This document shows positions 1 to 64,000 of a DNA stretch of 64,000 bases, piece by piece. Position 1 is the stretch's first letter. Every line of letters begins with the position of its first letter. The stretch comes from a virus: positions 1 to 64,000 of IMG/VR virus record IMGVR_UViG_3300009103_001934. One strand, 5' to 3'. A program made the position numbers and the translations under genes. The notes under the pieces were generated by a model that worked only from the letters and a program-made list of their open reading frames with translations, searched no databases and had not been told where the DNA came from.

Positions 1-3000
1 GCCTTAGGCAAAACTGGTGCAGCACATAAAGCTCTCCAACAGTATGCAGTGTCGGGGGGCGGAATCATCCAATCTGCCGTGGCCTCCGGCGCCATCCCGG
101 CCTCGGTGCCCCCCGCCGGCCGCGCCCTCGGCTCGACGCTGGCGGCAAATGCTTCTGGCGTAATATACGGCTCACCCGGTGAAGCCGCTGCGTTAGCGCT
201 TAGAGGCTTTGCTTCGCCCGCTGGCAACGCCGCTTTACCTAATGTGAACACACGCGCCATCAGGGAGATGTCCGGACAAAATCAAGCCGCCCTGTATAAT
301 GCTTTGTCTGCTGACGTAGATAAAGGGGGGGCGGCAAATACTACACACGCCATTCTTGATGCAGCCAACGCTATGCGATTGAGAAATCTTCCCGCACCTA
401 AGGTACCCCAGTTCAAGGGCGGTCTCACACCGAGCGGCCAACGGAAGGGCGCAGGAATGGGGGCTTTTGAAACCATGATTTACGACCCTTATTGGTCGAA
501 TATCTTTAGAAGATCCGCAGGACACGGCGACGCTATGAACCAAGGTCTCCCGCAGGGCCATCACGCTGATCCCTTCATGTGGATGAGAAAAGCAGCGAAG
601 GAGGCAGCTGGAAATGCGGCGGGGTTTGGGGGTCCGGCTCGGGGTGCATTAGCACATTTGGCTCCCAAAGGTTACCAGTACGTGCGTCCGGAACTACGCG
701 GGCAAGCACTCCGTCAGGGATCCTTCGAGGATCCTAAAGGGAACGTACACAAATACACTCGAGAAATGGCCGACTTCGCTCGCAAGATGGAAGAATTAAC
801 TGAGGTATTAATGGTTGGCGGTGCGCTGGGTGTTAATAGTATCATGAAATTGACGAAAGGCGACCAAGTCCCCATCGGTGGAGGAGGAATGGTCCTAGCC
901 GGAAGAGACAATCCAGTGTCTGGAATCCGAAACACGTATGACCCTCAAAGATGGAAAGCTGTCAAAAAGGGCTCTTGGGGCAAAGAACAGAACAAACTGG
1001 TTCGGCTTTTCGATGAGTTTTTGCCACACTGGATGATGGAACAGGTTAAAGCTGAGCACCAGAAGAAAAGTGGTGAGATTAATGCTCAAACTGCTGCGTC
1101 GAAGAAGCTCATAGACGACCTCAAAAAAGATACTAAATTAACGAAGGAGCAAACCGCAAATATACAAGCATACGCAGACGCTTGGAAAAAGTTCAACACT
1201 TTGCGACAAAAGTCACTGACTATGGCTGGAGCAAAAATAGACGACCCCGATAATTGGAAATTTGGTGATACGTCCGGCTACGGTATTGACTGGAACCAAG
1301 TTGAAAATGTTAGCACTCAAATAGATAAGAGGATGCAACACGGATTGGCGGCTGCAGGCTACCTTACCACACCACAAGGTGGTTCCGCGGGTATCGGACA
1401 GCCAAAACTCGGTGATGTTGCTCAAGATCCGACAGCATTTAAAACTGTAAATATGGCCGGTCATTACGTGGGCGGTATGCCTCCGGGAACCCCTTTGGCG
1501 AGAAGGCTTCTAGCTTTAAGGACGGCTAATATAGGAAATGCCGCAAATAAAAATCCATTTAAATTAGGCGGAGATGGACTCATGCTGGGTAAGGGCGGCG
1601 CATTTCATAGAGAATTAATGGCGGGCGGATTTAAAACTGACTTGTTCGATATGGGAGATCTTGCGACTGAAAGAGTAGACCAAAACATGCAATTGATTAG
1701 CGGTTTCAAGGCAAGAGCCAAGGAAGTCTTTGATCATTTCAGTGAGCAAGGGGGGTTTGGTGATGATCTTGAAGGTATGTATCAAACTCGCACAATCAAG
1801 GGTAAAGACGGTAAAGAAATACAAGTCCCCTTATCTGATGCTGGTAAGATATTCGCGGAAAAAATGGTCGCGGCGGGCAAATTTACTAAAGAAGGCATGT
1901 CCGACTTTATTGCCGAGCTTTCTGCCACAGAATCCATGCTGGAAGAATTTACGGAATTAAACAAAGCCGGCAAGGAAGCGCGAGATAGAGTAAAACAGTT
2001 AATGGAATGGCAACAACATGTTGCCGCCGGCCGACTTACTCAGGTCGAATTTGCAGAAAAGGAAAAGGAATTACTTAAAAAGCACGCGGCCATACAGGAA
2101 GAAAACGCAAGGCAAGTGTACAAAGCCGGCGAAGCGCAAATGAAAATGATGTTAGCTGACCCGACAGCCTCCCAAGGACAAAGGATTGCTGCAGTAGCCA
2201 AGAGAAGACAAGACGCTATCAAGGCCGGTGAGTTCGGTGACTCTTTCTCCTTGATGGGCAAGGAAATGAAAGAGCGTTGGTCGATGAGTACGAGAGATAT
2301 GGCTCGCGTGTCACAAGAAGCTTTAGTAAACATCGGTGACACTTTCAGAGATGGAATCAACGACGCGGTTTGGACTTGGATTAACGGAACAAAAGATATC
2401 AAAGAATCCTTTAAAGATTTATTTAATGAGATCGGAGACATGGCCGCCAAGATGGTTATAAAGATGGCGCTACAACAGTTCTTATTTAATCCTATTATGG
2501 GAATGCCTATGAAGCAGGGTGGGTTAGTTAAGGGCTACAATAAGGGTGGTTATGTTGCTAATGGCATCCGAGGTAAAGATACCGTCCCCGCCATGCTCGG
2601 CAAGGGAGAATATGTTATTAGAGCAAATAGCGTAGACAAGCTGGGTTTAGAGTTTCTTGAGTCCTTAAATGGTGGTCGTCGCTTAACGGGATATAATTCA
2701 GGTGGAAGCATTAGGTATGGGCATGGTGAGTACAATCATGCCTACGCAACCAAAATGATGTTAGACGACCTAAATCGCAGCGGAGGTGCCTCTACTGGTG
2801 GAACAATAGCGAGCAGAAGAGATTCGAGCGAATACGATCCCATCTTTGGTGATGCAGATCCGCAGTCAGGCCTTAAATCATTTGCTAGGCATGGTAAGGG
2901 GTCCGCATTTATAAATTTAAAAAATTCATACCTTTATGGCAAGGGCACAAGCGGTTACGATATAGACAAAAGACTAAGCCAGTTCGCGCTTACTGACCCA

Positions 3001-3828
3001 AATAATCCGCGTAATAAATTTCGCATGGACAAATATGATAAACTCATGGACGCCAGAAAAGGACGCTACGACGAAATTAAAGAATGGGAGGCAAGCTCCG
3101 CAGAAGAAGCAAGGGGGCGTAGAAAAAAAATGATGAACATGCTATTTATGATGGGAGGCATAAGCCTATTATCTCAGGTGGTGAACCCCATGATGGGGCA
3201 ACGAGCCCCCTTTGCTGCTAAGCCCGGGAAATTTGGTAATTGGGTAAAGGGCGTTCCGGGAAGAATTAAAAATTGGTGGGGCGGCGCTAACGCTGGTGGC
3301 GCTGGTGCTGGTAATCTTGCAGAACCGCATCCGCTTGCTGCTCCCATGGGGGGGCCAATTGGGCAACGAAGATGGCAAGGGCGGCGGAACCCCGCGTTTA
3401 ATAACCCGAGATGGCCGGGGGTGGACCGTAACTATATGGGCGGAGCAATCGAAGATCGAGAGCTCTCTTTACTATCTAAGGGTGAGTATGTTATCCCCAA
3501 GGATATCGTAGACAAGCACGGCGTTGCCTTTTTTGATAATTTAAACAGAAATGGCCGTATAAAGGGCTATGCTGAAGGAGGGTATGTCGGTAGTGCTACG
3601 GGTGCGGAAACGGCCGGAGAAGACGTTCTGGGCTCAACAAACCACATTAACATAACTGTCAACATAGACCAAAATGGCTCTGCCGCTACAGACGCCTCAG
3701 GAGGAGGATTAAATGAGCCAAATGCCAAGAAGTTAGGCGAAATGATCAAGGGTCAGGTCGTTAACGTTCTGGTAAACCAGAAGCGCCCGGGCGGTATATT
3801 GTATGATGGAAATATATCAGGAACCTAA
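1..3828 (+). CDS. Tail tape measure protein, 5' end outside the window
   Basis: Sets tail length and is packed inside the tail tube of siphophages. The frame is open from base 1, so the GTG at 49 is probably not the true start and the gene is truncated by the window edge. The visible part is over 1260 residues, with a long Lys/Glu/Ala-rich helical middle (about residues 320-720 counted from base 49) and the Gly-rich C-terminal signature of tape measures: GGLVKGYNKGG followed by MLGKGEYVIRANSVDKLG near residue 825. A second version of this signature (LSKGEYVIPKDIVDKHG, then GYAEGGYVG) lies near residue 1130. A hydrophobic patch is near residue 1030. The 3' end overlaps the convergent minus-strand gene by 12 bases. 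The family call is strong; the exact subfamily is not resolved. Confidence 0.88.
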   Translation, partial: ALGKTGAAHKALQQYAVSGGGIIQSAVASGAIPASVPPAGRALGSTLAANASGVIYGSPGEAAALALRGFASPAGNAALPNVNTRAIREMSGQNQAALYNALSADVDKGGAANTTHAILDAANAMRLRNLPAPKVPQFKGGLTPSGQRKGAGMGAFETMIYDPYWSNIFRRSAGHGDAMNQGLPQGHHADPFMWMRKAAKEAAGNAAGFGGPARGALAHLAPKGYQYVRPELRGQALRQGSFEDPKGNVHKYTREMADFARKMEELTEVLMVGGALGVNSIMKLTKGDQVPIGGGGMVLAGRDNPVSGIRNTYDPQRWKAVKKGSWGKEQNKLVRLFDEFLPHWMMEQVKAEHQKKSGEINAQTAASKKLIDDLKKDTKLTKEQTANIQAYADAWKKFNTLRQKSLTMAGAKIDDPDNWKFGDTSGYGIDWNQVENVSTQIDKRMQHGLAAAGYLTTPQGGSAGIGQPKLGDVAQDPTAFKTVNMAGHYVGGMPPGTPLARRLLALRTANIGNAANKNPFKLGGDGLMLGKGGAFHRELMAGGFKTDLFDMGDLATERVDQNMQLISGFKARAKEVFDHFSEQGGFGDDLEGMYQTRTIKGKDGKEIQVPLSDAGKIFAEKMVAAGKFTKEGMSDFIAELSATESMLEEFTELNKAGKEARDRVKQLMEWQQHVAAGRLTQVEFAEKEKELLKKHAAIQEENARQVYKAGEAQMKMMLADPTASQGQRIAAVAKRRQDAIKAGEFGDSFSLMGKEMKERWSMSTRDMARVSQEALVNIGDTFRDGINDAVWTWINGTKDIKESFKDLFNEIGDMAAKMVIKMALQQFLFNPIMGMPMKQGGLVKGYNKGGYVANGIRGKDTVPAMLGKGEYVIRANSVDKLGLEFLESLNGGRRLTGYNSGGSIRYGHGEYNHAYATKMMLDDLNRSGGASTGGTIASRRDSSEYDPIFGDADPQSGLKSFARHGKGSAFINLKNSYLYGKGTSGYDIDKRLSQFALTDPNNPRNKFRMDKYDKLMDARKGRYDEIKEWEASSAEEARGRRKKMMNMLFMMGGISLLSQVVNPMMGQRAPFAAKPGKFGNWVKGVPGRIKNWWGGANAGGAGAGNLAEPHPLAAPMGGPIGQRRWQGRRNPAFNNPRWPGVDRNYMGGAIEDRELSLLSKGEYVIPKDIVDKHGVAFFDNLNRNGRIKGYAEGGYVGSATGAETAGEDVLGSTNHINITVNIDQNGSAATDASGGGLNEPNAKKLGEMIKGQVVNVLVNQKRPGGILYDGNISGT

Positions 3829-4698
3829 GGAATCAATTTTATCTTCTAATTCTTTAATCTTATTATCTAAAATAGATAAAGACTCATTATATAATAAATA
3901 ATTACTACTTAAATCCCCTCTTAAGATGGGCAATTTGTAATGGGGAGTAAAGTCTTTAAGAACTTCATAAGCTACATTAAACTTACTATCTCCCACGTAA
4001 TTTCTGTTTAAGATTAAATTCCATTTTTCTACAGAGAGAGTTCCCTCGATTACCCTTGGGGGTAATGCATGGTTTAAGCGAATAACTGTTTCGTTTTCAT
4101 TTAAAACTATATCTGAGATAGTTCTTTCCTCTACTGATCTATTATCTAACAAAGAGCAAACAATAGATAACTTGGCACCGGAGCCTGAGCCTGAAGAGGC
4201 GTCGTCTTCTTCGTCGGGAGCAAGGCTATATGTGCCTTCAGTGTGAATTTCAACAGAGTTAATTGATCCGCTTGCGCTTACAGACTTAACTACAAATAAA
4301 GCGGGGATATCAATCTCGTCTAGCGAGTTGTATTTGCATACTCCCGTAGACGGCTTAATTTGATCGCCCTCTTTATATCCCGAACCGCCGTCTAGAATAG
4401 AAACTTCTTTTACTTTGTATTCTTTATAAGTAAATTTTATTTCATCGTTCACGGATAGACTTGTACCTATATTTTCATTAATAACTATATTCTCCGTACC
4501 TTGAGACTGTACATCTTTTACGTATAAAAACTTTTGCTTTTCGGCTATCCGATAAAACTCTTGGTCACTGCCAATTACAATATAACTATCTTCCTTTAGT
4601 GAGGCTAGGTCCGCCTTAGAAGAGGCGGTGACGCTGTTGGAGTTTTGTAAAACTGATACGGTGTGCCCGTAGTTTTTCTTGATCATAGTTGGTGGCAT
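3817..4698 (-). CDS. Tail-tip associated structural protein, unknown (GGSGY motif)
   Basis: 293 residues, the last gene of the minus-strand tail operon. It contains ILDGGSGYKEGDQIKPS near residue 100, a motif type common in phage virion and fibre proteins and shared with the preceding gene, an Asp/Glu/Ser/Gly-rich linker near residue 165, and a C-terminal LDNKIKELEDKI helix that may be a short coiled coil. The ATG is preceded by an AAGGA Shine-Dalgarno sequence eight bases upstream, so it can be translated independently. The stop lies inside the end of the convergent tape-measure gene. Its position after the J homologue suggests an accessory fibre or tail-tip component; no enzyme motif is seen. 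Confidence 0.6.
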   Translation of the reverse strand: MPPTMIKKNYGHTVSVLQNSNSVTASSKADLASLKEDSYIVIGSDQEFYRIAEKQKFLYVKDVQSQGTENIVINENIGTSLSVNDEIKFTYKEYKVKEVSILDGGSGYKEGDQIKPSTGVCKYNSLDEIDIPALFVVKSVSASGSINSVEIHTEGTYSLAPDEEDDASSGSGSGAKLSIVCSLLDNRSVEERTISDIVLNENETVIRLNHALPPRVIEGTLSVEKWNLILNRNYVGDSKFNVAYEVLKDFTPHYKLPILRGDLSSNYLLYNESLSILDNKIKELEDKIDSLGS

Positions 4699-4713
4699 AA
4701 TTATTCCTTGTTT

Positions 4714-5427
4714 TTAGTAATTGTCGTTTTCTATATTTCTTGCAATTAATATTGCTGTTTCTCCGGATTCCGCGTCTGGGCGAGCAACCGATATCCTAGG
4801 CCTTTGTGTGTAGCCGCTTCCTGATTGCGTAACAATCACTTCGGACACGGCTCCGTCTTTTATTATAGTCCTAGCTTCTAGCTGGAATCCGGATTGTTCC
4901 GGTTCGGATATAATAATCTCGGGCGGGCTGGTATATCCTGACCCACCATTTATTATATTTATTCCTAGGACATTATTAAAAGCATTAAACGTAAGTATAT
5001 CTCCCGCGTCCAAGTCAGTGAATTTTTTAGACAGTTCAAATGGCAGATTTCTCAGGTAATTTTTAATTTCTACTACGTGTTTTTTACATTCTTCGCAATC
5101 TTCCTCCATAGACTTCATAAACTCTAGATCTAGAGCCGTGAAAAAGGCTGCCCTTTGCTTCCTGAATTCTTCTAGTTTAAACTCTGTGGCTATGGCCCTT
5201 TCGTCTATGGTTTGAGTTTCTTCATCGAAAAAATTAGCGTAATGATCTGCCGTAAGCGGGGTATTTGGAAAAAAGTAATTTGTTTTTACGTCTTCTTCTG
5301 TAAGGCCTTCGGATATAAGTATATTAAGATATTGAGCTTGGACATCTATATCGTTAGGAAGGGTAAAGGATAACCTTCTCTCATTCTTTAAAACTATTAA
5401 TAAAATTTTGTTAACTAAAGTTTTCAT
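4714..5427 (-). CDS. Tail-tip associated structural protein, unknown (two GSGY repeats)
   Basis: 237 residues, starting immediately after the stop of the J homologue. The N-terminal two thirds are charged and helical and hold a CEECKK pair near residue 110. The C-terminal third has two repeats of the pattern GSGYT-x2-P-x-I (INGGSGYTSPPEIII and TQSGSGYTQRPRISV), about 45 residues apart, predicted beta and typical of phage virion appendages. Co-transcription with tail-tip genes and the motif shared with the next gene argue for a tail or fibre role. No closer family is recognised. Confidence 0.6.
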   Translation of the reverse strand: MKTLVNKILLIVLKNERRLSFTLPNDIDVQAQYLNILISEGLTEEDVKTNYFFPNTPLTADHYANFFDEETQTIDERAIATEFKLEEFRKQRAAFFTALDLEFMKSMEEDCEECKKHVVEIKNYLRNLPFELSKKFTDLDAGDILTFNAFNNVLGINIINGGSGYTSPPEIIISEPEQSGFQLEARTIIKDGAVSEVIVTQSGSGYTQRPRISVARPDAESGETAILIARNIENDNY

Positions 5428-5428
5428 A

Positions 5429-8400
5429 TTAATAATTTATTACTCCGTCCCCTCCCTGATTAACAGAGATAGTGACAAATCTATTCGTAGAGTATACTGC
5501 TTCGTGCAGCGTATCGTCAGACGAGCCAAAGTTTGGTATACTGGCGTCTTGATCAACTATAGCATAATCATTAGAAGTCACAACTCCGAACATAGCTTCG
5601 TTTAGGTAGCTATCGTCTATCATTCTCCCCATATGTACATCAAAGAATCTCTGAGTTTTTACTAACCCACCGAAACCTTGACCGAATCCGGCTGGATGGT
5701 GATTCCAAACACCGGGAATGTTTTCGAATAAGTCTCCTTTGTTCATCCAAGAGAGCGTTGAGGGGCTGAATATGCCCGCTGTGATTTGGTAATTCCCGTC
5801 TGGGTTATCTGGGTCATCATGCGTAAAGGAAAGATCTTTGGCTGTTAATAAAGCTTTATTGTAGCTCGCGCTATCTGGATCCGGGAAAGTTTCGTATTCC
5901 CCGTTCCAAGCATTCATTCCCACCACAGCATAGGACGCTAGTTTATTATCATCTGATGGAGGGGGCAAATTATTGGGATCGAAATATACTCTAAATCTTC
6001 TAAAGCCTCTGACTGGTCGATCTTTGCCTGCTATTATTTGATTTCTTTCGTTATAAGATTCTAGTTTATCTATATCATAATTAGGCGTACCGGGATATCG
6101 CTCTCGATCCCATCCTCCGTAAGCGATACCGGCCTTAGATAGGGGCGCGTCATTTATGGTTGGCGGTCTAGTAGCCCCGGTAATGACAGGGTAACTGTCA
6201 CTGGGATTCCAGTAAAGCCAAGGGTCGTCTACGCTATATTTTAATACATGATCTGGGTAAAATCCTGCTGCAGTCCATTCTCCCACTCTAAATCTACATC
6301 TCGTTATGCTATCATCCCAGTTGGGTAAGTAATCTCCGTATGTACTATCATAATGCTCAGTCATCACGCACCCATATTCATGATACCCTTTGTAATTGTA
6401 CTGATCCGCTACGTCTTTCCAAGTTAAAACTTTGACTGCGGATACTCCTTGGCCTTCCCACTGACCATTTACGTTTAGCCTCACCCACCATCGAAAACCG
6501 CCTTGGTGAGCACTTGAGAACTTGGTTGGGACGATAGGGACCGAAAAAGAACCCGCTATATTGTCGTTACAACATTTAGGATTTCCCGCTTCATAATTAC
6601 CGACAAAGCGTCCGTTAACGTTCGCTGACATTTGATAGTTGGAGAATAAAGTATCCCCCGCGTCTCCAGTATGATCTCTAGCTAACCCTAGCCATAAATC
6701 ATCATCCCAATCTGACCACTCATTTGTTGGGCTGTCCTTTAGCTGATCAAGGTCGTGTAGTTTTTTGATCTCTCTATCAAAAGAGTCATAAAATTTTACT
6801 CCCATATAGTAGGTTTCTGAAAATAAAAATGTATCCGTCGAACCTACCGCGACAGGCGGACTAACTATAACTTCAGAACTAAGCGTGTTTACTCCTTCTG
6901 CTTCAAATGGGCATTCTACGATTTGGTATTCTCCAGTTTTATATAGCTCTTCTGCGGTAAAATTAAATACCCCCCTTTCTAGCGGAAGCTTGGGCGTACC
7001 ATCCGCTTTAAAATCTGCTCCAGAGAACGGATGTTTTGATACGTAAACATATCCTCCAGCTAAGTCTGTAAAAGAGTTTCGTAATAGTTCTAGGTGTACG
7101 AGCCCGTCCTTATCGACCCACTGTGTCGTATTTAATAAATCGCAAGCTAAATCTTTGCCGGGTCTCGATCCCGCTTGCCTTCGGGGGGTTAGGCAGTAGC
7201 CCTTCGGTTTTGGGTTATATATTTCTACTATATCCCAACCTTTACTATTAGAGAAGTTCTGCGAGGAGGTATCTCCGTCGTTTAAATTCCTAGCTTCGAC
7301 CGTTATATCTACATGTCTTCTGGGCCCGCCAGTTGTACTTTTATTTAATAAAAATGAATAATTAAAAAAGTTCTCTGTGGTTGTGAAGGTTGTTATCTCT
7401 GGGTTATTCGGAGAGTTCGACCCAGTATTTGGGTTATGTATACGAATTACGTACTCTATCGGGAAAGATACCGATACACTCGTTGCTCCTATTCCTGAGT
7501 CGACGGTTTGACCGAAAAAGGAAGCTCCCCAGACTATCGCGAAGTCTTGGTCTTGTATCTCTGCATAAAAAGTCTTCGTCGCTGAGTCTCCCGTGTTTGA
7601 GAGCGCCGGGTGAAATTCTGAATAAAGCCTGAGTGAATGGATTTGTATATCTCTTGTGGGGTGGTGGTCTGTAATTCCATACCCCTGTGCCCCCGAATAA
7701 TCTGTTCCGTCTGCGTGCGCTGCGGATGATACTCCCACGGCATTTATCGCGAAAACTCTTACAAAATATCTTGTATTGTTTTTGTGAGGTAAATAGAAAG
7801 TATAAGGCCTGCCGCTTTCGTCAGTTAAATCATCTAAATATAGGGTTTGTTCTAAGAAATTATTTTTAGGGATAGAAGTCCCCGATTTTAACTCGTCGTC
7901 AGTCCATACTGTACTCGGAACGCTTAGGCCCTCTCCGGCCTTGACGTAAATTTTATAACCAATTGTAGTCCCTCTATTGGTAGGGGGATGTACCTTAATG
8001 GCTAGTCTTTTTGTATTTGTACTACCGGGATAATTCCTTACATACAACTGAACAGCATGAGGGGCGGGAGGGGCCTCTGTTACGGTTTGTGGGCTAGGAA
8101 CAAATGAATATATAATGCCTGATTCTATGTAATCATATTTCTTTTCGTTATGCACTACCGCTTCGACATCATGCATAAACCCTTCATTTTCTTTAATTGA
8201 TATAAGGGAGTATAAGTTATTAGTATTTATATCCGTTAATGACCAAGTAGACTCTTTCATTAACTCCCCATCGGACGTGCTAAACATTTCGTTATTATCT
8301 CCGTAAGTTATGGTCGTCCCTGAAGTAGGGCCTTTAACTAGTTCTGAGTGCCCTATTCCTGTGGAGCTTACCGTCACACTATTATTGCTAGGAGAAAAAT

Positions 8401-10501
8401 TGAACGTCTGTATATGTTCATTTCTAATATCTGGATAGTAGCTCTGGTTTGCGAGGTCTACTAAAGAGGTGTCATAAAAATAATTCGGTGTAGTTAAGGT
8501 CAGTTGGTAATTTGTATTGTTACATAAATTATTATTTGTACAGTCTGTAGAGAGTAGCGGGTGACTTAAATCCTCGTCTAAGACTATGCCTGTTGTATTA
8601 ACATCTATAACTCTCCCTCCGAATCTATTTATTGATCTACTTTCGTCTACCAAACGTATTATGTCACCGGGACGGAGCATCATTCCTTCTGGTCCCGTAG
8701 TAAATTGTACTACTTCAGTTTGCGTTGCGTCTGTCGCGAGTATCCATCTAGCTAATCTAATTGCTTGAGAACGACTTGTACAGGCAAAGGCTGTTATCTC
8801 TTTTTCTATAACGCCATGCTTTCTGATTCCTTCTGTGTTTTCTACATATTCTACTGAGGGTTTGTAGAAATTAGTTTTATCATTATACCTTACTAAGCAG
8901 ACTGTGGGCGTAGCTTTTTCGCTAGTTGAAGAATACGTGAAATTTCCGTTTTTTACATTCGCGTTGGTGTATTGGGCTACGGCAGTTCTGGGTTTGTCTA
9001 TCGATGTATGTATACTTCCGAAGCCATAATATAAGATCGATCTAAAACAACTAGCGAAATCTTTGAGCACTTTAAATGCATCTTCTCGAGTATTAATAAG
9101 AGTATTACAGGTGAACCTCGGTTCTTTCCCCCCCTCTCCATTTGGGACTAACGTATCGCAAAATTTAGATATCTCATATAGCGTCCACTTGTCTACTTCT
9201 ACGTCTTTAAGAAATTTTCCTACCCCGTACCTCTCGTTAGTTAAAAGGTCGTAGAAAATCCAAGCTGGATTATCCGTCCAAGCGTTTTCATCTTTGAAGG
9301 TTCCATCCCAAGGTGTAACTGTATCCGCATATTGTCTTGTTATTGGATCATAATTACTAGGCACTTTGACTTTCAACAGTCTCATGTCGAATGAACGAGT
9401 CGGAATTTGAGAAAAGTATTCCGCGTTAAAGTTCATCGAGACTAATGAAGAATTGGGGTAAGATAAAATATTATCACTTACTGTAGTTATAGTATCGATA
9501 AATGTTTGATTGGAGATATTGTTTTGCGCTGAATCTGGAGTGGTCCTTATCACCTCTATTTCCCAACCGGCTAGATTTTCACTCATTAAGTCGGTATCGA
9601 ATGTTATATTTATAGGGTGAAGGTACGGAGCAGTAACTAAGCCTTGTACGGTAGTAGAAAAAGGCCCGTCTGTCGGATACCACCCTCTTGAGGTAGCTAG
9701 ATCCATAACTCCGTTGTTGTCTATATATATAGGCCTATACCTTGTTTTAAACGTAACTTCGGTTCCGTTTACTTCTCCCCATTCTGATATATCAAAATTG
9801 TCCCCCTGTTTCGTATAACTTAAAGAAGATATTTTAATCCCTATTCGGCACCTTTGGGCTGTTTTGTCTAAAAATCTATAAACTTTTGGGTGAAAAAAGA
9901 ATGGGTTATCTGCAGAAGCTTCATCTTGAGCATTCCATCTCGCGTTATCTGGACCCCTTACTCTTTCGTTAATTACTCTAGTTTTTTCTATAGCGTTCGT
10001 GTCTCCTACATATAGAAAACCGTCATTTTGACTTACTCCAGACGGCACTCCATTAGCTATAGCTACTTCTACATTTTGAAAATTATATTGGTCGTTCGCG
10101 TTTACTACTGGGGTATCGTTTAGGTATATTGATTTAAGCCAAGCTTCAGGTTGGGTGTCCGAAAAGGCTTGAAAATTAACATGCTCCCATCCTATTTGCC
10201 CGTTAGGATTTGTTCCTGAAGGCACCCATTCTCCGCTTACTATCCCTTCGATTTCCCCTTCACATATTAAATCTATAGTTTTGGCTATAGTTCTTGAAGT
10301 AAAGAATCCTGTTTCTCCGTTGGGGAAAATTCCAGAATAAATTCCTTCCCCGGTAGAGTTAAATATTTTTATCTCGTCTGTGCCATAAATTCTATTGTAA
10401 TAAGTGTTTGAGCTCGCTACATCGATACCATACTCCTGAGTATTATAATACCCCTCTGCTGCCCCAGAAGTACTTACCGTGTTTGTAGTGATCGTGCTCA
10501 T
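5429..10501 (-). CDS. Central tail hub / host specificity protein, lambda J-like
   Basis: 1690 residues. Forms the tip of the tail and normally makes first contact with the host receptor. The N-terminal hub region has the family signature TIDLICEGEIEGIVSG near residue 77, then the loading region with SRSQAIRLARWILATDATQ and MMLRPGDIIRLVDE around residues 575-620. A fibronectin-III-like region starts near residue 810 (PPAPHAVQLYVRNYPG). The C-terminal 700 residues are beta-rich and unlike lambda J, as expected for the receptor-binding part. It is longer than lambda J (about 1130 aa). It follows the I homologue by four bases and is co-transcribed with M, L, K and I. Confidence 0.9.
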   Translation of the reverse strand: MSTITTNTVSTSGAAEGYYNTQEYGIDVASSNTYYNRIYGTDEIKIFNSTGEGIYSGIFPNGETGFFTSRTIAKTIDLICEGEIEGIVSGEWVPSGTNPNGQIGWEHVNFQAFSDTQPEAWLKSIYLNDTPVVNANDQYNFQNVEVAIANGVPSGVSQNDGFLYVGDTNAIEKTRVINERVRGPDNARWNAQDEASADNPFFFHPKVYRFLDKTAQRCRIGIKISSLSYTKQGDNFDISEWGEVNGTEVTFKTRYRPIYIDNNGVMDLATSRGWYPTDGPFSTTVQGLVTAPYLHPINITFDTDLMSENLAGWEIEVIRTTPDSAQNNISNQTFIDTITTVSDNILSYPNSSLVSMNFNAEYFSQIPTRSFDMRLLKVKVPSNYDPITRQYADTVTPWDGTFKDENAWTDNPAWIFYDLLTNERYGVGKFLKDVEVDKWTLYEISKFCDTLVPNGEGGKEPRFTCNTLINTREDAFKVLKDFASCFRSILYYGFGSIHTSIDKPRTAVAQYTNANVKNGNFTYSSTSEKATPTVCLVRYNDKTNFYKPSVEYVENTEGIRKHGVIEKEITAFACTSRSQAIRLARWILATDATQTEVVQFTTGPEGMMLRPGDIIRLVDESRSINRFGGRVIDVNTTGIVLDEDLSHPLLSTDCTNNNLCNNTNYQLTLTTPNYFYDTSLVDLANQSYYPDIRNEHIQTFNFSPSNNSVTVSSTGIGHSELVKGPTSGTTITYGDNNEMFSTSDGELMKESTWSLTDINTNNLYSLISIKENEGFMHDVEAVVHNEKKYDYIESGIIYSFVPSPQTVTEAPPAPHAVQLYVRNYPGSTNTKRLAIKVHPPTNRGTTIGYKIYVKAGEGLSVPSTVWTDDELKSGTSIPKNNFLEQTLYLDDLTDESGRPYTFYLPHKNNTRYFVRVFAINAVGVSSAAHADGTDYSGAQGYGITDHHPTRDIQIHSLRLYSEFHPALSNTGDSATKTFYAEIQDQDFAIVWGASFFGQTVDSGIGATSVSVSFPIEYVIRIHNPNTGSNSPNNPEITTFTTTENFFNYSFLLNKSTTGGPRRHVDITVEARNLNDGDTSSQNFSNSKGWDIVEIYNPKPKGYCLTPRRQAGSRPGKDLACDLLNTTQWVDKDGLVHLELLRNSFTDLAGGYVYVSKHPFSGADFKADGTPKLPLERGVFNFTAEELYKTGEYQIVECPFEAEGVNTLSSEVIVSPPVAVGSTDTFLFSETYYMGVKFYDSFDREIKKLHDLDQLKDSPTNEWSDWDDDLWLGLARDHTGDAGDTLFSNYQMSANVNGRFVGNYEAGNPKCCNDNIAGSFSVPIVPTKFSSAHQGGFRWWVRLNVNGQWEGQGVSAVKVLTWKDVADQYNYKGYHEYGCVMTEHYDSTYGDYLPNWDDSITRCRFRVGEWTAAGFYPDHVLKYSVDDPWLYWNPSDSYPVITGATRPPTINDAPLSKAGIAYGGWDRERYPGTPNYDIDKLESYNERNQIIAGKDRPVRGFRRFRVYFDPNNLPPPSDDNKLASYAVVGMNAWNGEYETFPDPDSASYNKALLTAKDLSFTHDDPDNPDGNYQITAGIFSPSTLSWMNKGDLFENIPGVWNHHPAGFGQGFGGLVKTQRFFDVHMGRMIDDSYLNEAMFGVVTSNDYAIVDQDASIPNFGSSDDTLHEAVYSTNRFVTISVNQGGDGVINY

Positions 10502-10505
10502 TTTT

Positions 10506-11135
10506 TTATCTTATAGCTCCCGCGTCGCGCGTTAGTATTCGTTTTATGTCATACGAAGCCATAATAGTTTGACTACCCACAATTAACCTTCCATAACCAA
10601 CCGGTACGGGCCCGCCTTCATTTAGTACATTTACGGGGCCATTAAACAGGTACGAATTCGCTAAGGCTGTTGGGTCTGAACTGGGATTCGTTATCTGTCT
10701 GTTTTCTGGCATATCCGGCGGCTCTGCTAGCATATTAGATATACCATAAGCGAATAAAGCTAGACTAGCCATCATGCCTAGACTAGTTTGAGCATAATAC
10801 ATTCCAAACATGCCTAAACCCAACCCCAGCCAGTTCTCCCATCCTGCCCCTTCGAGAACGGGGATTACATCTACAGTATCTATGTCGTCTCTTTGCATGG
10901 TTAGCTCGTTATCTTTAAAATCTCCATGAAATGGGACTTCCTTACCGTTAACAACGACCTTGTATCTTCCGTACATGTTTTCCTGTTTAAGAAAAAACTG
11001 CTGTATCAAGCCCCCGCTTTGCGTGTTGATTGCATGCATTCCTTCCGCGACACTGCCGACCAGCAATTCCCATTCGTTATTAGATAGGAATTCTCCCAAC
11101 TTGCCGTGGAGATTAAATTTTATGTTTTTTTTCAT
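10506..11135 (-). CDS. Tail assembly protein, lambda I-like
   Basis: 209 residues. The lambda I family assists tail-tip assembly and always precedes J. The N-terminus carries FNLHGKLGEFL and a ubiquitin-like region ending near residue 90; next come a hydrophobic Gly/Met/Ala-rich segment (about 100-140, LGLGLGMFGMYYAQTSLGMM) and the conserved C-terminal GPVPVGYGRLIVGSQTI motif. Its ATG overlaps the TGA of the upstream K homologue in an ATGA junction, indicating translational coupling. Confidence 0.88.
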   Translation of the reverse strand: MKKNIKFNLHGKLGEFLSNNEWELLVGSVAEGMHAINTQSGGLIQQFFLKQENMYGRYKVVVNGKEVPFHGDFKDNELTMQRDDIDTVDVIPVLEGAGWENWLGLGLGMFGMYYAQTSLGMMASLALFAYGISNMLAEPPDMPENRQITNPSSDPTALANSYLFNGPVNVLNEGGPVPVGYGRLIVGSQTIMASYDIKRILTRDAGAIR

Positions 11136-11464
11136 GGCTCAAATAAGAGAAAGTTGTCTGCATGTATAGAGTACATAAATAACGGTAAGTTATGACTAAG
11201 GCTTATTGACTCATCTAACCCTGAGAATTCGATATTGTCTTGAGTATGAGAGTGATAATAAGCTACTATTTTTCCATGCTTGTAGCCTTGTAACAAATCC
11301 GAACTAGATATTTCAAAGTGCCTCTCTTTATTATAGGAGGCATTTTCGCACTTTATTACTTTAATATCTCCCCCCCGTTCAACAATTAAGCCGCAACACT
11401 CGTTGGGCGCTTCTTCCAGAGCGTGATTTTTAATATATAATTTTTGTTTATCGTTTAAGTCCAT
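11132..11464 (-). CDS. Tail assembly protein, lambda K-like, with JAMM metallopeptidase motif
   Basis: 110 residues from the preferred ATG, which follows the upstream L stop by one base. An in-frame start at 11539 would give 135 residues but would overlap L by 74 bases. The JAB/MPN fold signature is complete: Glu22 in NECCG, then His71-Ser-His73, Ser81 and Asp84 of the HxH...SxxD zinc site. The family is thought to act proteolytically during tail-tip assembly. Lambda K also has a C-terminal NlpC/P60 domain; this protein ends after the JAMM part, so the peptidoglycan hydrolase half is absent. ATGA overlap with the I homologue. Confidence 0.85.
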   Translation of the reverse strand: MDLNDKQKLYIKNHALEEAPNECCGLIVERGGDIKVIKCENASYNKERHFEISSSDLLQGYKHGKIVAYYHSHTQDNIEFSGLDESISLSHNLPLFMYSIHADNFLLFEP

Positions 11465-11465
11465 G

Positions 11466-12647
11466 TTATTGCGATACATATTTAGAATTTGTTCCCGGGA
11501 AGCCCCCAAACGGAAGGAAGCTGTTTGTTGCTCCCTCACAGTTGTTCGCTGCGCATCTCCCTTGCGCTGTTGAGTTGCAAGTTCCGGGCGAGCATGATTT
11601 TGCTGCTCCCGCCGCGCCCCATCTTTTTTTGCATCCGTCTAAGGTTTTAGAGCACCTGTCTGCTTCCCAGTATACCGTGTTAGGGGGAGATGCAAGCGAG
11701 GGTACGCTACCCCCATCCGGATTGCCTCGAGAAACATAGTAATATCTCACGGAATTTTTTTCAAGGTAAACTACTTTCCCTGCGGCATAACTTTTACTGT
11801 TATCATACGGTTCTACGTCCGTAGCTTTGATTTGAGAGGGGTCATAAGTGCCGTTGTTCATTTTGCCTGTTATTAATTCGTCCGCGTCATTTGCTACGGG
11901 AGGGGCGAAGTCTGGCAAATGATCTGTTGCACCAAATAAGTTTTTTTGTTTAGCTAATTCGCTGGCGTCGCCCCCTTTAAATTCGTAACAGCAACCCTCG
12001 CCCCTATATTTCCAAGGACATCTTGTAGCTAAAACTAACCTACCGGGTATTTTGAAATTTTGCATATCTAAAACAGAGGACAACTCAAATGATATATGCA
12101 CTTTATCTTCTGTAATTTTTCTTTCTATATGATATATCTCTCTGGGGAATTCTGGGTTGGTTCCAGCGAACTGCCCGACTCCAGATATCCATGTGTTTTC
12201 TGCGTCTAAGAACTTTTTGTAAGTCCTAATTCTGGTAATCTTGGCGCCTATCATGTTGTTTAGTTCTAGCACCGCTCTCTTTAGGCTATTGAATCGCGAA
12301 TATGTTTCCTCTTCTTTTTGAGCTATTCCTGTTAACGAGGTAAAAGTTAGGGAGGGTCTGGGTAACTCTCCGCCAGAATCTACCTCGAAGCCTTCTGTCA
12401 GGATAGGCATAGCGTGATAGGTGTCGCCCTTAAAGTATATTTTTTTATTTCCCAGCGTTTCGTTGTTGTGAAATCTTAGGTAGTCTTCTGGTATAGTGGA
12501 ACTCGTGTTTAACGATAGGTTCGTTTTAATTTCGGATATATCTATTTCGAAAAGCTCTATAATGGCCGTGCTCTCTAAAGAGTGAGCTTCTTTATTTATG
12601 TCTTTGACGGTGCTTTGCGCTGTCGATGTATTGATTTTATCAGCCAT
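11466..12647 (-). CDS. Minor tail protein, lambda L-like, with inserted carbohydrate-binding-like module
   Basis: 393 residues. Tail-tip protein of the lambda L family, some members of which hold an iron-sulfur cluster. Cysteines CPWKYRGEGCCYEF near residue 205 and CSKTLDGCKKRW near 330 match the conserved Cys region, and the C-terminus has the typical FLPFGGFPG ending. Between the Cys groups, at about 279-328, sits an inserted segment patterned like a family 5/12 carbohydrate-binding module (YDNSKSYAAGKVVY, later VYWEAD). A Cys/Ala-rich stretch follows near 340-375. The ATG follows the M stop by two bases, with GAGG a short way upstream. Confidence 0.85.
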   Translation of the reverse strand: MADKINTSTAQSTVKDINKEAHSLESTAIIELFEIDISEIKTNLSLNTSSTIPEDYLRFHNNETLGNKKIYFKGDTYHAMPILTEGFEVDSGGELPRPSLTFTSLTGIAQKEEETYSRFNSLKRAVLELNNMIGAKITRIRTYKKFLDAENTWISGVGQFAGTNPEFPREIYHIERKITEDKVHISFELSSVLDMQNFKIPGRLVLATRCPWKYRGEGCCYEFKGGDASELAKQKNLFGATDHLPDFAPPVANDADELITGKMNNGTYDPSQIKATDVEPYDNSKSYAAGKVVYLEKNSVRYYYVSRGNPDGGSVPSLASPPNTVYWEADRCSKTLDGCKKRWGAAGAAKSCSPGTCNSTAQGRCAANNCEGATNSFLPFGGFPGTNSKYVSQ

Positions 12648-12649
12648 AC

Positions 12650-13171
12650 TTATGATACCTCTTCAAAAACCGCTTGGATATTGTAATCATTATTAAAATT
12701 GAACGTACTGGACCAACTCGGGGAAATCATTTTTTTAATGACAGAATAGGGGGATGGGCACTTAAAGTAAAACGATTGGTACCCTTCTTTAGACGACAAA
12801 AAATGCAGTATTGCCGCCGCTTCCTGTTCGCTTCTATTATTGAATGAGACTTGAAAATTAAGCAAACTATTATTTGTCCCTTGAGCTATTCTTTGTTTGT
12901 ATCCATCTCCAAATTCTATTACATCTACCTTCGGTTCGTGTTGAGTATTGGCTCCGTAAGAGAAGGCCCAAAAAAAGTAAGGCTTTTCAGAAGTGCTTAG
13001 TCCGTCTTGTATATTTATGGTTCCTCCCCAATACGCTGAAGACGCGCTTGGAGTAAGATTTAATACGTCCTGAGCCTTTGAATAATAAAAAAGGCCGTTG
13101 TGACTGACTATATCATTAGTATTATACGTTTTTGACCCCGAATAGGGCCCTATATTATAAATCGATGCCAT
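12650..13171 (-). CDS. Minor tail protein, lambda M-like, with N-terminal carbohydrate-binding-like module
   Basis: 173 residues from the ATG at 13171, chosen because AAGGA lies six bases upstream; an upstream in-frame ATG at 13234 has no such site. Residues 1-50 look like a small family 5/12 carbohydrate-binding module (YSGSKTYNTNDIVSHNGLFYY, later SAYWGG). The rest matches the phage minor tail M family: VIEFGDGYKQRIAQGTN, then a C-terminal beta-rich half with FYFKCPSPY. First gene of the minus-strand tail-tip operon. The fused module is not part of lambda M and resembles the one inserted in the L homologue next door. Confidence 0.8.
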   Translation of the reverse strand: MASIYNIGPYSGSKTYNTNDIVSHNGLFYYSKAQDVLNLTPSASSAYWGGTINIQDGLSTSEKPYFFWAFSYGANTQHEPKVDVIEFGDGYKQRIAQGTNNSLLNFQVSFNNRSEQEAAAILHFLSSKEGYQSFYFKCPSPYSVIKKMISPSWSSTFNFNNDYNIQAVFEEVS

Positions 13172-13179
13172 ATTATTCC

Positions 13180-13234
13180 TTGTACCTTGTATCTTATTTA
13201 CACTATAATAGTGTAAAATAATTATGTAATTCAA
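13180..13234. promoter_or_regulatory. Bidirectional promoter overlapped by a 21-base palindrome
   Basis: Bases 13197-13217 form a perfect palindrome with 10-base arms (TTTACACTAT and ATAGTGTAAA) around one base. On + it contains TATAAT (13204-13209) 18 bases after TTGTAC (13180-13185). On minus it contains TATTAT (13210-13205) 18 bases after TTGAAT (13234-13229). The two promoters would serve the divergent IPT/TIG protein gene and the tail-tip operon. A palindrome over both -10 boxes suggests a shared operator; the binding protein is unknown. Confidence 0.55.
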
Positions 13235-13241
13235 GTAAAAG

Positions 13242-14342
13242 ATGGCTGTTTATACTCACAAAGACATTAAAGTTGCTATTGGAGACGCCGAAGTCTGCTG
13301 CTCTTCTCTATCCATTAATAATTCTGCCCCCCTCGAGCCCCTTTTTAGTATTGATAAGTCTGTTCCTAGTGAAATTAAGAACACAAAAGAAAGGGGCGGA
13401 TCTGTGAAGTTACAATATTATTTATCAGAACAAGGAGTCGGTTCTGTTGGGACCGATCCGATTTTGACTTATATTGCCTCACCCGGTACGCACATCCCCG
13501 TTAAATTTGCGGGCTTAAGTATATCTTCTGGTTATTTAGTTAACTATTCTTTAACGATGAATCAGTACGCGTTTGCGACTGCTACAGCAGATATAAAATT
13601 TTACGAAGATGTAGCTGGGACTTTTACTCCAGTTAAGTCTACGATTCTTCCTTCCGAATTAGAAATATTGAGGTCGACTAATGCGGAGATAGAGGGAGGA
13701 AAAAGTTTTTCTAAAGATAACGTGAAGAGTTTGTCTTATTCATACCAGTGTGAAATAGTTCCCGTCTTTCATGCGGGCAGTACGGCTCTACAGGGGGTAA
13801 CTAGGGGAAGAAAAAAAATAGATTCAAAAATTACTGTGTATGGCTCAGATTTATCCTTGCCCCAAACGGGCATAAAAGAAAATTTTAAAATTAATTTAAA
13901 AGATAAAAATAGCGTCACGAAACGGTCTTTTGTTCTCGACGGAGTGCTTTCTAAAAAAGACACTAGCTATCAAGTCGGCGGCGCTGTCACTTCTACTTAT
14001 GAGGTGGGCTCAGCTAAACTGGGGGCGTTAGAAGGAGGTGGACCCAGCATTTCGTCCCTTTCTATCACGCAGGGCGCGCCGGCAAACGTAGCTAAAGCTA
14101 CGGCTCATTCTCAGTGTACTATAGGGGGGAATAATTTTTTAAATATTGATCGTGTCTTGGTTGGAGAATTCCCATGCGAGATAATTTCTTCTAACGAAGC
14201 AGAAATTGTTTTCGAAATTTCCCCCGATATTTTATCGGGGTACGCCGCTCCAGTTAGAGTAGTTACCGAAGGGGGCGAAGAAAATTCGAGGCCTGTAGTT
14301 TTCCATGTTACGGGAGGTCTAACCGACATGCACGGATTTTAA
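13242..14342 (+). CDS. Virion-like protein with C-terminal IPT/TIG (Ig-like) domain
   Basis: 366 residues. The N-terminal 260 residues are beta-rich without Cys clusters after CC at 19-20 (KDIKVAIGDAEVCCSSLSI, later SLTMNQYAFATATADIKFYED). The last 95 residues have the IPT/TIG pattern: PSISSLSITQG, then GNNFLNIDRVLVG and VRVVTEGGEE. Ig-like domains at the C-terminus are common in phage major tail and decoration proteins. The gene diverges from the tail-tip operon, so a tail tube or tail-associated role is plausible but not shown. Its stop overlaps the convergent gene by four bases. Confidence 0.6.
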   Translation: MAVYTHKDIKVAIGDAEVCCSSLSINNSAPLEPLFSIDKSVPSEIKNTKERGGSVKLQYYLSEQGVGSVGTDPILTYIASPGTHIPVKFAGLSISSGYLVNYSLTMNQYAFATATADIKFYEDVAGTFTPVKSTILPSELEILRSTNAEIEGGKSFSKDNVKSLSYSYQCEIVPVFHAGSTALQGVTRGRKKIDSKITVYGSDLSLPQTGIKENFKINLKDKNSVTKRSFVLDGVLSKKDTSYQVGGAVTSTYEVGSAKLGALEGGGPSISSLSITQGAPANVAKATAHSQCTIGGNNFLNIDRVLVGEFPCEIISSNEAEIVFEISPDILSGYAAPVRVVTEGGEENSRPVVFHVTGGLTDMHGF

Positions 14343-15046
14343 TTTTTTGACTTAATTTTTTTTAGCCTTTCGATTAATTCAAAAGCTTTTAGCTTGGGTA
14401 TGTCACTGATACTGGCCATAGACTCTGCGCTTTCATATTTTTCGCCTAAGAGCTTTTGCTTAATTTTTTCGAAGCTTACTCCCTTTTCCATCATAACTGC
14501 TTGGAGCATATTACGCGGGTCCATAGAGTTGTCTGAGGTATGAGAACTGGTGTTCGTTGAGGATGGTGGCGCGTCTGCGCCGCCAAGCTCCTCCTTGCCT
14601 ACAATATTAATCTTTAAAAAATTTCTTACGCATCGCACAAAGGCTCTATTTTCCGCGATAGGACCGAGGAAGTTGCGAGCAAAACTGTTTGTGTTGTGAG
14701 GCGAAGCGTCACCGATAGCAGAAAAAACAACGGGCTCGCTCTCCGTTTCGTAATTAGGTTTCCAAGTTATTGTACAGGTCGCCGCCACATAGTCTGAACT
14801 TGGCGAAACTACATCGTAGGTAACGTTTGTGTATCCACGGATTTGAGCTAGCTCTTTAATTCCCCCAAGCAAAATGATCAATTGATAATCTTTGAGTTTT
14901 GTGACGTCTGTTTCACTTGTCCTATCTTTATTCGGCACGAGATGCTCTGGCTTGACCATTTTTCTCCAATCAATCAGTCCGTCTTCTGTAAAAGAATATT
15001 TTACGCCCTTGATTAAGCCCTCAGCATTTCTTTCGATTTTCTTCAT
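14339..15046 (-). CDS. Candidate Rad52/ERF-type single-strand annealing protein
   Basis: 235 residues. An N-terminal alpha/beta part (about 1-165) ends in a conserved-looking helix, LGPIAENRAFVRCVRNFLK, then INIVGKEELGG. The Glu-Asn-Arg-Ala...Arg-x3-Arg pattern after a beta core recalls phage annealing proteins that act on ssDNA. A Ser/Thr-rich linker (about 168-185) leads to a charged helical C-terminal domain (MDPRNMLQAVMMEKGVSFEK onward). It is a single-gene unit with its own leaderless-type promoter and overlaps the convergent IPT/TIG gene by four bases. The assignment rests on pattern only; it could be an unrelated conserved phage protein. Confidence 0.4.
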   Translation of the reverse strand: MKKIERNAEGLIKGVKYSFTEDGLIDWRKMVKPEHLVPNKDRTSETDVTKLKDYQLIILLGGIKELAQIRGYTNVTYDVVSPSSDYVAATCTITWKPNYETESEPVVFSAIGDASPHNTNSFARNFLGPIAENRAFVRCVRNFLKINIVGKEELGGADAPPSSTNTSSHTSDNSMDPRNMLQAVMMEKGVSFEKIKQKLLGEKYESAESMASISDIPKLKAFELIERLKKIKSKN

Positions 15047-15052
15047 AAAAGG

Positions 15053-15081
15053 ATTATACTAAATAACCAAAAATAGGTCAA
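15053..15081 (-). promoter_or_regulatory. Sigma-70-type promoter, leaderless spacing
   Basis: On the minus strand TTGACC (15081-15076), a 17-base spacer, TATAAT (15058-15053), then six bases to the ATG at 15046. With -10 ending at -7, the start site falls on the A of the ATG. Confidence 0.75.
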
Positions 15082-16274
15082 GAAGTTTTTTCTAGAATTA
15101 AGTAATTATCTAGGTCTGCCCAAAAGTCTGGGTGGTCGATCACTTTCGCTGGCGGGAGACAATTCACGTCCATTACTGGTGGATTATTTTCTAAATAAAC
15201 GTTACTCTGATAGAGGTCGTTCCTTAGTACTGTTAGACAGCTACTCTTATAATAAATATTATTTAAATTCTTGCCTTTTAGTTCGCTTTTCAGGTCGTTT
15301 TTCGAAGTAATTTTCTTAGCTATGATAGGAGCTATATCTAGATACTTTAATTTAATGCTGTTTAGTTTTGAGTCTTCTAGCTTACTCATGGCGAAAAATT
15401 TTACCCCAGCTGTTTTTAGTAATTTAAAGTAATTTACGTCAGTATCTTCACCCACAAAAAACACGTATTCATTTATGCGTGACTTGTATTTTTGGAGTAA
15501 ACTCACATTAATAGGCTGGTCTGTAACGATAGAGCAGGGGCAGATTCTGAGTTGTCTTTCTAAGGACTCTTCGTTAAAATACATATCCATACGAACGATC
15601 ATGGATTCTACTCCCATTTCTACGTGATTTGTAATAAAGTTAACTGGAACCACCTCTATCTTGTTGACGTGATATTCTCTGCCTGTATATAAAGTTTTAT
15701 ACGGGTAATCATACTCAAGCCGCAAAAGTTTGCAGACGCTTTTAGCTATATCTTCTGGCTTTATGGTATTTATAGTCTTGGGGTCTTCTTCTATGCTATA
15801 GCTTGGTTTCTCATGGCTTTCTCTAGGCGGCTCAAGTAAGATTACGTCCTTGCTGTCACTCCAGTATGGTCCAGTTTGGGATGGTAGCATGTTTGAATAA
15901 ATCCCTACAATTTTTTTCTTAACTCCCGATGCAAAATGTATACCAAAGCTATCTATGCCTAAGTGTAATAATGAATTTTTAATTAGGTACGATGCTTGAG
16001 AAAAAGACGTCTTTCCTCGCATGTCATAGCACCCCTGTATGGGGTTTTCGTTTTTTGTCCCTAATTGAATTACTTTAATATTATTGTCTGTCAGCACCGG
16101 CTTCAGTATCTCCATTACTTCTTTCCAGTAGTCGTATTGTCTACTGGGGTATTTGCCAAAGGGCTGTAGTGTAATGTAACCACATCTAAACGGTAAGGGT
16201 ACAAATTTATCATATAGATAGGGCTGATCTATTTTAAGACCGGTATTTAGGGAGAATGACTCGACTAGGTGCAT
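15078..16274 (-). CDS. GT9-like glycosyltransferase, C-terminal half only, plus extra domain
   Basis: 398 residues. Residues 1-200 match the C-terminal, sugar-nucleotide-binding half of heptosyltransferase-type GT9 enzymes: YITLQPFGKYPSRQY, then YDMRGKTSFSQASYLIKNS and HLGIDSFGIHFASGVKKKIV, the counterpart of the usual nDSGpmHlAaa region. The N-terminal Rossmann half is missing; the protein starts with MHLVESFSLNTGLKID, which corresponds to the linker between halves. A matching N-terminal half is fused to the end of the gene at 54755-56686. Residues 200-398 are an unrecognised domain. Minus-strand operon with the three genes upstream. Confidence 0.65.
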   Translation of the reverse strand: MHLVESFSLNTGLKIDQPYLYDKFVPLPFRCGYITLQPFGKYPSRQYDYWKEVMEILKPVLTDNNIKVIQLGTKNENPIQGCYDMRGKTSFSQASYLIKNSLLHLGIDSFGIHFASGVKKKIVGIYSNMLPSQTGPYWSDSKDVILLEPPRESHEKPSYSIEEDPKTINTIKPEDIAKSVCKLLRLEYDYPYKTLYTGREYHVNKIEVVPVNFITNHVEMGVESMIVRMDMYFNEESLERQLRICPCSIVTDQPINVSLLQKYKSRINEYVFFVGEDTDVNYFKLLKTAGVKFFAMSKLEDSKLNSIKLKYLDIAPIIAKKITSKNDLKSELKGKNLNNIYYKSSCLTVLRNDLYQSNVYLENNPPVMDVNCLPPAKVIDHPDFWADLDNYLILEKTS

Positions 16275-16276
16275 AT

Positions 16277-16648
16277 TTAATTTTTATTAAAAGTTAGTGA
16301 TTTATAAACCAAAAGCGAAAAAATATAGCACGTAGGGATTAATACGAAACTTTTCGCTAGTAGGCAGAAAACTACGGTCATCCAGAACCCCAAACAATAA
16401 ACGCAAGTTATCATTCTGGTTAAAAATGAATTGTGATTTAATGATAAATAATAAAGGTAGGTAAGCTCTGGGTCTAGCTCCTTCTTCTTTTCGTAGTCTT
16501 CGATTAGGAAAAATTTTGACCCACCTAGTATTTTAGCGTACTCTTCGAAAGCTGTAGTTTCAAACCATACGAATAAAGCGGTTACGACTATGCTCGCCAG
16601 ATAAATTATATCAAAAATTGTTGATAGATCTAATATGTGTGGATTCAT
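16277..16648 (-). CDS. Small membrane protein, DUF1360-like
   Basis: 123 residues. Three hydrophobic segments are visible (about 11-28, 82-98 and 100-116). The motif TCVYCLGFWMTV matches the CxxCxGFW signature of small membrane proteins of the DUF1360 type, found in sporulating bacteria and many phages, of unknown function. The ATG lies inside the upstream dCMP deaminase gene (38-base overlap) and the stop is two bases before the next start, so it belongs to the minus-strand operon starting at 17344. Confidence 0.65.
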   Translation of the reverse strand: MNPHILDLSTIFDIIYLASIVVTALFVWFETTAFEEYAKILGGSKFFLIEDYEKKKELDPELTYLYYLSLNHNSFLTRMITCVYCLGFWMTVVFCLLAKSFVLIPTCYIFSLLVYKSLTFNKN

Positions 16649-17072
16649 GTTTTGGTATTCTTCCTAGTGCGTGTTGCGAGGCATACAGTTCAACACCGTA
16701 TTCATGCGCCAAGCTTAGAGCAGATTTATCTTTTTGATAAATATTATCAAAGATAACTTTTTTTATTCCGTATGCTGATATAGTTCTGATACATTCTGTG
16801 CAAGGTAACAGCGTTGTCGCCAATAGGTAACACTCCTTGGGCATAATATACCGAAGAGCGTTTGTCTCTGCGTGTACAACCTTTGCTCTTCTCTCGTCCC
16901 TATTTGACCAATCTATATTTATACCGGGCGGCGCTCCATTATAGCCAATACCCGCAACAGTATTATCCTCCCTTAATGCACATGCGCCCACTTGCACATG
17001 GGGATCTTCGCTACGTTTAGCTGCGACTTTCGCTAGCTCTAGCGCATATTCTGCCCAGCTGATCCTTGACAC
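16611..17072 (-). CDS. Deoxycytidylate (dCMP) deaminase
   Basis: 153 residues, the usual length. Converts dCMP to dUMP, feeding dTMP synthesis in the cytosol. The zinc site is complete: His67-Ala-Glu69 (HAE) and Pro90-Cys91-x2-Cys94 (PCTEC). Also present are the substrate-loop motifs GYNGAPPG and HVQVGACALRED. It starts with GTG, two bases after the upstream stop. With the ribonucleotide reductase and dNMP kinase of the window it forms part of the phage nucleotide-supply set. Confidence 0.92.
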   Translation of the reverse strand: MSRISWAEYALELAKVAAKRSEDPHVQVGACALREDNTVAGIGYNGAPPGINIDWSNRDERRAKVVHAETNALRYIMPKECYLLATTLLPCTECIRTISAYGIKKVIFDNIYQKDKSALSLAHEYGVELYASQHALGRIPKHESTHIRSINNF

Positions 17073-17074
17073 AA

Positions 17075-17344
17075 TTAAGCTTCGTTCTTTTTATAAACGT
17101 TTAAGGGTCTGCCAAAGGCGGTCTTGAGGGTAGCTACTTTTAGAATTCCCCCTCTTACTAGTTCTGCCCTCATCTTTTTACGAATAGAAGACGCAGATAA
17201 AACATTAGACTCCTTGAGAGAATCAAAGGTAAATTCCCCTTGCGGCCAAGAGATCTCTTGCTTCGGGCGTCCTCGAGTTCGCTTTCGAGACGGGGCGCAA
17301 ACATTTTCAGTTAAGTTATTTTGAGTATCCGTATATGTATTCAT
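17075..17344 (-). CDS. Small DNA-binding candidate with AT-hook-like motif and winged-helix-like C-terminus
   Basis: 89 residues. Residues 20-30 read RKRTRGRPKQE, an AT-hook-like GRP core flanked by basic residues that binds AT-rich minor grooves in known proteins. The remainder (FTFDSLKESNVLSASSIRKK, then LVRGGILKV) resembles a helix-turn-helix with a wing. It is the first gene of the minus-strand operon, directly behind a leaderless-type promoter facing another promoter for the + strand gene at 17423, so a local regulatory role is plausible. No family is recognised with certainty. Confidence 0.5.
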   Translation of the reverse strand: MNTYTDTQNNLTENVCAPSRKRTRGRPKQEISWPQGEFTFDSLKESNVLSASSIRKKMRAELVRGGILKVATLKTAFGRPLNVYKKNEA

Positions 17345-17352
17345 ATGTTGTA

Positions 17353-17381
17353 AAGGTACGACATATCTGGGATTAAGTCAA
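17353..17381 (-). promoter_or_regulatory. Sigma-70-type promoter with near-leaderless spacing
   Basis: On minus TTGACT (17381-17376), 17-base spacer, TACCTT (17358-17353), eight bases to the ATG at 17344. It is back to back with the promoter at 17388-17416. Confidence 0.65.
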
Positions 17382-17387
17382 CTTTTT

Positions 17388-17416
17388 TTGCAATTTTATT
17401 TTGCATGGGTTATAAT
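17388..17416 (+). promoter_or_regulatory. Sigma-70-type promoter, leaderless spacing
   Basis: TTGCAA (17388-17393), 17-base spacer, perfect TATAAT (17411-17416), then exactly six bases to the ATG at 17423. This promoter decides the start of the downstream gene: the in-frame ATG at 17405 lies upstream of the -10 box and would not be transcribed. Confidence 0.75.
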
Positions 17417-17422
17417 GAGGTA

Positions 17423-17854
17423 ATGACAGTACTCGAAGCCTCTGGACATCTTTACAATTGGTTTTCAGAAAATCATTCTTTTTCGTTAGAAAAGGACTTC
17501 ATAAAAATTGTAACTATTACTGAGCACCCGAGCAGAGACAGGGCTGCGTTTTTATGCGCACTAAGTGATTTCGAAAAGGGGGAGATGATTAAAAAGGCTA
17601 GGGTGGGTGACGAAGAGTACTGGGTTTTGCAAAGGTCTTTTCTGATGTATCCCCAAACAATTTCAATCAGTTCAGACACTTCGTTGATAATGTCTACGGT
17701 AATAAATAAATTCTGCGAAATAATTGGTAACGATAAAGACATGTGTAATCCAGCTGAAATATCCGAAGAAGACATAAAGAACTTATTGTACATTTGTAAT
17801 TATTTAACAAAAGACGCAGAGAAAGATGTTGACTTAAATCAGGAACTCGAGTAA
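17423..17854 (+). CDS. Hypothetical protein
   Basis: 143 residues from the ATG at 17423, chosen because a TATAAT box ends six bases before it. It is mixed alpha/beta and acidic at the C-terminus (NYLTKDAEKDVDLNQELE). Visible features are an aromatic N-terminus (HLYNWFSENHSFSLEKDF) and a central MSTVINKFCEIIGNDKD helix. No signal peptide or membrane segment and no known family. It stands alone between the divergent minus-strand operon and a gene-free stretch. Confidence 0.65.
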   Translation: MTVLEASGHLYNWFSENHSFSLEKDFIKIVTITEHPSRDRAAFLCALSDFEKGEMIKKARVGDEEYWVLQRSFLMYPQTISISSDTSLIMSTVINKFCEIIGNDKDMCNPAEISEEDIKNLLYICNYLTKDAEKDVDLNQELE

Positions 17855-18220
17855 CTTTCTGAAAAGCGAAATTCTTTTAAGCTCGCTGGGAGCAATCAGT
17901 GGAGTTTTCCTGAGATGAGATTTTATGAATCAGGATTTTTGGCAGAAATCTATATTCAAGGGTATGCCTAGGAATGATACGATCCTAAAAAAACTAACAG
18001 GTAACTCCTGTTGCATCACCCCGGCGTGTTGTGGTAGGCTATTGTAATGAGTTTTCAGCACAGTTTCTCATCCCATAAGGGAAGATAGCCCTCGAAAGAG
18101 TTGCGTATAAGTCCGCTGAATGTCCCATCAGTATTTAAAATCACTGGGTCTAAGAAAAATGATTTGTATAACGCAAGCCCCCTTCTAGGGGGTATTGTGT
18201 TTCCATGTTCTAGAAAAATG
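17855..18220. other. Gene-free stretch with several hairpins and an imperfect direct repeat; possible structured RNA
   Basis: This is the only gene-free stretch over 300 bases. Hairpins seen by eye: a stem of GAAT plus GGATTT pairing with AAATCT plus ATTC (17927-17957); AACAGG/CCTGTT with a 5-base loop (17996-18012); ATGAG/CTCAT near 18047-18071; CCCCC/GGGGG with loop TTCTA (18178-18192). A 26-base imperfect direct repeat lies at 18149-18174 and 18209-18234, the second copy running into the 3' end of the minus-strand gene. Only very short ORFs occur. It may be a non-coding RNA, a decayed gene end, or the 3' region of two convergent genes. Confidence 0.35.
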
Positions 18221-19078
18221 TTATTGTATAACCGATTCGTGCCCTTCTCTGGGATTTAATATAAAAGATTCATCCCAATCTATTCTTTGATACCTCCACC
18301 ACCGACGAGCTTTGGATTGGTGCTTCGACGGCTTGTACAACCAGAGACAGGTATCCCTTCTTTCGTGCTTTGGTAAAAGATCTCCTGATACAGAGGGGTC
18401 AGATATGATATTTGCCAATTCTTTTTCGAAGACACCAAACACTTCTGAACGGTTTATAGTTTTTTCTCCCGTCTCTGTACTGGGTATTTTGTCACCGATT
18501 AATTTCATCATTTTTGAACTTGTGAGGCCATTACACCCACAGATAGCCCATCGTTGCCTCACTCCGCATCGGTATGGCCAAAGGCCATTTGTGGCGATCC
18601 ATGCAGTGTTGTTGTGTGATAACAATATGTTAAGATTATTTTTTAAAAAATCGTCTTTTAAAATTAAATTGTCATCTTCATTAAAAAACCAGTAAGAATA
18701 TTGATTTTTAAAAAGCTGATAAGCATGATTGAAGCATCCCATACTAAATCCTTTATTTTCTTTTTCTAATAATATTATCTTTCCGTTAATAGTTTTCGCT
18801 CCGTCTGCTTCCCAAATTGTTTTTCTGTATTGTCGGTAAAGCAACTCGTCCATAGACTCTAATTCTGTCGGGGTAGGCATATGGTGAACAAGGCAGATGT
18901 CCATTTTAGCGCCAAAATCTATCTTTTTGTATTTATCTAACATATACTCTAATAAATATAGGGAATGGATTTGATTTTGCTCTCTCCTGCGTCCGCTCCA
19001 GCATGGTATTATCATTAATGTTCGGCTTTGTTCTAACTCTTGTTCTGCTCTCCTTTTTTTTCTTTTATATCTCGGCAT
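18221..19078 (-). CDS. Glycosyltransferase-like protein (GT-A type), paralogue of the gene at 21599
   Basis: 285 residues from ATG 19078, giving MPRYKRKKRRAEQ, which matches the MPRWKMKPKRKRG start of its paralogue; an upstream in-frame ATG at 19159 would overlap the divergent gene. After the basic N-terminus come PCWSGRRREQNQIHSLYLLE, NKGFSMGCFNHAYQLFKN and YSYWFFNEDDNLI; the EDD is the likely metal and sugar-nucleotide site of a GT-A fold. The acceptor is unknown. It is separated from its paralogue by three other glycan genes. Confidence 0.6.
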   Translation of the reverse strand: MPRYKRKKRRAEQELEQSRTLMIIPCWSGRRREQNQIHSLYLLEYMLDKYKKIDFGAKMDICLVHHMPTPTELESMDELLYRQYRKTIWEADGAKTINGKIILLEKENKGFSMGCFNHAYQLFKNQYSYWFFNEDDNLILKDDFLKNNLNILLSHNNTAWIATNGLWPYRCGVRQRWAICGCNGLTSSKMMKLIGDKIPSTETGEKTINRSEVFGVFEKELANIISDPSVSGDLLPKHERRDTCLWLYKPSKHQSKARRWWRYQRIDWDESFILNPREGHESVIQ

Positions 19079-19102
19079 ATAAATATAATTACACTTCTGT
19101 AT

Positions 19103-19131
19103 TTGATTATTTCCCCTTTTTGGTTTATTTG
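19103..19131 (+). promoter_or_regulatory. Probable promoter, near-leaderless spacing
   Basis: TTGATT (19103-19108), 17-base spacer, TATTTG (19126-19131), five bases to the ATG at 19137. The -10 is a weak match, but the spacing agrees with the other promoters of this type. Confidence 0.45.
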
Positions 19132-19136
19132 TTGAT

Positions 19137-19922
19137 ATGAAATCTTTGCTAGCTATCACTACCTACAATCAAATTCACTACACGGATCTTTTATTAAAAA
19201 CATTTAAATACAGTCCTGACGTTGAAGTTTTGATTATCGATGATTTTAGTGCGGATAACTATTCGTCTCTAGCCAGAAAGTATGGGGTAAACATAATTAC
19301 GAAAGATCAAGGGTTCGGACCAACACACTCTTGGAATCTCGCTTATCAAAAATTTAAAAATGGTAAGTACAAAAATTTATTTATAAGTAATAATGATGTT
19401 ATTATCCCCGATGGCGCACTAAAAAGCATGGAGCGCTCGTTAGAGCAGCACATGATTGTCGTCCCCTTTTGTAACCCACAGGGGATTAGCAGTCTCGGGG
19501 AACAGCAGGATATAGCTAGATATAAAGAGCTCAGATTATTTAAATATAATTCTCGTAGGGCCCCAAGCGATCTATTTACATACGAAAATATTCAAGAAAT
19601 TCAAAATAAAATTAAAAATACCTCAGAAAACAGAACTATAGCTTCCTTCGGAGGGCACTTCATGGGGTTCAACAGGGATATCATGAATTATGAATTCGAA
19701 AAAGATATTTTATTTGATCCCAGTAGGAAGTTTACCGGGGGAGATAATGAGATCTGGCGAAGGATGAGAAATCAGGGTATAAGGGCAACTCTATGCAAGT
19801 CTTCATATGTGTTTCACTTTAGATATGGAACAAGCGATGATACCACAGATAGAAGAAAACTTGGGATACAGAGGAATTTAGATTTCAGTAAAACGGACAG
19901 CGTAGTCCCGTTCCCCCTCTAG
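19137..19922 (+). CDS. Glycosyltransferase family 2-like protein
   Basis: 261 residues. GT-A fold features in order: SLLAITTYNQ at the N-terminus, VEVLIIDDFSADN (nucleotide-binding Asp), KDQGFGPTHSWNLAYQK, LFISNNDVIIP as the DxD-equivalent, and later GGDNEIWRRMRNQG, the typical acceptor-side acidic motif. It transfers a sugar from a nucleotide-sugar to an unknown acceptor in the host cytosol. The gene is alone on + within a minus-strand glycan cluster and overlaps the convergent gene by 45 bases at the 3' end. Confidence 0.78.
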   Translation: MKSLLAITTYNQIHYTDLLLKTFKYSPDVEVLIIDDFSADNYSSLARKYGVNIITKDQGFGPTHSWNLAYQKFKNGKYKNLFISNNDVIIPDGALKSMERSLEQHMIVVPFCNPQGISSLGEQQDIARYKELRLFKYNSRRAPSDLFTYENIQEIQNKIKNTSENRTIASFGGHFMGFNRDIMNYEFEKDILFDPSRKFTGGDNEIWRRMRNQGIRATLCKSSYVFHFRYGTSDDTTDRRKLGIQRNLDFSKTDSVVPFPL

Positions 19923-20621
19923 GTCAAATATATCTTCGTGATTTTCTTTCATCTTAATAAGGAACATGGACAATCCTGACGCGGGAGACTTAATAAAAAA
20001 ATCGGATCTTGAAATAAAATACATATCTAGCAGGCAATTATATATTTGTTTGCGTTTGTCTTTAGAGTCGTAGTGTAAATTGTGTTTTACCCTTTCTGGT
20101 TCGGTTCTCCTTATTAATCTTATTCCTCTTGTTGATGCCCATATTTTATCAAACGCTTCATGGTCATCAGTAGCAAGATAAACGGTGTTAATAAGAAGTT
20201 TTTCTTGAGCATTTTTAATTTTTTTAATAAAAATATTTATATCTTGTTTTATATCTGTGTTTCTAAAATGAACAGACAGGTATCTTTCCTTTATGGGTTG
20301 TTCACTTTTGATTTTATTAATCACGCTTGGAGAGACCTTCAATCCCCTTATGAACGGCCTCTTTGAATACGCCCGCCACGGACCCGGGCCTCTATAAGAA
20401 AGGACGTCTACGTGAGTACAGTCCTTGGGGTTCTCGCTATATTGTAAATTTGTTTTTATATAAAAAAAATCAGAAAAGTCGTAAGGAAAGGCCTTATGTC
20501 TCTTGCAGTCAATTATTAAATATCTACCCTCCCTTTCTGCTAGAATCATAGCGTAACTAAGCCCTGAAAGCATATGAGCCAATCCCCCAGACGCCATATA
20601 ATGCAGAGTGCCCTTAGTCAT
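19878..20621 (-). CDS. Fucosyltransferase-like protein (NodZ/POFUT-like fold)
   Basis: 247 residues. The pattern LSVHFRNTDIKQDI resembles the HxRxxD GDP-binding motif of GDP-fucose-dependent GT-B enzymes, and NTVYLATDDHEAFDKI resembles the conserved ATDD-type C-terminal motif of the NodZ and O-fucosyltransferase group. An N-terminal GGLAHMLSGLSYAMILAERE resembles their G-G-x2-N-x-L opening. The window also encodes both enzymes that make GDP-L-fucose from GDP-mannose, which supports the donor assignment. The start overlaps the stop of the upstream gene by four bases. Confidence 0.55.
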   Translation of the reverse strand: MTKGTLHYMASGGLAHMLSGLSYAMILAEREGRYLIIDCKRHKAFPYDFSDFFYIKTNLQYSENPKDCTHVDVLSYRGPGPWRAYSKRPFIRGLKVSPSVINKIKSEQPIKERYLSVHFRNTDIKQDINIFIKKIKNAQEKLLINTVYLATDDHEAFDKIWASTRGIRLIRRTEPERVKHNLHYDSKDKRKQIYNCLLDMYFISRSDFFIKSPASGLSMFLIKMKENHEDIFDLEGERDYAVRFTEI

Positions 20622-21595
20622 AAATACCTAAATAGAGTTAAATATTCTTCGCTAATAGTTTGGAGAGAGAGTTTGGGTTTTAACGATCGAATCATATCTT
20701 TTGCTATATTCCACTCTTGCTTATTAAAGGTTTCTTCTGCGTAATGTATAGCGTCTAAGATTTCATTTATTGTAAATGTTACCCCTCGGGGGTGAATTGG
20801 ATCTGCGTGCGAGCAAGCATTACTACCCACCCAATAAGGGTAGTCAGGAGGAAGGAGCTCTTCGTAAGCACATTCTCTGTTAGCAATAATAACGGAATCT
20901 GTACCCGCTGCGACAGAAAGCCTTACATTCGATTTCAAGAAGTACCATATCAGACCGCTAATTGACTCCTCGCTCTCGAGCGCTCCTCTTAATGATAAGT
21001 AGCAATTATAGTTCTTTAAAAATGTCGATCCCCAATCGTTTCTAAAAGTATCACTACTCTCAAATACCTTAAGTTTTATTCTTTCTCCTATAAGGTCATA
21101 TATTTCATTTTTATTAAATGCATAGAAATTTATTTTTTCTTGATTGGTATTAGGAATTAGCCTCCGGTCAATATGATGATATATACATTTGTATTTTGTC
21201 TCTGGAATAGGCAAGCAGTGCTTAATATTGTTCAAGTAAAATTTATTTGGAAAAATGATTGCATGAGCGGGTTTATTAATTAAGGGGTATCTTTTAAAAA
21301 ATCTCCACTTTGCACTAGCGGGCCTAGAAAGATCTATGATATCTATAACTATCTTACAGCCATGATCCCATATTTCCGTGTAAGTATTATGATTACTACA
21401 GACTTCCCTCAGTAAGACCGCTACGGATCCCTTTTTTACTATACCTAAAGACTTGTTCCTTATCAGAAGTAAGAACTCGCTTATGTGAATCACGTGTGCT
21501 TCAATCCCATCCCGACTATTAAGCTCTGAGGCTACTTGGTGTCCTCGAATATCTACGTGTCCCCATGGCTCTTTATAAATAAACCATACTTGCAC
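20618..21595 (-). CDS. Glycosyltransferase-like protein (probable GT-B fold)
   Basis: 325 residues. Starts MQVWFIYKEPWGHVDIRGHQVA, a Rossmann-like opening, followed by IVIDIIDLSRPAS and HAIIFPNKFYLNN. A C-terminal region with a glycosyltransferase-like run (YNCYLSLRGALESEE, VRLSVAAGTDSVIIANRECA, YEELLPPDYPY) places residues where GT4-type enzymes bind the nucleotide-sugar. No definite family assignment. It sits three bases after the upstream glycosyltransferase and overlaps the fucosyltransferase-like gene by four bases, as the middle gene of a minus-strand operon. Confidence 0.5.
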   Translation of the reverse strand: MQVWFIYKEPWGHVDIRGHQVASELNSRDGIEAHVIHISEFLLLIRNKSLGIVKKGSVAVLLREVCSNHNTYTEIWDHGCKIVIDIIDLSRPASAKWRFFKRYPLINKPAHAIIFPNKFYLNNIKHCLPIPETKYKCIYHHIDRRLIPNTNQEKINFYAFNKNEIYDLIGERIKLKVFESSDTFRNDWGSTFLKNYNCYLSLRGALESEESISGLIWYFLKSNVRLSVAAGTDSVIIANRECAYEELLPPDYPYWVGSNACSHADPIHPRGVTFTINEILDAIHYAEETFNKQEWNIAKDMIRSLKPKLSLQTISEEYLTLFRYL

Positions 21596-21598
21596 ATG

Positions 21599-22438
21599 TT
21601 ATTTTACACTTCTTAAGCTTAATTCCGTATCCCATAGTCTTTCATAATCAGGTTTTTGTTCGTATTTTGGATCGTATCCCCAAAAAATCATAGATTTAGG
21701 AATGGGTAATTCGACTACTTTCCACCCTTTGCGAAGAATCTTATTCGTGAAATGCCTCTCCCCTAACTCTTGGTGCTTTCTCCAACTATACTGTTCTTCG
21801 CCAGAGTGAAATGGAAGATTTTCCCCATGAGCCTTTAACATTATATCTCTCGTGGTTACGCCTGTTCCACCACGCGCATAACCACGCGCGGGACATACTT
21901 GACAAGTAGCAACAAACCCCACTTTAGGTTTTTCATTATCTAGAATCCCAATTGCTGTACTTAACACGTTATTCACGCTAGTTATATAGTCATCTTCAGC
22001 AAAGTACCAGTATTCATAATTGTCCTTAAATAGATTGAAGGCATAATGGAACGACCCAAACGATATTCCGTAGTTGTCTCTATGTAGGACAGTTACCCTT
22101 CCGTTTTTGGTTCGTTTCCCATTTAGTAAATTTAAATAATTTATTACTTTTGAGTCGTTATCTTCTTCATTTATCGAATTAACTATAATCAAGTCCATGG
22201 GTGCACCGTAATTTAAAGTCATTTCCTTTTCCATTATAAACCTTAGCTTCTTTAATGAGTCCTCCGGTCCTTGAGGCTGGTCGCGTCTTCTTTCTCCAGT
22301 CCAGAAAGAAATAACCTTAACTGCGTTTACTTTATCTAGGAACCGCGGGCTAATCGCAGGGCATACTACTCCATACCACGGATTACCACCGTAGGGTTTC
22401 CCCCTTTTTCGTTTCGGCTTCATTTTCCACCTAGGCAT
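21599..22438 (-). CDS. Glycosyltransferase-like protein (GT-A type), paralogue of the gene at 18221
   Basis: 279 residues. Basic N-terminus (MPRWKMKPKRKRGKP), then SFWTGERRRDQPQGPEDS, NYGISFGSFHYAFNLFKDN and YEYWYFAEDDYI, in the same order as in the paralogue. The acidic EDD is the probable metal site. It is the first gene of a three-gene minus-strand operon. A TATAAT box (22449-22444 on minus) ends five bases before the ATG, but no good -35 is seen, so its promoter may need help. Confidence 0.6.
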   Translation of the reverse strand: MPRWKMKPKRKRGKPYGGNPWYGVVCPAISPRFLDKVNAVKVISFWTGERRRDQPQGPEDSLKKLRFIMEKEMTLNYGAPMDLIIVNSINEEDNDSKVINYLNLLNGKRTKNGRVTVLHRDNYGISFGSFHYAFNLFKDNYEYWYFAEDDYITSVNNVLSTAIGILDNEKPKVGFVATCQVCPARGYARGGTGVTTRDIMLKAHGENLPFHSGEEQYSWRKHQELGERHFTNKILRKGWKVVELPIPKSMIFWGYDPKYEQKPDYERLWDTELSLRSVK

Positions 22439-22484
22439 AATATATTATACTCGAAAAAGCTCACTTTTACTATTAAGTATTCTC

Positions 22485-22513
22485 TTGACTTCTGACTTGG
22501 AATCGGATAGTAT
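22485..22513 (+). promoter_or_regulatory. Sigma-70-type promoter with near-leaderless spacing
   Basis: TTGACT (22485-22490), 17-base spacer, TAGTAT (22508-22513), eight bases to the ATG at 22522. It drives the dNMP kinase and sigma-factor genes. Confidence 0.6.
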
Positions 22514-22521
22514 GTGACTGG

Positions 22522-23166
22522 ATGTCCAGAACTGTAATAGGTATAAGCGGAGTAGCGGGAGCGGGGAAAGATTTATTTTTTAATCTGTTAAGTAACGAGA
22601 TAAGAGCAAGGCGCTTTGCGCTGGCGGACTCCCTCAAGTATGATGTTAGAGACTGGTGCATAAGGCGATACGGCATAGACCCGCTAGAATGCTCCAGAGA
22701 AGACAAGGAAAAAATTAGAGAGTTCTTGGTCTTTCACGGCACGTTTATGAGGAAGAGGACTCAAGGACGCTTCTGGCTTGACAAGCTTGATTACGAAATA
22801 AAAAGTTTCCTTAATAACGCCGTGACTGAAGATGTCCCCGTAATCACGGATATACGATATAGTGAGTACGATAATGATGAAGTCTCTTGGGTAAAAAAGA
22901 GTCTCGGCGGAGTACTGGTTCACGTTTCCCAATACGAAATGAAAGAGGTTACAAGCAAAAAGGAGTGGCCCAAGAAAGTCATGAAGAAGGTTTTCAGGGA
23001 GCCAATAAACCTTGAAGAAGCCAAGCAGGATCCGATTCTTAAAGGTTCTGCTGACTTTATAGTAGAATGGGAAAAAATAAAAGATGACAATCCTCTAGAA
23101 TGTGAGTATCTTATCAGTAAGGTGAAAGAATTCATCGACTGGTACCATGGCGAGATTAAAAACTAG
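22522..23166 (+). CDS. Deoxynucleoside monophosphate kinase
   Basis: 214 residues. Phosphorylates dNMPs to dNDPs for phage DNA synthesis, in the manner of T4 gene 1. The P-loop is GVAGAGKD (Gly10 to Asp17; Asp in place of Thr/Ser is typical of this family). FALADSLKYDVRDW matches the FAdplK substrate motif, HGTFMRKRTQGRFWLDK the R-rich lid region and VITDIRYSEYDNDE the conserved DvRfpnE strand. Works with the dCMP deaminase and ribonucleotide reductase of this window. Overlaps the sigma-factor gene by 20 bases. Confidence 0.85.
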   Translation: MSRTVIGISGVAGAGKDLFFNLLSNEIRARRFALADSLKYDVRDWCIRRYGIDPLECSREDKEKIREFLVFHGTFMRKRTQGRFWLDKLDYEIKSFLNNAVTEDVPVITDIRYSEYDNDEVSWVKKSLGGVLVHVSQYEMKEVTSKKEWPKKVMKKVFREPINLEEAKQDPILKGSADFIVEWEKIKDDNPLECEYLISKVKEFIDWYHGEIKN

Positions 23167-23740
23167 CAACGAAGAGGATTTAAATTTAATTAAATTAATT
23201 AAAAATAAGAACTGCAGCGACAGTTTTGTTTTACTTACAGACAAGCACTCAAAGCTTTTTTATGCCATTTGTAACAAGTTCGCCGGCAAGCTGAATATAG
23301 ACGAGATACGCAAAGATAGAGACTTCGTATTTTACAAGGCAGCAATCTCTTTTAAGACAGACAGGAAAGCGAAGTTTTCTACTTGGCTAGGGAACTATAC
23401 TCGATACCACTGTTTAAATTATATAAAAAACAATAGCAAATATATCTGCTCAGAAGAAGAAGCTATTAACCATTTCTTCAATAAAAAATCTATAGAAGAT
23501 TTTGACCCAAAAGACGAGGCAAAAAATGACGTAGAGCACGCCTTTGATATCCTAAGTAAATTATCGGACAAGAGGATATTTAAAATTTTTAAATTAAGAT
23601 ACCTGAACAAAAGCCAAAAGCTAACTTGGAAACAGATTGCTGAAGAATTTGACTTGACCCCGCAAACAATTATAAATCTGCACACCAAAGGGCGTAGGGT
23701 ATTAAGAAAAAAGATGAAAAAAAATAAATTATTTATTTGA
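23147..23740 (+). CDS. RNA polymerase sigma factor, phage-encoded (sigma-70 family)
   Basis: 197 residues. Region 2 is seen as KLFYAICNKF through FVFYKAAISF and AKFSTWLGNYTRYHCLNYIK (about residues 40-95), with the F-x2-Y-x5-R-x3-N pattern that melts and binds the -10. Region 4 is KLTWKQIAEEFDLTPQTI followed by HTKGRRVLRKKMKK (about 158-192), a helix-turn-helix for the -35. Regions 1.1 and 3 are absent, as in ECF-like or SigH-like factors. It lies behind the dNMP kinase and would redirect host polymerase to phage genes; its target promoters are unknown. Confidence 0.75.
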   Translation: MARLKTSNEEDLNLIKLIKNKNCSDSFVLLTDKHSKLFYAICNKFAGKLNIDEIRKDRDFVFYKAAISFKTDRKAKFSTWLGNYTRYHCLNYIKNNSKYICSEEEAINHFFNKKSIEDFDPKDEAKNDVEHAFDILSKLSDKRIFKIFKLRYLNKSQKLTWKQIAEEFDLTPQTIINLHTKGRRVLRKKMKKNKLFI

Positions 23741-23765
23741 CAGGGCCTTGGAAGGCTGTTATAGT
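23737..23765 (+). promoter_or_regulatory. Strong sigma-70-type promoter, leaderless spacing
   Basis: Perfect TTGACA (23737-23742), 17-base spacer, TATAGT (23760-23765), then exactly six bases to the ATG at 23772. It overlaps the stop codon of the sigma-factor gene. Confidence 0.82.
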
Positions 23766-23771
23766 ATTGGT

Positions 23772-24032
23772 ATGAGTGATACATCAAATAAGAGTGAATG
23801 GTCGGACCGTGAAATTGGAGCGTTGTGGAAGAGAGACAACGGTAATCAAAAATACCTTACTGGTAAAATGAAGAATGCTGACGGCACGGAACAGCAAGTA
23901 GTAATTTTTTCCAATAAACACAAGAATAAAGAGAATCAACCAGATTTTCGAGTCTACAAGTCTGAACCGAGAAACGCTCAGGTCGAGGAAGGTTCAGTGG
24001 AGGGCGTATCTGAACAAGAAGACCTTCTCTAA
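23772..24032 (+). CDS. Small conserved-type phage protein, function unknown
   Basis: 86 residues from ATG 23772, set by the promoter six bases upstream; an earlier in-frame start at 23748 lies inside that promoter. The pattern DREIGALWKRDNGNQKYLTG, then VVIFSNKHK and PDFRVYKSE resembles the DUF736-type small proteins found in many phages and plasmids (IGxLWK...KYLTG...NK...PDxRV). The C-terminus is strongly acidic (VEEGSVEGVSEQEDLL). It is first in an operon with a glycosyltransferase, overlapping it in TAATG. Confidence 0.6.
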   Translation: MSDTSNKSEWSDREIGALWKRDNGNQKYLTGKMKNADGTEQQVVIFSNKHKNKENQPDFRVYKSEPRNAQVEEGSVEGVSEQEDLL

Positions 24033-25129
24033 TGAAATTAGCCTTTAACTGCCCCGTTAACTCTGTTTCGTTCGGTCAGGTTTCCTTAGGTCTTTTAAGG
24101 GAAGCTTACGAAAGAGGATGCGGGGTGTCCCTCTTACCTATCGGTGAGAAGTTGGACCTTACGTCTCAGAGCAATAAAGATAAGGCCTTTGTGGGCTGGC
24201 TCGAAGGGGCAGTTAAACATTTTCAACGCGATCATGTTTTTAGTGATCACCCCACTTTTAGATTGTGGCATATTAATGGGTCTATTGGTCGCGTTTCTGA
24301 CAAACAATTACTGTTTACGTTCTACGAGCTTGATTCGCCAACGGATGTAGAAGTTAACATATTAAAACAACAGCCGCTAACTCTTGTTTCTTCAAGATAT
24401 ACAAGAGATATCCTATTATCCAAGGGGATAGAAAACGTAAAATATTGTCCACTAGCATTTGATACGAATAATTTCAAGGCAATCGATAAAGAGTACTTTG
24501 AAGATGATCGAATAGTTTTTAACTTATGCGGTAAGTTCGAATTCAGGAAAAGGCACGAGAAGATTCTTAGAGCGTGGACTAAAAAGTACGGGAATAATAG
24601 AAAATATTTCTTGCAGTGTGCTTTATTTAATCCCTTTTTGGACGCACAAGCCAATAACGAGCTAGTAGCCAGAGCATTAGAACATAAGAAGTATTTTAAC
24701 ATGTCCTTTTTTCCGCATATGAAAACTAATGCGGAGTACAACGATTTTTTAAATTCGTCTAATATTGTAATAGGTATGTCGGGGGGAGAAGGCTGGGGAC
24801 TCCCAGAATTCCAAAGCGTAGCTATGGGCAAGCATGCAGTAATGCTAAACGCTCATGCTTATAAAGACTGGGCCAACGAGAAGAACGCGGTTATGGTAGA
24901 TCCCGTTGGAAAAATCGATGCGTATGATGGAATATTTTTTAAAGAGGGGCAAGACTTTAATCAAGGACAGATATACGACTGGGATGAAGATGACTTTATT
25001 AGTGCATGTGAAGAAGCAATAAAGCGCGTGAATAAAAACCCCCTAAACGAACAGGGCTTGTCTATTCCAGCGAATTTCTCTTATCAATCTATGTTTGATA
25101 CCATCTGGAAAGAGATGGAGACCATGTAA
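24032..25129 (+). CDS. Glycosyltransferase family 4-like protein
   Basis: 365 residues, normal length for a GT-B enzyme. The N-terminal domain begins MKLAFNCPVNSVSFGQVS. The C-terminal domain has VFNLCGKFEFRKRHEKILRA (phosphate-contacting region), then the nucleotide-sugar motif GMSGGEGWGLPEFQSVAMGK, a textbook E-x7-E-like GT4 signature. Function: transfer of a sugar from a nucleotide-sugar to an unknown glycan acceptor. The ATG overlaps the preceding stop (TAATG), implying coupled translation. Confidence 0.85.
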   Translation: MKLAFNCPVNSVSFGQVSLGLLREAYERGCGVSLLPIGEKLDLTSQSNKDKAFVGWLEGAVKHFQRDHVFSDHPTFRLWHINGSIGRVSDKQLLFTFYELDSPTDVEVNILKQQPLTLVSSRYTRDILLSKGIENVKYCPLAFDTNNFKAIDKEYFEDDRIVFNLCGKFEFRKRHEKILRAWTKKYGNNRKYFLQCALFNPFLDAQANNELVARALEHKKYFNMSFFPHMKTNAEYNDFLNSSNIVIGMSGGEGWGLPEFQSVAMGKHAVMLNAHAYKDWANEKNAVMVDPVGKIDAYDGIFFKEGQDFNQGQIYDWDEDDFISACEEAIKRVNKNPLNEQGLSIPANFSYQSMFDTIWKEMETM

Positions 25130-25130
25130 G

Positions 25131-25478
25131 ATGCCTTTATATGTCTTTCAACACCCCACTTCGGGCCAAGTTATTGAGCTTGTTCAAAAAATGACAGAGG
25201 AACATCAATATATTGATGACGAGGGAACAAAGTGGAACAGGGTATGGGCGGTACCGCAAGCCTCTATTGATACAAATGTAAATGCGGAATCTTCCGCGGA
25301 CTTTGTCCATAAAACTCGCGACAAAAAAGGTACGGTAGGAGACCTCTGGTCTTTATCTAGAGAAATGAGCGAAAAAAGAGCTAGGATACATGGAGGCAAG
25401 GATCCAGTACTAGAGCAGTACAACAAGAAGCAGAAGGATCTACGTAAAGGAAAAAAGTCGTTAGACCAACGAGGTTGA
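25131..25478 (+). CDS. FmdB-like small phage protein without the zinc-ribbon cysteines
   Basis: 115 residues from ATG 25131, one base after the previous stop. The N-terminus MPLYVFQHPTSGQVIELVQK follows the MPxYxFxC pattern of FmdB-type zinc ribbons, but the Cys pairs are replaced, as in many phage versions. WNRVWAVPQASIDT follows. The C-terminal half is charged (SREMSEKRARIHGGKD, then KKQKDLRKGKKS). Function unknown; co-transcribed with the GT4 gene. Confidence 0.55.
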   Translation: MPLYVFQHPTSGQVIELVQKMTEEHQYIDDEGTKWNRVWAVPQASIDTNVNAESSADFVHKTRDKKGTVGDLWSLSREMSEKRARIHGGKDPVLEQYNKKQKDLRKGKKSLDQRG

Positions 25479-25569
25479 TACACGGTTTAGACTGTCTTTC
25501 GTTTTTTTCTTACTTCTAATAGATTTTTCTTTCTTTTAACTAGGATAAGATGTAAGATAAACATATAAA

Positions 25570-28035
25570 ATGAGTACCCCCGCCCTGAACGTAAAAAAAA
25601 GAAACGGAAGATTAGAGAAGTTAGATATTAATAAAATTAATTTGTGCGCAACGAGATCGTGCGATGGGATAGATAATGTTTCGGCTAGTGAAGTAGTTTT
25701 AGATGCACAAGTTCAGTTCTATGACAAAATTACAACCAAGGAGATAGATCAAGCGCTCGTGATGTCTGCGCGAACAAAAATAGAAAAAGAACCTAATTAT
25801 TCATACGCTGCAGCCAGACTTCTATTAGGGAACATACATAAAGAAGTTTTTGGGGAGAGTAGAGACAAGGACGGCTTTGAGCATCAATATAAATTAAGCT
25901 TCATAAGGAACATTAAAAAACTAGTTAACGAGGGAATACTAAATAAAAAATTACTGTCTTTCGACTTAAAGAAGTTATCAGAATCTCTTATTCTTGACAG
26001 GGATTATAAATTTAAGTATCTTGGTTTACAGATCCTTTACGATAGATACTTTCATCACGTGAACGGTGTTAGGCTAGAAGCTCCACAGTCATTCTGGATG
26101 CGCGTAGCCATGGGTCTAGCTTTAAATGAAAAAGATAAAGAAAAAAAGGCTATCGAATTTTACCACGCAATTTCATCGTTTAGGTTATGCCCTTCTACGC
26201 CTACCCTTTTTAATAGTGGGAGCACTCGTAGTCAGCTTAGTTCTTGCTACCTCAACACTTTTGATGATAGCATCGATGGCATATTTGAAGGCGCGTGGCA
26301 GGAAGCTAGAAAATCTAAGTTTGCTGGAGGGTTAGGTTTTGATGTTACCAATTTTCGATCAGCGGGCTCTTATATCAAGGGAACCAACGGCTCGTCTAGC
26401 GGTCTTATCCCTTGGCTCAAGATTTTTAACGATCTTCTTGTGGCGGTTAACCAAGGAGGGAAAAGACCGGGGGCAGGGTGCGCCTACCTAGAGCCATGGC
26501 ATTTAGATATTGAAGATTTTCTTGATCTTAAAAAAAATACGGGTGATGAGCGCAGAAGGTGCCATGATCTGAATACGGCGAATTGGATACCGGATCTTTT
26601 TATGCGAAAAGTGGAGACTGACGATGACTGGTATTTATTTTCCCCATCCGAAGTGGACCTTCATAAATATTACGGTGAGGAATTCGATAAGAGGTACGAG
26701 TCTTACAGTAAAATGGCCGATAATGGGGAGATTAATAATTTTAAAATCATTAAGGCTAAAGAGCTCTGGAAAAAAATGCTAAGAGCCCTATTCGAAACGG
26801 GACACCCTTGGATTACTTTTAAGGACAACGCGAATGTCAGGTACTCTAATTCCCATCAGGGGATAATTAATAGTTCTAACTTGTGTACAGAAATCTTCTT
26901 ACACACGAAGCCGTCACAATATGACAACGGTGAAAAAAGCGAGGTGGGAGAAACGGCGGTTTGTAATTTGAGCTCAGTGAACCTTAAAGAACACCTAAAG
27001 AAAAACGGGAAATTAGACTTTAAGACTTTATCCAAAACCATAGCAGTTCAAATGAGAATGCTAGATAACGTTATTGATTTAAATTTTTATCCGACTAAGG
27101 AAGCCAAAAAGGCTAACCTCAGTCACCGTCCGGTGGGAGCGGGGACCATGGGATGGGCAGACGTTTTTCATTCTTACAAGGTTGATTTTTCTAGTGATGA
27201 CGCGGTAAAGTTTTCGGATGAACTGTATGAATTTATCTCTTATAATTGCATTTTAAATTCTAACAAGCTCGCCTCAGAGAGGGGGGAATACTCTACGTAT
27301 GCGGGCTCTAAGTGGGAAAAGGGAGAGCTACCCATAGACACATACAAAGACTTAATGGGCTACTTAGGAAGTAAGCCGATCGTTCATAGGGGCAGAAAAT
27401 ATACGCCCGAGGTAGACTGGAAGAGCCTAAGGGAAAACGTAAAAAATAACGGGATAAGGAACAGCAATACCATGGCTATAGCTCCCACAGCGACTATATC
27501 CTACATACAGGGATGCTCCCCATCTGTTGAGCCAGATTTTTCTACACTGTTTGTCTATGAGAACAAGAGTGGAAACCTTTTTATTACTAACGAATGGTTC
27601 GTTAAAGAATGCAAACAGCTTGATATTTGGAATAAGACGCTAATAGAAATGCTCAAGGCCGTAGACGGGGACATTTTACGACTAAACGGTGAATTACCAG
27701 ACGATCTTAAGAATCGGTACCGCACAGCCTTTGATCATGATCAATTTAAATTGGTAGAGGCTGCGGCAGCTAAACAAAAGTGGATTGACATGGGGCAGTC
27801 TTTAAACTTATTCAACAACAAGACCTCACTTAAACATTTAAATGATTTATACTTTCACGCTAGACAATTAGGCCTAAAAAGTACATATTATTTAAGGAAT
27901 AAAAGTGCAAGCGAAATTGAAAAGGCTACGGCTAGTAGTGACATTAGTAATACTGATTCAAGCGATAACGATGATTCTGAGCCTGTTGTGCAAGCTTGCT
28001 CTGTCCTAGACCCGACCTGTGAGAGTTGTCAGTAG
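25570..28035 (+). CDS. nrdA: Ribonucleoside-diphosphate reductase alpha subunit (class I)
   Basis: 821 residues. Reduces ribonucleotides to deoxyribonucleotides with the NrdB partner at 28879. Residues 5-90 form an ATP-cone (KKRNGRLEKLDINKI...), so dATP control is likely. Catalytic features are SQLSSCYLNTFDDS (first active-site Cys near 222), NSSNLCTEIFLHT (Asn-x-Cys-x-Glu near 435-440), the radical-relay Tyr pair in KSTYYLRNKSA near 770 and the C-terminal redox pair in PTCESCQ. All class I landmarks are present and the length is normal. A TAAGAT box lies upstream with a poor -35. Four other genes separate it from uvsX downstream. Confidence 0.92.
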   Translation: MSTPALNVKKRNGRLEKLDINKINLCATRSCDGIDNVSASEVVLDAQVQFYDKITTKEIDQALVMSARTKIEKEPNYSYAAARLLLGNIHKEVFGESRDKDGFEHQYKLSFIRNIKKLVNEGILNKKLLSFDLKKLSESLILDRDYKFKYLGLQILYDRYFHHVNGVRLEAPQSFWMRVAMGLALNEKDKEKKAIEFYHAISSFRLCPSTPTLFNSGSTRSQLSSCYLNTFDDSIDGIFEGAWQEARKSKFAGGLGFDVTNFRSAGSYIKGTNGSSSGLIPWLKIFNDLLVAVNQGGKRPGAGCAYLEPWHLDIEDFLDLKKNTGDERRRCHDLNTANWIPDLFMRKVETDDDWYLFSPSEVDLHKYYGEEFDKRYESYSKMADNGEINNFKIIKAKELWKKMLRALFETGHPWITFKDNANVRYSNSHQGIINSSNLCTEIFLHTKPSQYDNGEKSEVGETAVCNLSSVNLKEHLKKNGKLDFKTLSKTIAVQMRMLDNVIDLNFYPTKEAKKANLSHRPVGAGTMGWADVFHSYKVDFSSDDAVKFSDELYEFISYNCILNSNKLASERGEYSTYAGSKWEKGELPIDTYKDLMGYLGSKPIVHRGRKYTPEVDWKSLRENVKNNGIRNSNTMAIAPTATISYIQGCSPSVEPDFSTLFVYENKSGNLFITNEWFVKECKQLDIWNKTLIEMLKAVDGDILRLNGELPDDLKNRYRTAFDHDQFKLVEAAAAKQKWIDMGQSLNLFNNKTSLKHLNDLYFHARQLGLKSTYYLRNKSASEIEKATASSDISNTDSSDNDDSEPVVQACSVLDPTCESCQ

Positions 28036-28059
28036 CCGTTATGGGGTGTAAATATCCCC

Positions 28060-28626
28060 ATGGACAGATTATTAGAGCTATTGTCGGAGCCGAGAATGGT
28101 TACTGACATTTCGAACCGCTCTCGAGGCTGCAATTATCTCTACGGACTATACGACCTAATAAAAGAGAATGTAACAAAATGCGATAATATAGTAGAAATA
28201 GGTTCTCACAGGGGGGTTTCCACAGAGCTTTTAGCTATGTTTTCGAACAGGGTTTACGCCGTGGACCCGTGGGATTTAGTGGAAGAGTATGACGAAGCCT
28301 CATTTTCCATGGACGCGAAAAGCGCAGAAAAGGAGTTCAGAGAGAGGCTATCTAGCTACAATAATGTAGAAGTAATAAAGGATTTTAGCGAAAATGCCTA
28401 TAAATTATTTGAAAACGAGTCAATAGATATGGTATATATAGACGGATGGCACGAACAAAGTGCCGTCGAGCAAGATATACTCAATTGGTATCCGAAAGTT
28501 AAAAGGGGAGGGGTAATTTCCGGTCATGACGGCAGAAACGGCTCAGTAAATAGTGTTATGCTAAGACTATTAGGAACAGTTGGGTTAAAAAGATATTCCG
28601 ATACCAGCTGGAGATATATAAAATGA
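28060..28626 (+). CDS. SAM-dependent methyltransferase (class I, methyltransferase-24 type)
   Basis: 188 residues. Motif I is NIVEIGSHRGVSTELL (about 46-61), followed by VYAVDPWDLVEEYDE, and the acidic strand DMVYIDGWHEQSAVEQDI (about 126-143) before RGGVISGHDGRNGSVN. This layout matches small O-methyltransferase-like proteins, often of sugars, common in glycan clusters. It lies between the two ribonucleotide reductase subunit genes and shares an ATGA junction with the next gene. The substrate is unknown. Confidence 0.75.
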   Translation: MDRLLELLSEPRMVTDISNRSRGCNYLYGLYDLIKENVTKCDNIVEIGSHRGVSTELLAMFSNRVYAVDPWDLVEEYDEASFSMDAKSAEKEFRERLSSYNNVEVIKDFSENAYKLFENESIDMVYIDGWHEQSAVEQDILNWYPKVKRGGVISGHDGRNGSVNSVMLRLLGTVGLKRYSDTSWRYIK

Positions 28627-28895
28627 AAGAATATAACATAGAATTAAACGAAGAGCAGAGCATCAAAGCTGCAGACGGAGTGTTAGTAAATGAAGCAGGA
28701 TTATGCTTGCAAATTTATCAGGATTTAGTTAAAATAGAGGCTGAACATCCAGAAGACGTTTTAATTAGAAGTATATTAGAACAGATACTATCTCAGGAAT
28801 TCGGCGGTAAAGAGAATATTGTATTTCCAGATTACTATAAGCCCGAAGGGGAACGAGTAGAGACTACGATAACCAGCAGTGAGCAACAAAACTAA
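28623..28895 (+). CDS. Hypothetical small acidic protein
   Basis: 90 residues, acidic and helical in the middle (LCLQIYQDLVKIEAEHPEDV, then LIRSILEQILSQEF), with a polar C-terminal tail (TTITSSEQQN). It overlaps the preceding methyltransferase by four bases and nrdB by 17, so it is translated within the nrdA-nrdB operon. No family recognised. A partner of the reductase is possible from position only. Confidence 0.6.
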   Translation: MKEYNIELNEEQSIKAADGVLVNEAGLCLQIYQDLVKIEAEHPEDVLIRSILEQILSQEFGGKENIVFPDYYKPEGERVETTITSSEQQN

Positions 28896-29892
28896 TTTAA
28901 TTTTGGGGGAAGAGATCGCAGGGGTAAATCAAATTTTACCTCATAAGCATAGATTTGCTTGGGACCTTTTTCTTAAAGGTGTAGCAAACAATTGGTCACC
29001 GGCAGAGATTAACATGTCCGAAGATGTTGCTCAGTGGAAGTCGGATTCCCTTAGTAAAGACGAAAAGCTTTTAGTAAAAAGGTGTCTGGGGTTTTTTGCC
29101 GGAAGTGAATCCTTAGTGGGCAATAATTTGCTCCTTACTGTAGCGAAGTGGGTAACAGACCCTGAATGTCGCCAATATATTCTAAGGCAAGCCTACGAAG
29201 AATCACTTCATAATTGGACAGTGGTTACATGTTGCGATTCTTTTTCGTTAAAGGTATCGGACGTATATGAAGCCTACGTTAATATACCTTCGATCAAAGC
29301 GAAGGACGATTTCTTAATGGAGATAACGTCAGATGTTAATAGGCAAGATTTTTCAACAAAATCCGTGGAAGGAAAAAGAGAATTCTTAAGGAACTTGATT
29401 ACCTATTACATAGTTTGTGAAGGAACATTTTTCTTTAGTGGTTTTGCTATGTTGCTGGCCTTAGGGAGACAAAACAAATTGCCGGGACTATCAGATCAAA
29501 TCAGGTATACGCTTAGGGACGAAAGTTTACATATAGAATTTGGAACTTATTTAATTAACACAATCAAAGAGCAATACCCATCGGTGTGGACAAAAAAGTT
29601 TGAAGAAGAGACTGTGGACAATATTAAAAAAGCGGTAGAGCTTGAAATAGCCTACTCGCATGACGTGCTTCCACGAGGTATACTTGGCTTAAATGCAGAT
29701 ATGTTTGTTGACTATATGCAGTACATAGGTAATCGCAGGTTCGAAGGGATCGGCATAGATTTTCGTTTTGATAGCGACAACAATCCATTTCCATGGCTAT
29801 CTGAGGTAGTTGATACCGGAGCGATGACAAACTTTTTTGAAAGGAAGGTAAAGGATTACCAAAATTCTGGCATGCTGGAAGATGATTTTTGA
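28879..29892 (+). CDS. nrdB: Ribonucleotide reductase beta subunit, class Ic-like (no radical tyrosine)
   Basis: 337 residues, GTG start. Makes the radical used by NrdA. The six di-metal ligands can be placed: Glu77 (GSES), Glu108 and His111 (ESLH), Glu181 (CEGTFFF), Glu215 and His218 (DESLH). The residue four after His111, which is the radical Tyr122 in E. coli NrdB, is Val115, and the first ligand is Glu rather than Asp. That combination is the hallmark of class Ic enzymes such as Chlamydia, which use a Mn/Fe centre instead of a tyrosyl radical. The C-terminus keeps a Tyr (KDYQNSGMLEDDF) for radical transfer. Confidence 0.9.
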   Translation: MSNKTNLILGEEIAGVNQILPHKHRFAWDLFLKGVANNWSPAEINMSEDVAQWKSDSLSKDEKLLVKRCLGFFAGSESLVGNNLLLTVAKWVTDPECRQYILRQAYEESLHNWTVVTCCDSFSLKVSDVYEAYVNIPSIKAKDDFLMEITSDVNRQDFSTKSVEGKREFLRNLITYYIVCEGTFFFSGFAMLLALGRQNKLPGLSDQIRYTLRDESLHIEFGTYLINTIKEQYPSVWTKKFEEETVDNIKKAVELEIAYSHDVLPRGILGLNADMFVDYMQYIGNRRFEGIGIDFRFDSDNNPFPWLSEVVDTGAMTNFFERKVKDYQNSGMLEDDF

Positions 29893-29893
29893 A

Positions 29894-30940
29894 ATGAAAG
29901 TATTAATAACAGGAATTCTTGGGCAGGACGGCGCGAACATGGCGGAGTTCCTGTTGAGACATACAGATCACCAAGTTTACGGAATGATGCGCAGAGTAGC
30001 GACACCCAACTTCGCAAACATAGCTTCCTTTAAGCGTAATCTTCGGTTCAATTTAGTTTACGGAGACCTTACGGATGAAGTTAGCCTAAACGAGCTAGTT
30101 AAATCTATTAAACCAGATTATTTTATTAATTTTGGAGCGAATAGCTTTGTGGGGTGCAGCTGGGACATGCCGGTTCATATGTTTGACGTGAATACTTTGG
30201 GAGTTATCAGGTGTCTAGAAGCGATTAAAAATTTCCAGCCAAAATGCAGATTTTACAGCGCGGGAAGCAGTGAACAATTCGGTAATGTGGACTACTCTCC
30301 ACAGGATATGAAACATCCCATGAAGCCCCGGAGTCCTTACGGAGCATCGAAGTGCGCCGCGAATCATGTAGTAAAAGTTTATCGAGAGTCTTACGACCTG
30401 TACGCAGTGCACGGAATACTATTTAATCACGAGGGGACGAAGAGAGGGGAGGAGTTTGTAACTAGAAAAATCTCTAAAGGGGTAGCGAGAATATACCATA
30501 GTGGCGCTTCCGAATTTGATCCGATCGAGTTGGGGAACCTAGATGCAAAAAGGGATTGGAGCGATAGTGAAGACTTTGTAAGGGGCGTTTGGTTAATGCT
30601 GGATCAAGACGAACCGATGGATTATGTACTAGCTAGCGGAGAGATGCACTCCATCAGAGAGTTCGTGGAAAAAGCTTTTAGCGCGGCAGGAATAAATGGG
30701 CGATGGGAAGGAGAAGGGTTAGATGAAGTATACGTAAAAGAAGGTAGCGGTAAGGAAGTTTTAGTTAAAATTAACCAACAATTTTACAGGCCCGCTGAAG
30801 TGGAGCAGTTAATGGGCGACCCGACAGAGGCTAAAGAAAATTTAGGCTGGACCCCAGAAGGGAATATAGACTCTCTCGTTGAGAAGATGGTAAAGCATGA
30901 TGTTAAACTGCAAGACAAAAACGAAGACGGATTATCATAG
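29894..30940 (+). CDS. gmd: GDP-mannose 4,6-dehydratase
   Basis: 348 residues from ATG 29894, one base after the nrdB stop; an in-frame ATG at 29882 is also possible. First step from GDP-D-mannose to GDP-L-fucose (product GDP-4-keto-6-deoxymannose). NAD(P)-binding motif GILGQDG (7-13), MMRRVATPNFANI, FINFGANSFVGCSW, SAGSSEQFGN and the catalytic SPYGASKCAA with Tyr149 and Lys153. FNHEGTKRGEEFVTRKI is diagnostic of the family. The second enzyme of the pathway is at 60133-61056. Confidence 0.93.
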   Translation: MKVLITGILGQDGANMAEFLLRHTDHQVYGMMRRVATPNFANIASFKRNLRFNLVYGDLTDEVSLNELVKSIKPDYFINFGANSFVGCSWDMPVHMFDVNTLGVIRCLEAIKNFQPKCRFYSAGSSEQFGNVDYSPQDMKHPMKPRSPYGASKCAANHVVKVYRESYDLYAVHGILFNHEGTKRGEEFVTRKISKGVARIYHSGASEFDPIELGNLDAKRDWSDSEDFVRGVWLMLDQDEPMDYVLASGEMHSIREFVEKAFSAAGINGRWEGEGLDEVYVKEGSGKEVLVKINQQFYRPAEVEQLMGDPTEAKENLGWTPEGNIDSLVEKMVKHDVKLQDKNEDGLS

Positions 30941-31268
30941 GTTAATTGTTAGTCAGTTTTGTGAGTACGAAAAGGGAACTTACGGAGCGAAATTGAACGA
31001 AGCAGTGAAAGCTTACGCGGTTAATCCCGACCCCGAGTTTTGGGACTGGATGTTTATAAATTGCAGTCTCAAGGTAAATTGTCCATCTTATTTTACAACG
31101 CCAGAGGGTATAGAATTTATTGTAAACAAAAAAAAGTTGATGAACATGAACTATAAAGCAGTATTGACAAACGTAGAACTTTATGGTAAATTGGGTGAAG
31201 ATAAAGAGATCAAAAAGAAAAAGGGTCTCTTAGATTTTATAAGAGATGGCGAAAAAGAAGGCAGTTAG
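30897..31268 (+). CDS. Hypothetical protein
   Basis: 123 residues, overlapping the dehydratase by 44 bases and uvsX by 23. The N-terminal region shared with the upstream gene is doubtful; the true start may be an internal non-ATG codon near 30948. The core reads KAYAVNPDPEFWDWMFINC, KVNCPSYFTTPEGIEFIVN, then a Lys-rich C-terminus (EIKKKKGLLDFIRDGEKE). No known family. Its position directly before the recombinase suggests a DNA-metabolism accessory. Confidence 0.55.
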   Translation: MMLNCKTKTKTDYHRLIVSQFCEYEKGTYGAKLNEAVKAYAVNPDPEFWDWMFINCSLKVNCPSYFTTPEGIEFIVNKKKLMNMNYKAVLTNVELYGKLGEDKEIKKKKGLLDFIRDGEKEGS

Positions 31269-32340
31269 TTCTAACACATCTCCCCAACAGCAAATTCAAG
31301 CATATCTTGAGCAGCACAAGGGGGATCATTATAACTTTGAAGAGGAGAGGACATATAGCGTGTCTAGTGGTAGCCTACTACTAGACATCGAAATGGGCGG
31401 GGGAATAAAGCCCGGGATTGTTAGAGCTTCTGGGGTGTCCGAGGGTGGCAAAACGTCCTGCGCGCTCGCTTTCGCGCGGAACTTTCAAAAAATGGATAAC
31501 TCTATGGTTATTTATATCAAAGCTGAAGGTAGGCTTTCCGCAGAGATGGTAGAAAGATCAGGAGTAAATACAAATGAAGATAAATGGTTTGTTTTTAAAT
31601 GTAATGTATATGAAGCTGTTATTGATTTCATGCGCCAGATGGTTAAGGACAATCCCTCTGACACAAGATACATGTTTATTATTGATTGCATGGACGCTTT
31701 GGTACCTAGGGGTGATTTAGAGAAGGGCGCGGACGAAGCGATTAAGGTCGCGGGAGGCTCGCTACTTAGCTCTGATTTTTTAAAGCGCATGGCCCTAGGA
31801 TTAGGTACGAGAGGTCATATTTGTTATATGATTTCTCAGGTCAGGACGAAGGTCTCCATTAATCCTTACGAAAAATCTGACCCGCGACTAACTAACGCTT
31901 CAGGAGGAAATGCCATGTTACACTACAGTGATTGGATTTTAGAATTTCAGCCTCGCTGGAACAAAGACTTAATAACCACGCAACCTAATGGTAAAGGTGA
32001 GCAATTAGGTCACTGGTGTAAGGTGATTTTTAGAAAATCTACTAACGAAAAGACCGGGGTAGAGGTTCGTTATCCTATTCGTTATCGTTCTCAGGCAGGG
32101 AAAAGTATATGGGTAGAATACGAGGTCGTGGATATGCTACTGGCTTGGGACATGGCCAAGGCAAAGGGTGCGTGGGTTACAATATCTGATGAGCTAGTAG
32201 AAGAAGTAAAAAAAGAAGTCAAGCTAGAACTTAAAAAACAGCATCAAGGGATGGATAATTTACGAAAATACTTTGAAGAGAATAAGGAAATAGGTAAATT
32301 TTTATTTAATAAATTTAGAGATGTGTTAAAAAAAGCGTGA
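31246..32340 (+). CDS. UvsX/RecA-like strand-exchange recombinase
   Basis: 364 residues. ATP-dependent filament on ssDNA for recombination and recombination-dependent replication. The Walker A is GVSEGGKT (63-70), a variant of GxxxxGKT. Further motifs are the FIIDCMDALVPRGDLEKG Walker B region, ICYMISQVRTKVSINPYEK (L1/sensor) and NASGGNAMLHYSDWILEF. The C-terminal 60 residues are charged and helical. Length and motif order fit T4 UvsX rather than full RecA. It shares a GTGA junction with the downstream methyltransferase. Confidence 0.82.
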   Translation: MAKKKAVSSNTSPQQQIQAYLEQHKGDHYNFEEERTYSVSSGSLLLDIEMGGGIKPGIVRASGVSEGGKTSCALAFARNFQKMDNSMVIYIKAEGRLSAEMVERSGVNTNEDKWFVFKCNVYEAVIDFMRQMVKDNPSDTRYMFIIDCMDALVPRGDLEKGADEAIKVAGGSLLSSDFLKRMALGLGTRGHICYMISQVRTKVSINPYEKSDPRLTNASGGNAMLHYSDWILEFQPRWNKDLITTQPNGKGEQLGHWCKVIFRKSTNEKTGVEVRYPIRYRSQAGKSIWVEYEVVDMLLAWDMAKAKGAWVTISDELVEEVKKEVKLELKKQHQGMDNLRKYFEENKEIGKFLFNKFRDVLKKA

Positions 32341-32984
32341 TAAAACTAAAAAAAACTTTTAGGTCTCTCATAGGAGCCGCTGGAGGTACAGATAAAGAAA
32401 AAAATCACCCCTACGGTACTATCTATGATTTAGTTTTTAATCATCAATACCTTCAAAAAGGCGAAGCGATATCCGTGTTAGAGATAGGAGCATCAAAGGG
32501 GGGTTCCATGGTCGCCTACATAGAGCAAGGAGAGCAGTACATAAATAAAATTGTAGGGATAGACATTCAACATAAAGTAAGAAAAGCTTACAGACATAGA
32601 ATAGAGGAAACACCTTATGCGCATGTAGAAATCGGTAATGCGTACACAGATGAGTTTACCAAAGAGATAGAAAAAAAGTATGGTAAATTTGACATAATTA
32701 TTGATGACGGGCCGCATAATTTAATATCTCAAGAGTTTTTTTTACGAGAGTATTATGATTTACTAAATGAAGGAGGAGCCCTTTTAGTCGAAGACGTTGC
32801 GTACGGTCAGCGATCTCTTTCCGGCACCGAGCACTGGCCCATGTTACCGCAGCAGCAGCCATGGCTCGAGGACCTTAAAAAAATTAAAGAGGAGCTTGAT
32901 TTGTACATTATAGACCTAAGACATAACATGACCCGAGATAAGCTTAACGATTCAGTTATTATTTTAAGACACAAACAACCTTGA
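32337..32984 (+). CDS. SAM-dependent methyltransferase (sugar O-methyltransferase type)
   Basis: 215 residues, GTG start in a GTGA overlap with the uvsX stop. Motif I VLEIGASKGGSMVAYIEQ (about 49-66), post-I KIVGIDIQHKVRKAY, and acidic DIIIDDGPHNLISQEFFLRE followed by GGALLVEDVAYGQ. The IDDGPH motif resembles MycE/cephalosporin-hydroxylase-like metal-dependent O-methyltransferases that act on sugars. Together with the other methyltransferases this suggests methylated glycans; the substrate is not known. Confidence 0.75.
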   Translation: MIKLKKTFRSLIGAAGGTDKEKNHPYGTIYDLVFNHQYLQKGEAISVLEIGASKGGSMVAYIEQGEQYINKIVGIDIQHKVRKAYRHRIEETPYAHVEIGNAYTDEFTKEIEKKYGKFDIIIDDGPHNLISQEFFLREYYDLLNEGGALLVEDVAYGQRSLSGTEHWPMLPQQQPWLEDLKKIKEELDLYIIDLRHNMTRDKLNDSVIILRHKQP

Positions 32985-33010
32985 CCTTTTGTCACAATAG
33001 TGTATATTAT
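32981..33010 (+). promoter_or_regulatory. Promoter with non-optimal spacing, giving a long leader
   Basis: TTGACC (32981-32986) followed by TATATT (16-base spacer, 33003-33008) or TATTAT (18-base spacer, 33005-33010). Unlike the leaderless class, the next start codon is about 100 bases away, so the RNA has a real leader, which folds (next feature). Confidence 0.5.
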
Positions 33011-33018
33011 ATATGTAG

Positions 33019-33078
33019 GCTCTGACGTTAAATCGCGTAAAAATAGGTGGGGATCAAACACCCCTACTTCGTCAGGGT
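33019..33078 (+). other. Structured 5' leader of the nuclease / giant-protein operon
   Basis: GCTCTGACG (33019-33027) pairs with CGTCAGGGT (33070-33078) in nine pairs including two G-U. Enclosed is a GGGG/CCCC hairpin (33049-33052 with 33061-33064) beside an A-rich strand. A T-rich stretch follows from about 33082. No known riboswitch class was recognised. It could be an attenuator, a protein-binding leader or a stability element. Confidence 0.4.
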
Positions 33079-33117
33079 CTCTTTGATTTTTCTTTTACTT
33101 AGTGCTAACTTTACCCC

Positions 33118-33534
33118 GTGAGACTTTATAATATCAAGGGTAAACTGCAGTCTAGGCTAGTTTCCAAGTTTCTTATTGATTGGGATAAAAAGTCTAGGTC
33201 GAAAATCCAGTTCAAAGTCAAACAATTTCTTAAGCCTTATTGGCAAAATCATATAGTTTATGAGGAGTTTCCCGTATACGGAACTCGGCTTAAAGTTGAT
33301 TTATTAAATGCCACTAAGAAGGTGGCTGTTGAAGTCAACGGAAGGCAGCACAGTAGCTTTAATAAATTCTTTCATAATAACTCCCGCGCAGAGTATTTAA
33401 AATCAATAAAAAGAGATGTTGAAAAAGCTAATTGGCTAGAATTAAATGAGTATACCCTTATTGAAATAGAAGAAGATGAAGTTCCTAATCTAGGAAGAGA
33501 ATTTATATTAAAAAATAAGAAAAAGATTATATAA
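33118..33534 (+). CDS. Small PD-(D/E)XK-like endonuclease (DUF559/Vsr-like)
   Basis: 138 residues, GTG start. The pattern FPVYGTRLKVDLLNATKK then VAVEVNGRQHSSF gives Asp (KVDLL) and Glu (VEVNGRQH), as in DUF559 and very-short-patch-repair nucleases, followed by KRDVEKANWLELNEYTLI, the typical K-x-D...G/E-Y-xxI ending. It is basic throughout and has a Lys-rich C-terminus. Probable role: DNA nicking or repair, or homing-like activity. First gene behind the structured leader and just upstream of the giant protein genes. Confidence 0.65.
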   Translation: MRLYNIKGKLQSRLVSKFLIDWDKKSRSKIQFKVKQFLKPYWQNHIVYEEFPVYGTRLKVDLLNATKKVAVEVNGRQHSSFNKFFHNNSRAEYLKSIKRDVEKANWLELNEYTLIEIEEDEVPNLGREFILKNKKKII

Positions 33535-33546
33535 TAGAGATATCCT

Positions 33547-36500
33547 ATGCCATGTACTAAATCCAGTGTATTAGTTTTTAAGGTTACGTTCAGATGCGAC
33601 TTGGGCGCAGATAACACTGGCGGCTGGGTCATGGCTGGGAATAATAGTTGCCAAGACTGTGATAACAATACCGTTGGCAACCTTACAGATCATGCAGAGG
33701 TTAGTTATGTTGGTAGCACCTGCACAAGCCAAGCGACGAATACTTGGGTAGTAGCCGCGATTAATGACCCCGATTTCCCTGCGGGTACATTTACATCTAA
33801 CTCCGGAGTAGAACAGGACTATATATTTAGACTATCTCACTACACGGATGGCGGGGGAAATTTAGGTTCGATCATAGGTAACTGTACCACGGATCCTTAT
33901 TCGGGTGATTGTGTAGATGTAACAGGGAATACTTGTGAGTCAAGCAGGGCTTGCGATTTTGTAAAGAGAGCGTTCGTTGACGGAGAGTACTCCTTACCAG
34001 CCATCACGGAGGCATTTAGGATTGCTCGTGGTTGCGGAACACACACGGCTACAGCCACAGTAAGTGAGACGCCAACGTTAACAGCTACAGCCACGATAAG
34101 CGAAACGCCGACGTTGACGTCTACAGCGACAGCAACATCTACAGTAAGTTACACTCCGACGTTTACGGCGACAGATACAGGAACATTCACAGCCACCTCG
34201 ACCCTAAGCGAAACGCCGACGTTTACGGCGACAGCAACAAGCTCATTCACGGGAACAGCGACATCGACCGTGTCTGATACATTAACGTCTACAGCGACAG
34301 CGACAGCAACAAGTTCATTCACGGCAACTTCCTCAGATACCGCGACAGCGACTGGAACCTTCACTTCTACAGCTACTTCGACAGTATCCGAAACGCCCAC
34401 GATGACCGCTACGGCTACGTCGACAGTCTCGAACAGCCCAACGGCCACAGCAACAGCGGTTTCGGGCCCAAGAGTAAAGGTAATTCTTTGTTCGGATGTA
34501 TATGACGGAAATTTCACTAATTTTAAGTATCTTGCTTACGATGCGGAAAGTAATAACGCAATCACTCAGCGTCTAAAGGCGGATAGAGGCGCGAACTTCA
34601 ATACCCCGGCGAGGTGGGGTAGAGCCATTCATGCAGATGACGGAAACTGCTATTACGTAGTCAGTTTGGCGGCCACACAGTTATCAGTCGGCGGCGTCGG
34701 TGGGATCACCGTTCATGCTGGTTGGGCGCTGGAGTCATCCATAGTCAGCGGCAAAACAGCCCATAAGTGGTGGCTTGAACTCGGGCATTTTGGCCCCAAT
34801 ATTAGTGCAGTTTCGACAATTTCTAACGCAAACCAAATTTCTAGTACGGGATTTACATCTTCAGGCTCAGCAGGGTCTGGTAGCCATTCCGGTTGGAGTG
34901 GGGTCTTTGGTCACGTCGGCAAAAACGATTGGCAGATGAGGCTCGACTGTCCGCCACAACAAGATTGCGCCTACTGGCTATGTGATCCATCTAGATCAGG
35001 TTTAAATTGTGGAGCCACAGGGACCGCTACGGCAACAGCAACTGAAACGACAACATTCACAGCCACTTCGACCCTAAGCGAAACGCCGACGTTGACGTTG
35101 ACGGCGACAGCAACATCAAGTTTAAGCGAAACATTCACCGCTACATCTTCAGCTACGGTAACAGCCACAGCTACATCGACCTTAAGCGCAACGCCTTCGA
35201 CTACAGGGACAACGACAGCTACAGCAACAGTAAGCGACACAGCAACGTCAACAGTTTCAGCGACAGCAACAAGCTCATTCACGGCAACAGCGACTTCAAG
35301 CCTTACTCCTACGATGACAGCTACGGCAACAGCCACAGCTACATCTACAGAGATGCTTAAGCCCGTTTATGTCTGCCTAGCTATCTTGCCAAAATGTGGG
35401 CACGGCGGTAACCTAGGCGCAGGCAGCATCCATAATGATCACGCAGTAATAGCTATGCATCCGTCTTTTCCGAACGGAAATATGGACATGTCCTCTTGGG
35501 AAGCGTGGAACAAAGAAAGCGGCACTTATGTTTCTACGCCCAAATACGTTATTGAAGCGGAACATTTGGAACCGTCTTTCAATCAAGAGTGTTACCAGAT
35601 GCATTACCCACCGGGCGCGGGTGACCCAGCGGGAGGTTTTGATGCTAGAGTTTTTGAGTTTGACCTTACTGAATGGGTTAGAAATGGTGAATCAAATATT
35701 AATGATGCGCTGATGTTCACTCAGCCGCTTGGAGGCCACGGACTAGGTATGGCGTTTCGTGATGAGGTAGATGGACGAGGCGGGAGAAGGCGCCTCCGCC
35801 GCGGCGAACAAAAGGTCCGTGCTAGCCGAAACCCGGCGGCTATCGCAGTTTTACAAGCATGGCTGAGCCGGATTGGTGGATCTGTGTCGACGTTTACAAC
35901 GTATATAGATTCTCTAGCCGTCGCTGATCGAACGAAACATAAAACGGGTTGTCAATCTTGCGCTGGAGGGACGATAGCAAAACCCAAGCTTACTGTCCAA
36001 TTTGGTGCGCAAGATCCCATAACGACTAATTGGAACGTTTCGGATTACGATACCGTCTGCGCTGGCGGATCCGACTGTGACGGAATAGCTTCGCCTAAGA
36101 TCACCAACGCGTCACAAGGTAAATCGAACGTAGAAGAAACAAATGAGGACACAGCATTCATGGCGGGTCTTCAGATAACATTAAATAATAGCAATAGTTC
36201 GACTGAAGTCTCAAATAAATATGGCATCTCGTGGGTATGTGAAGGTTTTGCTATTTCCCATAATGCGCCAGAGGGATGGTCATTTCCCAGTGACGTAATA
36301 GCTGGCGTCTCTAAGTACGATATATTACCCAAAACAACAATCTCCAGTCGGGGCGCTTCTAACCCGGAGAGTATATTTCATGAGCCTAATATTAGCAAAA
36401 CCCGGAATCCTCTGACCGGCAGATCACCGTCGGACAAACATATCGGCTCAGGAGCAGAAGCGATTAATAACGAGTATGGAGCCGACTTGAGCGAAGAGGC

Positions 36501-37455
36501 TATTCAAACTCCGGAGCAAAGCCTTATTTCAGAGAATCTTTCTTGGAAGTTAGCCGCGAAAAATTCCATAAGGTACGAATTTAGAGCTGAACAAGTGGTT
36601 CACCCCTGCCCCGGCAGCGCCTCGCTTACTATTGACAAGAACAAAGGCTGCGCTCATGAACAAACTTTTACCGCCCGTAGCATTTCAAAACAGCAAGATT
36701 ATAATTTTGTTCTGTCTATGAAAGATTCGTATACTTCCGCGACCACCAACATAATGCGCACGCCCAAGGTCAGTACAGACAACACATGGGATCTAGCGCA
36801 GATAAAAGCGGCAGAATATGTGCACGATATAGGTAATTTGGCTGATTTAATTGGCGCTGCGGGTAGTTCGGCAATTACTGATGACTATCCATTTACTTTT
36901 TTTATTAAGAATAACGGCATAGGTTCGTTGGGTTTTCCCAAGCACGACCGGATCAACTCAAGCTTAATGGGTAATATTACAGTTGACGGTATGCAGTTTA
37001 AAGTCAATTACGCGGATCCGGGTGATAACACTTTTGGGATAGTAGTGGCTCGCTCAACGGATATGGGCACATCATGGCAGAGAGTATCAAGAGCAGACCA
37101 AAATAAAGTTTGGGGATCAATATCCCTAACTAATGGCTTTGCTACTGCCGGCCGCGCAAATTGGGTTACGGCTGGGCAGAGAACGGTAAGATGGCGAATG
37201 ACCACCACTGAAAGTTTTAGTTTTAATTTGAACCCCAAGAAAATGTTAACCGATAGTTCGCCGCTGTCTGTGGGAGACTATAGGCTATACGTTATTCTCG
37301 GTTTGTATAATGCCATGGCGGGGACAACACCAGACGCCGTACCTGTTTCAGTTGTTCCAGTAGTGATAAAATGGAGTATTCCTTCGGATTATGCGCGCTC
37401 GAGTCAACAAGAAGTACCTGTATATAGTCGAAGCACTACCAGACGTAGGAGGTGA
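33547..37455 (+). CDS. Giant virion-like protein with two Thr/Ser/Ala-rich mucin-like tracts
   Basis: 1302 residues. An N-terminal Cys-rich domain (about 1-165, CQDCDNN, CTSQATN, CESSRACDF) is followed by a low-complexity tract (165-304) built on the unit SETPTLTATAT; then a globular domain (305-488, Cys near 470-488), a second similar tract (489-601), and a C-terminal region of about 700 residues ending in a basic tail (STTRRRR). No signal peptide. Unbroken Thr/Ser with few charged residues would suit an extended stalk and dense O-glycosylation. Likely a fibre or surface protein; function not recognised. Confidence 0.65.
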   Translation: MPCTKSSVLVFKVTFRCDLGADNTGGWVMAGNNSCQDCDNNTVGNLTDHAEVSYVGSTCTSQATNTWVVAAINDPDFPAGTFTSNSGVEQDYIFRLSHYTDGGGNLGSIIGNCTTDPYSGDCVDVTGNTCESSRACDFVKRAFVDGEYSLPAITEAFRIARGCGTHTATATVSETPTLTATATISETPTLTSTATATSTVSYTPTFTATDTGTFTATSTLSETPTFTATATSSFTGTATSTVSDTLTSTATATATSSFTATSSDTATATGTFTSTATSTVSETPTMTATATSTVSNSPTATATAVSGPRVKVILCSDVYDGNFTNFKYLAYDAESNNAITQRLKADRGANFNTPARWGRAIHADDGNCYYVVSLAATQLSVGGVGGITVHAGWALESSIVSGKTAHKWWLELGHFGPNISAVSTISNANQISSTGFTSSGSAGSGSHSGWSGVFGHVGKNDWQMRLDCPPQQDCAYWLCDPSRSGLNCGATGTATATATETTTFTATSTLSETPTLTLTATATSSLSETFTATSSATVTATATSTLSATPSTTGTTTATATVSDTATSTVSATATSSFTATATSSLTPTMTATATATATSTEMLKPVYVCLAILPKCGHGGNLGAGSIHNDHAVIAMHPSFPNGNMDMSSWEAWNKESGTYVSTPKYVIEAEHLEPSFNQECYQMHYPPGAGDPAGGFDARVFEFDLTEWVRNGESNINDALMFTQPLGGHGLGMAFRDEVDGRGGRRRLRRGEQKVRASRNPAAIAVLQAWLSRIGGSVSTFTTYIDSLAVADRTKHKTGCQSCAGGTIAKPKLTVQFGAQDPITTNWNVSDYDTVCAGGSDCDGIASPKITNASQGKSNVEETNEDTAFMAGLQITLNNSNSSTEVSNKYGISWVCEGFAISHNAPEGWSFPSDVIAGVSKYDILPKTTISSRGASNPESIFHEPNISKTRNPLTGRSPSDKHIGSGAEAINNEYGADLSEEAIQTPEQSLISENLSWKLAAKNSIRYEFRAEQVVHPCPGSASLTIDKNKGCAHEQTFTARSISKQQDYNFVLSMKDSYTSATTNIMRTPKVSTDNTWDLAQIKAAEYVHDIGNLADLIGAAGSSAITDDYPFTFFIKNNGIGSLGFPKHDRINSSLMGNITVDGMQFKVNYADPGDNTFGIVVARSTDMGTSWQRVSRADQNKVWGSISLTNGFATAGRANWVTAGQRTVRWRMTTTESFSFNLNPKKMLTDSSPLSVGDYRLYVILGLYNAMAGTTPDAVPVSVVPVVIKWSIPSDYARSSQQEVPVYSRSTTRRRR
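34040..34459 (+). repeat. Thr/Ser/Ala-rich coding repeat tract 1
   Basis: About 140 codons of imperfect repeats encoding SETPTLTATAT-like units. About 38 bases from 34186 recur 870 bases downstream at 35056 with a single mismatch, and 25 bases from 34228 recur at 35260. The opposite strand reads as a long Val/Ala frame, which is an artefact of the repeat. Confidence 0.85.
35013..35350 (+). repeat. Thr/Ser/Ala-rich coding repeat tract 2
   Basis: About 112 codons of the same repeat type as tract 1. Stretches shared with tract 1 (from 35056 and 35260) could allow in-frame recombination that deletes or duplicates the domain between the tracts. Confidence 0.85.
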
Positions 37456-37551
37456 TGATAATAAAGAATCCCCGAAAACCCCCCCAATAACATTAAAAAG
37501 GTTGAAGGTGAGCTAATAGAGTGTAAAAATAAGTGACCATTCGAGTCAGTT

Positions 37552-40500
37552 ATGGGAGACAATAGTTCAGCCAGCGGCGGTTCAACCGCCCCATCGACAA
37601 CCCTCGGTACAGAAAATACGTGGAATGTGTCGTTAGAGAGGATACAGGGAGCGGGGACCGCGTTCTTTTGTACTATCGAAATCATACAGTGGGATCCCGA
37701 CAGGAATACTTACGACGGGTTTGACAGCACAAAGCTTTGGGCTGAGAGCCACAGCAGCAAAGCTATTTGTATAAACGATAGCCCCAACGTAAACATCCCA
37801 ATCAAACAGGCGGATGGCTCCCCGCATATAACCCCCTTTGATACAACTGACCTATCGAAACCCCTCGTATTAAAAATGGAGGGCTGTTCGGTCACCAGCA
37901 GTGATCCGACACTAGAAATTGCTTTAGTAAGGTTAAAGGTAAAAAGCTGGTCTTCCGAGGCTGAAGCAAAAGCTGGAGCCGTTGGCGGGACTTTACCTGA
38001 CGGAAGTACTCCAGTGGCGATCGATGATGATGCGCAGGTTTTTGAGTTAACGACGCTCCCAGACTCGGTATATTATTTAAAGTTTAAACCTTGCGCCGGC
38101 GCGGATGATATGAGCGCGCCATGGACTTCGCAGCCAGTAGGATCGACTCATAGATGGGGAGGTGGAGGTCCGGGCGGCGGCATTACGAAGCCTGATTCCT
38201 CATTTTATGAAAGCCCCTGCAAGGCGTCATACAATACCAAGAATCTTGAGTACTTGAAAATAGTAGATGACGAATGGGGTGGAGCAGGCAAGCCCGTTGT
38301 GGGAGACGTCTTTAAGTCGGACTTAAGTTGTATAATACAGGTCGGCAGCCGGGGGTCAGACGGTACAGTTACGCCCGGTACGGTCGGACCCACCGCTTGT
38401 GGGGCAACCCCTTCAAATCATGTTTCATTCAAGGAGTGTTATGAAATTACTGAGTACATGGATGAAGACAAGTGGAAACTAGAATCTGCGAACGCAAGTC
38501 CTCCCGGCGGCGATTTTAGTAAAAGAATTTATAATCATGGCACTGCCTCGAACGACGCAACAACTATAAATCCCAAGACGGGAGGAGGGGGAGCTTTGTA
38601 CAGGGGCGGGAGATTCCAGTGTGCTTCTACGGCCGCGGGCGGAACAGGTAGTGTTTGGGCCTGCATCGGTAACGAGACCATGGACGAATATCATCTTTCA
38701 GAGGCCTTAGCTAAGAGCTTAATATCTATGGGATGGGGGGAAGGCTTGTCTAATTTTAGAGCGACAGCTTTTGAAACCACGATAGATCATGTTCAAAAAG
38801 GGCTAGCAGGGGCGCCGTCTGCAACGAAGGTCGCTTGGACTAGGATGGTGGGAGCGGGACACACAAGGGTACATAGAGCTTCATTACCGGGCTCATCAAG
38901 TAATTACAACTGGAATGGGGAAGTAACTTTCCAACCTAGCACGTCTTCTGGATACGGTAAACCTTTAGTGGATAGTGTCTCCCTGTGGTATGCATTTACA
39001 ACTTCAGCGTCACAGTCTTACGATTTCTTTGATCGATATAGGCAGCAAATAGAAATTGAGGTTAATAAAGCGCGAAAGATGAAAGGGAGCGAAGCAACGC
39101 TCGATTATGAAGTAGTTAGAGCTTGGGATCCGGAATATAAAAAGATATTTATTGAACAAACGATGCAGAACTCCGCCTCCCTTGCTGTAGGCGGAAAAAT
39201 AAATGAAAATTTTGAGTTCGGTATATCTATGAACGTCTCTCAGACGACCAGAGAAGGCGTGGACGGTTATGAAAATCCTACTACCGAAACCTCGACAAAC
39301 GTATCTTGCAGAGCGTACGTTACGTGGAGAGACCTGTTGACTTACGCTTCTGGAGACGGAGACCCAGACGCAGAAGGTAGGTGGACAGATGCTGTCACGG
39401 TAGCGATTGATTTAGGACAAGCTGGAGGTACGGTAAAGAAAAAGATGTCTTACTTTAAGACTGACCCAGCGACAGGCAACCCCATTCATGCAACGACTAC
39501 CGAAAGGGCGCATAGACTAGACAGCAACGGTAATCCCGTAAACGGTAATGCACACGGTCCGGGTTCCCCAGCAGATATTTTTGCGCAAGAGGAGGTCGCA
39601 GGAGATTGGAAAGATAGTCTTTTTGAGATACAGAGTATTAGTATTAATTATGATTTAAAATCAAATAACGGCTGGGCGATAAGCGTATCCTCAAGCTATA
39701 ACCCAGCAACAGGAGCTACTAATATAAACCCGAGCGTATCGTACACTTCTGAGATACCCGGTTGGGAAAATGTCGTATATAGTTTAGATTGGAATCCAGA
39801 TAAAAGTAGCCCCGGATTATCATTAGCGTATAGGAGTGATGACATTTTTCAAAAACTAACCGACAGAGGCCTAGGGACAGAAACATTTTTCGGCAGACCG
39901 ATGAAGCTTTTCCTTAATGCGGGGATTTCCGTTGAAGAAGTAGGCGGGCTGGGCGCGGGGAAAACACTCAAACCGAGTTGGAGTTTTAACGGAACTTGGG
40001 GTAGGCCAGCGGGGCAAAGTATTCTCGAAGGGTTCAATTATGATATTAATATCCAAGAAGGAAGGCTGGCAATCAGTAATGCCGTAAATCTTTACACGCA
40101 TACGACGGAGACAGATCAAGTTCAGGTTAGTTGGGGATTTGATGCAGACCTCGGCGACCCAACCGCCCCGTTTTGGGGAGGGGTAGGACTGGATAATTCC
40201 GGAGTCCACTTCGGGCTTGATGTAAAATTTGAGAAAAATATCGCCGAATTCGGAGACGTATGGGGTAAGCTTATTTTAAGATCGAACTTTACAGCTGGAC
40301 TAAGGGCAGGAACTAGAGTGGGAACAGGCGGGGGAATCTCTGGTGGGATGGCACAGTTTGGTCTTTTCGGTAGAGTAGGAATTGAGTGGGACAACGGTAT
40401 ATTGGGGTGGTTAAAATTTCCATTAAATGTTATCCCCGGAATTGGTGCAGCTTTTGGCTGGAATTTTGTTTTAAGAGCGGAGTCTACCTACGGAGGGACC

Positions 40501-43500
40501 GTAACGGGAGCGCAGGCCGTAATGGCGCTGGGTCCGATAATGTGGAACCTTAAGCCTGTAGATAAACTTCGCGAGCATCTCCGAAGACAACGGGACCCTT
40601 GGGTAGAAGACATTCCTCTTATCGGAGGGATATTGTCAACTTTACCTGTTGTTGGCGTTCTTGGTCCCCTCGAAAATGAAATACAATATTTAGCTAGAGC
40701 GGGTTCGTATAGAGCGTTCGCTTCACTTGGGGCAGCAGCAAAAAGCTGTAGGGATAAACAGAAGACGGCTTTTAGAACGATGTGGCAGGCTATAGTTTCT
40801 TACCAAAGAGGACTTGGGGTCAATAGCGTAAAACCCTGCTTAGCTCAAGATTATACTGATGATGGGGGGACTGTCCACCCGGGCGTGGATGCTTTCTGGG
40901 AAATCGATTCAAGTGGAGTAACGCATTTAGTTATAAAGATTCCAGCGGGGTTCTATCAGCACGCTAATCAGAGAAAGTCTTCATATTGGTATCATTATGA
41001 TAGTATATATCATCGAAACCCCGCCACTGAAAGAGCTCGCAAAACGGCTGCTCAGCGCGCTGTCGCGACAGATGGCGATGGTGCCGATTTAGCGGGCCAC
41101 CCAGTCCCAGCAAGTGATGTGGAAATCCGAGCAGGAGATAGTGCTAAAATAAGAAAGTATCTTTCTGGCGAACGCTGGAGACTAATTGCTTGTGAAGACG
41201 ACAATACAGGTTACCCCGCCTGTAGATTAAAGAAAAATTTCTTTGAAGTGAGAAATTCGGTGAACCCACAATACCATGCTCGATTTAATATTGATAAGAA
41301 AAAGTGGCTAGATAGGCATAAGCCCTGTAATTGTTTGCGTTCAGAATTTGACAAATGGACTCAGCACGAGCACCACAGATTGCACGACTTGGTCCAATTC
41401 CCGGAGCTTGATGGAAGTGATGGGTATGTACAAGCGGTATTAACGGTAATAGATGACTTTGTTTACAATAGAACAATAGGTCACTGCCACGAACTCGCGG
41501 ACGACGCTTGGGAAGATACGCGGGGGAATACAAAGTCTTGGGAAGAACTGTTCAAGACCCAAGCAGGCAACCCTAATGAACCAGTAGATCCTCCCGGCGG
41601 TCTCACTGGAACCGTAGACACAAGTGACACAAGCAATCCCGAAACGACAGGTACGTTGCTCGAATGGCAGGAGATGGACAAGGCACTTAAAGCTATGGAC
41701 AACGGAGATAAGTTCATGTGGAACGGTACAGAATATGAGATCAAAGAGGGTAAGCTGGGTAAGATGGACTACGGAGACGAAAGTTATCGTGTCGCGCTGG
41801 CTGGGGCGATAGCAAGTTTATGGGCTACGAGTTGGGAATCTAATGCTTGGGCACATGCCGGAAAAGATCAAGTGGAGGTGGAGGGAAGTACAGACCGGCA
41901 AGGCAAGTGGGATCCGCCTAATGGGGGCGACACACTTGGGGATAGTACTAATGAAACCGCACAATTTGTAGCCAATCGAGACGGCCCATCAGCAGGAGCG
42001 GCCAATCCATCAAACTGCGGATGTGTCCCTCCGGACAGTGTTGGCTTCTTCGAAGGCATCGCGCGGGGCGTTTGGCGCATCATTTGGGTTCCCGGTTGGT
42101 TTTTGGGTGACGACGAAGCGCCCATGGACCCATGGCGCCCGGCAATTAATCCTAACTCAGCTTGTGTTAGGTTTTGTATAGAGAGTATGCTTAAGAATGA
42201 TAAACCTTATCGGTATAATTTAATTGGTACGGTCTGGGGGTGGCTAGCTTCTACTATAAAATTTGGAACAAAAAATTGTTGTGAGAGGGGCTCGGGTACC
42301 GGAGGAGGAGGCCCGGGAATTGACTCCAATTTATGTCAAGGTCTATATGAAAGCTGGGAGCACTGGAAGGCTAAATACGAACTGGATTTAGATCGATGGA
42401 CGGGCATAGCGGAGTGCCCCATGAAAGACTCTACGTCGGCCTGTGTTAGCTGTATGCCAAGTTTTTCTACAGGAATAAGTAGTATTCGTAATATAGCCAT
42501 ATTTGGAGGAGCAGGGGATAGGGGGGATGACTTATGCTGTAATAGTCGAGCATACTTCAGGGTATGGAGATATTTATTATCCCAAGCTGGACGAGCTAGA
42601 ACAAAAGCTAGGACAGCGAAGAGGGAGTTAGATATAATCCCGCTAACTATATATTGGAGAAGTGCAACCTGTCAGAAATCGGGGTTGTTAGGTAGAAACC
42701 CCGATGGTAGAGCTCTTACTGCCCAAGGAAATTATTACCAACCGCACCACCCCCTTACGAATGACGGCGTAAATCATGTAACCCAGAAAAAATGGCATAA
42801 GGCGGATGATGGAGTGACCTTCCTAGACGATGGAAGTATAAATCCAGAGGTAGAGGTAGATTGCATAAGCTGTTCGCAAGAAAGAGACGACGAAGGAAAG
42901 CTTAAGTATCCCCCCAACATGGGGACATTACATACCCCGTCCGCTGGAGTGAGTATAGGGCCAGCAGTTTCAAGTAATCCACCAACAAATACACTGTTTT
43001 CTCCCAACGCGCATGACGATTGGCTTAAATATCAACTTAGCTCGTCCATAGCCCCATCTAACAGTGACGAAAGAAAAGTGGCTGCGCCTTCAAACTATTA
43101 TCTTCATGATACGGGTATGGGATTAAGCCAAACTACGGTCTACAATCCTCCTACTTATGACGAGTGGGGACCCAAAATACTTAGGCTTTATGCTTATTTA
43201 TCACATAGGGCAGATGGAATAAATTTCACACTAAACTCTCCAGAGTATCATATAGGTAACGACCTGTGCGGGAGCGCGAGTTTAACAGTGGATGAAGCTA
43301 CAGACCCAGCAATAGATAATTGGCACGCATCCGCGGCGGCTTACGGAGATTATTCATTCTATAAATTTGGATCATGGACCGCTCCTTCTTCGACAAGTGA
43401 TTATAATGATAAATTTTCACCTCACTGGTTTTGGCCGATGAGCGAAGTTATTGTGGGTAAAGGACATTTTAGATGCCTTTCGCACGCTGCGGCAGCGTGG

Positions 43501-46398
43501 AATACGATTATTCAGGAGTTCGGAAATATAGCGAATGAATATTACAACATAAAAGCTGGAGAATGGCATCATGTTGAAAAGAATTTTGGAAAATTACAGG
43601 ATTTGTGTTATGAATTTTATACAAAATTAAATAACTCCGAGCCAGATCCGTGGGGGGGCGGATCTCGTTCTGACGTTTCATCATTTTTTGCCGACGCACC
43701 GGCAGGAGCCACTTCATTTGTGGACATAGCAGACCAGAATATGAGTGTACTAAAAAGGCTAACTGGCACTGCCAAGTTCACTATGGATGCTGATGCGAAG
43801 GCACTGTTAGAAGCGTGCAGGCGAATATTTTTAATGTGGCTAGGTAAAGAATGGAGAGCTTACAGGCAAGAACAAATTACTAATTCCCGAACAGGGGTTT
43901 ATAAGGAGACAGATTATAATAAAAAAACTTTACTTGGCGGCGGCTATATGGGCCAAAAGGTGGGAGAGAGCTTAACTCAAAACGGAGGAGGTAATAAGTG
44001 GTACTGGCACAGGTTTGACATTTCAGAACCGATGAATGGGAGCGTTAAGCCTGTCCATAATGCATTAGTGGGCACACAGCAAGGGGCCACTTATACTGAT
44101 TTTTCTAGTTATCATTTATTTATAAATGAAAACGGAATGAAGAACAACATTTATAAAGGAGTAACTCGAACGCCGCTACTAGGAGAGTATTATGCGGGCT
44201 ATTGGGGTCATATTAATACTAAGCATTATTGGGTAGAAAACCATATAGCCGACGAAGATGATGAGGGTCGCGATAATGTCAACAAGTGGATATGGAATAA
44301 GTTTTATAACCCAGATGGGGGAGCCTCTAAAGAATATTATACTGGCGATATATTATACTGGTGGAATCCCGTTGATGCTAGCGCTTTAGATTTAGCCACC
44401 CATGACTATACCGTAGATGTAGCAACGGGTGGAAATAGCGCCCAGAATTGGCCGGTCGAACCACCTAATATTGGTGCCGCCGTGACGACATGCAGAAACT
44501 GCCCTAAATCTCCCCCCGCTGACGACCCCAATTGGGGCGAGGTGACCAAGGGTAGCTCGCTACCTTTAAAATCTGTACCTGAAATGGGCTGGCGCTTCTC
44601 GGTGGGGCACAATTGGGGTCATTATTGTCAAGGGTATGATACAGTACTGGGAAGATACCGCGTGAGCCCGTTTGGGTGGAAAATCTGCGGTATGTTCGGT
44701 AGCGGTAGAGGCTTGGATCAGTTTAAAGAAACCATGAAGAGGGCATTTAGGAGACACTTCCAGATATATTTCGGGCGTAGAGCTACCCCAGTAACCTCAG
44801 GGCAGGATTATGGAGAGGGAGATCCTTCAAGTATGAAAGTCAGCCCCGCAGCACCATTTAGATTTTCTTTAGCGTTCGCTCTTGAGGGGAACATATCTAG
44901 CCTTGATCAATATTATACACATAAACGTCAAGATCTTAATAACCCAACGGACGACAGTATGATGACAAGTATACTTTTCGCAAACATGTTTAAGCCGCGA
45001 ACAGATGCCCAGTACGAAGATACTCAAAGCGATGTTAGAAAAAGATTCAGAAGATTGAACGCTTATGCGGAAGAACTACTTGGGACCCATAATGGAGGAG
45101 TGAATGAGTGTAAAAATATTTGTAGCTCTCCTCCGGACAAGATGATCCGAGGAATGCAATTAGTTGCTCAATTGTTCGGCGATATAGAGTACGGTGTGGA
45201 CGCCGGTAAGATTAATGATCCGGGCAGTCATCCGGCGGTAGCAGGTGAACCTCACGCCGGTAAACACGGACCTAATGCAGACGGAATAACATTTGGTTTT
45301 CCCTTGGGAGAGGCAGCGCCGATAGTATCCAAAAGAGTAGGCTCCGCGGGCAGCCCGACTGCCACTGATGCCTCAAATGCTTGGTGTAGTGGCGTCGGGT
45401 CCCCCTGCGGGGCTTCCATCAAGTCTACAACAGGAGCAAGGACGCTTTATGGCACATCTATAATGGGCAGCAACTCGCAGCCCGACGGCTGGTACATTAT
45501 AAAGGCCACGATGTCTAATTCTAGCGGGGCGGGCGAATATGACCAGCGCAGGCTTGTAGAAACAAGCCCCGGCGACGGTGATTGGCATCGTGATCCAGCA
45601 CAGACGCCTAATTATATTAGGAGGATCGCGTGCGGCTGCGGCCCGACAAGATTGGAGATGGATAATTGGATATTCATGCGCGCAGGCGGTAGAGAATTCG
45701 AAAAATTTACCCTCAAAGAGATTATGGGTGTATGGAATACATACGAGCAATTTTATGCTCCCTGTCCGTTAAAGATGGTTGAAAATACGCTGGGCGGGAG
45801 ACCTTCGCCGGGCCTCCCAAACGTAGGCAACGATCCCAACTCGGGACGGGCGGCTTGGACACTTGGTGTAAGGTCTTTCTATAATGCGTATGGTAATAAG
45901 GATTGGTATTCCAACAAATACATAAGCGCCTGCCACCCCGGCAATTATAAGCGTAGTCTAAGTAGAAGCAGCGATAGCGCCTCGTCGAGGTATACCATAT
46001 CAGCTTATAGACACATGAACGGGGTACGTGGCGGCAAAGGACAAGGTATTGTTAACAAAGGTTACCCAACATGGGAGGACGGTCGCGGATCGTCAGGCGG
46101 CAGCAGGGACCATCATGTTCCCAAGACACGGCACGGGACCCTCGATGACATGCCGGGTGCAATCCACTTCACAGATCATAGAACATGCTATATACATTTT
46201 AAAGCAGCGTCTAGGCCTCTTTTTACTGCCACGGGCGCCGCCAACTGGTCGTGGGGGCAATCCGGCATAACGACGCACGGCTATGCAACGAATTTTTACT
46301 GGGGTGCTGTGCAGGCCCGGACGCAGTTGTATGGAGGCAGTACCGCCCGAGCGAGTTTCTATATTACCCAGCCACACATGTGTAAATGCCCCGGATAA
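37552..46398 (+). CDS. Giant virion-like protein of 2948 residues, unknown
   Basis: No known family was recognised. The frame is unbroken for 8.8 kb. Residues about 550-985 are dense in alternating polar and aromatic beta-strands (WAISVSSSYNPATG, VQVSWGFDADLG, GLRAGTRVGTGGGISGG, AQFGLFGRVGIEW), which recall a beta-barrel or beta-solenoid. Cys pairs recur later (CGCVPPDS, CISCSQ, CRNCPKS, ACGCGPT), suggesting bound metals or disulfides. The C-terminal third is Trp/Tyr/Gly-rich. No signal peptide. It starts 97 bases after the Thr-rich protein, with no evident ribosome site. Probably a fibre, baseplate-attached or ejected internal protein. Confidence 0.6.
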   Translation: MGDNSSASGGSTAPSTTLGTENTWNVSLERIQGAGTAFFCTIEIIQWDPDRNTYDGFDSTKLWAESHSSKAICINDSPNVNIPIKQADGSPHITPFDTTDLSKPLVLKMEGCSVTSSDPTLEIALVRLKVKSWSSEAEAKAGAVGGTLPDGSTPVAIDDDAQVFELTTLPDSVYYLKFKPCAGADDMSAPWTSQPVGSTHRWGGGGPGGGITKPDSSFYESPCKASYNTKNLEYLKIVDDEWGGAGKPVVGDVFKSDLSCIIQVGSRGSDGTVTPGTVGPTACGATPSNHVSFKECYEITEYMDEDKWKLESANASPPGGDFSKRIYNHGTASNDATTINPKTGGGGALYRGGRFQCASTAAGGTGSVWACIGNETMDEYHLSEALAKSLISMGWGEGLSNFRATAFETTIDHVQKGLAGAPSATKVAWTRMVGAGHTRVHRASLPGSSSNYNWNGEVTFQPSTSSGYGKPLVDSVSLWYAFTTSASQSYDFFDRYRQQIEIEVNKARKMKGSEATLDYEVVRAWDPEYKKIFIEQTMQNSASLAVGGKINENFEFGISMNVSQTTREGVDGYENPTTETSTNVSCRAYVTWRDLLTYASGDGDPDAEGRWTDAVTVAIDLGQAGGTVKKKMSYFKTDPATGNPIHATTTERAHRLDSNGNPVNGNAHGPGSPADIFAQEEVAGDWKDSLFEIQSISINYDLKSNNGWAISVSSSYNPATGATNINPSVSYTSEIPGWENVVYSLDWNPDKSSPGLSLAYRSDDIFQKLTDRGLGTETFFGRPMKLFLNAGISVEEVGGLGAGKTLKPSWSFNGTWGRPAGQSILEGFNYDINIQEGRLAISNAVNLYTHTTETDQVQVSWGFDADLGDPTAPFWGGVGLDNSGVHFGLDVKFEKNIAEFGDVWGKLILRSNFTAGLRAGTRVGTGGGISGGMAQFGLFGRVGIEWDNGILGWLKFPLNVIPGIGAAFGWNFVLRAESTYGGTVTGAQAVMALGPIMWNLKPVDKLREHLRRQRDPWVEDIPLIGGILSTLPVVGVLGPLENEIQYLARAGSYRAFASLGAAAKSCRDKQKTAFRTMWQAIVSYQRGLGVNSVKPCLAQDYTDDGGTVHPGVDAFWEIDSSGVTHLVIKIPAGFYQHANQRKSSYWYHYDSIYHRNPATERARKTAAQRAVATDGDGADLAGHPVPASDVEIRAGDSAKIRKYLSGERWRLIACEDDNTGYPACRLKKNFFEVRNSVNPQYHARFNIDKKKWLDRHKPCNCLRSEFDKWTQHEHHRLHDLVQFPELDGSDGYVQAVLTVIDDFVYNRTIGHCHELADDAWEDTRGNTKSWEELFKTQAGNPNEPVDPPGGLTGTVDTSDTSNPETTGTLLEWQEMDKALKAMDNGDKFMWNGTEYEIKEGKLGKMDYGDESYRVALAGAIASLWATSWESNAWAHAGKDQVEVEGSTDRQGKWDPPNGGDTLGDSTNETAQFVANRDGPSAGAANPSNCGCVPPDSVGFFEGIARGVWRIIWVPGWFLGDDEAPMDPWRPAINPNSACVRFCIESMLKNDKPYRYNLIGTVWGWLASTIKFGTKNCCERGSGTGGGGPGIDSNLCQGLYESWEHWKAKYELDLDRWTGIAECPMKDSTSACVSCMPSFSTGISSIRNIAIFGGAGDRGDDLCCNSRAYFRVWRYLLSQAGRARTKARTAKRELDIIPLTIYWRSATCQKSGLLGRNPDGRALTAQGNYYQPHHPLTNDGVNHVTQKKWHKADDGVTFLDDGSINPEVEVDCISCSQERDDEGKLKYPPNMGTLHTPSAGVSIGPAVSSNPPTNTLFSPNAHDDWLKYQLSSSIAPSNSDERKVAAPSNYYLHDTGMGLSQTTVYNPPTYDEWGPKILRLYAYLSHRADGINFTLNSPEYHIGNDLCGSASLTVDEATDPAIDNWHASAAAYGDYSFYKFGSWTAPSSTSDYNDKFSPHWFWPMSEVIVGKGHFRCLSHAAAAWNTIIQEFGNIANEYYNIKAGEWHHVEKNFGKLQDLCYEFYTKLNNSEPDPWGGGSRSDVSSFFADAPAGATSFVDIADQNMSVLKRLTGTAKFTMDADAKALLEACRRIFLMWLGKEWRAYRQEQITNSRTGVYKETDYNKKTLLGGGYMGQKVGESLTQNGGGNKWYWHRFDISEPMNGSVKPVHNALVGTQQGATYTDFSSYHLFINENGMKNNIYKGVTRTPLLGEYYAGYWGHINTKHYWVENHIADEDDEGRDNVNKWIWNKFYNPDGGASKEYYTGDILYWWNPVDASALDLATHDYTVDVATGGNSAQNWPVEPPNIGAAVTTCRNCPKSPPADDPNWGEVTKGSSLPLKSVPEMGWRFSVGHNWGHYCQGYDTVLGRYRVSPFGWKICGMFGSGRGLDQFKETMKRAFRRHFQIYFGRRATPVTSGQDYGEGDPSSMKVSPAAPFRFSLAFALEGNISSLDQYYTHKRQDLNNPTDDSMMTSILFANMFKPRTDAQYEDTQSDVRKRFRRLNAYAEELLGTHNGGVNECKNICSSPPDKMIRGMQLVAQLFGDIEYGVDAGKINDPGSHPAVAGEPHAGKHGPNADGITFGFPLGEAAPIVSKRVGSAGSPTATDASNAWCSGVGSPCGASIKSTTGARTLYGTSIMGSNSQPDGWYIIKATMSNSSGAGEYDQRRLVETSPGDGDWHRDPAQTPNYIRRIACGCGPTRLEMDNWIFMRAGGREFEKFTLKEIMGVWNTYEQFYAPCPLKMVENTLGGRPSPGLPNVGNDPNSGRAAWTLGVRSFYNAYGNKDWYSNKYISACHPGNYKRSLSRSSDSASSRYTISAYRHMNGVRGGKGQGIVNKGYPTWEDGRGSSGGSRDHHVPKTRHGTLDDMPGAIHFTDHRTCYIHFKAASRPLFTATGAANWSWGQSGITTHGYATNFYWGAVQARTQLYGGSTARASFYITQPHMCKCPG

Positions 46399-46401
46399 AG
46401 C

Positions 46402-46430
46402 TTGATTTGATTGTGGAATAATGCTATGCT
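46402..46430 (+). promoter_or_regulatory. Sigma-70-type promoter with near-leaderless spacing
   Basis: TTGATT (46402-46407), 17-base spacer, TATGCT (46425-46430), seven bases to the ATG at 46438. It lies immediately after the stop of the giant gene and opens the replication operon. Confidence 0.62.
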
Positions 46431-46437
46431 TAATAGC

Positions 46438-47946
46438 ATGTCGAAACAGATTTTTTCTCATCAAGTTGAAAAGCACACGTTAAGCGGGCTATTACAGTAT
46501 CCACAAATTTTTCCAGACATAGATCCCTTTATTACAGAAAAGGATTTTTATCAAGATGTTCATTCTACTATTTATTCAGTAGTTAAACAGTCTCTCTTAA
46601 ATCAAGAAAAGATAGATAAAGTTCTTATAGCTAATAAAATTAAAAACCTTGGAATAAGTTTTAAGGATGAAATTAATATTTTTGATTATGTAGAGGATTT
46701 GTTTTTTACACAAATAACAGAGGATACCACCCTTGATTCAGCAAGAGAATTATCCAAGCTCAGGATGTGTCGTGAGATTCACGGGACATTTAATGAAGGG
46801 AGAAAATATATTGAAGATAATCTTAATGATAATGTTGATGAAATTATAGCAAATTGTGATAAGATTTACGGCGACAAACTCGAAAACTTTTCGTTCGGCA
46901 AAGAGCCCGTGGATATCTTCGAAACGCTCGAAGACGTAGTAGAAGAACGAGGTAATGATCCGTCTGAAGAAAACGGGTTTGTAACGCCTTATACAGAATT
47001 TAATCGACTTTTCGGTGGCCTTTTACCCGGAAATATATACTCTATTATTTCTCGCCCCGGAGAGGGTAAGACGACTTGGATTAATGATATGTGTATAAAG
47101 AGCGCACAAATTAATGAGTGCACGGCTCTAGTTCTAGACACCGAAATGAGCACGGAGGAAATACAATTTCGCACGGCATCCTCACTTTCCGGAGTGCCCC
47201 TGTGGTATATTCAGACAGGAAAATGGAGAGAAAACCCTGAGTATGTGGAGAAAGTTCGTGCGGCTTGGAAGAAAATGAAAGGGAGATCTTACTACCATTA
47301 TTCAGTGGGTAACATGACCATAGATGAAGTATGCTCTGTTATCCGCCGCTTTTATTATTCTAAGGTGGGGAGGGGCAATCCTTTAATTATTGCTTATGAT
47401 TATATAAAAATGACCGGCGAAAAAGTAGGAGCGAATTGGGCGGAGTACCAAGCTATCGGAGAAAAAATAGATAAGCTTAAAAAAATAGCAGAAGAAACGG
47501 GAGCCCCGATTATTACAGCTATGCAGCAAAACAGGAGCGGGGAGCATATAAATAAAAAGGCTTCAAATATTGTAGACGATTCTTCTACTGCCGCTCAGTC
47601 CGACAGGCTTCAGTGGTTTGCTAGTTTTGTCGGAATTTTTAGGCGTAAGGTACAAGATGAGATTGCGATGGACACCGAAGAGTTCGGAACGCACAAACTA
47701 GTCCCACTTAAAACTAGATTCCAAGGTAAAGACGCGGCAGGGCATCAAGACATCATGAGAAGGACGATGGTAGATAACCTTGGCGGTAGAGAAGTACGCT
47801 CTCAGAAATGGGTTCCAAATTATATTAATTTTGATGTAAAAAACTTTGGAGTTGAAGAAAAGGGCTCGTTACGTCATATAATCGAGCGCGAGAATGAAAT
47901 ATACCAAGTAGATGACTTTAATAATAATGACGGAGAGTTATTATGA
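46438..47946 (+). CDS. dnaB: Replicative DNA helicase, DnaB family
   Basis: 502 residues from ATG 46438; in-frame starts at 46411 and 46426 fall inside the promoter. Hexameric 5'-3' helicase of the replication fork. The N-terminal domain begins QVEKHTLSGLLQYP. The RecA-like domain has Walker A SRPGEGKTT (about 205-213), LVLDTEMSTEEIQFR (H1a), Walker B-like PLIIAYDYIKM (about 315-325), GAPIITAMQQNRSG (H3) and an H4-like RRKVQDEIAMDTEEF. Length agrees with DnaB. ATGA overlap with the primase gene. Confidence 0.92.
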   Translation: MSKQIFSHQVEKHTLSGLLQYPQIFPDIDPFITEKDFYQDVHSTIYSVVKQSLLNQEKIDKVLIANKIKNLGISFKDEINIFDYVEDLFFTQITEDTTLDSARELSKLRMCREIHGTFNEGRKYIEDNLNDNVDEIIANCDKIYGDKLENFSFGKEPVDIFETLEDVVEERGNDPSEENGFVTPYTEFNRLFGGLLPGNIYSIISRPGEGKTTWINDMCIKSAQINECTALVLDTEMSTEEIQFRTASSLSGVPLWYIQTGKWRENPEYVEKVRAAWKKMKGRSYYHYSVGNMTIDEVCSVIRRFYYSKVGRGNPLIIAYDYIKMTGEKVGANWAEYQAIGEKIDKLKKIAEETGAPIITAMQQNRSGEHINKKASNIVDDSSTAAQSDRLQWFASFVGIFRRKVQDEIAMDTEEFGTHKLVPLKTRFQGKDAAGHQDIMRRTMVDNLGGREVRSQKWVPNYINFDVKNFGVEEKGSLRHIIERENEIYQVDDFNNNDGELL

Positions 47947-48848
47947 ACAGCGAATACATAAGGCAGGTTCTGGGTGACTTAGGTTACACCCTGAGAGATT
48001 ACGGCGGCTACTTCAGAACGCGCCCTCTTTATCGTGACTCAGATAATGACGTAATCCTTTCGATCAACAAGGACACAGGAAGATGGAAAGACTTTAAGGA
48101 AGGAATATCTGGCGGTCTAGAAGATTTAGTTAAATTAACATTAGATTGTAACATAGAAGACGCCAGAAAGTTCCTGCAATCAAAAGGATCGGATAGACCA
48201 GTAGCAATAATAAAGCCAGAAGTAAAGCAAAGAAAAACATTAAATGATGAGTTCCTAAATAATTTAATTAAAAATAATAAATATTGGAATGACCGAGGAG
48301 TTTCTGACGAGACTTTGGATGAGTTCGGCGGGGGCGTATGTGAGTCCGGAAAAATGTTAGATAGATATGTTTTCCCTATTTACAGCGAAAGAGGTAAGCT
48401 TATTGGTGTATCAGGCAGAGATATTAATAATGACGAATGGACAAAGCGCCCCAAATGGAAACATATTGGCGACAAATCTTCTTGGACATACCCCACTCAA
48501 GTTAACGAAAGCATTTTAAAAGAATTAAAGCAAGCGATATTACTTGAGAGTATTGGTGATATGCTTGCGCTTTGGGAGAGCGGGATTAGAAACACTTTAG
48601 TTACTTTTGGTTTAGACATTAACATAGCAGTCTTAAATAAGCTCTTGCGTTTGGACCCAAATGATGTTATCATATCATTTAATAATGATAGTGAAAGCAA
48701 TCACGCCGGTAACTTGGCCGCACCAAAAGCGAAAAAGAAACTCCTCAAGTACTTTGACGAAAACCAAATCAAAATTGCGCTCCCGTCGCAAAACGACTTC
48801 GGAGAAATGACCCCAGCGCAAATTTCAGAATGGTACACTAGCCTTTAA
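47943..48848 (+). CDS. DnaG-type TOPRIM primase without visible zinc ligands
   Basis: 301 residues. Makes RNA primers with the DnaB-like helicase encoded just before it. The N-terminal region YFRTRPLYRDSDND, then TGRWKDFKEGISGGLEDLVK follows the CHC2 zinc-domain fold (P-x-R-x-E, W-x-D-F, GG-x2-DLV), but Cys and His ligands are absent. The TOPRIM motif is AILLESIGDMLALWESG (Glu near 202) with IISFNNDSE (acidic pair near 247). It is about half the length of DnaG; the helicase-binding C-terminal domain is missing. Confidence 0.75.
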   Translation: MNSEYIRQVLGDLGYTLRDYGGYFRTRPLYRDSDNDVILSINKDTGRWKDFKEGISGGLEDLVKLTLDCNIEDARKFLQSKGSDRPVAIIKPEVKQRKTLNDEFLNNLIKNNKYWNDRGVSDETLDEFGGGVCESGKMLDRYVFPIYSERGKLIGVSGRDINNDEWTKRPKWKHIGDKSSWTYPTQVNESILKELKQAILLESIGDMLALWESGIRNTLVTFGLDINIAVLNKLLRLDPNDVIISFNNDSESNHAGNLAAPKAKKKLLKYFDENQIKIALPSQNDFGEMTPAQISEWYTSL

Positions 48849-48849
48849 T

Positions 48850-49833
48850 ATGCCGCGTAAAAAGAAAAAGAAAATATTCCTGTCTGCATCTAGAATGAAG
48901 ACTATGGAAACTTGTAGCTGGATGTATTGGTGTAAGTACCACTTGAACTTACCAGACAAAACAAATGATGGAGCCCTACGGGGAACGATCTGCCATCTAA
49001 TTTTAGAGTTACTCCTTAAGCCCCGACACAAAAAGCATTATGACGCGATAATGAATAAAAAATCTATCAAAGCCAGCGTCCCCGTAGATAAAACGGTTAT
49101 TAAATTTCTCAAAGCTAATGACGCATGGAGTAAAGAAAATTATGATCTTTGCAATAAAATGATATACGTGGCGCTTGACCATGACTTTTTTGGTGGAGAC
49201 GGTGGGTTCATAGAAACCCCAGAGCAGGACTTTAAAATCGAAAATAAGAAGCCTAAATATAATATCTATGGATTTATTGATAAGCCAGTTCAATATAAAG
49301 ATAAAAAGCTTCTTAAGATTGTTGATTATAAAACAAGTAAAGCTAAATTCAAAGGGGACGAATTAGAAACTAACATACAGGCCATGATGTACTCATTAGC
49401 CTCCAAGAAGCTGTGGCCTAAACTAAAGCGGCGTATTGTACAATTTCTTTTTCTAAAGTTCCCTCGGTCACCAGCGCAGGAGTTGGAGTACACGGATGAG
49501 CAGCTTAAAGGGTTTGAGTATTATCTAGAAAGGGTTAATAAGATAGTAGAGGAGTATGACGAGAGCGCAGCTAAGGCTGATTATGCTGTGGATAATGGTC
49601 ACCACTGGTTATGCGGCCCCGCAAAGAGCGGTTGGATTTGTCCCTTTCATAAGCCGTTTAATTACTACGTTCTTTTAGATAAAAGCGGAAACCAATTAAA
49701 AAGCTCTTACGAAAATGACTTTCAACCGAAAGACGGACAGACGATTGAAGAACGTCATTACGATGGCTGTCCAGCAAAAAATTGTAATGCAAAAAAATCT
49801 TTACAAGATGACGATCCTTTTCTTGACTTTTAG
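48850..49833 (+). CDS. PD-(D/E)XK nuclease, RecB/Cas4-like
   Basis: 327 residues. The start SASRMKTMETCSWMYWCKYH matches the S-x-S-x6-C-x2-(R/K)-(F/Y) opening of RecB-family nucleases; DGALRGTICHLILELLLK gives the conserved GxxxH; IYGFIDKPVQ gives the first Asp, and KIVDYKTSK gives the D-Y-K catalytic centre (Asp159, Lys161), with NIQAMMYSLA as the QxxxY-like helix. Cysteines at the N-terminus plus later CGPAKSGWICPFH and CPAKNC could form an Fe-S cluster, as in Cas4/AddB, but the count is uncertain. Co-transcribed with the replication genes; likely recombination nuclease. Confidence 0.78.
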   Translation: MPRKKKKKIFLSASRMKTMETCSWMYWCKYHLNLPDKTNDGALRGTICHLILELLLKPRHKKHYDAIMNKKSIKASVPVDKTVIKFLKANDAWSKENYDLCNKMIYVALDHDFFGGDGGFIETPEQDFKIENKKPKYNIYGFIDKPVQYKDKKLLKIVDYKTSKAKFKGDELETNIQAMMYSLASKKLWPKLKRRIVQFLFLKFPRSPAQELEYTDEQLKGFEYYLERVNKIVEEYDESAAKADYAVDNGHHWLCGPAKSGWICPFHKPFNYYVLLDKSGNQLKSSYENDFQPKDGQTIEERHYDGCPAKNCNAKKSLQDDDPFLDF

Positions 49834-49851
49834 CCAGAAATCTCATACACT
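49823..49851 (+). promoter_or_regulatory. Sigma-70-type promoter, leaderless spacing
   Basis: TTGACT (49823-49828), 17-base spacer, TACACT (49846-49851), exactly six bases to the ATG at 49858. It overlaps the end of the nuclease gene and drives the split polymerase cluster. Confidence 0.72.
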
Positions 49852-49857
49852 AGAATC

Positions 49858-50619
49858 ATGAGCGAGGTAGTGCCTTTATTCAAATCTCACTATAGCCTAG
49901 GGCGTAGTATACTAACCTTGGATAAGACAGAGTCTAGGTTAGAAGATGGGCCGGATTCTATCATAGACATTTGCGCTAAGAACGGTCTGAAAAGGGTTAC
50001 GTTATTGGACGACAATATGAGTGGGTTTCTAGAGGCGTACCTAAACTCAAAAGAGGCGGGTTTAAAATTGGCGTTTGGTTTAAGATTAAGGATTTTGGAC
50101 GATTGCGAGAACAAGAGTGAAGAATCGCTCTCTAAAACGTGCAAGTATGTAATATTTGCTAAGAATAAGGCTGGTTATAAAAGGCTTATTAAAATTTACA
50201 GCCACGCAGCAAAGGTAGGGTTTTATTATTTTCCGCGCATCGATTTCAAATCTCTTAAAACGTACTGGTCTAATGAGGATCTGAAATTATGTGTGCCATT
50301 TTATGATTCATTTGTATTTAGAAACTGTCTGGAGTATTCCAGTTGCGTACCCGAATTAGATTACGTGCAGCCCACGTTTTTTCTTGAGGATAATAATCTG
50401 CCCTTTGATAATCTAGTCGCAGAGAGGGTTAAGAAGTTTTGTGGTGATAAATATCCCACACAGAAAGTCAAAAGTATTTTTTATAAGGATCAGAAAGATT
50501 TTAAGGCGTACCTAACCTTTAGGTGCATTAATAACAGAACTACGCTGGACAAGCCTAACTTTGACCATATGTGTAGTGATCAATTCAGTTTTGAAAGTTG
50601 GAAAAATGGTACCGTTTAA
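49858..50619 (+). CDS. DNA polymerase III alpha, separate PHP-domain subunit
   Basis: 253 residues. Matches the N-terminal PHP domain of bacterial replicative polymerase alpha: LFKSHYSLGRSIL for the usual HxHSxYSLLDG, then KNGLKRVTLLDDNMSGFLEAY for the ALTDHGNMxGxxxFY strand, KLAFGLRLRI and YVIFAKNKAGYKRLIKIYSHA for the LLAkNxxGYxNLxkL region. Several metal-binding His are replaced, so the domain is probably structural rather than catalytic. It ends where the polymerase core of the gene at 51611 would begin. The stop overlaps the cupin gene by 14 bases. Confidence 0.75.
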   Translation: MSEVVPLFKSHYSLGRSILTLDKTESRLEDGPDSIIDICAKNGLKRVTLLDDNMSGFLEAYLNSKEAGLKLAFGLRLRILDDCENKSEESLSKTCKYVIFAKNKAGYKRLIKIYSHAAKVGFYYFPRIDFKSLKTYWSNEDLKLCVPFYDSFVFRNCLEYSSCVPELDYVQPTFFLEDNNLPFDNLVAERVKKFCGDKYPTQKVKSIFYKDQKDFKAYLTFRCINNRTTLDKPNFDHMCSDQFSFESWKNGTV

Positions 50620-50971
50620 CCCCAAAAAAGTAGAGAAAGATTGGGGGCACGAAATATGGCTCGCAAATAATAATAAGGAAGATTATTGTGGTAAGATTCT
50701 TTTTATCAAACAGGGGTACCATAGTTCCATGCATTATCATGTTGATAAGCATGAGACATTTTATGTCCTAGAGGGGGTTTTACGTGTGGACATGTTACAT
50801 GATATAGCAAAACCAGATCACCATCCGTTTACTATGACCTGTAAGCAGGGAGAAAGCATGGAGATGGAAAGAGGCCAAGCTCACATGTTGAGAGCAGACG
50901 AGGGAGATGTTACTTTAATTGAGATTAGTAAATTTCACAGAGACGAAGACAGCCACAGGCTTTATAGATAA
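50606..50971 (+). CDS. Cupin, mannose-6-phosphate isomerase type II-like
   Basis: 121 residues from ATG 50606; an upstream in-frame start at 50561 would deepen the overlap with the PHP gene. A single cupin barrel: KDWGHEIWLANNN at the N-terminus, SSMHYHVDKHETFYVLEG with HxH...E metal ligands, EMERGQAHMLRA with the second-motif His, and SKFHRDEDSHRLYR, the usual end in sugar-related cupins. It could be a sugar-phosphate isomerase or binding protein linked to mannose/fucose supply. It is oddly placed between the two halves of the polymerase. Confidence 0.7.
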   Translation: MVPFNPKKVEKDWGHEIWLANNNKEDYCGKILFIKQGYHSSMHYHVDKHETFYVLEGVLRVDMLHDIAKPDHHPFTMTCKQGESMEMERGQAHMLRADEGDVTLIEISKFHRDEDSHRLYR

Positions 50972-50972
50972 T

Positions 50973-51614
50973 ATGGATGATCATTTAATTAGATTTAATA
51001 AGGATAAGACACTAGTTTTTATTGACTGCGAGACAGAGAACTTATGTCTACATGGCAGTCATAACCTAGCGTGGCAGATCGCCATGATCAAAACGGTAAA
51101 CGGCAAGAAGATAGACGAGAAGAACTTTATCGTTAAGTATGACAGAGAGCTTCACGTTAGCGAAGCCGCTGCGAGAATCACGCGCTTTAGTCCGACGAGT
51201 CACGCCAAGAAGGCTCTAGAGTTTGAACAGATCTTTCCCACAGTACAAGATTGGCTAGATAATGCGGACTATGTGTTGGGACATAATATTTTAGGCTTTG
51301 ATATTTATTTAATTAAGTTTATGTACGAGAGCCAAGGGTTAAGCTATCAGCACTTAATGGAGAAAACCTTGGACACGATGTGCCTTGTTCGAGGAATCAA
51401 AATGAACGTAGAGCACAAGCCCGAATCAGAAAGCGTTTTAGAATATCAGTACAAACTTTTGCACACCAGAAAGAAAGGCTTGAAGACTAATCTACAGGCC
51501 GTAAGCAAAGAGTACGGCATAGAACATGATTATGAAAAGCTCCACGATGCGATAGTAGACTTAGAATTAAACCTAAAACTGTGGAATAAAATGATTTATC
51601 AATTAAGTATATGA
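50973..51614 (+). CDS. DnaQ-like 3'-5' exonuclease (DEDD family)
   Basis: 213 residues from ATG 50973, one base after the cupin stop. Proofreading subunit for the adjacent polymerase. ExoI is TLVFIDCETENL (Asp-x-Glu near 20-22), ExoII is YVLGHNILGFDIYLIK (His-Asn...Asp near 110), and ExoIII is KLHDAIVDLELNLKLW, with His-x4-Asp (DEDDh). KGLKTNLQAVSKEYGIEHD is the typical preceding segment. An ATGA junction with the polymerase core gene fits co-translation of the two. Confidence 0.85.
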   Translation: MDDHLIRFNKDKTLVFIDCETENLCLHGSHNLAWQIAMIKTVNGKKIDEKNFIVKYDRELHVSEAAARITRFSPTSHAKKALEFEQIFPTVQDWLDNADYVLGHNILGFDIYLIKFMYESQGLSYQHLMEKTLDTMCLVRGIKMNVEHKPESESVLEYQYKLLHTRKKGLKTNLQAVSKEYGIEHDYEKLHDAIVDLELNLKLWNKMIYQLSI

Positions 51615-54157
51615 GTGATTTTTTTAGAGATTTTGAAAACTTAGACTTGAATCTTCATGGAGTTAGATTACCTTCGTTTGAAATCGAGAATGAGATAAAG
51701 AGGGAACTTAAAGTTAGCGAGGACCTTGAGAATTACGATTTTCTTAGAAAAATATGCCTCGATGGATTCAATAAGCTTGACATTAAAAAGGGGACCAAAG
51801 AACACAGCGACTACGTCGAGAGAGCTAAGTATGAATTAAAAACTTTGAAGAGCCTAGGCTTTATCGATTATGTGCTTTTAGTATGGGACGTAATGAATTA
51901 TTGTCACCGGAGCGGCATTCCAACGGGCCTTGGTCGAGGCTCTGCAGCAGGCAGTCTTGTCCTATTCCTTATTGGGGTTACTAAAATTGACCCAGTTAAA
52001 TATGGTTTATATTTTGAGAGATTTGTTTCTAAAATTCGAGCCAAGAAAAAGGTAGTTGACGGCATAACTTACCTTGATGGGTCTCTAATGTGTGACGTTG
52101 ATTTGGATATCTGTTACTACAGAAGAGCGGAAGTCCTCAGATATTTAGAACAGAAGTTCTCTGGAAGCACAAGTAAGATATTGACTCTGAATACTCTTAG
52201 CACCAAGCTCTTAATTAAGGAGTGCGGAAAGATTGTGGGAGAAAAATCGGAGTCAGAGATGAATGAAGTCACGGCGATCATACCCAAGATGTTCGGTATA
52301 GTTAAAGAGCTTACCGAGGCTTATGAAGAGGTAGAGAGCTTTAGGGATTGGTGCGATAAAAACAGAGAAATTTATGACATCGCGTTAAAGTTGAGAGGCC
52401 TAGTAAAAAACAAGGGGGTACACCCCTCGGGAATGCTACTATCGTACGGTAAGATGGACGAGTCTTGCCCGACAGAGCTTTCTTCCGATAAGGACCCCGT
52501 ATCGTCTTACGACATGAATTGGTCCTCTCTCTTTAACGTGAAGTTAGACTTGTTGGGGCTTAGGGGAGTATCTGTAGCGGATGACGTTTGCAAGCAGGTT
52601 GGAATTAAATTGGTTGATATTAATTTGAATCATCCGACAATTTACCAGAACCTTCAAGACCTCCGAACCGCTCACGGCCTGTTTCAGATCGAAGCGGATC
52701 TAGCACATAGAGTCAGTCAGACAGTAAAGCCCCGAAGTTTAGAAGAGTTAAGCGCGGTATTAGCTTTGGCTCGACCCGGTGCGATGGCGTATATGGACCA
52801 ATATGCTACGTATACAAACAGCGATATCTATGATCCCATTCATCCCTTCTTTGACGAGATATTGAAGGAGACGGGGGGCGTCGCCCTGTACCAAGAACAA
52901 CTAATGAAGATGGCGAATAAGGTTGGGTTTACTCTAGATGAAGCGGAAATATTACGGCGTATCGTGGGTAAGAAAAAGGTCGCGGAAGTGCGAAAGTGGA
53001 AGAAAAAGATTAGGGACAAGGTAGAAGAAAATAAGTTAGATAAAGAAGTGGGAGACATTTTATGGAAGGTACTCGAAGACTCGGCGAATTACTCCTTTAA
53101 CAAGGCTCACTCTATTGCTTATGCCGCGCTCGCAGCAATTACGATTTACCTTAAATTCAATTACCCCAAAGAGTTCTTTTTGAGCTTATTAAAAATGACG
53201 AGGCACGAGCCAGACCCGACCAGTGAGATAACCAAGATACAAAGGGAGCTTGCTTCTTTTGGTATCGAACTATTACCTCCCCACCTCACGAGATCAGAAA
53301 TGGATTTTTCAATTGAGGGGGACAACATCCGCTACGGTTTATTATCAATTAAAGGGATTAGCGATAAAAGCATAGAGAAGCTATCTAATTTTAGAAATAA
53401 ATATGCCGATAAATTTGAAACTTTTCAAGCAGCCAAACAGGCAGGGCTCAACATCGGAGTATTGTCAGCGTTAATACAGGCTGGAGCTCTCCAAGGATTC
53501 ACGCAATCGCGCTCTAAGGTCGTTTATGAGGCTCAGGTGTGGAATATACTTACCGAAAGAGAAAAGAGGCTTGTAATGCGGTTTGCGGACGAATACGAGT
53601 ACGATCTGGTGGCGATTATAAAGAAGCTCATGGGGTTCAAAGGGGATAACGGCAAGGATGTGATAAAAGAGTCTAGGTTTGGGACGATCAAAAAGAAATC
53701 TGGACCCTACAAGAGCATTTATGAGCTTAATAGCCGCTCAGAAACGTTTGCTAATTGGTATTACGAAAGAAAGTTATTAGGATACAGTCACTGCGTTAGG
53801 CTTAAAACCATCTTTGATTCTAAGAGGGCGGGTCTTGCGTATGTAGAGGATGTTAGCTCTCTTCGCGCGGGGCAGCGTCCCGTGTTTATAGGCGTTATAG
53901 AGGACATCATTTCGAGAACCTCGAAGAATAAAAATAAATATTTAAAAGTTTCTGTTTCAGACGAGACCGGAATTATTGACTGCCTTATGTTTAATAATAA
54001 TATTGAAGAGTGCGAGACGATGAATAACGGCTTGCCCGAAAAGGGTAATATTGTTATAGTTAAAGGAGTAAAGAAAGAGGACGCTGTATTTGCAAATCTA
54101 ATAGCAGTCCAAGATAATAAGGTTTATACTAAGCTTTCGGAGCTCAAAAATAGTTGA
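51611..54157 (+). CDS. dnaE: DNA polymerase III alpha, catalytic core without PHP domain
   Basis: 848 residues. C-family replicative polymerase. The start reads NYDFLRKICLDGFNKL, the usual region just after the PHP domain, then LGFIDYVLLVWDVMNY and GLGRGSAAGSLVLFLIGVTK. Catalytic Asp pair in CDVDLDICYYRRAEV (near 160-163), third Asp in NVKLDLLGLR (near 310). FNKAHSIAYAALA of the fingers, a tandem HhH region near 590-620, and a C-terminal OB fold (RPVFIGVIEDIISR onward). With the 253-residue PHP protein the total is about 1100, matching a normal DnaE. The gene is therefore split. Confidence 0.9.
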   Translation: MSDFFRDFENLDLNLHGVRLPSFEIENEIKRELKVSEDLENYDFLRKICLDGFNKLDIKKGTKEHSDYVERAKYELKTLKSLGFIDYVLLVWDVMNYCHRSGIPTGLGRGSAAGSLVLFLIGVTKIDPVKYGLYFERFVSKIRAKKKVVDGITYLDGSLMCDVDLDICYYRRAEVLRYLEQKFSGSTSKILTLNTLSTKLLIKECGKIVGEKSESEMNEVTAIIPKMFGIVKELTEAYEEVESFRDWCDKNREIYDIALKLRGLVKNKGVHPSGMLLSYGKMDESCPTELSSDKDPVSSYDMNWSSLFNVKLDLLGLRGVSVADDVCKQVGIKLVDINLNHPTIYQNLQDLRTAHGLFQIEADLAHRVSQTVKPRSLEELSAVLALARPGAMAYMDQYATYTNSDIYDPIHPFFDEILKETGGVALYQEQLMKMANKVGFTLDEAEILRRIVGKKKVAEVRKWKKKIRDKVEENKLDKEVGDILWKVLEDSANYSFNKAHSIAYAALAAITIYLKFNYPKEFFLSLLKMTRHEPDPTSEITKIQRELASFGIELLPPHLTRSEMDFSIEGDNIRYGLLSIKGISDKSIEKLSNFRNKYADKFETFQAAKQAGLNIGVLSALIQAGALQGFTQSRSKVVYEAQVWNILTEREKRLVMRFADEYEYDLVAIIKKLMGFKGDNGKDVIKESRFGTIKKKSGPYKSIYELNSRSETFANWYYERKLLGYSHCVRLKTIFDSKRAGLAYVEDVSSLRAGQRPVFIGVIEDIISRTSKNKNKYLKVSVSDETGIIDCLMFNNNIEECETMNNGLPEKGNIVIVKGVKKEDAVFANLIAVQDNKVYTKLSELKNS

Positions 54158-54182
54158 CAAAAAATAAGAAAAAAGGTAATAT
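54154..54182 (+). promoter_or_regulatory. Strong sigma-70-type promoter, leaderless spacing
   Basis: Perfect TTGACA (54154-54159), 17-base spacer, TAATAT (54177-54182), exactly six bases to the ATG at 54189. It overlaps the stop of the polymerase gene. Confidence 0.8.
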
Positions 54183-54188
54183 TATTCT

Positions 54189-54755
54189 ATGATTCAGTTT
54201 TATAAACCAAATTCTAAAAATACAGGCTCAGCCTGTTCCTTTTGGTCAAATTATGACGGAAGCATAATGTCTTCCTTAATTAAACAGGCCAGCTGGAACG
54301 ATCAGGCAAAGAAAGGATCATTCGCAAAGAACAAGGACAACCCGAACAAGAGAGTTATTGTAAAATTAAATCCGACGGAAGTAGGGGGACTCATAGATAG
54401 TATTGAAACCAATCGTGAATTTTCTAACTATCACAATAGCCAAAACCAAACTCTTCAAATTAAGTTTGCTCCCTATCTGCGTAACGGCGAGCAAATAGGG
54501 TTTTCTTTTTCTGTTTATAAGCAGGACAAAGAAGACTCAGCAAACAAAGCTTCTTATGTTATCGGGTTCACCTTTAGCGAGGCTCGTTACCTGAAAGAGT
54601 TTTTAATTTATGTCCTCCGTAAAATTTTTGAGAAAGAGCACGAAGCTCATCTTAAATCTCAAAAGGAAAAAATTAAAGACATCATGAAAGAGAAGAGGGA
54701 AAATAAATCTAAACCGGATAGATCCCTAGCTAACGAGGAAGAGGATACTTGGTAA
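54189..54755 (+). CDS. Candidate ssDNA-binding protein
   Basis: 188 residues. A compact beta-rich core (FYKPNSKNTGSACSFW, IMSSLIKQASWNDQ, RVIVKLNPTEVGGLIDSI, TLQIKFAPYL, GFSFSVYKQ, YVIGFTFSEARYLKEFLIYV), then a long basic helix (about 140-175) and an acidic tail ending NEEEDTW. The beta-sheet plus helix layout recalls whirly/PUR-type DNA-binding folds, and an acidic tip is the common partner-binding end of phage SSBs. It has its own strong promoter, right after the polymerase. Pattern only, no definite family. Confidence 0.4.
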   Translation: MIQFYKPNSKNTGSACSFWSNYDGSIMSSLIKQASWNDQAKKGSFAKNKDNPNKRVIVKLNPTEVGGLIDSIETNREFSNYHNSQNQTLQIKFAPYLRNGEQIGFSFSVYKQDKEDSANKASYVIGFTFSEARYLKEFLIYVLRKIFEKEHEAHLKSQKEKIKDIMKEKRENKSKPDRSLANEEEDTW

Positions 54756-56686
54756 TGAGTAAAACCGTACTCTCTAAAAAAAGAAAGAAAAAAGTCCTTT
54801 ATCATAGCGACTTCGCCTTAATGAAGACGGGCTTCGGAAAAGTGTCGAAGTTAATATTGTCTTATCTTTATAAAACCGGAAAGTATGACTTGGTCCAATT
54901 GAGTTGTGGGTTGACAGATGATAACCCGCAGTACCAGAGGGTTCCATGGGAGTGTCATGGAGCGATGTCTTCTGATCCTAGCGAAATAGAGCAACTCAAC
55001 AGAGACCCCAAGCTCGCACAGATGGCAAGCTATGGAGCGAATAGAATTGACGAGCTTGTTAATAAAATTAAACCGGACGTTTACATAGGGGTTCAGGACA
55101 TTTGGGGTGTAGATTTTGCGGTTAACAAAAAGTGGTTCCCCAGATCGAATACAGCGATATGGACTACGCTGGACTCCCTACCGATTTTACCTACGGCAGT
55201 GGAGGCCAGTAAGAAGGTAAAGAACTTTTGGATTTGGAGCAATTTCGCTACGGAAGAGTTAAAAAAACTAGGTCAAGGTCATGTTAAAACAGTTCGCGGC
55301 CCATTAGAAGATAAGGATTTTTTTAGACTAAAAGATCAAGAGAGAGTGCAGCTTAGAAATAAATTCGGCATACCCCAGTCAGCGTTTGTCATAGGGTTTG
55401 TATTTAGGAATCAACTTAGAAAATCTGTACCGAATTTAATAAAGGGATACAATCTTTTTAAAGAGAGAAATAAGGATGTCAAGTCTTATTTACTTTTACA
55501 TACTCACTTCGGAGAAGGATGGAATATCCATAAATTAGCCGAAGAGCACGGAGTTAATAAGGAGGAGATACTTTGTTCGTATGTCTGCAATCAGTGTAGC
55601 GCTTATTTTATCCACCAGTTTAAAGGACAAGGAGCAAATTGCCCAAGTTGCGGGGGAGAGAAGTGCCTAAACACCACCAACATTTCTGCCGGAGTCACAG
55701 AAGAGCAACTAAACGAAGTGTACAACTTAATGGATGTTTATTGCCATCCATTTACCTCTGGAGGGCAAGAGATTCCCATTCAAGAAGCAAAACTCACCGA
55801 GTTAGTAACCTTAGTTACGAACTATAGCTGTGGAGTGGATGCTTGTGAGCCAGAAGCTTACTCTTTACCTTTAGATTGGGCGGAGTACAGAGAACAAGGC
55901 ACAGAGTTCATTAAGGCCTCAACGAAGCATGAGTCTATAGCGGAGCAGTTGCAAAAAGTCTACGAGATGCCCACTCAAGAGAGACTTAAGATGGGTAAGC
56001 AAGCGAGGCAGTGGGTAATAGAAAACTTTTCAATAGAAGCGATAGGAAAACACTTTGAGGATTTTATCGACTCCTGCCCGCTGGTAAAAGACAAGAAAAG
56101 TGTTTATGCTATAAAGAAATCTCAGAACCCAAAGGCTCATGTAGAAGAAACTCTACCAGACAAAGAGTGGATTTTTTCTTTATATAAAAACATATTAGAC
56201 ATGAATATGACCGAATCAGATGAGGGGTTTCGGTACTGGATGGGAGAGATTAGCAAGGGAACAAGCAGGGGCGACATAGAAAACTATTTTAGGAGCGTAG
56301 CCCAAAAAGAATTAATATCCCAGCAGACGATTGCCGATTTCCTTGACGAAGACGATAAGGGAAAAAGGATACTTTACGCAATTCCTCAAAGCGCAGGAGA
56401 CGTATATATGGCTACAAGCCTATTCAAGAACCTAAAAGAACAGTATCCAAATTATAATTTATATGTAGCTACATCACCAGCCTATTTTGATATAGTTGAA
56501 GGGCATCCGCTAGTACATAAAGTTATACCATTCATCCCTCGCATGCAGGATATACATTATCTAGAGGGAGGACAAGGAAATGACGGCTTTTTTGAGATAG
56601 CGCTTTTAAGTCATGTTACAGCGCAAGTCCTGCCCTGTTATCAGCATAATGGGTTAGATAAAATAGCTTTTGACATTAAAAGATAA
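54755..56686 (+). CDS. Fused glycosyltransferase: GT4-like with zinc-ribbon insert, plus GT9 N-terminal half
   Basis: 643 residues; ATG 54755 overlaps the previous stop as TAATG (an in-frame ATG at 54749 is the alternative). Residues 15-430 form a GT-B enzyme (KKVLYHSDFALMKTGFGKVS, then VIGFVFRNQLRKSVPNLIKG, and FTSGGQEIPIQEAKLTELV in the nucleotide-sugar site). A zinc-ribbon-like insertion sits near 273-305 (CSYVCNQC ... CPSCGGEKC). From about 530 to the end, KRILYAIPQSAGDVYMATS and FDIVEGHPLVHKVIPF match the N-terminal Rossmann half of GT9 heptosyltransferases, stopping at the inter-domain linker. The missing half appears at 15078-16274. Confidence 0.72.
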   Translation: MSKTVLSKKRKKKVLYHSDFALMKTGFGKVSKLILSYLYKTGKYDLVQLSCGLTDDNPQYQRVPWECHGAMSSDPSEIEQLNRDPKLAQMASYGANRIDELVNKIKPDVYIGVQDIWGVDFAVNKKWFPRSNTAIWTTLDSLPILPTAVEASKKVKNFWIWSNFATEELKKLGQGHVKTVRGPLEDKDFFRLKDQERVQLRNKFGIPQSAFVIGFVFRNQLRKSVPNLIKGYNLFKERNKDVKSYLLLHTHFGEGWNIHKLAEEHGVNKEEILCSYVCNQCSAYFIHQFKGQGANCPSCGGEKCLNTTNISAGVTEEQLNEVYNLMDVYCHPFTSGGQEIPIQEAKLTELVTLVTNYSCGVDACEPEAYSLPLDWAEYREQGTEFIKASTKHESIAEQLQKVYEMPTQERLKMGKQARQWVIENFSIEAIGKHFEDFIDSCPLVKDKKSVYAIKKSQNPKAHVEETLPDKEWIFSLYKNILDMNMTESDEGFRYWMGEISKGTSRGDIENYFRSVAQKELISQQTIADFLDEDDKGKRILYAIPQSAGDVYMATSLFKNLKEQYPNYNLYVATSPAYFDIVEGHPLVHKVIPFIPRMQDIHYLEGGQGNDGFFEIALLSHVTAQVLPCYQHNGLDKIAFDIKR

Positions 56687-56699
56687 GAGAGTGTATATA
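56670..56699 (+). promoter_or_regulatory. Sigma-70-type promoter, near-leaderless spacing
   Basis: Perfect TTGACA (56670-56675), 18-base spacer, TATATA (56694-56699), five bases to the ATG at 56705. Confidence 0.7.
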
Positions 56700-56704
56700 T
56701 AAAT

Positions 56705-57010
56705 ATGGCAGAAGAATCACAAGGAGAGACCGTGAGAGAGTTCCGCGACCCCAAGGAGCTTTATTCTTTTTTGCATTCCACGGGGCTGCATAGCTTATCG
56801 TATGAATTGTATGATTTTTATACAAAATATAAGAACATAGGTGTCGGTTGTGGCTGTCAGAAAAAAAATAGGGAGGATGTCGCAAAAAAAGCTTACGTTA
56901 ATTCCCTATGCATGTTAAGCGAAGAGCATAAGTCTACGATATTAGAAGCGCTAGGGAGTGATTCCGCTAAGTTCTATCTTGATGGAGGAATTTTTGCAGA
57001 GTTTAAATAG
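56705..57010 (+). CDS. Hypothetical protein with CGC motif
   Basis: 101 residues. Helical, with a central NIGVGCGCQKKNRED segment that could bind a metal, and a conserved-looking C-terminus (FYLDGGIFAEFK). No signal peptide and no membrane segment. The start is fixed by a promoter five bases upstream. No family recognised. Confidence 0.65.
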   Translation: MAEESQGETVREFRDPKELYSFLHSTGLHSLSYELYDFYTKYKNIGVGCGCQKKNREDVAKKAYVNSLCMLSEEHKSTILEALGSDSAKFYLDGGIFAEFK

Positions 57011-57077
57011 AGAGAAAAGCTGGCGCACTCGCATTTTATAAAATTGTGCCATACTGTCGCTCCCCCGAGTAAAACTC

Positions 57078-57100
57078 CCTGTTTTTTCAGGTTTTTTTTT
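57078..57100 (+). terminator. Weak intrinsic terminator
   Basis: CCTG (57078-57081), loop TTTTTT, CAGG (57088-57091), then nine T. The stem is short, but the T-run is strong. It ends the transcript of the gene at 56705 and abuts the next promoter element. Confidence 0.45.
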
Positions 57101-57115
57101 GGCACGTTAATTGCT
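57100..57115 (+). promoter_or_regulatory. Sigma-54-like promoter before hsp20
   Basis: TGGCACG (57100-57106), four bases, TTGCT (57111-57115): a full match to the TGGCACR-N4-TTGCW consensus. The predicted start is near 57126, about four bases before the ATG at 57130. The alternative sigma-70 reading (TTGGCA, 16-base spacer, TATCTC) is much poorer. Confidence 0.5.
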
Positions 57116-57129
57116 TTAACTATCTCACT

Positions 57130-57459
57130 ATGAGATATACATTAACCAATAGACTATTCGACGGCCTTTTCAACAACAACCTTGATTGGGATAACTTTAA
57201 CCATTACGAAGAAAGCGATGAAGATTATAACATCGAACTTAACCTCGCTGGGATTAATAAAGACAATATTGATCTCTCTGTGGACGGAGATATTCTTAAA
57301 GTAAAGGCAGAACAAGGTAATAAAAATTATTTTAAATCATATTTAGTCCCATCAAAAGCGGATAAAAGTAACATTCTTGCTAGACATGAAGACGGAATGC
57401 TTTATATTAAATTCACAAAAAGGGAGGAAGAAAAAAGTAAAAAAATAATTATCAATTAA
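57130..57459 (+). CDS. Small heat shock protein Hsp20 (alpha-crystallin domain)
   Basis: 109 residues. ATP-independent holdase chaperone; Hsp20 genes are also known in T4-like cyanophages. The alpha-crystallin core reads DYNIELNLAGINKDNIDLSV, then GDILKVKAEQ, YFKSYLVPSKADKSNI, and HEDGMLYIKFTKREE, the usual A/DGxLxIxxPK signature, ending KKIIIN. The N-terminal arm is short (LFDGLFNNNLDWDNF). The family call is strong. A stand-alone gene with sigma-54-like promoter; probably assists virion assembly or protects host machinery. Confidence 0.88.
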   Translation: MRYTLTNRLFDGLFNNNLDWDNFNHYEESDEDYNIELNLAGINKDNIDLSVDGDILKVKAEQGNKNYFKSYLVPSKADKSNILARHEDGMLYIKFTKREEEKSKKIIIN

Positions 57460-57460
57460 C

Positions 57461-57489
57461 TTGACTCGACTAAGGAACGGTGTTATCAT
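57461..57489 (+). promoter_or_regulatory. Sigma-70-type promoter, short leader
   Basis: TTGACT (57461-57466), 17-base spacer, TATCAT (57484-57489), 11 bases to the ATG at 57501, leaving a leader of about five bases without a Shine-Dalgarno sequence. Confidence 0.62.
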
Positions 57490-57500
57490 AGCTTCAACAT

Positions 57501-57722
57501 ATGAAAAGAACAGAAACAGAAACTAACAACAGCCAGTTCACGACAGTTAAGACTGCGTATGCGCGGATCGCAGTGCTTTTGCTTGCGATTAACTTTTGCT
57601 TGACTGGTTATGTAGTATATAGCATGAACAGCACGATGCAGGATCAGATCGATAATGTCACTGGTGCCGTAGAACCTCAACCCTTAGTCCAAGACGCCAA
57701 AGGGAAAGATCAAGCTCAATAA
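57501..57722 (+). CDS. Small single-pass membrane protein
   Basis: 73 residues with one hydrophobic segment (AVLLLAINFCLTGYVVY, about 30-46) after a polar N-terminus of about 25 residues, and an acidic, Gln-rich tail (PQPLVQDAKGKDQAQ). No lysis-protein context is seen, so a holin or spanin role cannot be supported. Transcribed from its own promoter and closed by a strong terminator. Confidence 0.6.
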   Translation: MKRTETETNNSQFTTVKTAYARIAVLLLAINFCLTGYVVYSMNSTMQDQIDNVTGAVEPQPLVQDAKGKDQAQ

Positions 57723-57727
57723 AAATT

Positions 57728-57793
57728 GGCTAGTTGAGCACTAGCCTTCCTCATGCACCCCACTGCGAAATCTTTTTCGCAGTGGGCTTTTTT
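57728..57793 (+). terminator. Intrinsic terminator with an extra upstream hairpin
   Basis: Main hairpin: 12 perfect pairs, CCCACTGCGAAA (57759-57770) with TTTCGCAGTGGG (57775-57786), loop TCTT, then C and six T. Upstream is a second 7-pair hairpin, GGCTAGT (57728-57734) with ACTAGCC (57740-57746). The first may stabilise the RNA end. Confidence 0.88.
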
Positions 57794-57810
57794 ATGGTGT
57801 AATTAGATAT

Positions 57811-58143
57811 GTGCATGACTTAGTAAAGGAGGTAGTATCAGAGCTCATAGATCAGTCCCGCGAATACGACTCCTGTCCGCTTCAAATTAAAAAGATAGAG
57901 TCAGAAGGTTACCTCATGTCCAGCCACAACCAAAATAAAGTCGTGGCTATAGGTATACTTCATATTCTTAATGAGAAAAAAGAAAAAGAAGAGATGATAG
58001 GGGCATTTTCTATTGATGTAAAAAAGTATAAGTGGGCAGACGCAGAAGGGTTTACGCATGATGATATGATAGATCGATTAACTGATGAAGTATTTACCCT
58101 AATGGGTATAGACGAAGTAGTTCCGTATCTTTGCTCCAAGTAG
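57811..58143 (+). CDS. Hypothetical protein
   Basis: 110 residues, GTG start. Mixed alpha/beta: a helix (LVKEVVSELIDQS), strands with VVAIGILHILNE and MIGAFSIDVKKY, and an acidic C-terminal helix (DDMIDRLTDEVFTLMGID). No Cys cluster or membrane segment. No family recognised. It sits between a terminator and the next gene's promoter. Confidence 0.6.
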   Translation: MHDLVKEVVSELIDQSREYDSCPLQIKKIESEGYLMSSHNQNKVVAIGILHILNEKKEKEEMIGAFSIDVKKYKWADAEGFTHDDMIDRLTDEVFTLMGIDEVVPYLCSK

Positions 58144-58150
58144 TTTCAAT

Positions 58151-58179
58151 TTGCTTTTTTTTCTTTTTTGCTTTATTAT
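58151..58179 (+). promoter_or_regulatory. Sigma-70-type promoter with leader and Shine-Dalgarno
   Basis: TTGCTT (58151-58156), 17-base spacer, TATTAT (58174-58179). The leader contains AGGGGG (58184-58189) eight bases before the ATG at 58198, so this operon uses ordinary initiation, unlike the leaderless group. Confidence 0.6.
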
Positions 58180-58197
58180 ATACAGGGGGTAATTTTT

Positions 58198-58464
58198 ATG
58201 TCCATGGATTTTGTATATGACCTGAAGGAAAAGCTCGAGGAGCAGAAGATGGAATACGCGATTTGCGTTATGAAGCCCCTAAAAAACGGGGATACTAAGG
58301 TAGAATTTTTTTATAACATAGAAAACGATGAATCATTCGAGTCTATGTGCGACGCCATGAATATTGTATGCGGCGGAGATCCGGGAGATAACGTAGATAT
58401 AGAGTACGATTCTTATGACGAGCCGGAGCCCACTCCAACGAAACCGACTTCAGATCAAAAATGA
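58198..58464 (+). CDS. Hypothetical acidic protein, first gene of the distal glycan operon
   Basis: 88 residues from ATG 58198, chosen for the AGGGGG site; a start at 58168 would lie within the -10 region. Acidic, with EQKMEYAICVMKPLKNGDTK, VEFFYNIENDESFESM and a Pro/Thr-rich end (DEPEPTPTKPTSDQ). No family recognised. ATGA overlap with the next gene; all genes from here to the window end are tightly coupled. Confidence 0.6.
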   Translation: MSMDFVYDLKEKLEEQKMEYAICVMKPLKNGDTKVEFFYNIENDESFESMCDAMNIVCGGDPGDNVDIEYDSYDEPEPTPTKPTSDQK

Positions 58465-59420
58465 TTAATAATTTCGCGGTAATCACGTGTTTTTTTTCTT
58501 ACAGAAAAAACCCCTACATGCTAGAAAGGTATGAGGAATTTAAAGATAGCTTAAAGAGACAGGGGGCAGACCTGTATACCGTAGAGCTCTCAGCCCTAAA
58601 CGGAGAGCATTTTATTAAGGACGCGTTTTGGAAGATAAGAACGAACACGGTCTTATGGCACAAGGAGGCATTATTAAATGCCTTAGTTCGAAAGCTGCCC
58701 AAAGAAGTTCAAAAGATTGCGTGGCTTGATTCAGATATAGTTGTAGAAGAGGACGAGTGGATAAAGCAGGCTAAAAAAATGCTAAATTACTACCAAGTCT
58801 TAGAGCTAGGGGATGTGCATACGATTTATTTAGACCACGATGGAAAAGAAAAAGAAGTAAAGCATACGAACGGTTACGCTTATTATCACAGAAAAGGAGA
58901 CTGGAATAATATGGGTAGGTATCATCCCGGATTTGGCTGGATGGCCAACAGAGATTTTTTCACAAAAGTGGGACTATATGAATACGATATTATTGGAGGA
59001 GGAGATGGAGTAATGATGAGGAGCTTTGGTGAGGAAGGTGCGTTCGATAAAGAAAAGAATACTTGGAAAAGGCATCAGTATATGAAATATTGCCCGTCTA
59101 TTCTTCCACACCTAGAGAGCTACACTCGAAAAGCGTTTGATTATACCCAAGGGAATATGGGATTTGTCCCAACAAATGTTATACATAAATTTCATGGAGA
59201 AAGAGCGAACAGAGGGTACACGACTAGAATGAGATTACTGAAAGGGATAGATGTAGATAGAGATCTAAAAAAAGATAAAAATGGAATCTTCGAATGGAAA
59301 GACTGCAATTATAATGATAGATTTAATGAGTTCTTTATGATTAAAAATGACTTAGATCCCATGAACCATTATGAGTATGACAGAACCGGGTACGTAATTT
59401 ATGATGGGCATTATGAATGA
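58461..59420 (+). CDS. Glycosyltransferase-like protein (GT-A, DxD)
   Basis: 319 residues. The start NNFAVITCFFSYRKNPYML is a GT-A-like strand; the sugar-nucleotide metal site is KIAWLDSDIVVEEDEW (DSD near 90). YHPGFGWMANRDFF and IIGGGDGVMMRSFG are acceptor-side motifs of GT2/GT-A enzymes, and a C-terminal KFHGERANRGYTTRMRL matches the Lys/His-Gly-x-R region of similar proteins. ATGA overlaps at both ends. Confidence 0.75.
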   Translation: MINNFAVITCFFSYRKNPYMLERYEEFKDSLKRQGADLYTVELSALNGEHFIKDAFWKIRTNTVLWHKEALLNALVRKLPKEVQKIAWLDSDIVVEEDEWIKQAKKMLNYYQVLELGDVHTIYLDHDGKEKEVKHTNGYAYYHRKGDWNNMGRYHPGFGWMANRDFFTKVGLYEYDIIGGGDGVMMRSFGEEGAFDKEKNTWKRHQYMKYCPSILPHLESYTRKAFDYTQGNMGFVPTNVIHKFHGERANRGYTTRMRLLKGIDVDRDLKKDKNGIFEWKDCNYNDRFNEFFMIKNDLDPMNHYEYDRTGYVIYDGHYE

Positions 59421-60136
59421 AAATAAAATTGCTAACATCATATTATGAGTGTAAAAATGAGCACAGGCAAAAAGAATACCTTACGTGCTTAAAAGAAAAT
59501 TTATCTAAGGAGTTCATAGATGAAATTGTATTGTTTATAATGGATAACCTTGCTGATCCGGGATATACCGATCAGAAAATAACTTACGTTGAAAACCCAG
59601 AGCACACTTACAGGAGCTACATAGAATACTGTAATGAGCATCTTAAAGGAGAGATATGTGTCATAGCTAATAGTGATATGATTTTGGATGAATCAATAAA
59701 GCAGCTAGAACATGAAGATATGAGCGAGAGGTTCCTGTGCTTAACGAGGTGGAATATAAAAGATAATGGCGAAACGGAGTTTTATCGCCCTCCGCACGGG
59801 TCAGAAAAAAGTCAAGACGTATGGATATTTAAATCTCCGATAGCTATAGATACAAGCGAAGCGAATATCCCCTTGGCTCATCAAGGTTGCGACAGTAGGA
59901 TAGCTATGGTAGCACTTAAAAGTGGACTGAAGGTATCAAACCCTAGTCTTAAGATAAAGGTAAATCATTTACACCTAGTCGATTACAGAACTACAGCGGG
60001 AGACCGAAAAAAAAGAGTTTTGGGAGACTATCTTTTTGTAGAGCCTTCGGACAGCGTTATCCAACCAGCAAATTATGTAAAAGTCAAAGCGTGGTACGAT
60101 CAAGGCGAGAAACTTAAGTTTAAAAAGTATAAATGA
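59417..60136 (+). CDS. Glycosyltransferase-like protein, GT2-related
   Basis: 239 residues. Features: IKLLTSYYECKNEHRQKEY at the N-terminus, then GEICVIANSDMILDESIKQL, where NSD takes the DxD place, CLTRWNIKDNG, and IPLAHQGCDSRIAMVAL plus KVNHLHLVDYRTT toward the end, with acidic and His residues in positions used for acceptor binding. Short for a GT2 enzyme. ATGA overlaps at both ends. Confidence 0.62.
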   Translation: MKIKLLTSYYECKNEHRQKEYLTCLKENLSKEFIDEIVLFIMDNLADPGYTDQKITYVENPEHTYRSYIEYCNEHLKGEICVIANSDMILDESIKQLEHEDMSERFLCLTRWNIKDNGETEFYRPPHGSEKSQDVWIFKSPIAIDTSEANIPLAHQGCDSRIAMVALKSGLKVSNPSLKIKVNHLHLVDYRTTAGDRKKRVLGDYLFVEPSDSVIQPANYVKVKAWYDQGEKLKFKKYK

Positions 60137-61056
60137 AAACAGACATCTTAGTTACGGGAGGAACCGGCTTGGTAGGGAAAGCAATACAGTCTTTAAGTCC
60201 GGAGGGGGTACAGTACCTTTCCTCAAAGACTTATGACTTAAGGCGCGTGACGCATGCAGAAGAGATGTTTAGAGTTTATAAACCTAAGAAAGTTATACAC
60301 CTAGCTGGGACAGTAGGAGGGGTCAAAGCGAACGCGGAATACCCAGTCCAGTTTTTCAACGATAACCTTGAGATGAATTCAAATGTTATAAAGCTGTGCT
60401 ATAAGTACAAAGTAAAAAAATTAATTTGTGCATTAAGCTCCTGTATTTACCCGAACAACGCAGACTACCCCATTAAGGAGGACTATTTACACCTTGGCCC
60501 GCCTCATGAAACAAATTTTGCCTACTCGCACGCTAAGAGAATGATGGAAGTTCAAATGAGGGCCTACCGAAAGCAGTACGGGTGCAATTTTATTGGAGTA
60601 ATACCAACTAATATTTTTGGCGAGCACGATAATTTTAATTTAAATAATTCACATGTAATACCAGCAATCATAAGAAAAATATATGAAGCAAAAAAGTCGG
60701 GCAGCGATGCGTGCCTTTGGGGAGACGGCATGGCCCTCAGGCAGTTTACTTACTCTTTGGATATAGCAAAGATATTAATTTGGCTTGCGAATAATGAATG
60801 TCATTATGATCTAATTAATATAGGGGATGACCGGGAGATATCTATAAGGGAAGCGAGTAGAGAGATTGCGAGCGCCATGGAGTTTACTGGGGATATAATA
60901 TGGGATACTAAAATGCCCAGAGGTCAACACAGAAAGCCTTGCGATATGTCTAGGTTGAAAAGGCTGGGTTTTGAAGACTTTACTAAATTTAAAACGGCGA
61001 TAGAGAATACTACAGAATGGTTAAAAGATAATTATGAAAAAGGAATTAGAATTTAG
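60133..61056 (+). CDS. fcl: GDP-L-fucose synthase
   Basis: 307 residues. Epimerises and reduces GDP-4-keto-6-deoxymannose to GDP-L-fucose, using the product of the dehydratase at 29894. The short-chain NADP site is VTGGTGLVGKAI (8-19). HLAGTVGGVKANAEYPVQFF is the strongest family marker, followed by SSCIYPNNADYPIKED and catalytic Tyr131/Lys135 in FAYSHAKRM. TNIFGEHDNFNL and WGDGMALRQFTY follow. Normal length. It overlaps the downstream methyltransferase gene by 23 bases. Confidence 0.93.
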   Translation: MKTDILVTGGTGLVGKAIQSLSPEGVQYLSSKTYDLRRVTHAEEMFRVYKPKKVIHLAGTVGGVKANAEYPVQFFNDNLEMNSNVIKLCYKYKVKKLICALSSCIYPNNADYPIKEDYLHLGPPHETNFAYSHAKRMMEVQMRAYRKQYGCNFIGVIPTNIFGEHDNFNLNNSHVIPAIIRKIYEAKKSGSDACLWGDGMALRQFTYSLDIAKILIWLANNECHYDLINIGDDREISIREASREIASAMEFTGDIIWDTKMPRGQHRKPCDMSRLKRLGFEDFTKFKTAIENTTEWLKDNYEKGIRI

Positions 61057-61720
61057 AAAGCCCACGAAGTATGATTCTCTTTTTGTGCTGAAGCAAGCAG
61101 GCTTAAATCCTAAGACGATTTTTGATATTGGGGGCGGATATAGCGGCACTCCATCGTTAGCTCACCGTTTTCAAGAGTCAAAGCACGTGATATTTGAACC
61201 AAAAGAAGAGTATGGCGAAAGTATAATGAAAGAATATATTGATAACGTTAACCAGTTTGAGTTAGTATTCGAAGAGATGGGGGATTCATGGTCAAATAGT
61301 TTAAATCATTTTGTAAAAGATAAAAATTATGATGACCCCTATTTAATTAAAATAGATGTAGATGGAAACGATTACGTCGTCTTACAAGGGTGTACGGATT
61401 TATTAAGTAAGACCGACTGCGTTATAGTGGAAAGTAATATATTTAGATTTTGGATGACGGAAGATCACGCTTACAGCAACCGAGACGTCGCTAGCTTTAT
61501 TGCTTTACTAGAGGGTTATAATTTTTTTCTTTTTGATATAACAGACCCACTTTATATAGATGGATTTTTAAATACGGTAGATTTAATTTTTTACAAGAAG
61601 GATAAATTTGACATAAAAACCATGAGGCCGGATTGGAGCACAAAAAAAGACAGGAAAATGCAAAGAATATTCTACGAAGACAATCGACCGTCTAAGGAGC
61701 TTATAGAAAATGTTAATTAG
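61034..61720 (+). CDS. FkbM-type SAM-dependent methyltransferase
   Basis: 228 residues. Motif I TIFDIGGGYSGTPSLAH, then VIFEPKEEYG for the ribose-binding acidic residue, and LIKIDVDGNDYVVLQGC, the diagnostic KIDVdGxExxVLxG of FkbM methyltransferases, followed by DCVIVESNIFRFW. FkbM enzymes O-methylate sugars in polysaccharides and glycopeptides. It lies between GDP-fucose synthase and a glycosyltransferase, so a methylated deoxysugar is plausible. Confidence 0.82.
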   Translation: MKKELEFRKPTKYDSLFVLKQAGLNPKTIFDIGGGYSGTPSLAHRFQESKHVIFEPKEEYGESIMKEYIDNVNQFELVFEEMGDSWSNSLNHFVKDKNYDDPYLIKIDVDGNDYVVLQGCTDLLSKTDCVIVESNIFRFWMTEDHAYSNRDVASFIALLEGYNFFLFDITDPLYIDGFLNTVDLIFYKKDKFDIKTMRPDWSTKKDRKMQRIFYEDNRPSKELIENVN

Positions 61721-62690
61721 AAACGCATTCACTGAAGGCAGGCACCCCTTTTCTGTGCTCTATAAGGGCAATCTAAATCTCTACGTAATAGCGGGGGGGG
61801 TTATGCAGGGATTCGATGCATTACAGTTCGCAACAGAGAAAGATAGATTTATTTCCCTTACTCCATTCGATGCCGGAGAGTATACTTGGAAGAACGAAAT
61901 AAAAGAGTGCGACGATTTAGGAGTAGACATTAATAATATTTTCTACCTATGCAACTACCCAAAGCAATTTGAAGAGTGTAAGTCGTTTGGTATAAACTGT
62001 TCGTACATAGGGGAGAGTAGTTATGTAGACTGGGATTTCTGGAAACCCATGGATATAAGTAAGTCGTATGACGGGCTCTTAAGTTGTAGACCTAATAAGC
62101 ACAAAAGGCCTTGGTTAGCAAGTAAAGTAAAGAACTTGGCTGTGGTTGTCGGCGGGATAACTTCATGGGAAAAATTCCACGGAGAAATAGACATGAGAGA
62201 TATACCCCACGCATTTATTAATGAGAGAGGTTTAAGTCCAGAAGAAATGAGAGAGCTCCATAATTTATCAAGAGCTTATGTTTGTACCTCTTTAACAGAG
62301 GGGGCCTGCAGAAGCTCTTCGCAGTCTTTACTGTGCGGTGTGCCAGTTATATCGATGAGTGACGCCACGGGCGGCAGGGAAGTTTATTATAATAAATACA
62401 ACTCTATTATTTGCGAGCCGACTCAAGAAGCGGTTAAGGATGCCGTAGAGCAAGCGGTCAAAAAGAAATGGGACAGAGAAAAAATAAGAAAGAATTATCT
62501 TGATCAAGCTATGAGTTTTAGAAGGGAGACTTATCAACTTATAGAAAAAATTCTATCAGAGGGAGACATCAAAGAAAGCGGAGAGGAGCTTTTTACGAAG
62601 GCTTATCGGGGCGAACAGGGTTTTGGTTACTTTAGAAGCGGTTACCCGAGAGTGAGAGAAATCAAGGACTTAATGTCAAATAATGTGTAA
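61710..62690 (+). CDS. Glycosyltransferase family 4-like protein
   Basis: 326 residues. The N-terminal part is shortened and less typical (NLYVIAGGVMQGFDALQF); the C-terminal half holds GLLSCRPNKHKRPWLA, then HNLSRAYVCTSLTEGACRSS and SLLCGVPVISMSDATGGREV, the E-x-GT4 nucleotide-sugar region (TEGACRSSSQSLLCGVPV). Acceptor unknown. Overlaps the FkbM gene by 11 bases. Confidence 0.75.
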   Translation: MLIRNAFTEGRHPFSVLYKGNLNLYVIAGGVMQGFDALQFATEKDRFISLTPFDAGEYTWKNEIKECDDLGVDINNIFYLCNYPKQFEECKSFGINCSYIGESSYVDWDFWKPMDISKSYDGLLSCRPNKHKRPWLASKVKNLAVVVGGITSWEKFHGEIDMRDIPHAFINERGLSPEEMRELHNLSRAYVCTSLTEGACRSSSQSLLCGVPVISMSDATGGREVYYNKYNSIICEPTQEAVKDAVEQAVKKKWDREKIRKNYLDQAMSFRRETYQLIEKILSEGDIKESGEELFTKAYRGEQGFGYFRSGYPRVREIKDLMSNNV

Positions 62691-62700
62691 ACTATTATGA

Positions 62701-63282
62701 GTGATAATATCACACAAACACAAGTTTGTTTATGCTGCCATACCTAAGACGGCGTCGCTGTCTATCAAGACAGCGCTACCACACCCAGATGTTGAGCCCT
62801 ACGATGATCACGTAAAACTTTCTCGTATTTCGGAGCTATTTAAATCTGAAGGCTGGGACCAGAGTCAGTATTTTACTTTTTTAAGTTACAGAAATCCTTG
62901 GGCTATGGTAGTATCTTGTTATGAATACTCCGTTGCTAGACCAGATCATGTCACACATGAATTATATTCTTCTATGACTTTTGAAGAGCACGTGAAAGAA
63001 AATGAATTTTATAGAGGGTACATATTTAATCGCGCCAATCGCGCCGGGTTTGGAGTAGATGAACAGGGCAGGATCTTATACGACTTTATCCTTAAAACTG
63101 AGACGTTTAAAAGAGACTGGGGATATATTTGTAAAAAAATAGGGGTCGATTATAAATCTCCAGAGAGAAAAAATGTAACAGAACATCCGCATTATTCAAC
63201 ATATTATAACGAAAAAACTAAAAATATAGTTGCCGAAGCATACCAAAAAGAGATAGAATACTTTAGATATAAGTTTATCTAA
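62701..63282 (+). CDS. Carbohydrate sulfotransferase-like protein
   Basis: 193 residues, GTG start; MIISHKHKFVYAAIPKTASL is the usual opening of this family. The PAPS 5'-phosphosulfate loop is PKTASLSI (15-22), and the 3'-phosphate site is YRNPWAMVVSCYEY (Arg64, Ser72). The family moves sulfate from PAPS to sugar hydroxyls. The His/Asp at DDHVKLSRISELF fits. Position inside the glycan operon suggests sulfated glycans; the host would have to supply PAPS. Confidence 0.78.
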   Translation: MIISHKHKFVYAAIPKTASLSIKTALPHPDVEPYDDHVKLSRISELFKSEGWDQSQYFTFLSYRNPWAMVVSCYEYSVARPDHVTHELYSSMTFEEHVKENEFYRGYIFNRANRAGFGVDEQGRILYDFILKTETFKRDWGYICKKIGVDYKSPERKNVTEHPHYSTYYNEKTKNIVAEAYQKEIEYFRYKFI

Positions 63283-63285
63283 ATT

Positions 63286-63804
63286 ATGTACGAAGATGTT
63301 AAGTGTTTACTGTCCGAAGAAGATAAGCAAGTTCTTTTGAATTTATCTGAAGAATGTCGCGCGTTAGAAGGGGACTATTTAGAAATAGGTTGTTATGAGG
63401 GTGGGTCCACGTTACACATATGTCATAACATGCCTCAAGATAAGAAGTTGCACGTTTTTGATTTTTATTACAGAGAATATTTCGAAGATAATATCATAAA
63501 ACATCGCATCAAAGATAAAATTATTTTTTACCAAGGAGATTTTACCGAAACATATAACGATTTACCTCCGGATGATAGATTTGCGTTTATATTTGTAGAT
63601 AATAATCATAGTTATGATAATACCAGAATTCCCATGGAAAGACTATGGCCGCGACTAAACGCGGGGGGATACATGCTATTTCATGACTACGGCCATATAA
63701 ATTACCCCGGGGTTAAAGATTATTTGGATTCGTTACCCGAACAAAAAGACAGGGAGCTAATAGGAAAAATGGGCTGCTCATTTGGGTTTAAAAAGAAAAA
63801 ATGA
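63286..63804 (+). CDS. SAM-dependent methyltransferase (methyltransferase-24 type)
   Basis: 172 residues. Motif I DYLEIGCYEGGSTLHI, then KKLHVFDFYYREYF, FAFIFVDNNHSYDNTRIPME as the acidic strand, and GGYMLFHDYGHINYPGVKD, the family's HD motif. Ends in a Lys-rich tail. Likely an O-methyltransferase on a sugar or aglycone; acceptor unknown. ATGA junction with the final partial gene. Confidence 0.75.
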   Translation: MYEDVKCLLSEEDKQVLLNLSEECRALEGDYLEIGCYEGGSTLHICHNMPQDKKLHVFDFYYREYFEDNIIKHRIKDKIIFYQGDFTETYNDLPPDDRFAFIFVDNNHSYDNTRIPMERLWPRLNAGGYMLFHDYGHINYPGVKDYLDSLPEQKDRELIGKMGCSFGFKKKK

Positions 63805-64000
63805 ACGGGATAACTCAATATAAAAACGTTTTCGTTCACGGAAGGAGTGGGCTAGTCGTAGACGAGCACCATAACCTTATAGACCACCCCCTAAACTCAC
63901 ATTATTGGAGACACGCTTATCCACTTCGAGTGATAAACCCTCCGCCGGGCGTACTCGCAGAGAGCACGGACTTTAAGTTAGAGCACATGAAGGCTATGAT
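63801..64000 (+). CDS. Partial gene cut by the window end, function unknown
   Basis: Open from the ATG in an ATGA overlap to the last base. The visible 66 residues read MNGITQYKNVFVHGRSGLVV, then DEHHNLIDHPLNSHYWRHAY and a Pro-rich INPPPG. The opening resembles the N-terminal strand of some GT61-type glycosyltransferases, but too little is visible to assign it. It continues the glycan operon. Confidence 0.55.
   Translation, partial: MNGITQYKNVFVHGRSGLVVDEHHNLIDHPLNSHYWRHAYPLRVINPPPGVLAESTDFKLEHMKAM

Follow-up and report, generated by a model that had tools for sequence, protein, structure and literature searches.

The phage DNA analysed here, a 64,000-nt window of a 178,487-base virus record, codes for a DnaE-type replicative DNA polymerase divided between two proteins, a stand-alone PHP domain devoid of its metal site and a polymerase core without PHP, with the gene of a DnaQ-type exonuclease lying between them. 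This division recurs in all relatives found, a large group of uncultured phages dwelling in water. With good confidence, we propose that the PHP protein acts in trans as an inactive, structural and exonuclease-holding subunit of a PHP-DnaQ-core replicase, whose docking and assembly we infer. The C-family replicase of these phages would thus be permanently divided into subunits, although replicases of this family have been described with a domain set that includes PHP and is "organised within a single polypeptide" (PMC3666897).

The genes involved are carried by the plus strand, each one overlapping or abutting the next in a single dense operon. The PHP protein (253 aa, 49858-50619; PF02811, E = 7.8e-12) is followed by a small cupin (121 aa, 50606-50971; PF07883, 1.5e-6; phrog_7851, 6.3e-24), which likely starts at ATG 50606 and shares 14 nt with the end of the PHP gene, stop included. 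The DnaQ-type DEDDh 3'-5' exonuclease (50973-51614; PF00929, 1.9e-14) likely starts at ATG 50973, one base past the cupin stop, giving a product of about 212 aa, the length of DnaQ in most relatives. Its stop overlaps the ATG of the core gene (51611-54157) as ATGA at 51611-51614. Together, the PHP protein and the core amount to 1101 aa, compared to 1160 for DnaE of Escherichia coli and 1065 for that of Streptomyces phage Yara, and the helices linking PHP to the palm are mostly missing from the pair.

The operon lies behind three conserved neighbours on the same strand, recognized by profile matches and synteny: a DnaB-like replicative helicase (46411-47946; PF03796, 1.5e-20; phrog_19, 2.2e-54), a TOPRIM primase (47943-48848; phrog_47, 1.4e-27) and a PD-(D/E)XK nuclease resembling Cas4/RecB (48850-49833; PF12705, 5.1e-19). 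Downstream, a conserved 188-aa protein (54189-54755, plus strand) gave no match in Pfam, PHROG or PDB. Its aligned homologues carry acidic tails ending in an aromatic residue (...EEDTW, DDDEW or DDMEW), a sequence trait that makes it a candidate ssDNA-binding protein.

Relatives were gathered by searching IMG/VR with the core, a core alignment, the PHP protein and a PHP alignment, and GTDB genomes with the PHP alignment. Several hundred loci were recovered, which after removal of duplicates left 184 distinct loci containing both genes. The order PHP, DnaQ, core on one strand is found in all 184; none of them contains a PHP-core fusion, and no open reading frame matches both PHP and core. Among loci seeded with the core and having more than 4 kb of upstream sequence (duplicates included), 184 of 185 have a separate PHP gene upstream on the same strand. 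In the single exception (L075), the PHP and DnaQ genes are still found together on that contig, some 8 kb farther upstream (L177). Since core loci were gathered independently of PHP, conservation of the split is not an artefact of the search. Members of the clade diverge down to about 47% identity for the core and 35% for PHP, and the split is therefore ancestral to the clade. The original prediction, that a PHP protein and a core in one operon with DnaQ together make up a single DnaE, is thus borne out by profiles, gene overlaps and every distinct locus. It also called for a search for related phages with a fused version, which yielded none within the clade, either in IMG/VR with the core, core-alignment, PHP and PHP-alignment queries or in GTDB with the PHP alignment. 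Fused DnaEs were met only at about 28-31% core identity: these are the best core matches in INPHARED, all to fused enzymes in the records examined, and no close isolate phage was found there. The helicase and terminase of the window phage likewise have only distant matches among isolates. Four records with possibly fragmented split genes were set aside (Pseudomonas phage PA5, Vibrio phage PVA7, Alicyclobacillus phage KKP_3916 and Bacillus phage vB_BpsS-140).

The genes found between PHP and core are not equivalent. DnaQ is always present, whereas homologues of the cupin are limited to a minority of the loci, accounting for 19 of 110 clustered insert ORFs, and unrelated genes or none take its place elsewhere. 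Depending on the locus, what separates PHP from DnaQ may be a cupin, a protein with a SET domain (PF00856, 6.9e-13), one of several unrelated proteins about 160-175 aa long, or a further gene, while a conserved protein of about 74 aa separates DnaQ from the core in 84 loci. In several lineages (L068, L070, L077-L080, L090), PHP, DnaQ and core are directly adjacent. Because the inserts are interchangeable and absent from many relatives, the cupin is no defining part of the system: it is a passenger, carried at a junction open to insertions. The genes reported to part PHP from core are real, but the importance lent to the cupin found no support. Motifs resembling PD-(D/E)XK were seen by eye in some of the proteins inserted between PHP and DnaQ.

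Such nuclease-like cargo, together with the HNH endonuclease lying between PHP and core in Arthrobacter phage Wollypog, brings to mind a gene recently broken by insertion of a mobile endonuclease or other cargo, or by a frameshift in the assembly, with no functional meaning. We regard this explanation as extremely improbable. The split is shared by 184 distinct loci whose cores are as little as about 47% identical, all within one clade (support 100/99), the linker sequence is missing, DnaQ is always interposed, and both PHP and core are under purifying selection. Conservation of the split rules out an assembly or frameshift artefact. While a recent break is refuted, insertion of a mobile element is possible as its ancient origin.

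The identity of the PHP protein rests on both sequence and structure. It matches the DNA polymerase profile phrog_405 (3.4e-19) over profile positions 62-188, and its AlphaFold2 model, built with 30 family sequences, shows an alternating alpha/beta fold with a pLDDT of 82.1. Foldseek comparison with the PDB places the PHP domain of E. coli Pol III alpha first (E = 4.6e-12), and PolC and free PHP enzymes rank below the top 17 matches, all of which are DnaE chains or PHP-epsilon chimeras from E. coli. The PHP fold assigned to this protein from the start is hence upheld by prediction, and the suspected degradation of its metal ligands proved extensive. Using the nine ligand positions defined for E. 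coli (H H D H E H C D H; PMC3666897), none of the canonical residues is left in 154 of 193 distinct family PHPs; the other 39 have one, which falls at a variable position where the alignment is ambiguous. Eight other phage DnaEs included as controls in the ligand alignment keep eight or nine. Positions 2, 5, 6, 7 and 8 instead carry K, R, K, F and S, respectively, with hardly any variation, a pattern resembling the arginine-for-metal replacement described by PMC3666897. PHP proteins of the family end near E. coli residue 247, a split point that is only approximate because addfragments mapping was unreliable for several divergent PHP fragments.

Despite its lost metal site, PHP is under purifying selection, like the core. 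In closely related pairs, to which the calculation was confined because dS is saturated in more distant ones, PHP dN/dS (NG86) ranges from 0.017 to 0.07, similar to DnaQ and the core. The protein is strongly selected for something other than metal catalysis, and a non-catalytic role is the natural reading of a metal site lost throughout the clade. This role could in principle lie outside the replicase, the PHP protein having been recruited to another job, such as binding nucleic acids or a host factor, and merely left in the replication operon. Its death as a metal enzyme fits such a recruitment, as do the motifs FKSHYSxGxSILTL, PFYDS and YLTFRCIN, strongly conserved in the family and absent from the other DnaE PHPs aligned. 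Nevertheless, PHP is always linked to DnaQ and the core, and the core lacks a PHP domain although such a domain is reported to be strictly conserved in bacterial replicative polymerases (PMC3666897), which makes recruitment to another job unlikely.

The core is a C-family polymerase of the DnaE type without PHP in the same polypeptide. Pfam detects DNA_pol3_alpha (3.7e-54), the fingers (3e-32), HHH_6 (1.7e-19) and an OB domain in DnaE order, that is, palm, thumb, fingers, HhH and OB, and the match to phrog_405 covers positions 316-1087, hence no PHP. Its best sequence match in the PDB is Taq Pol III alpha (1e-87). The AlphaFold2 model (pLDDT 83.6) is closest to DnaE1 of Mycobacterium tuberculosis (7pu7), followed by the Taq enzyme (2hpi/3e0d), and DnaE chains outrank PolC. 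The protein ends after the OB domain and lacks the C-terminal tau-binding domain. Residues D162, D164, D166 and D313 are at least 97% conserved in 183 cores and contain the catalytic aspartate motifs, which we take to correspond to E. coli D401/D403/D555. Membership of the core in PolC was rejected on its structure and the position of OB.

DnaQ carries its DEDDh site in the motifs DxE, D and HxAxxD; residues D36, E38, D128, H209 and D214 (numbered from the ORF start at 50919) are at least 97% conserved in 197 DnaQs. The protein ends 17 residues past the last catalytic aspartate and is therefore without the tail of epsilon, with its clamp motif and PHP-binding segment. No motif of the type Qxx(L/M)xF was found near the C-terminus in 203 sequences. 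As the tail by which epsilon wraps around PHP is missing, the attachment of the phage DnaQ to PHP must differ from that of E. coli.

Taken together, physical docking of the PHP protein, assembly of a trimer and use of PHP as the binding place of DnaQ represent the most likely organization. The dead PHP would dock in trans on the palm/linker face at the N-terminal side of the core, the place it takes in cis in DnaE; once docked, it would keep the core stable and hold the separate DnaQ beside the primer, proofreading being left to DnaQ. In E. coli, PHP residues 1-270 alone are well behaved and bind epsilon fully, with the exonuclease lying beside PHP (PMC3642679), and Pol III depends on an intact PHP for its stability and activity (PMC3666897). 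Moreover, the association of a dead PHP with a separate DEDDh exonuclease reproduces in the phage a pairing described for bacteria (PMC3666897, PMC12926913). The ability of PHP to act in trans is implied by the retention of a separate PHP in a large clade over deep divergence, and by another split that our tree places independently. In favour of the proposed replicase, we also count unrelated phages whose DnaE is cut very near the same linker without loss of either half. Counting against it, the phage PHPs stop near residue 247, whereas the E. coli fragment that behaves well extends to 270, and the shortest truncation made in the E. coli study was insoluble (PMC3642679). Distance-matrix correlations are among the highest of the operon for PHP-core (0.94) and DnaQ-core (0.92), but primase-core also reaches 0.94, and such values constitute weak evidence since they are expected for linked genes generally.

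A looser arrangement has to be considered, in which PHP and DnaQ would form a stable, separable proofreading module that exchanges on and off the core instead of being a permanent structural part of the enzyme. PHP and DnaQ genes abut or overlap in several lineages and stay together even with some 8 kb between them and the core (L075/L177), and isolated E. coli PHP binds epsilon. However, many loci accommodate cargo between PHP and DnaQ as readily as between DnaQ and the core, and PHP mutations make the entire E. coli enzyme less stable, which points to an integral role (PMC3666897). An exchanging module thus has perhaps one chance in four, and a permanent three-subunit replicase is preferred.

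How this replicase achieves processivity is a separate question. The idea that PHP might serve as a clamp, in the sense of a sliding clamp, found no support. In a Qxx(L/M)x0-1F scan of the cores, nothing conserved turned up where a clamp motif would be expected. Profiles of the beta clamp (PF00712) and of a delta'-type clamp loader (PF13177) had no match in the 178 kb record, which is perhaps incomplete, while positive controls were detected; in the search with the clamp profile PF02916, the controls themselves gave no match. A host clamp may serve the core through a degenerate motif. Alternatively, since neither DNA_pol3_beta nor a clamp loader is matched in the record and no canonical clamp motif lies within the core, the phage could have an obligate multi-subunit C-family replicase in which a stand-alone dead PHP docks a tail-less exonuclease, possibly without any beta-type sliding clamp. 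We advance this tentatively, as a less probable proposition than its opposite; if true, a clamp-free multi-subunit replicase would represent a distinct C-family solution to proofreading and processivity.

Comparison with well-known bacterial enzymes reveals a mixture of shared and divergent features. The phage system resembles the E. coli Pol III core (alpha-epsilon-theta) by its metal-dead PHP and its separate DEDDh exonuclease, PHP being the exonuclease-binding part in E. coli (PMC3642679, PMC3666897). In E. coli, however, PHP is fused to the polymerase, the exonuclease bears the epsilon tail and clamp motif that the phage protein lacks, and the polymerase has a tau-binding domain and an internal clamp motif, the former missing from the phage core and the latter not evident in it. 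With PolC, the phage shares the order PHP, exonuclease, polymerase, and the nearest PDB sequence to its DnaQ is a PolC-type exonuclease domain (2p1j), followed by E. coli epsilon. Yet the exonuclease of PolC is inserted in PHP, whereas that of the phage is a separate gene after PHP, and the phage core is of the DnaE type, with a C-terminal OB domain and a structure that matches DnaE far better than PolC.

Split DnaE itself is already known, though rarely described. It was reported, in a single sentence, for Microbacterium phages of cluster EF (Krampusvirus), such as FreddieHg and AnnaSerena (PMC7302621). In FreddieHg, neighbouring genes encode gp57 (345 aa, PHP) and gp58 (767 aa, core), and EF phages thus resemble the window phage by dividing DnaE into a PHP protein and a core near the PHP-palm linker. 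Their split point is further downstream than in the window family, near the start of the palm, and neither DnaQ nor cargo lies between the halves. Because FreddieHg PHP keeps nine of nine metal ligands and no DnaQ is interposed, the arrangement of the window is a new variant of split DnaE; no report of a three-gene PHP/DnaQ/core arrangement was found in the open-access literature, and a paper on transposon tolerance in Thermus contained no result on insertions in PHP. With a PHP that is dead throughout the clade, an intact DnaQ and a PHP-less core amenable to expression and recombination, the window's arrangement offers a natural system to separate the structural role of PHP from catalysis.

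In the Wollypog operon (gp56, gp57, gp58 HNH, gp59), other genes also lie between the PHP protein and the core, but these encode a small protein and a NUMOD4-HNH endonuclease, with no DnaQ. In Streptomyces phage Yara, DnaE is fused. Our tree, which includes some long branches, groups EF phages and Wollypog with fused Yara (support 100/100) and places the window family in its own clade (100/99); the splits of the two groups are therefore independent, and DnaQ is not interposed in EF phages and Wollypog. Finally, the series formed by Yara (fused), Wollypog (HNH between the halves) and FreddieHg (split, no HNH) suggests how such divisions of DnaE can arise.

The DnaQ-type exonuclease and the polymerase core are separated in 84 of the 184 related phage loci, locus L047 being one example, by the gene for a conserved protein roughly 74 aa long (MASMDDIYDLTQKLDESGIEYLL...). 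No Pfam match was found for this interposed protein, which, judging by its size and position between DnaQ and the core, may be reminiscent of the theta subunit. Directly 3' of the core, on the + strand of the window (54189-54755), lies a gene for a conserved 188-aa protein with homologues in related loci and without a match in Pfam, PHROG or PDB. Alignment revealed that the acidic tail of this protein and its homologues ends in W or F (EEDTW, DDDEW, DDMEW), and it is a candidate phage ssDNA-binding protein.

Upstream of the replication genes, the window carries a single ORF of 2948 aa (37552-46398). In freshwater-type loci (e.g., L301-L327), the helicase stop and the primase start are almost always 641 nt apart, a near-constant spacing that hints at a conserved additional gene there.

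In two loci, L220 (1751-3070) and L226 (5992-7311), the PHP protein is extended at its C-terminus by some 180 aa that resemble the free-standing cargo protein of locus L017; on this likeness, the extension is a cargo gene fused to PHP.

Among isolate phages, an unannotated gap of Bacillus phage vB_BpsS-140 (L331, 4833-8440) contains two overlapping ORFs, one of 363 aa for PHP and one of 852 aa for the core, representing either another DnaE split or a frameshift. DnaE of Alicyclobacillus phage KKP_3916 (L330, 4914-10106), annotated as hypothetical, apparently falls into three or more fragments that are separated by other ORFs, possibly owing to introns or homing endonucleases. Finally, in Arthrobacter phage Wollypog (L338, 4001-7877), what divides DnaE into PHP and core is a small gene together with a NUMOD4-HNH endonuclease, whereas the DnaE gene of Streptomyces phage Yara (L339) is fused, a comparison in which insertion could have driven the split.
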